Shown here piece by piece: positions 1 through 37,958 of a DNA stretch of 37,958 nt. Position 1 is the stretch's first letter; each line of letters starts with the position of its first letter. The stretch is taken from positions 1 to 37,958 of the forward strand of contig JAMXLN010000266.1 in NCBI GenBank assembly GCA_024281145.1, given 5' to 3'. Below the pieces are notes generated by a model that saw only the letters and a program-made list of their open reading frames with translations, ran no database searches and was not told the origin of the DNA. The stretch comes from Hyphomicrobiaceae bacterium. Its GTDB lineage: Bacteria; Pseudomonadota; Alphaproteobacteria; Rhizobiales; Hyphomicrobiaceae. The translations under genes were made by a program, and so were the position numbers.

Positions 1-2564
<2,564 letters not shown>

Positions 2565-2722
2565 CTCAGGTACAGTTTTGCGCCGCGGCCGGCGTTGGGG
2601 AAGCACGAATCCGTGAAAGCGCGGCACCGCGTCTCACCCATTCGTGACTCGCACTTGATATGAGAAATCCCGATAGTGCGGGCGTAGGCGGCACGGGTGT
2701 TGGCTTGCCTTCCGCGCACGAT

Positions 2723-2763
2723 CACCTGTTGCGGCCACCTGTTGCGGCATCGCCTGTTGCGGC
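2723..2763. repeat. 13-bp direct repeat, three copies
   Basis: The unit CACCTGTTGCGGC occurs at 2723-2735 and 2736-2748 exactly, then at 2751-2763 with one mismatch after a 2-bp spacer. It lies 25 bp upstream of the DUF1223 start, where the mRNA leader would be. There is no recognisable operator match; it may simply be slippage. Confidence 0.7.
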
Positions 2764-2787
2764 AAGGAACAAGGGTTCGTCCAGCTC

Positions 2788-3570
2788 ATGCGGCTCATTG
2801 CGCTCATCGCGCTCATGGCTGGCTTCGCCGGCCTATCGGGGGTGGCCCCCGCCCAAGTTGCGACGCCCGAGACTGCCGATGCCGCCCCACCGGCCAAGGG
2901 GACGGAAGCGTCAAAAGCGGTCGTAGAACTGTTCACAAGCCAGGGCTGTTCCTCCTGCCCCAACGCCGATGCGGTCTTGGGACGATTGGCCGAGCGCGAT
3001 GACGTCATCGCCCTCTCGCTCTCCATTGACTACTGGGACTACCTGGGATGGAAGGACACGCTGGCGAGGCCCAAGTTCAGCGAGCGCCAGCGTGCCTATG
3101 CCAGCACGCGTGGCGATGGGGCGATCTATACGCCGCAGGTCATCGTCAACGGTTTGGTTCATGTCAACGGCGCCGATGAGGAATTGATCGGCCGCACGAT
3201 CCAGAAGACCGGCAAGACCATAGCCGGCTCCTTAATCCCCGTGCGGCTGACGGAGAAAAAGGAGCGGCTCGTTGTCGAGGCGGGCTCAGGGGAGGCGGGG
3301 GCGCAAGGTAAGGAAGCGACCCTGTGGCTGGCTGTTATTGCCGCGCATGTGACCGTGCCCATCGCGCGCGGCGAGAACCAGGGCAAGACCGTCACTTACA
3401 ACAATGTGGTACGTGACCTCATGCCCATCGGCATGTGGAATGGCAAGCCAATGACCGTCCAGCTGGAGCGCCACAGCTTCATGCAGCCAGGCGCCGATCG
3501 GTGCGCGGCGTTCCTGCAGGAGGGCAGAGCCGGCCCCATCGTCGGGGCGGCAATTCTGCGCCAGTGCTAA
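2788..3570 (+). CDS. DUF1223 family secreted thioredoxin-like protein
   Basis: A 260-residue protein with a thioredoxin-like fold of unknown substrate. Residues 1-23 form a signal peptide (hydrophobic LIALIALMAGFAGL, cleavage plausible after the APAQ region), so it should act in the periplasm. The family hallmark VVELFTSQGCSSCPNAD contains a CxxC redox motif directly after the first beta strand, followed by SIDYWDYLGWKD and YTPQVIVNG, all typical of DUF1223. Two further cysteines lie near the C-terminus (DRCAAF and the final RQC). No strong Shine-Dalgarno sequence is visible before the chosen ATG; the signal peptide supports the start. The gene follows acnA by about 220 bp in the same direction and probably has its own promoter. 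Assignment to the family is secure; the function is not known from sequence. Confidence 0.9.
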   Translation: MRLIALIALMAGFAGLSGVAPAQVATPETADAAPPAKGTEASKAVVELFTSQGCSSCPNADAVLGRLAERDDVIALSLSIDYWDYLGWKDTLARPKFSERQRAYASTRGDGAIYTPQVIVNGLVHVNGADEELIGRTIQKTGKTIAGSLIPVRLTEKKERLVVEAGSGEAGAQGKEATLWLAVIAAHVTVPIARGENQGKTVTYNNVVRDLMPIGMWNGKPMTVQLERHSFMQPGADRCAAFLQEGRAGPIVGAAILRQC

Positions 3571-3593
3571 GGCCAGGGCGGGGCGAGGGCTAG

Positions 3594-3630
3594 GCCAGTG
3601 CTAGGCTAAGCCAGTGCTAGGCTAAGCCAG
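3594..3630. repeat. 16-bp tandem duplication after the DUF1223 gene
   Basis: GCCAGTGCTAGGCTAA is present twice back to back (3594-3609, 3610-3625), with a further partial GCCAG. A related GCCAGTGCTAAGGCCAG covers the DUF1223 stop codon at 3568-3570, so the array looks like a duplication of the gene's own 3' end. Confidence 0.75.
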
Positions 3631-3771
3631 GGTTGCTTTGGCTGCCGATCCCGGCGCCAGCGAGAAAGCTTCCATCAGCGTCGCACGAACGAGCGGATCG
3701 GCTCGAGTTCCTGGTCATCACGGGAGGACGAGGGCCGGCAGAACGTTGGCCGCGTCCGCCACAAGTGGCGA

Positions 3772-4920
3772 TTAGTTCGCCTCCGTGCCAGCGAGCTGCG
3801 CCCTTGTTCGAGCGGCCCATGCCGCGAACCGATCCTCGGCGATGGCCGCCCGCATGGCGTCCATCAACTGTTGGTAGAAGGCGACGTTGGCCCACGAGAG
3901 CAACATGGCGCCGAGAAACTCGCCCGACTTCACGAGATGATGCAGGTAGGCCCGCGAGTAGTCGCGCGCCGCCGGACACGTGCTCGCGGGGTCGAGCGGC
4001 CCCGCATCCTCCGCGTGGCGGGCATTCTTCAGGTTCACTTTGCCGGCCCAGGTGAAGGCGAGGCCATGGCGCCCGGATCGGGTCGGGATGACGCAATCAA
4101 ACATGTCCGCCCCGCGCGCAACGCTCTCGATGAGATCGATAGGCGTACCAACGCCCATCAGATAGCGCGGCCGATCGCCGGGCAGCCGGCGCGCGGTGAG
4201 CTCGAGCGTGTCGAGCATCGCCCGCTGCGTCTCCCCCACCGCGAGCCCGCCGACCGCATAGCCCTGCAGGTCGAGCGCCACCAGGGCATCAGCAGAGTGC
4301 CGACGCAACGTTTCGTCGATGCCGCCCTGGACGATGCCGAACAGCGCCTGGCCGGGGCCGGCCATTCCTCGATCCAGTTGGCGAGCGAACTCTGCCTTTG
4401 ATCGCTGCGCCCAGGCGAGTGAACGCTCGACCGCCAGGCGCGTTTCCTGTGCCGTGGCGGGGAGCGCGATGCACTCATCAAGCTGCATTTGAATGTCCGA
4501 ACCGAGAAGACATTGGATCTCGATGGCGCGCTCGGGGGTGAGCGTGTGGCGTGAGCCGTCGATGTGCGACTGAAAGGTAACGCCGGCGTCACTGATCGTG
4601 CGCAGCTTGGCAAGGCTCATGACTTGAAAGCCGCCGGAGTCTGTGATGATGGGACCCTTCCAGCGCATGAAGCGATGCAGGCCGCCAAGCCTCGCGACCC
4701 GCTCGGCGCCGGGCCGCAGCATTAGATGATAGGTGTTGGCGAGGACGATATCGGTGCCGGCAGCTTCGAGCTGATCGGTATAGAGCGCCTTTACAGTGGC
4801 CGCTGTGCCGACCGGCATAAATGCAGGCGTACGAATGCGTCCCCGCGGCGTGGTGATCTGGCCGAGCCGAGCAGGCCCGTCCGTCTTGAGCAATGTGAAG
4901 GCGAAGGGAGCCGTTAGCAT
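3772..4920 (-). CDS. tgt: Queuine tRNA-ribosyltransferase (tRNA-guanine transglycosylase)
   Basis: Exchanges guanine-34 of GUN-anticodon tRNAs for preQ1, the base-insertion step of queuosine synthesis. The 382-residue protein has the family's landmarks: TPAFMPVGT near the N-terminus, [21 protein letters not shown] containing the catalytic aspartate, [23 protein letters not shown], and a second aspartate in MFDCVIPTR. The C-terminal zinc site is recognisable as C-x-C...C...H in place (the [15 protein letters not shown] segment carries its last ligands), although the first part reads DPASTCP rather than the usual C-x-C spacing. The ATG overlaps the queA stop by one base (TAATG), indicating translational coupling to queA, the next pathway enzyme. 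Confidence 0.96.
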
Positions 4921-6089
4921 TACGCCGGTGCTCGGTGCAACAGGCAGGCATCACCGTAGGAATAGAACCGATAGCCCCGGCCGATTGCGTAGGCATAGGC
5001 TGCGCGCATGGTAGCAAGGCCGCTGAAGGCCGCCACCAGCATGAACAGGGTCGAGCGCGGGAGGTGGAAGTTGGTCATCAACACGTCCACCACCTTGAAA
5101 CGATAGCCGGGCGTAATGAAAAGCTCCGTCTCGCCCGCGAACGGGCGCACACTGCCATCCTCGGCTGCCGCCGTCTCCAACAGCCGTAGCGCCGTGGTGC
5201 CGACGGCCACGACGCGCGCACCGCTCGCACGCGCGCGATTGAGGGTCGCGGCTGTGCTGGCGGAGAGTTCGCCCCATTCGGCGTGCATGTGGTGATGGTC
5301 CGTGTCCTCGACCTTGACCGGCAGGAACGTCCCAGCCCCGACGTGCAAGGTCCCGTAGAGCTGCACGACGCCCCGCGCGTCGAGCCCCGAGAGCAGGCCA
5401 TCGGTGAAATGCAGCCCCGCCGTCGGCGCGGCGACGGCGCCTTCCCGGCGGGCGTAGACGGTCTGGTAATCCTCGGCGTCCTCGGAGCGCACGTGGCGCT
5501 TGCCCAGGATGTATGGGGGCAATGGCGGGTCGCCCACGATGGCGATTGCCTCATCGAGGTAGGCACTGTGCAGGCTGAAGGAGAGCTCAACCTCGCCGGC
5601 TTCGCCAATCGCGGTTACGGTGGCCTCAAGCGTGCCCAGCAGGCAGACGCGACCCTCGTGACCGAAGCGGATGCGATCGCCGAGGGCAAGGCGTTTGGCG
5701 GGTCGGGCAAAGGCTCGCCAGCGGCTTTCGTCAACGCGCCTGTGCAGATTGAAAGAGATCAGCGCGCGCTGGCCTTGCCGCGTGCGTTCACCCTCAAGCG
5801 CCGCACGAATGACACGCGTGTCATTGAACACAAAGACGTCGCCGGGGCGGACGAGGTCGGGCAGATCGCGGACCACGCGGTCCTCAAGGTTCAGATCAGG
5901 CGCGGTGCAGCCAGGATCCGCGTCAGAGGGCGACATGTCAGGCGCGAGCTGCGTGGCGTGCCGGTATGAAGACGTCGTGGGGTGCGACCCGGGGTGCACC
6001 ACCAGGAGCCGAGCCGCGTCGCGTGGCGAGGCGGGCTTGAGCGCGATGCGGTCGTCGGTGAGGTCGAAGTCGAAGAGGTCGGTGCGCAT
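4920..6089 (-). CDS. queA: S-adenosylmethionine:tRNA ribosyltransferase-isomerase
   Basis: Converts preQ1-modified tRNA to epoxyqueuosine-tRNA using the ribosyl part of SAM. The protein begins [19 protein letters not shown], the normal N-terminus of alphaproteobacterial QueA, so the ATG at 6089 is chosen over an in-frame TTG at 6137 and ATG at 6131. Landmarks include [18 protein letters not shown] (here as [12 protein letters not shown]), THVGAGTF-like [11 protein letters not shown], and [15 protein letters not shown] near the C-terminus. It is about 389 residues, slightly long because of an extra segment around residues 25-60 ([17 protein letters not shown] and following) between the conserved start and RDLPDL. 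It is upstream of tgt and coupled to it. A perfect hairpin sits directly in front of the start codon. Confidence 0.95.
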
Positions 6090-6092
6090 GGC

Positions 6093-6119
6093 GGTGTCAG
6101 ACCCTGCGGGTCTGACACC
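6093..6119. repeat. Perfect 12-bp palindrome at the queA translation start
   Basis: GGTGTCAGACCC (6093-6104), loop TGC, then GGGTCTGACACC (6108-6119): a perfect 12-bp inverted repeat with a 3-base loop. Its edge lies 3 bases before the queA ATG, where a ribosome-binding site should be, and no Shine-Dalgarno sequence remains there. It resembles REP-type or miniature mobile palindromes more than a terminator, since no T-run follows on either strand. In queA mRNA it would form a very stable hairpin. If translation began at 6131 the element would instead encode about ten extra N-terminal residues. Confidence 0.85.
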
Positions 6120-6175
6120 ATTGCGCTCCATTGGCAACCGGGGGCCGCGGTATCATTTGCAAAGGTGATAGGACC

Positions 6176-6649
6176 TCAAACGTCAGCCGCAACCTTGACC
6201 GAGGTGATCCGGTCGGGATTTTGCACGGGCTCACCGCGTTTGATCTTGTCCACGTTCTCCATGCCTTCGATCAACTTGCCCCAAACGGTGTACTGCCGGT
6301 CCAAGAACGGCGCATCGTCGAAGCAGATGAAGAATTGGCTGTTGGCGCTGTTAGGGTTCTGTGCACGCGCCATGGAGCACACGCCGCGCACGTGCGGTTC
6401 GGCGTTGAATTCGGCGGCAAGGTTGGGGTAGCTCGAGCCGCCGGTGCCGGTGCCCTTGGGGCAGCCGGTTTGGGCCATGAAGCCCTCGATGACACGGTGA
6501 AAGACAATGCCGTCGTAGAAGCCCTCGCGCACCAGCGTCTTGATTCGCTCAACGTGCTGGGGCGCCAGGTCGGGGCGCATAGCGATGACGACGTTGCCCT
6601 TGGTCGTGTCCATGATCAGCGTGTTCTCGGGGTCTTTGATGGGGGCCAT
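6176..6649 (-). CDS. ppiB: Cytoplasmic peptidyl-prolyl cis-trans isomerase (cyclophilin)
   Basis: Cyclophilin-fold proline isomerase that assists protein folding, 157 residues. The start at 6649 is preferred because AAGGAG lies about 8 bases upstream and the protein then begins MAPIKDPENTLIMDTTKGN without a signal peptide, as in cytoplasmic PpiB. Catalytic and binding motifs are present: FHRVIEGFMAQTGCP with the active-site arginine, GTGTGG, SMARAQNPNSANSQFFI (Q and F of the proline pocket), and VWGKLIEGM. It is followed on the minus strand by queA and preceded by a second, exported cyclophilin, the usual order in Hyphomicrobiales. About 80-90 bp separate it from queA, so co-transcription is possible. 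Confidence 0.95.
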   Translation of the reverse strand: MAPIKDPENTLIMDTTKGNVVIAMRPDLAPQHVERIKTLVREGFYDGIVFHRVIEGFMAQTGCPKGTGTGGSSYPNLAAEFNAEPHVRGVCSMARAQNPNSANSQFFICFDDAPFLDRQYTVWGKLIEGMENVDKIKRGEPVQNPDRITSVKVAADV

Positions 6650-6768
6650 GTTCTCCAAACTCCTTTGCAAGGCGGGTGACGATTGAGGCGCGATGGGCTT
6701 TGCGTCAAATCTGCCAATCTGCAACTTCGCCTTAAGTCATGGGCGGCCTACCGGGAATGCGAGGCACC

Positions 6769-6800
6769 GACGCCCACTGCGTGAGACGCCCACTGCGTGA
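6769..6800. repeat. 16-bp tandem duplication between the two cyclophilin genes
   Basis: GACGCCCACTGCGTGA occurs twice with no spacer (6769-6784 and 6785-6800). It sits in the roughly 250-bp gap between the two cyclophilin genes, with no further pattern recognised. Confidence 0.75.
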
Positions 6801-6901
6801 GATGTAAGAACCGAGCGCCAGGTTGCCTCGTTGGGTCGCCTCGTGTGAGGTCACCTCTCGGACACGCCTCAGCTCACAGCACCTCACCTCGCCCGCTCAA
6901 A

Positions 6902-7435
6902 TCACTTCTTGTCCGCCAGCACGTACACCTTCAACATCTTGTCGGGCTGGGGCGGCGGTTCGCCGCGGGCAATCTTGTCAACGTTTTCCATGCCTTCGAT
7001 CACTTCACCCCACAGGGTGTACTGCCCGGTGAGCTGACGGCAAGTCGCCCCGAAGCAGATGAAGAACTGGCTGTTGGCACTGTTGGGGTCGTTCGTGCGC
7101 GCCGCCCCGACGCTGCCGCGCTTGAACTCCTCCTGCGTGAACTCGGCCGGCAGATTGGGCAGCTTCGAGCCGCCCGTGCCCGTGCCGGTCGGATCTCCCG
7201 TCTGCGCCATGAAACCGGCGATCACGCGGTGAAAGACGATGCCGTTGTAGAACCCTTCCTTCGCCAGCCGCTTGACTTGGGCCACGTGCTTGGGCGCGAG
7301 ATCCGGCCGTAGCCTGATGAGGATGTTGCCCTTCGATGTCTCGATGACAAGGGTGTTCTGCGGGTCAGGTGCTTGAGCTTGACTGATGGCTGTGCCAGCC
7401 AACAGGACAGCCAGGCAGAGCAGGAGGCGGATCAC
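6902..7435 (-). CDS. ppiA: Periplasmic peptidyl-prolyl cis-trans isomerase (cyclophilin)
   Basis: Second cyclophilin, 177 residues, with an N-terminal signal peptide (VIRLLLCLAVLLAGTAISQA then QAPDPQNT), so it acts in the periplasm. A GTG start at 7435 is chosen because GGAG lies six bases upstream; a TTG at 7447 is the in-frame alternative. Catalytic motifs match its cytoplasmic neighbour: FHRVIAGFMAQTGDP, GTGTGG, ARTNDPNSANSQFFI, LWGEVIEGM. The two genes are clearly paralogues, and the pair probably arose by tandem duplication followed by acquisition or loss of the export signal. The symbol follows the periplasmic E. coli protein by analogy. Confidence 0.92.
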   Translation of the reverse strand: MIRLLLCLAVLLAGTAISQAQAPDPQNTLVIETSKGNILIRLRPDLAPKHVAQVKRLAKEGFYNGIVFHRVIAGFMAQTGDPTGTGTGGSKLPNLPAEFTQEEFKRGSVGAARTNDPNSANSQFFICFGATCRQLTGQYTLWGEVIEGMENVDKIARGEPPPQPDKMLKVYVLADKK

Positions 7436-7566
7436 GAAGGGCTCCAAGGTTTGCTGAGAACGATGCGGCTGCTCGAACCCTCAAGGGGTTGGCCGGCGGG
7501 TGCCCGGCAATGACGCTCGCCTTATGGCCTTTCTGGGGCAATGCGGCAACCCTGAGGCGGCCCGCC

Positions 7567-8073
7567 CTAGGGCTTGTTCTTGGCCGCCTTGGCCCTTAGT
7601 CGGCGCGCTACGCCGGGCGGCACGAACTCGGAGACGTTGCCACCCATGAGCGCGATCTGTCGAACCAGGGTGGCGGTGATGTGCCGCACATCCGGGCTGG
7701 CTGGGAGAAACACCGTGTCGATGCCCGGTGCCATGGCACCGTTCATGCCGGCCATCTGCATCTCGTAGTTGAAATCCGTGCTGTCGCGCAGCCCACGGAA
7801 GATCAGCGTGGCACCCGCGGCCTTGGCTGCATCGACGGTCAGGTTCGCGAAGGTCATGATCTCGATCTTGGCACCGCTCTTCTTTGTGATGCCCCCGGTT
7901 TCGGCCCTGAGCATCTCGATCTTTTCCTCGGTGGAGAAGAGCGGGGTCTTGCCTGGGTGCACGCCGATGCCGATGACGAGCGTGTCCACCATGCGCGCCG
8001 CGCGTGTGATCACGTCGAGGTGTCCGCTGGTCACGGGGTCGAAGGAACCGGACGTAAAGCCGATGCGTCGCAT
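7567..8073 (-). CDS. coaD: Phosphopantetheine adenylyltransferase
   Basis: Transfers AMP to 4'-phosphopantetheine, the penultimate step of coenzyme A synthesis, in the cytoplasm. At 168 residues it has the family length and the nucleotidyltransferase signature near the N-terminus ([12 protein letters not shown], with the T/S-x-G-H catalytic histidine), [29 protein letters not shown] (the R-G-L-R-x-x-x-D-F-x-x-E substrate motif), and [16 protein letters not shown] in place of the common S-S-S/T-x-V-R motif. It heads a minus-strand group with the two cyclophilins, queA and tgt. The start ATG gives the conserved [13 protein letters not shown]. Confidence 0.96.
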
Positions 8074-8175
8074 GGGAGTTGGTGGTGCACGGTGGCAGTC
8101 GACAACGGATCAACCCGCTGCCTTTGGGGGTGAGCGATTGCAACACTTACGCGAGGGGTTTGGCGCCCGCAACTG

Positions 8176-8799
8176 CTATGGCCGGCGCGCCATGGCCAGT
8201 GCCAACCCACCCAGCAGCAAAAGCACGCCTGCCAATCCGTCGAGCAGCCTTAAGCGCGCGGCATCGATGGTCGCGCGCGCCCGTGCGGCGATCAGCGTCT
8301 AGCCGATATCGACGGAGGCGAGTACGGCGACGAACAGCACCGCCAGCAAGGCAAGCTGGACCACCGCATCCCCGGTCGGATTGACGAACTGGGGTAGGAA
8401 CGCGCCGAGGAAAAGCAGCACTTTCGGGTTGGACAGGCTCACCAGCAACCCTTCGAAGTAAAGGTTGGCGCCCTTCGGGCGCGGTGGCGGTAGCGCGTCC
8501 GGAGCGCGGCGCTGGCGGAAGAGCCACAGCTGCCGCGCGCCCAGATAAACGAGATAGAGCGCACCGATCCAGCGAATCACGTCGAACCACTCGGCCATGA
8601 ACACCATGAGCGAGGTCATGCCGGCGGTGGCAGCCCCCACCAAGAGCGCAAGCCCGCTGGTGGTGCCCGCCACCGTAAGAAGGCCCGCGCGTCGGCCGCT
8701 TGTGAGCGTGCTGGCGAGGATTAAGGACATGTTCGGCCCCGGCGTCAGGCCCAGCACGATGCAGGTGGCGATAAAGGCGGCGAGGACTTCGGGGGACAT
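8176..8799 (-). pseudogene. LysE/RhtB family amino-acid exporter interrupted by an amber codon
   Basis: Inner-membrane amino-acid efflux protein of the LysE/RhtB type. From the ATG at 8799 (GGAG upstream) the frame reads MSPEVLAAFIATCIVLGLTP and GPNMSLILASTLTSGRRAG, then LVSLSNPKVLLFLGAFLPQF, all family hallmarks. After 166 residues it meets TAG at 8299-8301. Beyond the stop the same frame continues for 40 residues as a good family C-terminus (TLIAARARATID, then LDGLAGVLLLLGGLALAMARRP, the last membrane helix) and ends with TAG at 8176. The stop replaces a position that is often tyrosine, a one-base change from TAC or TAT. The product would lack its last helix and is probably inactive, unless the amber is suppressed or is a sequencing error. 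Confidence 0.8.
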
Positions 8800-9080
8800 G
8801 GGTTCTCCAGGCATGAGCGGCGAAAGGCAGCTCCAACGCTGCGATGGAATGGCCTTATGGGCCAGCACGGCACCTCAAACTGCCAATGTACCCCTCCGAT
8901 TTGTCACGGATTGTTGATCGAGCCCGGGCTGACGAAGATCCGACCTCAATCGATCCCGCGATGGCCGCGTTGCTCGACCCATACGCGCGGAGGCCCGTGG
9001 GGCTGACGCGGGCCTAGCGCTGGCCGCGCCGGCTGGCCCCGTTTGACCGCGGCCGTGCGCGGGGGCAGCAACAAGGTCGG

Positions 9081-9430
9081 TTCTTCGAGACCTCGGCCAA
9101 AGGCGTGCTTTACACCACCGTGAACCGTGCCGACAACAGAAGTTTCCCGAACTCAGTGCACCGAAGGCGGCCTTTGATGCGGGTCAGGCGGTCAGCCGAT
9201 CCGGAGCGGAACGGCGATCACGAGGGTCAAATTCAAGGCTGAGCGCAACGCGGCGGGCGAGCCCGAGAAGGACGCCAACGGCCGCGTCACGAAGGCTCAC
9301 GCTGAGCAACGTGCGCAATGGCGAATGGGAGTGCCGCTCCCGCGACAAAGCCCAATCTCAGGGCCTGCTTCACCTGCCACAAGCTGCCCGACAGGCAGGA
9401 TTTCAGTTGTCCGTCCATGAGATGCGGACG
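9081..9430 (+). pseudogene. Decayed cytochrome P460-like gene
   Basis: Fragments in three frames line up in order with a cytochrome P460-type haem protein. Frame at 9099: SAKGVLYTTVNRADN; frame at 9146: PELSAPKAAFDAGQ; frame at 9202: SGTAITRVKFKAERNA then GEPEKDANGRVTKA; frame at 9302: LSNVRNGEWECRS; frame at 9342: TKPNLRACFTCHKLPDRQDF, which carries the C-x-x-C-H haem c site. Each change of frame needs a small insertion or deletion, so no full protein can be made. No signal peptide or start was recognised upstream (8900-9080 holds nothing clear). Intact family members are periplasmic mono-haem proteins, some oxidising hydroxylamine or binding NO. Family assignment rests on recalled motif order, not a search. 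Confidence 0.6.
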
Positions 9431-9490
9431 GCGAAGTAGGCCTCAGACGCGTCAGATGACGCTTCTGCCCTCACGGGAAGGTGACGCGAC

Positions 9491-9700
9491 TCATGCTGCC
9501 TTGCGCAGGGCCGGCGTGCACAGCGCGTGCGCGATCCGGTCGACGGCAGTGCCCCAGTCGGTTGTCGGTTCGCCCATCAATCCGAAGGCGCGGACGGCAT
9601 CGCCGGGGCTGCCGCCATCGCGGAAGATGCGGGCACACGCTTGGCGCGCGTAGCCCATTGCCTGTTGCCATTGCACGGGATTGATGTGGCGGTGGGGCAT
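9491..9700 (-). CDS. Small hypothetical protein (69 aa)
   Basis: ATG at 9700 gives a 69-residue soluble protein, MPHRHINPVQWQQAMGYARQ at the N-terminus, with no signal peptide or membrane segment. The middle reads CARIFRDGGSPGDAVRAFGL and the C-terminal part DWGTAVDRIAHALC. The composition (ordered mix of hydrophobic and charged residues, predicted helices) looks like a real short alphaproteobacterial protein rather than chance, but I cannot name a family. A weak GAGG lies about 13-16 bases before the start. It lies alone between the P460 remnant and the repeat-rich region. Function unknown. Confidence 0.5.
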   Translation of the reverse strand: MPHRHINPVQWQQAMGYARQACARIFRDGGSPGDAVRAFGLMGEPTTDWGTAVDRIAHALCTPALRKAA

Positions 9701-10104
9701 TCTGGTCTTCGCCTCGCATTTTTGCTCTTAGGGGTTGGGACGCAACGCCACGCGACCTGGAAGGGTGGCAGGCGCATCCAGCAGTACGGCTTCACGACGC
9801 AAAACCCTGTCACGCGAAGCCTTGGGTGACATGCAATGTCGCAAGCTCGATGCGCCTGCCCCAAGGAGGGAGATCGATCACCCTCCAACGCTGGGAACGA
9901 GACTCGACGCAACTTAACGCAACGCTTTTGGTGCTCCTCCTGACATGGCCTGGCCAATCGCCCTGGATCGCCTGTCCTGATATCGCCGGCTGGCACTCAC
10001 TGCGGCCGCCGCCTTGCGCTTCCTGCAAGGCGGGCGAGCCGCCCGGCGATACGCGTGCACCTTTGCGCCAGGGCGGAGCGCCGCAACACTTGCATGGCGG
10101 GGGC

Positions 10105-10248
10105 CAATGCAACTCTGGGGGACAACACAACTCTGGAGGACAACGCAACACTTGGGGCCAACGCAACCCTGGAGGCCAACGCAACTCTTGGGGCCAACGC
10201 AACTCTTGGAGCCAACGCAACTCTTGGAGCCAACGCAACTCTGGGGGA
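10105..10248. repeat. 18-bp minisatellite, eight units
   Basis: Eight consecutive units of exactly 18 bp with consensus CAACGCAACTCTTGGGGC start at 10105, 10123, 10141, 10159, 10177, 10195, 10213 and 10231; a partial unit follows. Central units differ by one or two bases, the outer ones by more (for example CAATGC, CAACAC), the pattern expected of an array homogenised from its middle. Because 18 is divisible by three every frame stays open, giving NATLGA or TQLLGP hexapeptides on the plus strand and VALAPR on the minus strand; no ribosome-binding site supports translation. Confidence 0.92.
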
Positions 10249-10533
10249 CGCAACTGAAGGCCCAATGAGGCGATACGCGGGAACACCTGCTCTTTGATAC
10301 GCAACCGAACGCGAACACACCGACGCAGGAGCCTCAAGACGTGTACGCAGCTGACGCAACTGGGACGCAACAGAAGACGGATGGCGAGACGCAACAGAAG
10401 ACGGATTGAGCATCGAAGACTCAACGCGATGTGACCGATAAGACTCAACGCAAGATAACTCAGCAACGCTTGGAACTTTCATAGTGGGAAAACGCCGGAA
10501 CGAAGATTTTAGGTCGCGTTGGCCGACTAGAAC

Positions 10534-10706
10534 TGTGGATAACTGCCTAAGTTCCTGGCCTGTAAATAAGACTTGATCGCGCCCGTGGACTGACACTTTG
10601 ACCCCACTCGTGTTCTCTTTGCGTTCTCGCGAGTTAATCGTCGTGGTGGGGCAACACGAAGGCGCAAAATGGGCGCTTACAAGATAATCTGCTTGACTGT
10701 GGATGA
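10534..10706 (+). promoter_or_regulatory. Three DnaA-box-like nonamers in one orientation
   Basis: TGTGGATAA at 10534-10542 is the exact complement of the consensus DnaA box TTATCCACA. TGTGGATGA at 10698-10706 differs at one position and TGTAAATAA at 10561-10569 at two. All three point the same way, in the most AT-rich part of a gene-free stretch. They could mark a DnaA-regulated or origin-like site, but none of the genes that usually flank alphaproteobacterial oriC are nearby, so chance remains likely. Confidence 0.3.
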
Positions 10707-10785
10707 ACGACAGCGCGCGGCCTGATTTGCGCCGCGGCAGGGAGGCCAACGCATGCCGGCCAAACATCGGCTCGTCATGCTGCGG

Positions 10786-11130
10786 TCAGGTGCGGCTGCG
10801 TTTCCTGACCATGTAGCTATCGTAGGTCACTTCGCAAACCTGGTGCCACGCGTACTGCTCGTCGCGAAACGCCGACACCGATTCGTAGAGCTTCTTGAAG
10901 ATGGGGTTCTTGTCGGCGGCGGCACCGACTTCTTCAACGAGCTTTACACCTCTTACAACCGTTCGGCATCGGCGCAGATGGGGCGGCTGGTTTCGCGCCG
11001 GCGCCATAGAGCGTGTCGCGGTTCTTGGGAAACGAGGTCGCCAAGCGCCAGCGCAGCGTCGGCGCCGATTGGGCGATGGCCGGGGCCGCCACCGTCGTGG
11101 TTACCAGACCGATTGCTGCGCCTTGCAGAA
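10786..11130 (-). pseudogene. Remnant of a TRAP transporter substrate-binding protein (DctP type)
   Basis: Both ends of a periplasmic binding protein survive with the middle gone. The upstream part (minus strand, about 11127 down to 10990) reads FLQGAAIGLVTTTVAAPAIA, an exported-protein leader, followed by QSAPTLRWRLATSFPKNRDT and LYGAGA, the usual mature N-terminus. The downstream part, in another frame, reads VKLVEEVGAAADKNPIFKKL, then YESVSAFRDEQYAWHQVCEV and TYDSYMVRKRSRT with a stop at 10786, a typical C-terminus. A family member is about 360 residues; fewer than 110 remain, so roughly 750-800 bp have been deleted and the join is out of frame. No DctQ or DctM membrane genes are nearby. 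Confidence 0.75.
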
Positions 11131-11179
11131 ATTGTCAGACAACGGTCCGCTCAGTGCCACGCTCACGCTTGAGCCTGCG

Positions 11180-13582
11180 CTATTGGTTTGCCAGGGCGCC
11201 GGGAGTGCGCCTCAGATCCACGTTAAGTCGCAATGCCGTCGCCTGCTCGCCCAGCCGCGCGCGGTAGATTTGAATGTTGGAGAGCACCTTCTGGACGTAT
11301 TCGCGCGTCTCCTCGAAGGGGATGCGGTGGATCCAGTCGATGGGATCGTCCTTGGCATCGCGCGGATCGCCGAACTCCTTGATCCATTCGCGCGCCCGGC
11401 CAGGTCCGGCATTGTAGCCCGCCAAGGTCAGCACGTAGGATCCAGCGAACTCGTCCATGCGGTCGGAGATGTAGGCGCTGCCCATCATTGTATTGTAGGC
11501 CGGGTCCTTCATGAGCCGGGGAATGTCGCATGTGATCTTGTAGTCGTGGCATACGTGCTTGGCTGTGACCGGCATGACCTGCAGGAGCCCGCGGGCGCCC
11601 GCACCCGACAAGGTAAGAGAATCGAATTCGCTTTCCTGGCGGGCGATACCGAGGATGAAGGCGGGCTCCGGCGGCTTTCTGAGCGGCGTGTAGGCCGGTA
11701 ATGAGTGTATGGGATAGGCGTAATAGACGAGGTTCAGGCCCCGTGCGATGGCGCTCTTGCCAATGCGCAGGGCGGTCTGTGTGTCACCCAACGCCTCGGC
11801 GAGGTGGGCCAGCATGGCCACCTCCGCCTCGCTCTTGAGGGTGTTGCGAAGGTGATAGAGGAAGGCACGCGAAAGGCTGACATCGAGGCCCGCCTTGCGC
11901 ACGATGACGGCAGCCTGCACGGCATCTGAGCCGTTGAAAGAGGTCAACTCTTCCGGCGTGGGCGTTGCTGGTGGCAGGATCCTGAGCTCGCGCGCGTTGG
12001 CATCGAGCTTGAGCCGGGCAAGCTGGCCGTGGAAGGTATCGAAATAGGCCGAGGCCGCCTGGTAGTGCTCCTTGGCCTTCGCCTCATCACCCAGCGCCTC
12101 ATAGGTCCGCCCAAGCCAATAGCCAGCCTTGGCGTGGCTCAGCGGACCATCGGCCGCCTCGGCCAGCGTTTGAAAATGGCCGAGCGCCAGCTTGGGATCG
12201 CCCAACTGCCGGAGCGCCAACCATCCGGCCAGGAACGCGGCATCCTTCGTCGCATTGACCGAGAGGGCACCGGGGTTGCGCACGAGCTCGTAGGCCGTTT
12301 TGGGCTTGCCAACCTTTAGCGCTGCATAGGCATTGGTGCGCCGTTCTTCCCACCAGCCGTCCGGCTTCACGAGCAGGGACGACTCGGGCTCGGCGAGCAG
12401 GATCTTCCAGGCTTCCGCCTCCTTCTTCTGGCGGCGCAGGGCCTGCGCGCGCTGCACGGCAAGGCCCCAGTCTTGGTTTGCGGTGGGCAACTTGGAAAGG
12501 AGCTGTTCGGAGTTCTTGGCGCGCAGGAACACCGCAAGGCGTGCTTCGGCCGCCCTTTTCTCGTCTGGGGACAGCAGGGGGATCAGGCGGCGAATGACGG
12601 CTGCGCGTTCGTTGCGCTCCCCCTGCCAGCGGCTATCGTTGAAGAGGAGCCGGTCAAGGCGGCGCTTATGGTCGGCTTCGCTCAGCAACGGGCCCACGCG
12701 CCTCAGAAAGGCGGCCTCGAGGCCGGCCGGGATCTTGAGCTCGATCCAAGCCTTTTGCGCCAGGGCCTTGGCCATCTCCTGCGCCTTCGGATCGCCATGG
12801 TCGGCGACATAGGCGCTTGCCAGCGCGGCGTACCCGACGGCGGTTTGCGGCTTGTTGCTGGCGAAGAAGGCTTTGATCTCGGCCGGGCTTGCGGAACTGT
12901 TGAACAGCGCCTCCTCGGCGCGCTGGATGAGCAGGCTCCGGTCCGGCCAGGCCGCATTGGCATCGAGGAAGGCACGAACCTCAGACGCCGTCCCATAGCC
13001 GCCGCGATAGAGGTACCAATCGACGAGCTTGCGCGCGGCCGGGTCGGAGAGCTTGTCGCGCCGCGATTTAGCCTCCGCCAGTCGTCCACCACCCGCGGCG
13101 GCCATGGCTTCGCGTAGTGCGGAAGCGTCCGCAGTGGAAAGGGCATGGTCACGGACGGGCTGGATGGCGATGTCATAGCGGGCCACGTGCTGGGCTTCCT
13201 CGGCCATCGGCTGCGTCAGCACGGGCGCCTGCGGCGCGGAGGCGGGCATGGCAGTGGACTCGCGCGCCGCTTGCGCGTGTGGGCTTTTGGCTCCCGACTT
13301 GGCTCCGGACTTGGCTCCGGGCTGAGCTCCGGGCTTGGCTCCGGGCTTAGCTCCGGACCTGGTCCCGGATTGGGTCCCGGATTGGGCCCCGGATTGGGCC
13401 ATGGACTGAGCTCGGGGGTGGGTTTTGATTCGGGGCTCGATTGTCGACATGCTCGACGGCCCTTTGGCCCAATTGGGCGCAGCGGGCGCATCTTGGACCG
13501 CCGTGGATGCCAAGAGCTGCTGACCGGCCGCCGCCAGCGCGAGCAGGATGCATGGGAGCAGGGTCTTCAGAATCGATCGCAT
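11180..13582 (-). CDS. slt: Soluble lytic murein transglycosylase
   Basis: Periplasmic enzyme that cleaves the MurNAc-GlcNAc bond of peptidoglycan to a 1,6-anhydro product. The ATG at 13582 gives an 800-residue protein with a signal peptide (MRSILKTLLPCILLALAAAG). Next comes a low-complexity linker of tetrapeptide repeats (SGAK, PGAK, SGTQ), then a long alpha-helical superhelix typical of Slt70 (residues about 150-620), then the C-terminal catalytic domain: ILGIARQESEFDS with the catalytic glutamate, GARGLLQVMPVTAKHV, and LAGYNAGPGRAREW. The C-terminus extends about 50 residues beyond. A longer reading from 13864 lacks family similarity and is not used. The gene is divergent from dapA across a 285-bp gap, as in related genomes. 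Confidence 0.93.
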   Translation of the reverse strand: MRSILKTLLPCILLALAAAGQQLLASTAVQDAPAAPNWAKGPSSMSTIEPRIKTHPRAQSMAQSGAQSGTQSGTRSGAKPGAKPGAQPGAKSGAKSGAKSPHAQAARESTAMPASAPQAPVLTQPMAEEAQHVARYDIAIQPVRDHALSTADASALREAMAAAGGGRLAEAKSRRDKLSDPAARKLVDWYLYRGGYGTASEVRAFLDANAAWPDRSLLIQRAEEALFNSSASPAEIKAFFASNKPQTAVGYAALASAYVADHGDPKAQEMAKALAQKAWIELKIPAGLEAAFLRRVGPLLSEADHKRRLDRLLFNDSRWQGERNERAAVIRRLIPLLSPDEKRAAEARLAVFLRAKNSEQLLSKLPTANQDWGLAVQRAQALRRQKKEAEAWKILLAEPESSLLVKPDGWWEERRTNAYAALKVGKPKTAYELVRNPGALSVNATKDAAFLAGWLALRQLGDPKLALGHFQTLAEAADGPLSHAKAGYWLGRTYEALGDEAKAKEHYQAASAYFDTFHGQLARLKLDANARELRILPPATPTPEELTSFNGSDAVQAAVIVRKAGLDVSLSRAFLYHLRNTLKSEAEVAMLAHLAEALGDTQTALRIGKSAIARGLNLVYYAYPIHSLPAYTPLRKPPEPAFILGIARQESEFDSLTLSGAGARGLLQVMPVTAKHVCHDYKITCDIPRLMKDPAYNTMMGSAYISDRMDEFAGSYVLTLAGYNAGPGRAREWIKEFGDPRDAKDDPIDWIHRIPFEETREYVQKVLSNIQIYRARLGEQATALRLNVDLRRTPGALANQ
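13286..13401. repeat. 12-bp repeat array inside slt
   Basis: About nine or ten degenerate 12-bp units, consensus TTGGCTCCGGAC on the plus strand, encode a (S/P)-G-(A/T)-(K/Q) tetrapeptide array just after the signal peptide. Lysine-bearing units lie toward the C-terminal side and glutamine-bearing ones toward the N-terminal side. It keeps frame and probably forms a flexible, basic, extended linker. Confidence 0.85.
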
Positions 13583-13867
13583 CGCGTCCAATCCGATGAT
13601 CGCGTGTCGTCCGCCGGCCCGGAATGAGGAGGTGAGCACGGCGCATTCAGCCAGTAAACAAGGCACCAGCATGACCGGTGCATAGTTGGACCTCCCACCT
13701 TGCCCGGTTCGCCCCTGCTGGGCATAGTCGCATGGGGCCCGGGGGCTGCCTTCGCATAGCATTTCTTCTGTCGCGCCGGGCGCGAAAGCGTTATCTAGGA
13801 TAGTGCGGCGTTTACAGCAAAGCAGCGCATCGCCCAAGTAGCGCGCGCCCAAGCTCGGGAGCAACCC

Positions 13868-14761
13868 ATGTTCAAGGGGTCATTTACGGCGTTGATTACA
13901 CCCTTCAAGGGTGGAGAGGTCGACGACAAGGCATTCCAGCAGCTGGTCGAGTGGCAGATCGCGGAGGGCACCCACGGGCTGGTTCCTGTCGGCACGACGG
14001 GCGAAAGCCCAACGCTGAGCCACGACGAGCACAAGCATGTCGTTGAGCTGTGCATCAAGGTGGCCAAGAAGCGTGTGCCGGTGATCGCCGGTGCCGGCTC
14101 CAACTCCACGGCCGAGGCCATCGACTTCAGCCGGCACGCCCAGAAGGCGGGCGCCGACGCGGTGCTGCACTCAACGGGCTACTACAACAAGCCGACCCAG
14201 GAAGGCCTTTACCGTCATTTCAAGGCCATCAGCGAGGCGGTTGATATCCCGATCTTCGTCTACAACGTGCCCGTGCGCACGATCGTGGACATCCAAGTGC
14301 CAACTCTGGCGCGCTGCGCACAGCTCAAGAACGTGGTGGGCGTCAAAGATGCGACTGCCAACGTCGGGCGCGTGACCCAGCAACGCCTGGCGTGCGGCAA
14401 GAACTTCGTGCAGATGTCCGGTGAGGACGGCACCGTGCTGGGCTTCATGGCGCACGGCGGCCATGGCTGCATCTCGGTCAGCGCGAACGTGGCGCCGCGG
14501 CTGTGTTCCGAATTCCAGAACGCCTGTCTCAACGGCGACTGGAAGACGGCGCTCCAACTTCAGGACCGATTGATGCCGCTGCACGATGTGCTGTTCGTCG
14601 AAACCAATCCCGGTCCGGTCAAGTACGCGGCTTGGCGGTTAGGCATCATTGGATCACCGGAATGTCGCCTGCCCTTGGCGCCGGTCAACGATCAGACCAA
14701 GAAGTCCATCGATGAGGTGTTGGCGAGGGTCGGCTTGCTGCAGGCCAAGGCCGCCGAATAA
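13868..14761 (+). CDS. dapA: 4-hydroxy-tetrahydrodipicolinate synthase
   Basis: Condenses pyruvate with aspartate semialdehyde, the first committed step to diaminopimelate and lysine. The 297-residue (beta/alpha)8 protein has GTTGESPTLS (paired threonines 43-44 of the proton relay), YNVP with tyrosine 132, GVKDAT with the Schiff-base lysine 160, and SGEDGTV. Two usual motifs are altered: the common TPYYNKP reads STGYYNKP, and YN(V/I)PGR reads YNVPVR. The rest, including LFVETNPGPVKYA, is normal, so an active enzyme is still expected, with dapA the best name among related aldolases. GGGAG lies seven bases before the start. It is followed 24 bp later by smpB, a common alphaproteobacterial pair. 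Confidence 0.93.
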   Translation: MFKGSFTALITPFKGGEVDDKAFQQLVEWQIAEGTHGLVPVGTTGESPTLSHDEHKHVVELCIKVAKKRVPVIAGAGSNSTAEAIDFSRHAQKAGADAVLHSTGYYNKPTQEGLYRHFKAISEAVDIPIFVYNVPVRTIVDIQVPTLARCAQLKNVVGVKDATANVGRVTQQRLACGKNFVQMSGEDGTVLGFMAHGGHGCISVSANVAPRLCSEFQNACLNGDWKTALQLQDRLMPLHDVLFVETNPGPVKYAAWRLGIIGSPECRLPLAPVNDQTKKSIDEVLARVGLLQAKAAE

Positions 14762-14785
14762 AGGGCGCGAGCGCGAGGTTCCACC

Positions 14786-15262
14786 ATGGCCGCCGACAAG
14801 GACGACGGCCGCAAGCGCATTGCCGAGAACCGCAAAGCCCGGTTCGAGTATCGCATCGAGGACACCTATGAGGCCGGAATCCAGCTCACCGGCACCGAGG
14901 TGAAGTCCTTGCGCGCTGGCCAGGCCAACATCGCCGAGAGCTATGCCTCGGCCGAGAACGGCGGCATCTTCCTGATCAATGCGTATATTCCCGAATACGG
15001 CTCCGCCGGCGCCTTCTTCCAACACAATCCGCGCCGTCCGCGCCGGCTGCTGCTGCACAAGAGGGAGATCCACAAGCTGGCTGTCGCCGTGGACCGGCAA
15101 GGCATGACGATGGTGCCTCTGGAGCTCTATTTCAACGCCAAGGGCCGTGCCAAGCTGCGCCTTGCCCTGGCGCAAGGCAAGAAGCTGCACGACAAGCGCG
15201 AGGATACCGCCAAGCGCGAATGGCAGCGGCAAAAGGCCCGCCTGTTGCGCGCCAAGGGATGA
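14786..15262 (+). CDS. smpB: SsrA-binding protein SmpB
   Basis: RNA-binding partner of tmRNA in trans-translation, which rescues stalled ribosomes. The 158-residue basic protein has [11 protein letters not shown] at the start, [20 protein letters not shown] (the family signature GTEVKS), [37 protein letters not shown] and a lysine- and arginine-rich tail [19 protein letters not shown], which enters the decoding centre. All hallmark segments are intact. It lies between dapA and an ABC transporter gene 19 bp downstream, so read-through into the transporter genes is possible. No tmRNA gene was recognised in the window. Confidence 0.97.
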
Positions 15263-15281
15263 CCTGGCCAGGGGACCATGA

Positions 15282-16055
15282 ATGGCGCTCCTCGAAGTGA
15301 TAGGCGTCCAGCGCAGCTTCTACGGTGTGCACGCCTTATGCGGTGTGGACCTGAAGGTGGGGGCCGGTCGGATCACCGGCCTGATCGGACCGAATGGGGC
15401 GGGAAAGACGACGCTCTTCAATTGCATCACCGGGCTGGTGCCGCCCGACCGCGGGCGCATCCTGCTCGCAGGGCGCGACATTGCGGGGATGCGGCCCGAA
15501 CAGGTGAGCGCGCGCGGCCTCGTGCGAACCTTTCAGATCGCGCGCGGCCTCCCCCGTCTCTCGGTGCTCGACAATCTGTTGCTCTATGGCGGCCAGCAGC
15601 CCGGTGAGCGCATGCTGCCCGCGCTATTGGGTTCGCGGGCGGCCCGGCGGCGGGAGCAGGAGCTCATTGACCGGGCGGTGCGCATCGCCCGGCGTCTGAA
15701 CCTTATGCCCGTCATCCGCAATCCAGCCTCGGACCTCTCCGGCGGGCAGAAGAAGCTGCTCGAGATCGGCCGCGCCCTGATGAGCGAGCCCAAGCTGATC
15801 CTGCTCGACGAGCCCGTGGCCGGCGTCAATCCGGCCCTGGCGAGCGAGATCGGCGAGCATCTCAAGGCGCTTGTGGGCGAGGGGATCACCGTCCTGCTGA
15901 TCGAGCATCACATGGATATGGTGGCCCGGCTGTGTGACCAAGTCGTCGTGATGGCTGAGGGTCGGCACCTCGCCGAGGGGTCCTTCGCCGAGATGGCGGC
16001 CGACCCGCGTGTGCAAGCGGCCTATATGGGTCGGCGCCGCGTCGCGGTAGCCTGA
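15282..16055 (+). CDS. livG: ABC transporter ATPase, LivG type
   Basis: One of two ATPases of a branched-chain-amino-acid-type (HAAT family) importer, on the cytoplasmic face of the membrane. The 257-residue protein has Walker A GPNGAGKTTLFN, a Q-loop in VRTFQIARGL, signature LSGGQKKLLEIGRAL, Walker B LILLDEP followed by VAGVNP, and the switch histidine in IEHHMDM. The LivG-specific long insertion before the signature and the FNCITGLVPPDRG segment are present. The C-terminal AYMGRRR end is typical. AGGGG precedes the ATG by eight bases. livF starts two bases after its stop. The substrate cannot be told from sequence, since this family also carries amides, urea and aromatic acids. Confidence 0.93.
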   Translation: MALLEVIGVQRSFYGVHALCGVDLKVGAGRITGLIGPNGAGKTTLFNCITGLVPPDRGRILLAGRDIAGMRPEQVSARGLVRTFQIARGLPRLSVLDNLLLYGGQQPGERMLPALLGSRAARRREQELIDRAVRIARRLNLMPVIRNPASDLSGGQKKLLEIGRALMSEPKLILLDEPVAGVNPALASEIGEHLKALVGEGITVLLIEHHMDMVARLCDQVVVMAEGRHLAEGSFAEMAADPRVQAAYMGRRRVAVA

Positions 16056-16057
16056 AG

Positions 16058-16765
16058 ATGAGCCTGCTCGTGGCAAGCGGCATTGTGGCCGGCTACGGCG
16101 CCCAGGACGAGATCCTCAAGGGCGTAGACCTAGCCGTCGGCAAGGGCGAGATCGTCGCCATCATCGGTCCCAACGGCGCGGGAAAATCGACGCTCTTGAA
16201 AGTCATCGCCGGGCTCTTGGGGCCAAAGCGCGGTGCGGTCAGACTAGATGGCCGCGATATCACGAACCTGCCAGCGCGCGAAATCTCCCGGCTGGGCCTG
16301 GCCTACGTCCCCCAGGAGATGAACGTGTTTGCGACCATGTCGGTTGCTGAGAACCTCGAAATTGGCGGCTATACCGATCCTCGTCGTGCCGGCCAGCGCA
16401 TTGAGAAAGCTTTCGCGCGTTTCCCCGTGCTGGGCCAAAAGCGGCGCCGCGCCGCACGCACCCTCTCGGGCGGCGAGCGGCAGATGCTGGCCATGGCAAT
16501 GGCGCTGATGGTCGAGCCGGTGGTGTTGTTGCTCGACGAGCCCTCAGCGGGCCTGGCACCCTTGGCCGCCGAGCAGCTGTTTGATGCCGTTCGGCAGATC
16601 AACGGCGATGGGGTCGCCGTCGCCATGGTCGAGCAGAACGCCAGCGAGGCCCTCGCCATCGCCCACCGCGCCGCCATCCTCGTGGACGGGCAAAATGGTC
16701 GAACCGGCGAGGCCAGCGCGCTCGCAACCGATCCCGAGATCAGAAGGCTTTTCCTCGGCGCCTAA
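16058..16765 (+). CDS. livF: ABC transporter ATPase, LivF type
   Basis: Second ATPase of the HAAT-type importer, 235 residues. Walker A is GPNGAGKSTLLKVI, the Q-loop lies in AYVPQEMNVFATMSV, the signature is LSGGERQMLAMAMAL, Walker B is VVLLLDEPSAGLAPL, and the switch region reads MVEQNASEAL. This VPQ...N-x-F...MSVAENL pattern and the EQN switch are characteristic of LivF. The gene begins two bases after the livG stop, so the two are surely co-translated. The permease genes livH and livM that normally accompany this pair are absent both upstream and downstream. Confidence 0.93.
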   Translation: MSLLVASGIVAGYGAQDEILKGVDLAVGKGEIVAIIGPNGAGKSTLLKVIAGLLGPKRGAVRLDGRDITNLPAREISRLGLAYVPQEMNVFATMSVAENLEIGGYTDPRRAGQRIEKAFARFPVLGQKRRRAARTLSGGERQMLAMAMALMVEPVVLLLDEPSAGLAPLAAEQLFDAVRQINGDGVAVAMVEQNASEALAIAHRAAILVDGQNGRTGEASALATDPEIRRLFLGA

Positions 16766-16851
16766 CGGCGCGCCCTGCCCAATCCGCCTGCCGCTTGACA
16801 CCCTCGCGCAGCGAGCTGAGCATCGCTCAGGCGGAGCCATCAAGGTGCCCC

Positions 16852-17889
16852 ATGAAATCCCCCGCACCCTCGTTGCCACCGGTGCGCCCCGGCGCGGTTG
16901 AGGAGATTCCAATCCTCGATCTTGGGCCCCTCCGGAAAGGCGAGCCGAACGCCAAGGGACGCCTCGCGGCTCAGCTTGCGCGCGTGTTTGAGAATGTCGG
17001 GTTCTACTTCATCCTCAATCATGGCATCGCACAATCACTGATCGACGCCGCCTTCGCCGCGGCCGTGCGGTTCCATGACCTGCCCCTCGAACGCAAGCTC
17101 GAGCTTCGCCTCAACCAATACAACATCGGCTACCTGCCAATGCGTGGCGGCGTCACGCGGCATTCCGCGCTCAACGCAAACAACAAGCCCAACGTCAACG
17201 AGGCATTCTTCCTGGCGCGGGATTTGCCGCCCGATCATCTCGATGTGCTTGCCGGCAAGCCCTACCGGTGTAGCAATCAGTGGCCGCGGGACCTGCCGGG
17301 TTTCCGGGACGCCTGCCTGGCCTACGTCGCCGCATTGGAGCACCTGGCGTTGCGCCTCGTACCGCTTTATGCGCTGGCCCTCGACCTGCCGGAGACCTAT
17401 TTCGCGAAGGCGTTTTCCAACCCGATGTTCAAACTGCGCATGACGCATTATCCGCCTCAGGCCCCAGCCGACAACGAGTTCGGCCTGGCGCCGCATACCG
17501 ACACGAGCTTCATGACGCTGTTGGCGCCCAACACGGTACCGGGGTTGTCGGTGCGGCTGCCAAGTGGACGCTGGATCGATGCACCGGCGATCGAGGGCGC
17601 GTTCCTCGTCAACGGCGGCGATCTGCTCCGCCGCTGGACCAACGACCGGTTCCTGGCGACGCCCCATCGCGTGATCAACCGAACCGGCGCCCGCCGCTAC
17701 GCCATCCCGTTTTTCTTTGATTGCTGGGCAGACCATGTGATGGCGTGCCTGCCCACCTGCACGGGTCCTGGCAATCCACCCAAATATCCGCCGATAACCT
17801 ACGTGGAGTATATGAGCTGGTTCCGCACCATGAACTATGGCGCGGTCGCGGGCAAAGAGGCGCAGGGCACGGGGCTCACGGCGGGCTGA
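16852..17889 (+). CDS. 2-oxoglutarate/Fe(II)-dependent oxygenase, isopenicillin N synthase-like
   Basis: A 345-residue non-haem iron oxygenase of the IPNS/DIOX fold. The N-terminal domain shows IPILDLGPL and FENVGFYFILNHGI. The iron site is complete: H215 and D217 in LAPHTDTSFMTLL, H272 in ATPHRVIN. The 2-oxoglutarate motif, normally R-x-S, reads R282-Y-A284 in RRYAIPFFFD, so the serine hydroxyl is missing. The ATG at 16852 is chosen; a TTG at 16795 would add 19 residues unlike the family. It lies 86 bp after livF and 72 bp before the binding-protein gene, within the transporter cluster, suggesting action on the imported compound. The substrate is unknown. Confidence 0.85.
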   Translation: MKSPAPSLPPVRPGAVEEIPILDLGPLRKGEPNAKGRLAAQLARVFENVGFYFILNHGIAQSLIDAAFAAAVRFHDLPLERKLELRLNQYNIGYLPMRGGVTRHSALNANNKPNVNEAFFLARDLPPDHLDVLAGKPYRCSNQWPRDLPGFRDACLAYVAALEHLALRLVPLYALALDLPETYFAKAFSNPMFKLRMTHYPPQAPADNEFGLAPHTDTSFMTLLAPNTVPGLSVRLPSGRWIDAPAIEGAFLVNGGDLLRRWTNDRFLATPHRVINRTGARRYAIPFFFDCWADHVMACLPTCTGPGNPPKYPPITYVEYMSWFRTMNYGAVAGKEAQGTGLTAG

Positions 17890-17891
17890 GC

Positions 17892-17932
17892 GCCATCGCT
17901 GGCGCCGATGGCCAAACCTGCATAGTATTTTT
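17892..17932 (+). terminator. Possible hairpin terminator after the oxygenase gene
   Basis: GCCATCG (17892-17898) and CGATGGC (17906-17912) form a perfect 7-bp stem with a 7-base loop, three bases after the oxygenase stop. A run of five T lies at 17928-17932, about 15 bases past the stem, farther than in a classic intrinsic terminator. It may attenuate transcription before the binding-protein gene. Confidence 0.35.
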
Positions 17933-17961
17933 GCCCAGCTTCTCAGCTTGGGGGCCAGCCC

Positions 17962-19158
17962 ATGACCAACACCACCCGCCGCAGCCTTGTAAAGGGCGCC
18001 GCCGCCATGACGGTTGCCGCCGCCGTGCCGAGCCGCGTCAGCGGCCAGGGAGAGGCTCTGAAATTCGGCATCCTCACGCCGTTGACGGGTGCGGGCGGCG
18101 CCGATGGTCCACGCATGCTCAAGGCGATGCAGGCGGTGATCGAGGAGGTCAACCGGGCAGGTGGCGTGCTCGGACGCCAGATCGAAACCGTCGTGGAGGA
18201 TGATCAGACCAATCCCGAAGCCGCCGTGCGCGCAGCGCGCAAGTTGATCGAGGTGGACAAGGTGCCGGTCATCATGGGCACCTGGGCGTCCGCGGTGACG
18301 AGCGCCGTGGCGCCGGTGTGCTGGGAGTCCAAGACCTTCCTGTGCACGGTGTCGGGCGCCGATTCCATTACGCAGTTGCCACATCAGGGCTATCTCATCC
18401 GCACACAGCCGAACTCCAAGCTGCAGGCCACCTCGCATGCCGAATTTATCGCCGGCCTGGGCAAGAAACGGATCGCCGTCATCGGCATCCAAGCGCCTTT
18501 TGCGCTCGCGACCAAGGAGCACCTCGATAACGTGCTGAAGACCAAAGGGGCGAGCGTGGTGGCGTACCTGATCTACGAAAAGGACAAACCGACCTACCGC
18601 TCCGAGATCGATCAGGCGATGAAGGCCGATCCCGACTTCCTCTATCTCAACGGCTACGCGCCGGACACCGTTGTGGTGCTACGCGACCTCTTCAAGGCCA
18701 ACATCAATCTGGCGAAATTCGCCCAGTCCTACGCCGTGCCACAGAAGACGCTGGACACCATCCCTGCCGAAGTATCGGCGGGAACCTTTACGGGTCAGCC
18801 GTCGGCCGACATCGACGGTCAGGCCTTCAAGCTTACCACCCAACGTCTGGGTTTTGAGCCCGATTCTTACGAGGCGCAGGCAACGGATTGGGTGAGCCTT
18901 GTCATCCTCACGGTCGCCAAGGCCAAGGAGGCTACGGGGACCGCGCTCAAGGACAACGTACGCAAGATCAGCCAAGGTAGCGGCCAGAAGGTCTATAGCG
19001 CCACCGAGGGGCTGGCGGTGCTGGCCGCGGGCAAGGATATCAACTACGAGGGCGTATCGGGTCCCTGCGACTTTACCGATATTGGCGACATCCTGGGTTG
19101 CCGGTTCCGCTACATGGAAGTGGTGGACGGCAAGCTGAAGTTCCTCAAGATCGTCTGA
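17962..19158 (+). CDS. ABC transporter substrate-binding protein, LivK/HAAT type
   Basis: Periplasmic receptor of a branched-chain-amino-acid-type importer, 398 residues. The N-terminus NTTRRSLVKGAAAMTVAAAV holds a twin-arginine pair, suggesting Tat export. The mature part starts LKFGILTPLTGAGGADGPRM and continues AVIEEVNRAGGVLGRQIETV, VEDDQTNPEAAVRAARKLIE and VPVIMGTWASAVTSAVAPV, the standard type I periplasmic-binding fold. The ligand-contact stretch with a serine/threonine pair is GTWASAVTSA. GGGGG lies about ten bases before the ATG. It is the natural partner of livG/livF upstream although the oxygenase gene separates them. Such receptors differ widely in ligand, and I cannot name this one. 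Confidence 0.92.
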   Translation: MTNTTRRSLVKGAAAMTVAAAVPSRVSGQGEALKFGILTPLTGAGGADGPRMLKAMQAVIEEVNRAGGVLGRQIETVVEDDQTNPEAAVRAARKLIEVDKVPVIMGTWASAVTSAVAPVCWESKTFLCTVSGADSITQLPHQGYLIRTQPNSKLQATSHAEFIAGLGKKRIAVIGIQAPFALATKEHLDNVLKTKGASVVAYLIYEKDKPTYRSEIDQAMKADPDFLYLNGYAPDTVVVLRDLFKANINLAKFAQSYAVPQKTLDTIPAEVSAGTFTGQPSADIDGQAFKLTTQRLGFEPDSYEAQATDWVSLVILTVAKAKEATGTALKDNVRKISQGSGQKVYSATEGLAVLAAGKDINYEGVSGPCDFTDIGDILGCRFRYMEVVDGKLKFLKIV

Positions 19159-19283
19159 CGCCCAGCCGTTGCCTTGCCTCGCCGAGGCACTCGCCTTGTG
19201 GGACGAACGAGAGGCGAGGAGTTGCCTGCGATGGTGATGCGCGGCAGCCCATTTTTCTTTACTCGAGGCGGGCTGGAGGTGTC

Positions 19284-19580
19284 ATGAGCGGCAAGCCAAG
19301 TCGAACGGTGATGGCGCCAGCGTCTGTGCCGGCGTTGGCGCGCCATGTCAAAATGCGCCATGACAAGGTGCGCAATCGTTGGGTGATCCTGGCGCCTGAG
19401 CGCGTCTTCACGCCCGATGCCGTTGCGATTGCTGTACTCCAGCTGTGCGATGGCAAGCGCAGCGTCGAGGCCATTGCGGTCGCGCTGGAGCAAACCTACA
19501 ACGCACCCAAGGAACGCATCATCGGCGATATTCTGCCCATGCTGCAGGATCTTGCCGACAGGGGCGTGGTGACGGCGTGA
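19284..19580 (+). CDS. pqqD: PQQ biosynthesis chaperone PqqD
   Basis: Small peptide chaperone that binds the precursor PqqA and presents it to the radical SAM enzyme PqqE in the cytoplasm. The 98-residue protein has the PqqD winged-helix-like pattern: RHVKMRHDKVRNRWVILAPE, RVFTPDAVAIAVLQLCDGKR, SVEAIAVALEQTYNAPKERI, and LQDLADRGVV at the C-terminus. GGAGG lies four bases before the ATG. Its stop overlaps the pqqE start (GTGA), so the two are translationally coupled. No pqqA-like mini-gene, pqqB or pqqC lies in the window. Confidence 0.95.
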   Translation: MSGKPSRTVMAPASVPALARHVKMRHDKVRNRWVILAPERVFTPDAVAIAVLQLCDGKRSVEAIAVALEQTYNAPKERIIGDILPMLQDLADRGVVTA

Positions 19581-20728
19581 ACCCTTTCTCTTTCTCAACG
19601 AGCGCTGAGCAAACGCGAGCCCTCGGGCCCCCGCTCGGATTGCTGGCCGAGCTCACACATCGCTGTCCTCTGCAATGCCCTTACTGCTCAAACCCGCTGG
19701 TGCTGGAGCGCGCTGGCGGCGAGCTCCCAACTGAGATTTGGCTCGACGTCCTCGAGCAAGCCGCCGCACTCGGCGTCCTGCAGCTGCATCTTTCGGGTGG
19801 AGAGCCCACGCTGCGGCCCGATCTTGACGAGATCGTGGCGCTGGCGGCCAAGGTCGGGCTCTATGCCAGCCTCATCACCGCAGGCGTGCTGCTGACGCGT
19901 GAGCGGCTGGAGAAGTTGGCGGCGCTCGGGCTCGATCACGTCCAGGTCTCCGTGCAGGACGCGGAGCCTGGCAACGCCGATCGCATCGCCCGCCATGCCG
20001 GCGGCCACGCCAAGAAAATCGAGGTCGCCCGTTGGGTGCGCACCCTCAAACTGCCGCTCACCGTCAATGCGCCGGTGCATCGCCAAAACATCTCTAACCT
20101 CCCAGCGATCATCGACTTGGCCGTCGACCTCGGTGCGCAACGGCTCGAGGTAGCCCATGTGCAGTACTACGGTTGGGCGCTCCACAACCGCCAGGCGCTG
20201 ATGCCGACGCGCCGGCAAGTGCTCGACAGCGTCGAGCTGGTCGAGCGGGCTCGCGAGCGCCTCAAGGGGGTCCTGGTCATCGACTTCGTGGTGCCAGACT
20301 ACTATGCCCGGCGACCGAAACCGTGCATGGGCGGGTGGGGACGCGGCAGCATCAATATAACCCCCTCGGGAAGGGCGCTGCCCTGCCACGCCGCCGAGAC
20401 CATTCCGGGGCTCCTGTTCGATAACGTGCGCGACAAGCGCCTCGCCGACATCTGGCTCCACTCCGACGCGTTCCAACGCTTTCGCGGCACCGATTGGATG
20501 CCGCAGCCGTGCCGCTCCTGCGAGTTGCGGACCGTCGATTGGGGCGGGTGCCGCTGCCAGGCCCTGGCCTTTGCGGGCGATGCTGGCCTGACCGATCCCG
20601 CTTGCGCCAAGTCCGACCTGCACGCGGCGTTCACGCAAATCGCCGAAGCAGAGGCCTCCGAGCCGGCGCGGGAACTGGTGTTCCGCAATCCTCGCGCAGG
20701 GCGGGACGTTGAGGTCGGCCGACGCTGA
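19577..20728 (+). CDS. pqqE: PqqA peptide cyclase PqqE (radical SAM)
   Basis: Radical SAM enzyme that links glutamate and tyrosine side chains in PqqA, the first chemical step of pyrroloquinoline quinone synthesis. Starting at the overlapping GTG (19577) it has 383 residues: LLAELTHRCPLQCPYCSNPL contains the C30-x3-C34-x2-C37 cluster motif, LHLSGGEPTLRPDLDEI the SAM-binding GGEP, and VQYYGWALHNRQALMPTR is diagnostic of PqqE. The C-terminal SPASM domain has CMGGWG, LPCHAAETIPG, CRSCELRTVDWGGCRCQ and a late cysteine in DPACAKSD for the auxiliary clusters. All expected cysteines are present. The partner genes must be elsewhere. PQQ serves periplasmic quinoprotein dehydrogenases. Confidence 0.97.
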   Translation: MNPFSFSTSAEQTRALGPPLGLLAELTHRCPLQCPYCSNPLVLERAGGELPTEIWLDVLEQAAALGVLQLHLSGGEPTLRPDLDEIVALAAKVGLYASLITAGVLLTRERLEKLAALGLDHVQVSVQDAEPGNADRIARHAGGHAKKIEVARWVRTLKLPLTVNAPVHRQNISNLPAIIDLAVDLGAQRLEVAHVQYYGWALHNRQALMPTRRQVLDSVELVERARERLKGVLVIDFVVPDYYARRPKPCMGGWGRGSINITPSGRALPCHAAETIPGLLFDNVRDKRLADIWLHSDAFQRFRGTDWMPQPCRSCELRTVDWGGCRCQALAFAGDAGLTDPACAKSDLHAAFTQIAEAEASEPARELVFRNPRAGRDVEVGRR

Positions 20729-20758
20729 GGATCCCCGACTGGTCTGGCGTGGGCAGCG

Positions 20759-21646
20759 CTAGCGCCGGCTGTCCGCGGTGCGCTCGAGCGTAAGCACGGT
20801 CCAGCCAGCGCGACGGCTGCGGGCTGCGAGCCTGAAGCCCGCCGCGCGGTAGGTCGCGATGAGCTCGCGCGCTTGATGGTCGAGAAGGCCGCAGAGCACC
20901 GCGATCCCGCGCGGGCCTAGTCCGCGCCGCATGGCGGGGGCGAGCGCGATCAAGGGGCCGGGCAGCAAATTGGCGAGGACGAGGTCGAAGCCTCGCGGCC
21001 GGCGCAGCCGCGCATGCGCGAAGTCGGTTGCGGCCATGACGCGCACGCGCGGGCCTGCGCCGTTGAGGCGCGCGTTGGTGTGTGCGACGGCGACTGCCAG
21101 CGGATCGTTGTCGACGGCGAGCACATGGGCACCGGGAATGGCTCGGGCTGCCGCGATGGCGAGCACACCCGTCCCGCAGCCCAGATCCAACACGCTCCTG
21201 AAACACCGTCGTCGGACCAGGCGGTCAATGGCCTCGAGGCATAGGGTGGTCGTGGCGTTGTGTCCGGTGCCGAAGGCTGCGCCAGCTTCGATCTCGATCG
21301 CCATCCGCTGCGGACGTATGCGCTCGCGGTCGTGGCGACCATGCACAAGGAACCGCCCGGCGGCAACGGGAGGCAGTGCGGCTTGCGACAGGGCCACCCA
21401 GTCTTGATCGGGCACGGCTTCCAGAACCGGGCTGGGCATCGGGGTGGCGAGCGACCACGCTCCGCGGGCTAGATCCGCAAGGCAAGGTGGCGTGGCGTAG
21501 TAGGCCTCCACGACAAAGCGTCCCGGCCCGTTCTCAAACAGCGTGACGGCCAGCGCGGGCGGCGTGGCCCGTTCGGCGAGGAGATCGGCCATGCTCCTTG
21601 CCACAGCGAGCGCACTGGGGGGAAAACGGAGTTTAAAGAGCGGCAT
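20759..21646 (-). CDS. prmA: Ribosomal protein L11 methyltransferase
   Basis: SAM-dependent enzyme that trimethylates lysine and alpha-amino groups of ribosomal protein L11. From the ATG at 21646 the protein has 295 residues (an upstream ATG at 21682 adds 12 unlikely ones). The N-terminal domain is poorly conserved, as usual, with QDWVALSQAALPPV and RFLVHG. The methyltransferase core shows IEIEAGAAFGTGHNATTTLC (PrmA signature GTGH), SVLDLGCGTGVLAIAAAR (SAM motif I), VLAVDNDPLAV, and DLVLANLLPGPLIALAP, corresponding to the N-I-L-A motif. It is convergent with pqqE across 30 bp. No good Shine-Dalgarno sequence is visible. Confidence 0.93.
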   Translation of the reverse strand: MPLFKLRFPPSALAVARSMADLLAERATPPALAVTLFENGPGRFVVEAYYATPPCLADLARGAWSLATPMPSPVLEAVPDQDWVALSQAALPPVAAGRFLVHGRHDRERIRPQRMAIEIEAGAAFGTGHNATTTLCLEAIDRLVRRRCFRSVLDLGCGTGVLAIAAARAIPGAHVLAVDNDPLAVAVAHTNARLNGAGPRVRVMAATDFAHARLRRPRGFDLVLANLLPGPLIALAPAMRRGLGPRGIAVLCGLLDHQARELIATYRAAGFRLAARSRRAGWTVLTLERTADSRR

Positions 21647-21762
21647 GGACGGCGTTGGAGCACGAGCGCACGCCGTGTGCAATCCGACGTTGGCCGCGGC
21701 GAGCCTGACGGGCGCCGATGGGCCACGCCCAGTGCCCGCTCAACCACGCCTGAGCGGCCCGC

Positions 21763-22698
21763 TCAAGTTGGCCGCGCCAATCCGCTCGCGGTCGCCGCCC
21801 CGCGCAACTTGTACCAGGGATGCGGGTTGCCAGGCACTTTGACGCGCAGCGTGTAGAGGGATGTGTGCGCGCAGCACAGCAAGGTGCGCAGATCTGGTCC
21901 GCCGAAGGCAAAATTCACCGCCTGCTCGGGCCACCGGATGATCCCGATGCACTTGCCCGCGGGTGTGAACACCCAGATACCGCCGGGCCCCGTGCAATAG
22001 ACGCGGCCGATGCTGTCCACCTTGAGGCCGTCTGGGATGCCGGGTGCCGCGCCTTCGTTCATGTCCGCGAAGATGCCGCGTGCAAGCAAATTGCCATCCA
22101 CGTCAAGCTTCAGCGCGTGGATGTACTTTGACGAGCGCGTGTTGGCGACGTAAAGGGTCCGCTCATCGAGCGACAGCGCAAGCCCGTTTGGGTATTCGCA
22201 AAGCGCAAGCTGCGTCAGCGCACCGTCGGGCGCCAGGCGATAGACGGCGGCGCCATCCCAGAGGTTGTCTTCACCGGCCGGGCCCGGAATCTCGCGCTCC
22301 TGGTAGGCGCGCCGCTTGTCAGGATCGGTGAAATAGAGGCAGCCGTTCGAGTGGCAAATTACGTCGTTGGGCCGCGCGAAGCGCCCGCCTCTATATCTGT
22401 CGGCGAGAATTTCGACCGTCCCGTCCGCTCGCATACGGCTCACGAATCTGCCATCGCCTTCGCACAGAATGAGGCGCCCCTCAAGATCGAAGGTCGTGCC
22501 GTTGCCGCCCTGCGTGTTGCTCCTGACCACTTCGGGCCTCTGGTTCGGTGCCATGCGAAACAGCGTGTTTTGGCGGATGTCGACGAAGTACCAGTAGTCA
22601 TCGGGATGCCACAGCGGGCCCTCGGTGAAAATAAAGCCCGTGGCAAGGCGCTCGGCCTCGGTGGTTTCCAGGACCTCCGGCAAATCGTTGGCGGGCAT
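21763..22698 (-). CDS. SMP-30/gluconolactonase family protein
   Basis: Six-bladed beta-propeller hydrolase, 311 residues; family members open sugar lactones with a bound divalent metal. Metal-site motifs are intact: [11 protein letters not shown] (glutamate), [11 protein letters not shown] (asparagine), [19 protein letters not shown] (asparagine), and [15 protein letters not shown] (aspartate). The ATG at 22698 is chosen because AAGGAG lies eight bases before it; an ATG at 22743 would overlap the upstream gene. No signal peptide is seen, so it is probably cytoplasmic. It starts 29 bp after the GMC oxidoreductase stop, so the pair is likely one operon: a dehydrogenase that makes a lactone and a hydrolase that opens it. 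The substrate is unknown. Confidence 0.88.
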
Positions 22699-22726
22699 CG
22701 CTCGTGCTCCTTGGGCTGCAGTCGGC

Positions 22727-24343
22727 TCAAGCTTGCTTGGCATCCTCCAACATCATCGCTGCCCCCTTTTCGCCGATCATGATCGAGGGTGCGTTGGTGT
22801 TGCCGCCGATCACCTGGGGCATGATGGATGCGTCCATCACCCGGAGCCCGCGGAGCCCGTGCACTTTCAGTCGCGCATCCACCACGGCGTCAGGCCCGTG
22901 TCCCATGCGACACGTGCCGACGGGGTGAAGGTTGGAGACGCCGCGGTTGCGCAAATCCTCGATCAGCGCCGCGTCGCTCGTCACCTCAGGTCCAGGATGC
23001 ACCTCCGCGACTATGTAGGGTTTGAGGGCCGGTTGGGCGGCGATCTTGCGGGCCAGCCGCATGCCATGGAGCATGGCGTCGATATCGTACGAGGTCTCGA
23101 GAAACTTGAACTCGATCCTTGGCGGGTGCAGCGGGTCGGGACTCTTGAGGCTCAGCCTGCCGCGTCCTTCGGGCCGCAGGTGCACCGGCGAGATCGTAAA
23201 TCCTGGCCACGTGTGGGCCCAGACGCCGGAGCGATCGCGCTTCTCGATCGACCAAAGGAAAATGTTCATCTGCAAGTCGGGACGATCGAAGCGCGGGTCC
23301 GATCGCACCAGGATGCCGGCGAGCGTGCTGATGCCGGCAAGCGGCCCGGAGCGAGCGAGCACATACTGGAGGCCGGCGAAAACCTTTTGCGTGCGAGAGG
23401 CGGCGAGATCGTTGAGCGTGCGCGCTTTGGTGGCGCGCCAGGCGGCGTAGGAATTGAAATGGTCGTGCAGATTGGCGCCGACCGCCGGCAGGTCACGAAC
23501 GAGCGCGATCCCCATCTCCTTCAGATGCGCGGCCGGTCCGATGCCGGACAGGAGCAGCAGCTGCGGCGAGCCATAGACGCCGCCCGATACCACCACCTCG
23601 CCGCGGCAGCGTGCCCTTTCGAGGCCACCCGGGGTGCGGTACTCGACGCCGACGGCGCGGCCGTCCTCGATGAGGATGCGCGTGGCATGCGCATTCGGCA
23701 TAACCATGAGATTTTTTCGGTCGCGTGCGGGTCTCAGATAGGCAACTGCAGCGCTCCAGCGCCGGCCGTTGCCGACGGTCGACTGGTAGTAGCCGACGCC
23801 CTCTTGGGTGGCGCCGTTGAAATCCCGATTGCGTGGGATCCCTGCCTGGACAGCGGCCTCGATGACGGCGTCGATGATTTCGCTGCGAAAGCGATTGTCG
23901 CTCACCTTAAGCGGTCCGCCCACGCCGTGGAACTCGTCCGCGCCCCGCTCCTGGTCTTCCGCTTTGCGGAAGAAGGGCAGCACGTTTGTGTAGTCCCAGC
24001 CCTCGCAGCCGCGCTGGCGCCAACCGTCATAGTCGGCCGGCGTGCCTCGCATGTAGACCATGCCGTTGAGGGAACTCGTTCCGCCCAGCATCTTGCCGCG
24101 CGGCTGATAAGAAGTGCGGCCGTTTAGGCCGGCAACCGGTTCGCTTTCGAACTTCCAGTTATAGACCTCGTGCGTATAGAGCTTGTGATAGCCGATCGGG
24201 ATGTGGATCCAGGGATGGCGGTCGCGACGACCAGCCTCGAGCAACAGCACCCGATAGCGCCCCGACTCCGATAGGCGTGCCGCCACCGCACAGCCGGCCG
24301 ATCCCGCCCCGGTGACGATGAAGTCGAAGGTCTCCTCGTGCAT
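22727..24343 (-). CDS. GMC family FAD oxidoreductase (choline dehydrogenase-like)
   Basis: FAD-dependent alcohol dehydrogenase of the glucose-methanol-choline family, 538 residues. The ATG at 24343 follows AGGAGGGG and gives the normal start [20 protein letters not shown], a Rossmann FAD motif. Further hallmarks are [20 protein letters not shown], the second GMC signature [19 protein letters not shown], and the C-terminal active site [18 protein letters not shown] with the catalytic histidine and [16 protein letters not shown] with the second catalytic residue as asparagine. No signal peptide is visible. Family members oxidise choline, polyethylene glycol, sugars and other alcohols, so the neighbouring lactonase favours a sugar or polyol but does not prove it. 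Confidence 0.93.
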
Positions 24344-25054
24344 GGCCCTCCGCCCCTCCTTCTGTGTCGATTGCCGGCTGCCCCCGAACTTTGGAGTGCG
24401 GCCGCTCGGACGGGGAACAATTTGGCTCCCATTCGACAACGAGCGTCAACCCGGCGGCGGCGGATTTCCCATGCAGATCTGACCTGCGGTCCAGGTCGGG
24501 CGGGGTGCACCCGCCATGGCCGCAGTTGATGTGCGCCAAGGCCGCCATGTCAGCCAGGTCCGCCATCGCGAGGCGGTCGACTGCGGGCCAGTCTCCCCCG
24601 CTCAATGGGTGCGCGCGCGGCGGGAAGCTCGATGGCTACGCAGCTTTGCGGGCGCATCCGATTGCAGCTGCGCACCGACCTGCGTTCACGAGCCCAGCTC
24701 TTCGGCCCGTCGCGGGAGCGATGGTATTTGCCGGCATGGTCGCGTCGAGGCGAGCCCTCTGGCTCGATCAGCATCGTTCTTCCCGCGATAAGCGGTGCGC
24801 CTTCTTCGGGGGATCACGGGTCCAAAAAACGAGCGGATCATGCGCGCCCTCTATCCCCGGCCAGGTCCCGCGGTCGTCGGCAATGGCCCCGTGCTTGGGC
24901 TGCGGGCGTCATTTCGATGTCGGCAGTGCCGTGGGCTGGCGTGCGCATCGCGAATGAGCCTGTCGAGGCGCAATGCATCGCGTCGACCCAACGATAGGGT
25001 TCACATTTCTGTTGTGTCGGCGTTCTAATGTGGCCGCATAGGGTCAGAGCCAGC
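24344..25054. other. Gene-free stretch upstream of the phosphoesterase gene
   Basis: About 700 bp between the divergent GMC and phosphoesterase genes. Open frames exist on both strands but all have arginine- and serine-rich, shadow-like compositions, no ribosome-binding site and no recognised motif. I found no repeat, RNA gene or pseudogene. Only the last 60 bp carry a plausible promoter. Confidence 0.5.
25000..25029 (+). promoter_or_regulatory. Possible sigma-70 promoter of the phosphoesterase gene
   Basis: TTCACA (25000-25005) and TCTAAT (25024-25029), each five of six matches to the -35 and -10 consensus, are separated by 18 bp. Transcription would start about 20 bases before the phosphoesterase ATG at 25055. 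Based on sequence match only. Confidence 0.35.
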
Positions 25055-25906
25055 ATGGCGCGGATCGTCGTCCTCTCGGACATCCACCTGTCACCGACAC
25101 ACGGGTTCTTCTGGGAGAACTGGTGCACTGCGCGCGCGTTTGCCAATGCCGCCAGCGCCGATGCGGTGATCGTTAATGGCGACCTCACGATCAACGGCGC
25201 GGACAGTGACGCTGAGATCGCCTTCGCAGCCAACGCATTGACGAGCCTGCGGGCGCCCGTCATGACGCTGCCCGGCAACCATGATGTGGGCGACGAGCCA
25301 CCGGGTCAGGACCCCAACCAGATCATTGATGCTGACCGCCTGGCCCGCTGGGGCCGGTTCTTTGAGAGCGATCGTTGGACGCTGGATGTAGGCGGCTGGC
25401 GCTTGGTCGGGGTCAATGCGCAGCTCTTGGGCTCCGGTCTGGCGCGCGAAAAGGCGCAGGACGAGTGGCTCGATGAGAAGTTGGAGGCCGTTGCGAGGCG
25501 GCCCATCGCGCTCTTCCTGCACAAGCCGCTCTTCCTGGAACTTCCCACCGAGGACGTGGTAACTCCCGCGTGCATTGCACCCCTGGCCCGCGCACGCCTG
25601 CTCGATGGGCTGCATCGCTACGACGTTCGCCTCATCGTCAGCGGTCACCTGCATCAGCATCGCGATCGCATGCTCGCTGGCCTGCGGCATCTATGGGTAC
25701 CCGCCGTTGCCTTTGCTGCGCCACAGTCACATGGCGGTGACAGCCGGTGCGGGATCACGGTGCTGGATTTTTCCTCGGATAGCCTGCAGGTGACAATCGA
25801 ACGACCTCGTGCGTTGGTCTCGCACGACCTGGCGGCGATCAAGGGCCATGGACGTTACCAGTTCCTGCGCGATATGCCGGCCTGTCCTCCCTCGCACGAG
25901 GGCTAA
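25055..25906 (+). CDS. Calcineurin-like metallophosphoesterase
   Basis: Dimetal phosphoesterase, 283 residues. All ligand blocks are present in order: VLSDIHLSP (D-x-H), NGDLTI (G-D), LPGNHDVG (G-N-H-D), FLHKPLF (histidine), and VSGHLHQHR (G-H-x-H). The ATG at 25055 gives MARIVVLSDIHLS directly; an earlier ATG at 25028 adds nine residues not expected. No signal peptide or membrane segment is seen, so it is cytoplasmic. The pattern is close to the class III cyclic-nucleotide phosphodiesterases (CpdA type), but the substrate cannot be settled by motif alone. It is a single gene, with the M28 peptidase 330 bp further on. Confidence 0.9.
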   Translation: MARIVVLSDIHLSPTHGFFWENWCTARAFANAASADAVIVNGDLTINGADSDAEIAFAANALTSLRAPVMTLPGNHDVGDEPPGQDPNQIIDADRLARWGRFFESDRWTLDVGGWRLVGVNAQLLGSGLAREKAQDEWLDEKLEAVARRPIALFLHKPLFLELPTEDVVTPACIAPLARARLLDGLHRYDVRLIVSGHLHQHRDRMLAGLRHLWVPAVAFAAPQSHGGDSRCGITVLDFSSDSLQVTIERPRALVSHDLAAIKGHGRYQFLRDMPACPPSHEG

Positions 25907-26238
25907 CGAGCAAGGTCCACGTCGCAGAACTGATGTTGTGCCGGTCCACGAAGTCGCGAAGGCTCCGCTCCGAAGTCACTTTTTTCTTGCGGCGCTATGC
26001 GCGTTCCCGATGCGGCGGGTTATCTCCGCGGTGGAGAACGGCATGATCGACACCTCAGATTTCTTTCATGTTAAGGTCGCATCAACTTGAGGTGCCCCTG
26101 AACTACATCGTTGGGCCATCAGGGGTAGCATTCTCAAACACGCAAGATGCAGAACGTGTGCGCGTTCGATGACCACTGCGATCATTATTCGCGCCGAGCG
26201 GTCGACAGGTACAATAGCTGGTAAGAAGTACGATCTCC
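25907..26238. other. AT-richer intergenic stretch before the M28 peptidase
   Basis: About 330 bp with no supported gene. A 7-bp inverted repeat CCCCTGA...TCAGGGG brackets roughly 26095-26126 but has no T-run. TACAAT at 26210-26215 could be a -10 element for the peptidase gene; no good -35 precedes it. Base composition is visibly less GC-rich than on the left. Confidence 0.4.
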
Positions 26239-27231
26239 ATGCGCGGCTTTTGGCTCGGTCTGGTCATTGGGTTAATCGTTATACCGCCTACCCTCATAAT
26301 AGCGTGCGGGTGGTACATGCTGGCTGTGCCCGGTCGCAGCTATAAGGGTCCACTACCCGCGCCAACACCCAAGGAGCGGGATCTGGCCTCTCGACTGAGA
26401 GCGCACGTGTTGGCCATCGCCAGCGCTCCGCACAATGTGCAGCATGATCAGGAACTCGAAGCTGCGGCGCTGTACATTGAGGGTGAACTGCAAAAAATTG
26501 GGTACTCCGTAGGTCGCCAGGAATTTTCGGTGGACGGCAACAATGTTCGTAACATAGAGGCGGTACAAGATGGGCGCGACCCAACAGCAACGCTTGTCGT
26601 TGGTGCGCACTACGATTCCTACGAGGATGCTCCGGGCGCAAACGATAATGCCACCGGAACTGCGGCTGTGATTGAATTGGCACGCCTACTCAAAGATTGG
26701 CAACCCGAACACACGCGCTTGCGGTTTGTTCTGTTTGTTAACGAGGAGCCCCCCTACTATCGTACGCGCGACATGGGAAGCTGGCGTTACGCTGAACGGC
26801 TCTCCGACACTGGCGATCGTGTACTGGGTATGATCGCGCTCGAAACGATGGGCGCTTTTTCTGACACCCCCAATTCGCAACGCTACCCTCAACCGTTTGG
26901 CCTGATCTTTCCCTCGACCGCAAACTTCATCGCGTTTGTGGGTTTGCCCGGCGCACGCGGATTCTTGCGCGACGTCATCGGTTCATTCCGTCGGAACTTG
27001 GCGTTCCCGTCGATTGGCGGCCTTGCTCCCGATATTGTGCCCGGCATCGGGTGGTCTGACCACTGGGCCTTTCAGCAGTTTGGGTTCCCGGCGATCATGA
27101 TAACGGACACAGCGCCCTACCGCTATCCTCACTACCATCTGCCGAGCGATACGCCCGACAAGGTGGACTACGATAAGCTCGCACGCATCACGAGTGGTCT
27201 AGAGCTGGTCGTGCGCGATATTGCCCGTTAA
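26239..27231 (+). CDS. Membrane-anchored M28 family zinc aminopeptidase
   Basis: Di-zinc metallopeptidase of family M28, 330 residues. An N-terminal hydrophobic helix (FWLGLVIGLIVIPPTLIIAC) anchors it with the catalytic domain probably in the periplasm. Metal ligands are visible: histidine and aspartate in VGAHYDSYEDAPGANDNATG (GAHYD, then ANDNATG), the glutamate pair in FVNEEPPYY, the residue in MIALETMGAF, and the last histidine in HYHLPSDTPDKVDY. These peptidases trim N-terminal residues, but in bacterial relatives the substrate is usually unknown. Codon choice is more AT-rich than in the flanking genes, which suggests acquisition by transfer. A weak AAGAAG lies upstream of the ATG. It is not in an operon. 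Confidence 0.88.
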   Translation: MRGFWLGLVIGLIVIPPTLIIACGWYMLAVPGRSYKGPLPAPTPKERDLASRLRAHVLAIASAPHNVQHDQELEAAALYIEGELQKIGYSVGRQEFSVDGNNVRNIEAVQDGRDPTATLVVGAHYDSYEDAPGANDNATGTAAVIELARLLKDWQPEHTRLRFVLFVNEEPPYYRTRDMGSWRYAERLSDTGDRVLGMIALETMGAFSDTPNSQRYPQPFGLIFPSTANFIAFVGLPGARGFLRDVIGSFRRNLAFPSIGGLAPDIVPGIGWSDHWAFQQFGFPAIMITDTAPYRYPHYHLPSDTPDKVDYDKLARITSGLELVVRDIAR

Positions 27232-27765
27232 TGGAAGCGATAGGTCCGTTCAATCGTGTTCGAGCGTCGTGGCGAGCGCGGGGCACCCTCGGAAATTCCC
27301 CTGGGTTTGCCGCCCAGAAGCAACGGGCGTCCGACAGGCCGTTCTCAGCTCATCGCTGCAAGCGGGGAAAGCAGATGTGCGCTTAACCCCATCCGCACCC
27401 CGCCGGTCGATGCGTGACACATAGATCCGCACTAAGCTCGCTGATGGCTGGAGCAAATCCCCACCGTCTGTCACCGTGCGGGCTCGCTCCTGGGCGACGC
27501 AGCCCAACCGAGCGCAAGCGGCTGCTGCACTTTCATAACCACGTTGCCGACTGGCCAGCGGGCGCCCAACGCCAAGCTTGGGGTCTCGACCGTTGTCAAT
27601 TGCACGCGACAGTCTTAGCTTCGTGACGCCCCTCCTGGGGGCTTGGCCAGCGCGCTCACCAGAGCGCTGATGGCAGGAGTCGGGGTGCTGGTGATCCTGA
27701 CGAAATGCCGCGGGAACGGAAGGAAGAGACCAGCTGTTTCTGTGGGCTGCCATACGAGAGCTCGA
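27232..27765. other. Intergenic stretch upstream of the cytochrome bd genes
   Basis: About 530 bp. Open frames on both strands have shadow-like composition and no motif I recognise. The last part runs in frame into the cydA gene but shows no membrane or family signal, so it is treated as leader. No repeat, RNA gene or clear FNR/ArcA-like site was seen. Confidence 0.45.
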
Positions 27766-29160
27766 ATGCATCTTGATCCGGTTTTGCTCTCGCGTTTGCA
27801 GTGGTCATGGGTGATCGCCTGGCATATCCTATTGCCCGCGTTCACGGTCGGACTCGCGTCCTATATCGCCGTACTGGAAGGCCTCTACTTCTTCACGGGC
27901 CGCGAACTGTGGTTTCGCATCTCCGGATACTGGACGAAGATTTTCGCCGTCTCCTTCGGGATGGGCGTGGTCTCCGGAATCATCATGCCGTTTCAGTTTG
28001 GAACGAACTGGAGCCGGTTCACCGATGCCACCGCGGACGTGCTCTCCCCGCTGATGGCCTATGAAGGGCTGATGGCATTTTTTCTCGAGGCGTCGTTCCT
28101 CGGCGTGCTCCTGTTCGGACGACGGTTGGTGCCAAGCTGGGCGCATTTCCTCGCCGCGCTGATGGTCGCCTTCGGCACGCTGCTCTCCTCATTCTGGATT
28201 CTCGCGACCAATTCCTGGATGCAGACGCCGCAAGGCTATCATATCGTCAATGGCCGGTTCGAGCCGGTCGACTGGATCGCGGTCATTTTCAATCCGTCAT
28301 TCCCTTATCGTTTACTTCACAATGTCACGGCCTTCTACATCACCACGGCGTTCGTCGTGATGGGAGTCGGCGCCTGGCTTTTGCGCCGCGAGCGGGCGAC
28401 GGAAGACGCGCGCATGATGATCCTCATGGCCCTCGACCTGCTAATCATTCTGGTGCCGCTCCAGATCTTTCTTGGCGATCAGCATGGGCTGAATACGCTC
28501 GAGTATCAACCCGCCAAAGTCGCGGCGATCGAAGGCCGATACGACACAGTAAGCCCGATGCCACTCACCTTGTTCGGCATTCCCGACGACAAGGCGGCAG
28601 TGATGCGCAACGCGATCGAGATTCCCGATCTTGGCAGCTTGATTCTTACTCACTCCTGGAATGGGACCATCAAGGGACTGAAGGAATGGCCTGCGGATCA
28701 ACGCCCGCCAGTCGGTCCGCCGTTCTTCGCGTTCCGCGTCATGGTTGGCATCGCATTCATCATGCTGTTCGTTGTGGTCGTGGGGGAGATTTTGCGGGTG
28801 CGCGGCCGTTTGTGGGAGGCGGCGTGGTTCCTGCGGCTGTGCCCATTGGTGGCGCCGCTCGGCTTCGTCGCTGTTGTGGCAGGCTGGGTTACCACCGAGG
28901 TCGGCCGGCAGCCTTGGACCGTCTATGGATTGCTACGCACCGCGGATTCGGTGTCGCCATCGCTTACCGGCACCGACGTCGCCATATCGCTCGCGCTCTA
29001 CATCGTCGTCTATCTGATTATGTTTCCGACCGGTATCGGCTTCATGGCCGGCCTCGTCCGCCGCGGGCCGCAGCCCCAGGAGAGCCGGCCGGAGTTGGTA
29101 GAAAGCGGCCGCCCACGCCGGCCGTTCGAGGACGCCGCGCGCGCGGTGCCGGACTCGTGA
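27766..29160 (+). CDS. cydA: Cytochrome bd-type quinol oxidase subunit I (CIO type)
   Basis: Haem-carrying subunit of a bd-type terminal oxidase that reduces oxygen with quinol in the inner membrane. The ATG at 27766 starts MHLDPVLLSRLQWSWVIAWH; the in-frame extension from 27643 lacks similarity. Seen are the haem b595 ligand histidine in AWHILLPAFTVGL, SFGMGVVSGIIMPFQFGTNW, the b558 ligand in YRLLHNVTAFYITTA, and GWVTTEVGRQPWTVYG. The protein is short (464 residues) with a brief quinol loop, the pattern of cyanide-insensitive oxidases (CioA) rather than the long-loop E. coli CydA. cydB follows after 13 bp and an NnrS gene after that. High-affinity or inhibitor-resistant respiration is inferred. 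Confidence 0.94.
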   Translation: MHLDPVLLSRLQWSWVIAWHILLPAFTVGLASYIAVLEGLYFFTGRELWFRISGYWTKIFAVSFGMGVVSGIIMPFQFGTNWSRFTDATADVLSPLMAYEGLMAFFLEASFLGVLLFGRRLVPSWAHFLAALMVAFGTLLSSFWILATNSWMQTPQGYHIVNGRFEPVDWIAVIFNPSFPYRLLHNVTAFYITTAFVVMGVGAWLLRRERATEDARMMILMALDLLIILVPLQIFLGDQHGLNTLEYQPAKVAAIEGRYDTVSPMPLTLFGIPDDKAAVMRNAIEIPDLGSLILTHSWNGTIKGLKEWPADQRPPVGPPFFAFRVMVGIAFIMLFVVVVGEILRVRGRLWEAAWFLRLCPLVAPLGFVAVVAGWVTTEVGRQPWTVYGLLRTADSVSPSLTGTDVAISLALYIVVYLIMFPTGIGFMAGLVRRGPQPQESRPELVESGRPRRPFEDAARAVPDS

Positions 29161-29173
29161 GCGGGGGAATGCG

Positions 29174-30178
29174 ATGGTCCTCGACCTTGTACCACTGTGG
29201 ACTGCCCTGCTCGCGTTGGCGGTCTTCTATTACGTCGTCTTCGACGGCTTCGATTTGGGCGTCGGCTTGCTCTACGGCTTCGCGCCGAACGAGGCAGGAC
29301 AAGCCATCGTCATGAGTTCGGTCGTACCGGTCTGGGACGGCAATGAGACGTGGCTGGTATTCGGCGGCCTCGGCCTGCTCGCAGCATTCCCGCTCGCCTT
29401 CGCCATCATCATCCCCGCGGTCTACTTCCCAATCCTAATCATGCTGCTTGCGCTCGTGTTCCGTGGCGTCGCCTTCGAGTTCCGGTTCAAGCATCAAGGC
29501 TTACGACGGTTCTGGGACCGCGCCTTCGCCGTGGGTTCAGCGGTGGCGACATTTGCGCAAGGGGTAGTGCTCGGAGCTTTCATCCAGGGCTTCAAAGTCG
29601 ATGGGCGACATTTCGCTGGTACGTCGTTCGATTGGGTGACACCATTTGCGCTATTCACCGGTGTGGCGTTGATGTTCGGGTATGGTCTGCTCGGTGCCGG
29701 CTGGCTCGTGCTCAAGACTGAGGGCGAATTGCAGGATTGGGCACGCAGGGCCGGGCGCCTCTGTTTGATCGCGGTCGTGATCGCAATCTTCGCTGTGAGC
29801 ATTTGGACGCCGCTCGCCAATGGCGACATCGCGCGGCGGTGGTTTTCCTGGCCGAACATTGGTTTCTTTTCGCCCGTGCCCATCATTACCGCCCTGCTTG
29901 CGGTCGCAGAATGGTACGCGCTCAACCGTCGACAAGAATTGACGCCGTTTCTCGGCGCCATCGGACTATTCCTGATGTCGTTCATCGGCATCGTCATCAG
30001 CCTTTGGCCGATGATCGTGCCGTTCCATTACACGCTGTGGCAGGCCGCCTCTTCGGGGAGCACGCAGGCGTTCTTGCTGATTGGCACTCTGTTCCTGCTG
30101 CCGATCATCCTCATGTACACCGCCTGGTCGTACTGGGTCTTTCGCGGCAAGGTGCGGGGCGACGTCCGCTATCACTGA
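29174..30178 (+). CDS. cydB: Cytochrome bd-type quinol oxidase subunit II
   Basis: Membrane subunit that pairs with CydA, 334 residues and about eight to nine transmembrane helices. It begins MVLDLVPLWTALLALAVFYY followed by VVFDGFDLGVGLLYGF, the conserved first-helix motif. Next come VPVWDGNETWLVFGG, FRGVAFEFRF, and QGVVLGAFIQGFKVDGRHFA. GGGGG lies six to seven bases before the ATG. It is co-transcribed with cydA. No cydX-like small subunit and no cydCD assembly genes were found in the window. Confidence 0.94.
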   Translation: MVLDLVPLWTALLALAVFYYVVFDGFDLGVGLLYGFAPNEAGQAIVMSSVVPVWDGNETWLVFGGLGLLAAFPLAFAIIIPAVYFPILIMLLALVFRGVAFEFRFKHQGLRRFWDRAFAVGSAVATFAQGVVLGAFIQGFKVDGRHFAGTSFDWVTPFALFTGVALMFGYGLLGAGWLVLKTEGELQDWARRAGRLCLIAVVIAIFAVSIWTPLANGDIARRWFSWPNIGFFSPVPIITALLAVAEWYALNRRQELTPFLGAIGLFLMSFIGIVISLWPMIVPFHYTLWQAASSGSTQAFLLIGTLFLLPIILMYTAWSYWVFRGKVRGDVRYH

Positions 30179-30257
30179 CAGAGGATACGATCCTGTCGTG
30201 CGGTAGCTTCCTGCGACTTGATTGCTGCATTTTGGCAGGCTGCCTTTCGCGGCATCG

Positions 30258-31463
30258 ATGATGACACCAAGCCATGAACGCACTCCACGTCTGCAGCCCT
30301 ACACCGGGCCCGCGCTGCTGAGCTACGGATTTAGGCCGTTCTTCCTCCTCGCCGCCGCTTATGCCGGCCTTGGCGTCCTGATTTGGCTGCCGATGTTCTT
30401 CGGCGAGTTTGCGATGCCAACCGCGTTCTCGCCGCTCGACTGGCATATCCACGAAATGTTGTACGGCTACCTGCCGGCGGTCATCACCGGCTTCCTGTTG
30501 ACGGCGATCCCGAACTGGACCGGTCGGCTCCCGCTGCAGGGCGGTTCCCTGGCCGGCTTGGTGGCGGTATGGATCGCCGGGCGCATTGCTGTCTGCGCAT
30601 CCGCCGTGATCGGCCCGCTCACTTCGGCGGCGGTTGATGGGCTGTTTCTGCTGCTTGTTGCATGCGCCACTGGTCGTGAAGTCATCGCCGGACGCAATTG
30701 GCGCAACTTGCCGTCGATATTCATCGTCTTGATCTTCCTGGCCGGCAACGTGATCTTTCACGTTGAGGATTACGAGACCGGGTCTGCCCAATTCAGCTCC
30801 CGGCTCGGGATTGCCGCGGCGGTGGTTTTGATCGCGTTGATCGGCGGCCGCGTCATCCCAAGTTTTACGCGCAATTGGCTGGCGCGGGAGAACCCCGGTC
30901 GCCTGCCGGTGCCGTTTGGACGGTTCGATCAGGCGGTCTTGATCGTCTCCGTGCTCGCGATGGTGTCATGGGTCGCAAACCCTGCCTGGCTCGGCACGGC
31001 GACATTGATGCTGTTCGCCGCGGCGGCACAAACATTACGGATTGCACGCTGGGCCGGCCACCGAGCTTGGCGAGACCGCCTCGTCCTCATTCTCCATATC
31101 GGCTATGCCTTTGTGCCGCTGGGCTTTGCGATGCTCGCCGCGCATGTTCTGGTGCCGCAAGTCATCTCGATCAGCGCCGGAATTCACGCTTGGACGACGG
31201 GTGCGGTCGGAACGATGACGCTCGCGATCATGACGCGGGCTAGTCTTGGCCATACCGGCCGCGATTTGGCAGCCGGTCCGCTGACGCACGGCATTTACGC
31301 CGCCATCGTCATGGCCGGTGTACTTCGGATCGCGGCAGCGGTACTGCCGGACGCAACGACCGCGCTGCTACACGCAGCAGGCGCTGCCTGGGTAGCGGCG
31401 TTCTGGATGTTTGCAGCAGGCTACGGTCCCCTGCTGGTGCGACGCAGAAGGGGACGGCCATGA
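30258..31463 (+). CDS. nnrS: NnrS family haem-copper membrane protein
   Basis: Polytopic membrane protein of the NnrS family, linked to tolerance of nitric oxide and to the iron-nitrosyl pool. From the ATG at 30258 (a second ATG follows at 30261) it has 401 residues and about twelve hydrophobic segments. Family features are LLSYGFRPFFLLAAAYAGLG at the N-terminus, WHIHEMLYGY (paired histidines), GFLLTAIPNWTGR, GGRVIPSFTRNWL, HAWTTGAVGTMTLAIMTRAS and LGHTGR. It starts 79 bp after cydB in the same direction. With a cyanide-insensitive-type oxidase it forms a plausible unit for respiring in the presence of nitric oxide. No nitrite, nitric oxide or nitrous oxide reductase genes are nearby. Confidence 0.92.
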   Translation: MMTPSHERTPRLQPYTGPALLSYGFRPFFLLAAAYAGLGVLIWLPMFFGEFAMPTAFSPLDWHIHEMLYGYLPAVITGFLLTAIPNWTGRLPLQGGSLAGLVAVWIAGRIAVCASAVIGPLTSAAVDGLFLLLVACATGREVIAGRNWRNLPSIFIVLIFLAGNVIFHVEDYETGSAQFSSRLGIAAAVVLIALIGGRVIPSFTRNWLARENPGRLPVPFGRFDQAVLIVSVLAMVSWVANPAWLGTATLMLFAAAAQTLRIARWAGHRAWRDRLVLILHIGYAFVPLGFAMLAAHVLVPQVISISAGIHAWTTGAVGTMTLAIMTRASLGHTGRDLAAGPLTHGIYAAIVMAGVLRIAAAVLPDATTALLHAAGAAWVAAFWMFAAGYGPLLVRRRRGRP

Positions 31464-31682
31464 CGCACTGGAACAGTGTCAGCAACGCCGGCCCGGCGAA
31501 CCTGATTTTCGGGCAGAGCTGCTGAGGCGCACTTGTGGTTCAGCTGGCTCTGGGGGAAAAGTTTGCGCAAGGTTTGTCGCCCCCGCAATGAGCGGTAACG
31601 GACGCACGTCAACGCCGTTGTCGCGGCGATCCCAAAGTGATGGAGATCGAAAGCTAGGCGATTGATATTGCGATCGAGCTCG

Positions 31683-33461
31683 TTATTTAGCCGCCACCTC
31701 GGCTTTTGGTTCCTTGAAATAGAGAGGCTCGCTGCTCAGCGAACCATATAGAAACGGTTCTTGGCGGCGGTCGGTCTTCTTGCGTACCTCGTCGCGCACC
31801 TTTCGGAAGAGAAAGTTGATTTCCAGACCTGGCTCTTCAATGTAGCTCAGTAGAGCCTCTGTGAACGGGCTATGGACACCCGCCCCATCCTCTGCTGTCG
31901 TGCCGTGCTTGGCGGAATATGCCACCAGGACGTTTCCTTCTGGTTCGACAATCGCCAGACCGCGCTCGACGGATCGGCTGACGTTGCCTGAGCGCGCCAT
32001 GCGCGATAGGAACGGATTGTTGCGACAAGAATCGAGGATCACCAGGCCAAGTTTGGTGGCGCTGTCCACTTTGGTCTGGACGCTGGTAAGTGAAATCGTC
32101 TCGTCGGCTACATGCGTGTCGCGAGCCAATTTTGCATCCGTCGGAATCAGATAGGTGACCCCGTTCATCTCCATGCCGTGACCCGCGAAGAACACCACTG
32201 CCCATTCGGCACCCTCGGCGCGATCGCCAAATTCCTTAATCAACTGTCCCATGGCTTCGCGGCTCAAGTCATAGCGTTCGATGACCTCACCGAAATCGAG
32301 GCGCCGCAATGCTTCGGCCATCGAGCGGGCGTCATTGGCGGGATTGGTCAGCTTGCCGCTGTGCACATAGGCCGAATTGCCGATTACCAGGGCTACCCTT
32401 TTGGGAGGGGCAACGATGCTTGCGCCGCGCTGGGCCTGGCTCACGCGGGCGATGCGCTGGCGAGCGATCTCCTGGCGTTGTTGGTCAGTGTGCGAGATCG
32501 CAGGTAGCTCAAGGATCGCACGATAGTCGGCAATTGCGCGATCTTGCTGCCCCTTTTTCTCATAAACGAGGCCGCGGTTCAGATAGGCAAGCTGGAACTT
32601 GGGTTCCAGTTCGATGGCCTGGTTTAAATCCGCTAACGCACGATCCAATTCATCCTTCTTGATGTAGACATTCCCCCTATTGTTGTAGGCGAGTGAGAAT
32701 TTTGGGTCGAGCAGGATGGAGACATCTAGGTCCGTGATGGCTCGTTCAAGCTCACCCCTGCTGCCATAGATGTTGCCGCGATTCGAGTACCCCGCAGCCA
32801 GCTTGGGATCGAACTCAATTGCCTTGCTGTAATCCGCGAGAGCCTTGTCGCGCTCTCCCTTGGCACTGTGAGCTATCCCGCGCCGATTATAGGCAAGGGC
32901 AAACCGCGGGCTCAACGCCACCGCCTTGTCGAAGTCCGCAATGGCGCCATCAAGATTACCATTGAGATAGTGCAAATGTGCGCGATTGCTGTAGGGCGCG
33001 ACGTAGGTTGGATCGAGCTCAACTGCCTTGCTGTAGGAGGAGATTGCCTTCGCTCGGTCACCCTTCGAACTGAACACGTTGCCTAGGCTATTGTGAAGCA
33101 AAGGGTCATTGGGGCTCGCTGTCAAAGCCTGCTCGTATTTTACAAACGCCTCATCAGGATGTCCTTCCGTTGCGAGAATGAGACCCTCAATGTAGGTCTT
33201 GCGATCTGGGTCTTTTGCTGCAGCCTCAGCAAAATCCTTCGTCGCACGGTCCTTATCTCCTCGCGAGACGAAGCCGTTGGCTCTGTAAATATGCGCGAGT
33301 GCGAGCTTCTTGGGTTCGGTGGTCTCCTTTATGAGCCTGGAGCAGGCTGACACCCGGAAATCCGGGGTACTCAGCGAGCACTCCTCCCAATCCCCCGCCA
33401 ACGCGCTGGCGCAAACGCCAATTGCGATGGCCGCGGCGGCAATCCTCACAGCAGAACGCAT
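31683..33461 (-). CDS. Secreted TPR-caspase protein (orthocaspase, peptidase C14)
   Basis: A 592-residue protein with three parts. Residues 1-22 are a signal peptide (MRSAVRIAAAAIAIGVCASA), so it is exported. Residues about 50-320 are seven or eight tetratricopeptide repeats (for example NSLGNVFSSKGDRAKAISSY, YNRRGIAHSAKGERDKALAD). Residues about 353-580 are a caspase p20-like domain: RVALVIGNSAY, the catalytic histidine 428 in FFAGHGME, and the catalytic cysteine 479 in ILDSCRNNPF, with YSAKHGTTAEDG after it. The dyad is intact, so a working arginine- or lysine-specific protease is expected. The ATG at 33461 is chosen for the signal peptide. The gene is convergent with nnrS and divergent from CHAT and TIR genes. 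Base composition is less GC-rich than the core genes. The target is unknown. Confidence 0.93.
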   Translation of the reverse strand: MRSAVRIAAAAIAIGVCASALAGDWEECSLSTPDFRVSACSRLIKETTEPKKLALAHIYRANGFVSRGDKDRATKDFAEAAAKDPDRKTYIEGLILATEGHPDEAFVKYEQALTASPNDPLLHNSLGNVFSSKGDRAKAISSYSKAVELDPTYVAPYSNRAHLHYLNGNLDGAIADFDKAVALSPRFALAYNRRGIAHSAKGERDKALADYSKAIEFDPKLAAGYSNRGNIYGSRGELERAITDLDVSILLDPKFSLAYNNRGNVYIKKDELDRALADLNQAIELEPKFQLAYLNRGLVYEKKGQQDRAIADYRAILELPAISHTDQQRQEIARQRIARVSQAQRGASIVAPPKRVALVIGNSAYVHSGKLTNPANDARSMAEALRRLDFGEVIERYDLSREAMGQLIKEFGDRAEGAEWAVVFFAGHGMEMNGVTYLIPTDAKLARDTHVADETISLTSVQTKVDSATKLGLVILDSCRNNPFLSRMARSGNVSRSVERGLAIVEPEGNVLVAYSAKHGTTAEDGAGVHSPFTEALLSYIEEPGLEINFLFRKVRDEVRKKTDRRQEPFLYGSLSSEPLYFKEPKAEVAAK

Positions 33462-33628
33462 AGATGCCTCTCCCACCTTCGTTCCCTGGCGGGTTCCCTG
33501 GTCGTGCGACACGACAGAACCGCGCTCGACCTTCCTTACGCACCCGGCGGCGAGCAATGAGTCCACTCTTCGCGGCGTTTTGATGTCGCCGCAAGAGCGC
33601 AATTTTTAACTGGCTCGGTTCGCGGGAT

Positions 33629-33905
33629 TTGCTGAGCGAACGCAACGGAATCGCTGGTGCTCGAGCTGATCTGCACGAAGCCGATCTTCAAAAAGTCGCC
33701 AAAGAAGCGCTCGGCGACTGCCCGCCATCGAGCGCCGACCCCGACGAGATCCGGATCGGCAATAGTGCAACCGAGGCCGAGATCAAGCGCCTCTCCACAG
33801 CCGGCAACCTCGCCAGCTACCGTCTCCTGCACTTTGCGACCCATGGGGTTCTCGCCAGCCAACTCAGGGGCGCGCGCGAGCCCGACCTCATCTTGACGCC
33901 GCCCG
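33629..33905 (+). pseudogene. CHAT-domain protease fragment
   Basis: An isolated stretch of about 90 residues matches the middle of CHAT (caspase HetF associated with TPRs) domains: ADLHEADLQKVAKEALGD, IRIGNSATEAEIKRLSTAGN, LASYRLLHFATHGVLAS with the catalytic histidine, and REPDLILTPP. The similarity stops at about 33903. The following block, which should contain the catalytic cysteine (S-A-C-N-T), is missing in all frames, and the N-terminal TPR part is missing too. It is therefore a remnant with half of the dyad. It sits between the divergent caspase and TIR genes. The family call is by motif; it might be spliced to something I do not recognise. Confidence 0.75.
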
Positions 33906-34236
33906 GCGGGTGCACACAGCAAGTGGGCGCGCCGGCGAAGCCTCGAGCTGCGCAACCTTCTGCACGAGCCTTGGGCAGACTTGGCCGTGGTCTGATCGTG
34001 TGGAGAGGGGACTATAGCTCGTTCTGCGTGATGCCCTGGCCGTGTAGCCCTCAGTTGCTGAAACCAGACAGCAACAGGTTTTGGGCAGAGCTTTCAACGT
34101 ACAGAAGACGCGCTTATCCGACGGCTCGTCACCGACCACAAGAACGATCGCGAATTTCCGCAAGGAGAACGTCGTTATGGCGTGAGGCGCAAACTCTGCT
34201 ACGTTTGACTATTGGCGAGGGAGTTGGGGGCACGCC
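33906..34236. other. Gap between CHAT remnant and TIR gene
   Basis: About 330 bp, open on the plus strand in the CHAT frame but with no recognised motif after LILTPP. It probably contains the rest of the decayed CHAT gene and the promoter of the TIR gene. The TIR frame is closed upstream by TGA at 34183-34185. Confidence 0.4.
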
Positions 34237-36321
34237 GTGTATTGCGCCTTCTTGAGCTACAGCCGCGCTGACCGTGCGTTTGCCGAGTGGCTGCAGAGGG
34301 CGCTCGAGAGCTACAAGATCCCGCGTGAGCTCGTCGGCCGTGCGACGCGGACGGGAGTGGTGCCGCGTTCCCTGCGGCCGATCTTCCGCGATATGTCCGA
34401 TTTTCCGGCTGGCGGTGTGCTCGGCGATCGGATCCGCGAAGCCATCACCGGATCTAACGCGCTGATCGTTGTGTGCTCGCCGGCGGCCGTGAAAAGTACC
34501 TACGTGAACGGCGAGATCAGCGCCTTCAAGGGCCGGCACGACGCCGGCCCCATTCTGCCCATCATCTGTGACGGTGTTCCGGAGGACCCCGAGCGGGAGT
34601 GCTTTCCCCAGGCGCTGCGCTTTCGCGCCGACCCGGACGGCGCTCTGACTACCGTGCGGGAGGAGCTCCTCGCAGCCGACGCCCGCAATGTCGGTGATGG
34701 TCGCGAGCTCGCCAAGATCAAACTGATCGCCGGCCTGCTCGGAGTACCGCTCGATGAGCTCGTTCAGCGTGAAAAGGTCGCCGCGCGCCGCCGGCAACGT
34801 CGGCTGGCGTCGCTCGCGGCAGCAATGGCGGTGTTGGCGATCTGCGCGAGTATCGGCGCCTGGCTCGCCGTCGATGGCAAGAGCCGCGCCGATGCGAGCC
34901 TGATGCAGGGATTGGGAGCAACCGACGTTCTCATCGGGGATATCGCCGAGGGCATGCGCGATTTCAGAAGCGTGCCGACCGAGCGTGTCGAAGCGGTGCT
35001 TGCCAAGGCCGAGCACCTGCTGGACAGCTTCGGCGGCGATGGGCCGACCAACAATCTGCTAGCTCGGACGCGGCGGCGGGTCGCTGATGCCTTCTTCCGG
35101 CCGAATGTGACGGAGGTGCGCTGGCACCAGGGGCGAGCGATGAACGCATTGTCGCTTTCGTACCTGCGTCTCGGCCGTAGCGAACAGGCGATGGCCAACG
35201 CCACCTGTGCGGTCCGTCTGTTCGATGCCCTCGCAAAGGATCCCAGGGCAGCCGGCGCCTCAGGCTCTGCCGTCAGGCTGCAGCTGCTGCGCGCGCGCAC
35301 GTCGCGCGGCGACGTCCTGCGAGGGATGGGCGACCTCGCGGGGGCGGCCGACGTGTTCTTGACGATCGGCGAAATGGGGGCGGCCGACGCGGCGCCCGAG
35401 ATGCGGCTCGCAGCGTCGAAAGCCCTGCGCAAAGCCGGGGAGGTCTTTGGCCTGCAGGGCAACTGGGGACGGGCTAGCGAGCACTTCGCGCGCGCCGCCG
35501 CCGTCTTGCAGGCACTGGTCGATAGTGGCGCCACAGCGCCCTCCCAAGAGGTGGTGCGCCAGGACCTTGCCGATGTCCGCATTGATCTCGGCGACGCGCT
35601 GGTCGCGGGTGCGCCGGCGGCTGCCGTTCCCGAGGACGCGAGCAAAGCGCTCCGCCAGTACCAGGAGGCCGCAGCGATGCTAGCGGGCCTGCTCACTGCG
35701 TCGCCGGACAACAAGATCTGGGCCAGCATGCTGGCCGCCGCGCGCCTGAAGGAGAGCGAGGTGCTGGCGGTGCTCGGCGACCGCTCGCGGTCCGATACCG
35801 CGGCGACCACCGCCCTCGATTTGATCAAGGGCGTAGCCGCGGCCGACCCACGCAACGACGAGGCGCAGCGCGCACTCGCCCGCTACTACCGCACGCTTGC
35901 GCGCGGTCGCCTGCGCTTTCAGGATTCGGCCGGCGCGCTTGCCTTTTTCCAGGAGATCAGCGCGCTTGCGGACCACCAGCTGCTGTCGCCCGACGCATCC
36001 GTGAGCCTGTGGCGCCGTTCGCGCGCGGACAGCCGGGCGGAACAGGGCAGAATACTCCTCACGCTCGGCCGCAGAGACGAGGCACTCCCGCTGCTGCGCG
36101 AAAGCCTCGCCGAGCTAACGGCGCTCACGCCGTGCGCCGAGGCCCGCGACGGCGAACAGATACGCATTTCTGCGGGCGAAGTGCAGAACTTGATCAAGAC
36201 GCTCGCTGGCGACGACGGCCTTGTCGCGTCGCCCATCGGCGCGGCCGAGACGTGCACGGCGCCGCTAGCCCGAGCGGAGCCGCGCCAACAGGCGGCATCG
36301 GGCGTGCGTTGTCCGATCTGA
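34237..36321 (+). CDS. TIR-domain membrane protein with helical repeats
   Basis: A 694-residue protein. Residues 1-130 are a TIR domain: CAFLSYSRADRAFAEWLQRA (first strand and helix), IFRDMSDFPAGG, NALIVVCSPAAVKSTYVNGE, where E93 occupies the place of the NADase catalytic glutamate, and ILPIICDGVP. Residues about 175-190 are very basic (REKVAARRRQRR), then one transmembrane helix at about 190-212 (LASLAAAMAVLAICASIGAW). The rest is alanine-rich helical repeat sequence of TPR type (for example NALSLSYLRLGRSEQAMANA). The positive-inside rule puts the TIR domain in the cytoplasm and the repeats in the periplasm. The GTG at 34237 is the only reasonable start before an in-frame stop. A small secreted cysteine-rich protein gene follows after 24 bp. 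The function (NADase, scaffold) is inferred. Confidence 0.87.
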   Translation: MYCAFLSYSRADRAFAEWLQRALESYKIPRELVGRATRTGVVPRSLRPIFRDMSDFPAGGVLGDRIREAITGSNALIVVCSPAAVKSTYVNGEISAFKGRHDAGPILPIICDGVPEDPERECFPQALRFRADPDGALTTVREELLAADARNVGDGRELAKIKLIAGLLGVPLDELVQREKVAARRRQRRLASLAAAMAVLAICASIGAWLAVDGKSRADASLMQGLGATDVLIGDIAEGMRDFRSVPTERVEAVLAKAEHLLDSFGGDGPTNNLLARTRRRVADAFFRPNVTEVRWHQGRAMNALSLSYLRLGRSEQAMANATCAVRLFDALAKDPRAAGASGSAVRLQLLRARTSRGDVLRGMGDLAGAADVFLTIGEMGAADAAPEMRLAASKALRKAGEVFGLQGNWGRASEHFARAAAVLQALVDSGATAPSQEVVRQDLADVRIDLGDALVAGAPAAAVPEDASKALRQYQEAAAMLAGLLTASPDNKIWASMLAAARLKESEVLAVLGDRSRSDTAATTALDLIKGVAAADPRNDEAQRALARYYRTLARGRLRFQDSAGALAFFQEISALADHQLLSPDASVSLWRRSRADSRAEQGRILLTLGRRDEALPLLRESLAELTALTPCAEARDGEQIRISAGEVQNLIKTLAGDDGLVASPIGAAETCTAPLARAEPRQQAASGVRCPI

Positions 36322-36345
36322 GTATTCCCAGAGGAGGAGGTGGAA

Positions 36346-36648
36346 ATGCGTGAATACCCAGCAGCGTCAGCCGCGAGGGCGCTCGCGGTGCTTGCGGCCA
36401 CGGCGATGGTGGCGGCGACCGTGACGCTGAGTGCGCCGGCCATTGGCAAGACCAAGGGCGCGCCCAAAGGGGAGCTCAAATCTTTCTGGGATGACCCTTG
36501 CAGCTTCAGCTTTTGCATACTCGACAAGAGGGGCCGCGTCTTCCCCGTGGCGGCCATAACCCTGAAGCTGAGGTGCCATTCCATCGAGGACAATGTCTGC
36601 AAGTGCCGTTCCGGACATAGGGCCACTGCACAGGGCTGCCGCCGATAG
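36346..36648 (+). CDS. Small secreted six-cysteine protein
   Basis: A 100-residue protein with a perfect AGGAGG five bases before the ATG, one of the best ribosome-binding sites in the window. The N-terminus is an export signal (alanine-rich AARALAVLAATAMVAATVTL, cleavage plausible after LSAPAIG). The mature part of about 67 residues holds six cysteines, in DPCSFSFCILD, LKLRCHS, NVCKCRSGH and QGCRR, and many lysines and arginines, so three disulfides are plausible in the periplasm or outside. It starts 24 bp after the TIR stop and is almost certainly co-transcribed. I recognise no family. It could be a toxin-like effector, a ligand of the TIR protein's repeat domain, or a structural protein. 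Confidence 0.75.
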   Translation: MREYPAASAARALAVLAATAMVAATVTLSAPAIGKTKGAPKGELKSFWDDPCSFSFCILDKRGRVFPVAAITLKLRCHSIEDNVCKCRSGHRATAQGCRR

Positions 36649-36717
36649 GATGCCACCCGAGCAGGCGTCTCTTATGGCTTGTACAAGCGCTGCGCCTAGG
36701 AGCAGCGTCGTTGGTCT

Positions 36718-36821
36718 TTGAGTGTGGATGCCATCATCGAACGCCTGGCCAAGACCGACCCAACAATGTCGGCTGGCAGCGCGATCTCTCGGTGTCCTAT
36801 GCCAAGGTTGGCGACGTGCTC
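36718..36821 (+). pseudogene. TPR-protein fragment, frameshifted
   Basis: DAIIERLAKTDP (frame at 36724) continues after a one-base shift near 36762 as NNVGWQRDLSVSYAKVGDVL. This W-Q-R-D-L-S-V-S-Y-x-K-V-G-D-V pattern is a TPR unit seen in large rhizobial TIR-, CHAT- and caspase-associated repeat proteins. The match stops abruptly at about 36821, where integrase sequence begins. It is a scrap of a second repeat protein, not part of the TIR gene. Confidence 0.65.
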
Positions 36822-36987
36822 GGCGCATGGCCTGCGTAAGGCCGGCGCCAGCATCGCTGCCGAGAGCGGAGCGACCGAGCATCAGCTCATGGCCATTGTC
36901 GGTTGGGCGACCAGCAAAGAGGCTGAACGCTATACGAAGACTGCCAAGCGCAAGAAGATGGCCGGCGACGCCATGACCTGCTGGTGA
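36817..36987 (+). pseudogene. C-terminal end of a tyrosine recombinase (phage-type integrase)
   Basis: Reading CSAHGLRKAGASIAAESGAT, then EHQLMAIVGWATSKEAERYT and KTAKRKKMAGDAM, this is the last 56 residues of a tyrosine integrase: the H-x-x-R catalytic box (HGLRKA), the GW of the next box and the nucleophilic tyrosine in AERYTK. The catalytic domain's first arginine and the whole N-terminal DNA-binding part are missing, replaced at the left by a TPR fragment. It cannot be active. It marks a past integration event at the right side of the caspase/TIR segment. Confidence 0.85.
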
Positions 36988-37085
36988 GGCCAAAGGACGA
37001 ACAAAAGTTTCCCACCTCGGGTCGCAAGCGCGAAAGGTGAGAAAATCAATCGCAAAATATCAATGAAATCAATGGACAGGAGATC

Positions 37086-37901
37086 ATGTTGGACTACGAG
37101 GTCGAATACAACAACCGTCAGCGTGTGCCGGAGCACCCGCAGATCAATGCGCGCTGGCAGGCGGCGTCCGCGGCCTATCGCGCCACCGCGCGTGCCGCTC
37201 TCGATCAGACCTATGGTCCCGGAGAGCGCCAGCGTTACGATCTGTTTTTGGCCGGCGAGGCCAATGCGCCGCTCGTCGTCTACATCCACGGCGGCTATTG
37301 GCAGCGCGGTGATCGCAAGGACTACGCGTTCTTGGCGCAGCCGCTCAACGCACGCGGGCTCGACGTGGCGCTCCCCTCCTATGCACTGTGCCCGACGGTG
37401 TCGGTGATGGACATCGTCGCCGCGCTGCGCTCGTTCTTGGTGGCGCTGTGGAGGAAGACCGGCAAGCGTGCGCTCCTCACGGGTCACTCGGCAGGTGGAC
37501 ATCTCACAGCCGCCATGCTGGCGACCGACTGGAGCACAGTCGCTGACGTGCCCACCGATCTGGTGCGCACCGGCATTGCGGTCAGCGGCGTATTCGATCT
37601 GGGGCCCCTTGTTGGCACCAGCCTCAACGAGGCCCTAGGCCTCGACGCACCGGCCGCGCGGGCGGCAAGCCCACTGTTCTGGCCGCCGCCGGCAGGTCGT
37701 GTGCTGGTGGCTGCGGTCGGCGGAGCCGAGAGTGCTGAGTTCCGGCGCCAAAGCCGCGAGATCGCGACAAGCTGGCAGAGCGCCGGCGTCAGTTGCCAGT
37801 ATCTTGAGGTGCCCGGCGCAAATCATTTCACGGTGGTTGACGAGCTGGTGAACCCCGACAGTGCCCTCTCCGCCAAGCTCGCGGAGTGCGCCCGCCCCTG
37901 A
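37086..37901 (+). CDS. Alpha/beta hydrolase (esterase, arylformamidase-like)
   Basis: A 271-residue cytoplasmic serine hydrolase. The oxyanion motif HGGYWQRGD, the nucleophile elbow TGHSAGGHL, the acidic position in VGGAESAEFRRQS and the histidine in GANHFTVVDEL are all present. The N-terminus MLDYEVEYNNRQRVPEHPQI is typical of the kynurenine-formamidase-like esterase group. AGGAG lies four bases before the ATG. The gene is isolated from the integrase remnant by about 100 bp of AT-rich sequence that may hold its promoter. No tryptophan-catabolism genes are nearby, so formamidase activity is only one option; a general carboxylesterase is as likely. Confidence 0.88.
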   Translation: MLDYEVEYNNRQRVPEHPQINARWQAASAAYRATARAALDQTYGPGERQRYDLFLAGEANAPLVVYIHGGYWQRGDRKDYAFLAQPLNARGLDVALPSYALCPTVSVMDIVAALRSFLVALWRKTGKRALLTGHSAGGHLTAAMLATDWSTVADVPTDLVRTGIAVSGVFDLGPLVGTSLNEALGLDAPAARAASPLFWPPPAGRVLVAAVGGAESAEFRRQSREIATSWQSAGVSCQYLEVPGANHFTVVDELVNPDSALSAKLAECARP

Positions 37902-37958
37902 AGCGAGCCCCGAACCGGGCCAACCGCTCCATCGGCTTGGCGAAGCGGAGCGTCCGCG

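Follow-up and report, generated by a model that had tools for sequence, protein, structure and literature searches.

Does a dense, one-stranded cluster of the heptamer ACGCAAC mark a stray repeat, or a word that was favoured for its own sake? The window analysed here is a stretch of 37,958 nucleotides from a Hyphomicrobiaceae draft genome, and its positions 9740–10460 carry 14 exact copies on the + strand and none on the other. Dinucleotide shuffles of this segment (n=2000) gave a mean of 0.26 copies and a maximum of 3, and outside an 18-bp tandem array seven copies are seen where the shuffles predict 0.15. The statement of a preliminary description that at least 13 one-stranded copies in 0.7 kb lie far above chance is borne out by these counts. 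That description had named genome-wide abundance of the heptamer as something that could make the density ordinary; it does not, since the 4.44 Mb draft genome holds 519 copies (269+250), below the 654 (329+325) of a backward-read control, and simple arithmetic from the genome-wide rate predicts about 0.08 copies per 0.72 kb.

The same counts bear on the idea of an origin-like or recombination-hotspot DNA element, in which the repeats would be iterons accompanying a TTATCCACA box, or a Chi-like polar word. A perfect DnaA-box-like TTATCCACA is present at 10534–10542 on the minus strand, between a LexA-type box and the motif region, the repeats are direct, and GC content dips to 0.53. However, near-boxes in the window are no more common than chance predicts (2 versus 2.53 expected), the repeats have no single spacing, and ACGCAAC does not display the genome-wide over-representation of Chi-like or KOPS-like words. 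An origin of replication was rejected because TTATCCACA is at chance level in the window, and a Chi-like word because the heptamer is not enriched genome-wide; the idea as a whole is very improbable. The nonamer TTATCCACA also occurs at the locus of genomes G006 and G002.

The repeat stretch, about 1.1 kb long, lies between a small minus-strand frame, ORF3, and a minus-strand gene for a DctP-type (TRAP transporter) solute-binding protein. This gene is whole in the close relative G006 (L037, 904–1983, minus strand; Pfam DctP, E 3.3e-54) and shortened and broken in the window (10789–11150, minus strand), where its pieces gave no Pfam match. A DNA search with positions 9690–10790 over 103 family genomes found matches in seven, including the window's own; the match and dapA are on different contigs in G001, G002, G004 and G005 and on the same contig in G006. 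Around the DNA matches at five loci (L051–L055), one strand has 3 to 9 copies of ACGCAAC/GTTGCGT and the opposite strand has none, and in L051–L054 ORF3 adjoins the motif stretch. Since ORF3 accompanies the one-stranded motif in relatives, we assign the feature to the ORF3 locus and read it on the minus strand, as GTTGCGT. The minus-strand order is LexA-type box, ORF1, ORF2 (not recognised in the window), folded RNA and ORF3 (Table 1).

Table 1. Features of the locus, in coordinates of the window.
Feature	Position	Strand	Basis
ORF3, conserved frame of 69 aa with CARIFRDGG core and three predicted helices	9491..9700	-	translation, alignment
14 exact GTTGCGT copies (ACGCAAC on +)	span 9740..10395	-	exact word count
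GTTGCGT copies, lowest + coordinates	9740, 9907, 9917, 10143, 10161, 10179, 10197, 10215, 10233, 10248, 10299, 10354, 10365, 10389		
Hairpin 1 (HP1), structured RNA, long closing stem and inner hairpin, GGTNNNGCGTNG-type loop	9767..9860	-	covariation
ORF1, 199 aa, GTG start 10596 (inferred), low-complexity S/V/A/L/R-rich, C-terminal motif SPRVALAPAMQVLRRSALAQRCTRIAGRLARLA	9997..10596	-	translation
Hairpin 2 (HP2), inside ORF1, GCGU in apical part	10033..10082	-	alignment, weaker than HP1
18-bp minisatellite of 8.3 imperfect copies, read within ORF1 as in-frame PRVALA repeats	10099..10247	-	TRF, translation, unit comparison
LexA-type (SOS) box GAACGCAAAGAGAAC (GAACN7GAAC), 15 nt upstream of proposed ORF1 start	10612..10626	-	pattern match and conservation

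An alignment search of genome contigs with ORF3 yielded 25 loci, including Filomicrobium insigne, Hyphomicrobium facile and many MAGs, most of the latter titled Hyphomicrobiaceae or Hyphomicrobium and a few otherwise. These 25, together with the window and G006 and minus L081 (only 234 nt of sequence upstream of its ORF3 match), form a set of 26 loci that are related by descent, and counts over them are not independent events; the ORF1 and codon counts were made without the duplicates L086, L088, L095 and L102. Of 27 sources, 20 have a DsbB relative and 16 an HNH relative, located anywhere in the stretch and not always next door (in L065, Pfam DsbB 1.2e-30 and HNH_5 3.9e-13). Neither was found in the window, and the locus adjoins other genes in the window's genome (G000) and G006. 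A separate search for triple clusters of the word matched 21 of 36 family genomes and none of 24 others, with backward-control matches in 2 of 60 genomes (four in the window's genome, one in G116); the 21 of 36 is not a count of the ORF3 locus, as at least six of the matches listed (L083, L085, L090, L094, L096 and L111) lie elsewhere or lack strand bias. The heptamer is no stray repeat: the same word fills the matching stretch, on the same strand, in many related bacteria.

In about 1 kb upstream of ORF3 the 26 loci hold 151 copies of GTTGCGT, all of them on the ORF3 strand, and every locus has at least one. Counted in 100-bp bins over 25 loci (G006 left out), GCGT:ACGC reaches 123:5 at -600 and is roughly balanced in both flanks; the full heptamer is absent from either strand of about 25 kb of downstream flank and occurs 3 and 2 times on the two strands upstream. 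One-base variants show that any base is accepted at position 3 (T 151, A 40, G 36, C 33), that position 5 is C or A (151, 28) and that the remaining positions are nearly fixed, and the bases flanking the word carry little information. The resulting consensus, GTN G(C/A) GT, is found 302 times on the transcript strand versus 3 on the other across the 26 loci. The suggestion that the motif itself was favoured, and not slippage only, is upheld by its presence on one strand of the same locus in all 26 cases and by a tolerance pattern like that of a binding site. On this distribution the motif is old at the locus and predates the array.

Could slippage and a local mutational bias nevertheless have produced the copies neutrally, by functionless multiplication of short seeds? 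Slippage typically yields arrays like the 18-bp one, which did not turn up in the relatives searched, and tracts such as GAGTTGAGTTGAGTT in L061 also fit this view. Neutral slippage would not be expected to leave 151 copies on one strand and 0 on the other, to hold their extent fixed between box and ORF3 or to conserve hairpins, and the spacing between copies is irregular, from 5 nt to more than 100 nt. As an account of the whole locus it appears decidedly improbable.

For the array, the evidence reads differently. TRF reports period 18, 8.3 copies and 86% matches; only two neighbouring units are identical in the register compared, and the exact heptamer stands in six in-register units (10143–10239) and a seventh time 15 bp further on, at 10248, so the array is not the exact eight-unit one first described. 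The last part of its PRVALA translation reads SPRVALAPAMQVLRR, and at the same site G006 has a single PRVALA copy, SPRVALAPALQSLRR. This fits the earlier proposal of seeds from which the array grew. Absence from all relatives had been set out as a point against the feature: the array itself is indeed missing from the relatives searched, G006 included, but the motif is kept at the same locus. From this comparison we conclude that the array grew by slippage, in frame, from one motif-bearing PRVALA segment of ORF1; it would be a recent expansion of one motif site that adds sites and leaves ORF1 unbroken, and an illustration of a favoured seed expanding into a minisatellite. The likeness to minisatellites and VNTRs, head-to-tail arrays of one unit, extends to 10099–10247 only, whereas the scattered, one-stranded, conserved copies are not accounted for by such repeats.

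Much of the motif lies within ORF1. A profile of its C-terminal motif (SPKxVLxxxFxxLRRAAxxxKxxRIAxRLA), with seeds drawn from some of the same loci searched, recognises, at a score of at least 12 bits, a sense ORF in 27 of 38 non-duplicate loci; no antisense match scored that high. The other two sense-strand frames contain 109 and 147 stops versus 118 expected; the ORF1 frame is open partly by choice of open fragments, and its runs are still longer than composition predicts. Over 21 loci, pN/pS is 0.83 in frame versus 0.81 to 1.15 in the other five frames, and GC by codon position is flat (0.587/0.587/0.610) versus 0.678/0.529/0.735 in ORF3. These values argue for weak protein constraint on ORF1, and with a pN/pS so close to that of the other frames its standing as coding sequence rests on the long open frame. 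ORF1 of the window had no Pfam match at E 1 and a weak NCBIfam best of E 0.04, and its assignment to a known domain was dropped. A left-handed beta-helix (hexapeptide, NATLGA repeats), seen by eye in a + strand frame, was likewise dropped, the conserved ORFs being on the minus strand; the + strand ORF over the array gave no Pfam match. For ORF2, whose motif WRxLSDVVGxVL is present in many loci, a pN/pS of 0.67 versus 0.70 to 1.60 in other frames (19 loci) weakly favours coding.

It is distinctly unlikely that GTTGCGT is a by-product of a low-complexity ORF1 protein that needs S-V-A-S or Q-L-R-type repeats. Such a protein would explain why, in the 27 loci where ORF1 is recognised, a long frame stays open and stops in the other frames are near expectation (with the choice of open fragments contributing), why the array keeps the frame, and why 50 and 51 of the 112 copies within ORF1 fall in the VA and LR frames. 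Yet synonymous resampling yields 24.8 copies instead of 112 (500 runs, maximum 38) and codon permutation 6.0, the third frame is used 11 times, and protein constraint is weak by the measures above. Moreover, the 22 intervals after ORF1 contain another 29 copies versus 2.07 in shuffles, with none on the opposite strand. The excess over synonymous expectation, the use of all three frames and the copies after ORF1 together indicate that GTTGCGT was favoured beyond what the protein requires.

Chance alone predicts one GAACN7GAAC in the window and exactly one is present, so the weight of the LexA-type box rests on its conservation. In 13 of 26 loci such a box lies within 400 nt 5' of the first GTTGCGT, at a distance of 103–250 nt; boxes are about 48 times as frequent there as in the rest of the loci. 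In the other 13 it was not found in this interval, and nine of these are Hyphomicrobium or Hyphomicrobium-like (six so titled). Filomicrobium insigne (L065) is among the loci with a box, and at L076 of Hyphomicrobium facile DSM 1565 none of canonical form was found. The lexA promoters of six of six genomes, including those of the window and H. facile, contain GAACN7GAAC, which we take as a sign of autoregulation and of the genome's own LexA using this box, versus GAACN7GTAC, seen by eye, at the recA promoters of six of six (L112–L117). The box at the promoter, in the window and in half of the loci, resembles promoters of the alphaproteobacterial LexA regulon, for which Table 5 of PMC2248561 gives GAACn7GAAC, with ttggAACacatagagAACaga as predicted; the difference is that at this locus we infer LexA control from the box. 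SOS control is likely at the 13 box-bearing loci. A small-ORF/RNA locus as LexA target was not reported among the matches listed in a search of the open literature. At the 13 loci with a box, GTTGCGT is absent from the 500 nt before it and occurs 96 times from box to ORF3. A motif confined to one strand between box and ORF3 points to the transcript and not to a plain DNA-binding site.

Within this interval HP1 displays the compensatory changes of a conserved structured RNA, more than either shuffled or slid controls do. Across the 21 loci aligned, standard pairs make up 95.0% of pair cells, and there are 75 double-change cells versus 26.8 in shuffles (0 of 500 as high) and 9–17 in slid controls. 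G-U cells outnumber A-C cells 54 versus 6, which identifies the transcript (minus) strand as the pairing strand; folded alone, HP1 of the window gives z -2.41 on the minus and -3.51 on the plus strand, so that the minus strand is not favoured. The aligned loci are 21 of 24 picks (the near-duplicates L078, L079 and L080 were left out), made with a pattern that demanded GCGT in the loop and matched 24 of 27 loci, not L073, L081 or G006. The invariance of GCGT in the loop of A3 is therefore partly by selection, but the loop also has GCGT in 17 of 17 hairpins picked earlier without that rule, and in 15 of 15 non-window matches and 18 order-genome matches of the model R1, itself trained on a GCGT loop.

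With R1, part of whose strand difference is built in, HP1 was recovered from 16 of 18 sources, of which 12 are non-duplicate loci outside the training rows; L073 is also found, and the two misses are L037, where the contig begins inside HP1, and L081, where the sequence ends close to ORF3. Over 297 genomes of the order it matched 18, once each, four of them training rows, under filters so strict that misses mean little. Other families account for six matches, including G126 (training row L066), and five of the six have ORF3 downstream and a dsbB-like frame upstream, four of the five being non-training; no such pair was recognised at the sixth, L149. The 900 nt upstream of the six have GCGT:ACGC of 8:0, 16:2, 15:4, 14:6, 15:1 and 22:3. 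HP1 as a known RNA was rejected, since Rfam at gathering score gave no match in the window or in the loci of 18 relatives; a permissive search gave two sub-threshold matches in 9650–10700 (E 0.73, 0.89) and none in L071. For HP2, 18 of 22 loci were aligned (L070 and L075, with arms folding in another register, and the near-duplicates L078 and L079 were left out). Its outer helix has 96.1% of cells paired, with double changes in 3 of 10 pairs, amounting to 14 versus 6.7 shuffled (3 of 500 as high), a value that one slid control also reaches.

These results bear on the suggestion that the motif is a binding site, which stands in so far as the tolerance pattern resembles one, although strandedness and confinement between box and ORF3 favour the transcript. 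As a polar site in DNA, GTTGCGT would be bound by a protein that silences or organises the locus, the strand bias reflecting orientation to the promoter. The sequence-specific tolerance with little flank information would suit such a site, as would predicted folds in which the motif is not clearly single-stranded: the unpaired measure is 0.304 at motif sites versus 0.273 for 7-mers of the same composition (p 0.018) and versus 0.349 for all 7-mers with four G or C. A DNA site does not, however, explain why copies begin only after the box or why the GCGT core recurs in the loops of conserved hairpins, and the irregular spacing also counts against it. We consider it unlikely.

An RNA-level signal is favoured by the one-strandedness of the motif, its start after the box, its stop at ORF3, its occurrence in any frame and the presence of GCGT in covarying loops. 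Our preferred reading, put forward tentatively and at somewhat under even confidence, is that this conserved minus-strand locus forms a multivalent recognition platform, made of GUUGCGU sites and GCGU loops, that controls the ORF1–ORF3 message after DNA damage. The LexA-type box would precede a transcript that encodes ORF1, in many relatives also ORF2, folds HP1 and ends in ORF3. Between box and ORF3 start it would be packed with copies of the motif acting in RNA, which together with the GCGU loops of HP1 and HP2 may be recognised by one RNA-binding protein or base-pairing RNA. Probably there are many weak sites for one factor and a structured site before ORF3, and the factor would control translation or stability of the message once damage has occurred.

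By analogy, the closest kind of known system would be leader RNAs with many short protein-binding words. The trp leader RNA bound by TRAP contains many copies of a very short word that are read as a multivalent site, and the present locus is alike in the manifold repetition of one short word along the transcribed leader strand. It differs in that its word is the 7-nt GTN G(C/A) GT, partly inside ORFs and without the regular short spacing of TRAP sites, in that a structured element and a LexA-type box are added, and in that no TRAP-like binder was identified. Titrating RNAs of the CsrB/RsmZ type show a repeated short core, with GGA motifs, in hairpin loops; here too a short repeated core is found in hairpin loops, whereas that core is GCGU and the RNA is embedded in ORFs, ahead of ORF3. 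HP1, ORF1 and ORF3 are not covered by any Rfam, Pfam or NCBIfam family over cut-off, and in the literature none of the matches listed for GTTGCGT was relevant by title, while whole-word ACGCAAC gave an unrelated match only.

With slightly less assurance than the platform itself, we suggest a new post-transcriptional control system of Hyphomicrobiaceae and relatives, comprising a damage-controlled message, a translated leader dense with the motif in any frame, the HP1 family, a conserved small protein and a dedicated RNA-binding factor. The locus pairs a new covariation-supported RNA element with a short word kept dense on one strand in coding and noncoding sequence alike. Should the word serve as a recognition site, a simple bait ought to suffice to find its binder, and an RNA layer would be added to the DNA-damage response of environmental bacteria.

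ORF3 itself might conceivably be the binder of the motif. Its modelled structure of three helices has a mean pLDDT of 84.9, and its family matches are weak and helix-turn-helix-like. Pfam gave no match over cut-off for the 21 ORF3s tried (HTH_23, best E 0.003, in two and DUF732 in four), a phage transcriptional-repressor family matched one of three weakly (E 0.002), and the best E in a PDB sequence search was 0.94. With a Foldseek best of E 1.4 and a VIA-align best of Z 3.5 over 42 chains, ORF3 cannot be placed in a fold family, and the absence of a match excludes nothing.

Several minor features were noted. On the + strand at 9060–9440 the window has what look by eye like the remains of a small gene of heme or cytochrome type, its frames interrupted, for which no family match was obtained, and at 13287–13398 an imperfect 12-bp tandem repeat lies inside an SLT-domain gene. 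The window's genome contains a second tandem tract with GTTGCGT at a different locus (L085, G000:C161:1592-1658), near a frame that looks ClpB-like by eye. In a related genome a second one-stranded cluster holds five copies of GTTGCGT (L111, G088:C1:1577730-1577824); there is no dsbB among its five longest frames, and it is possibly another transcript with the word.
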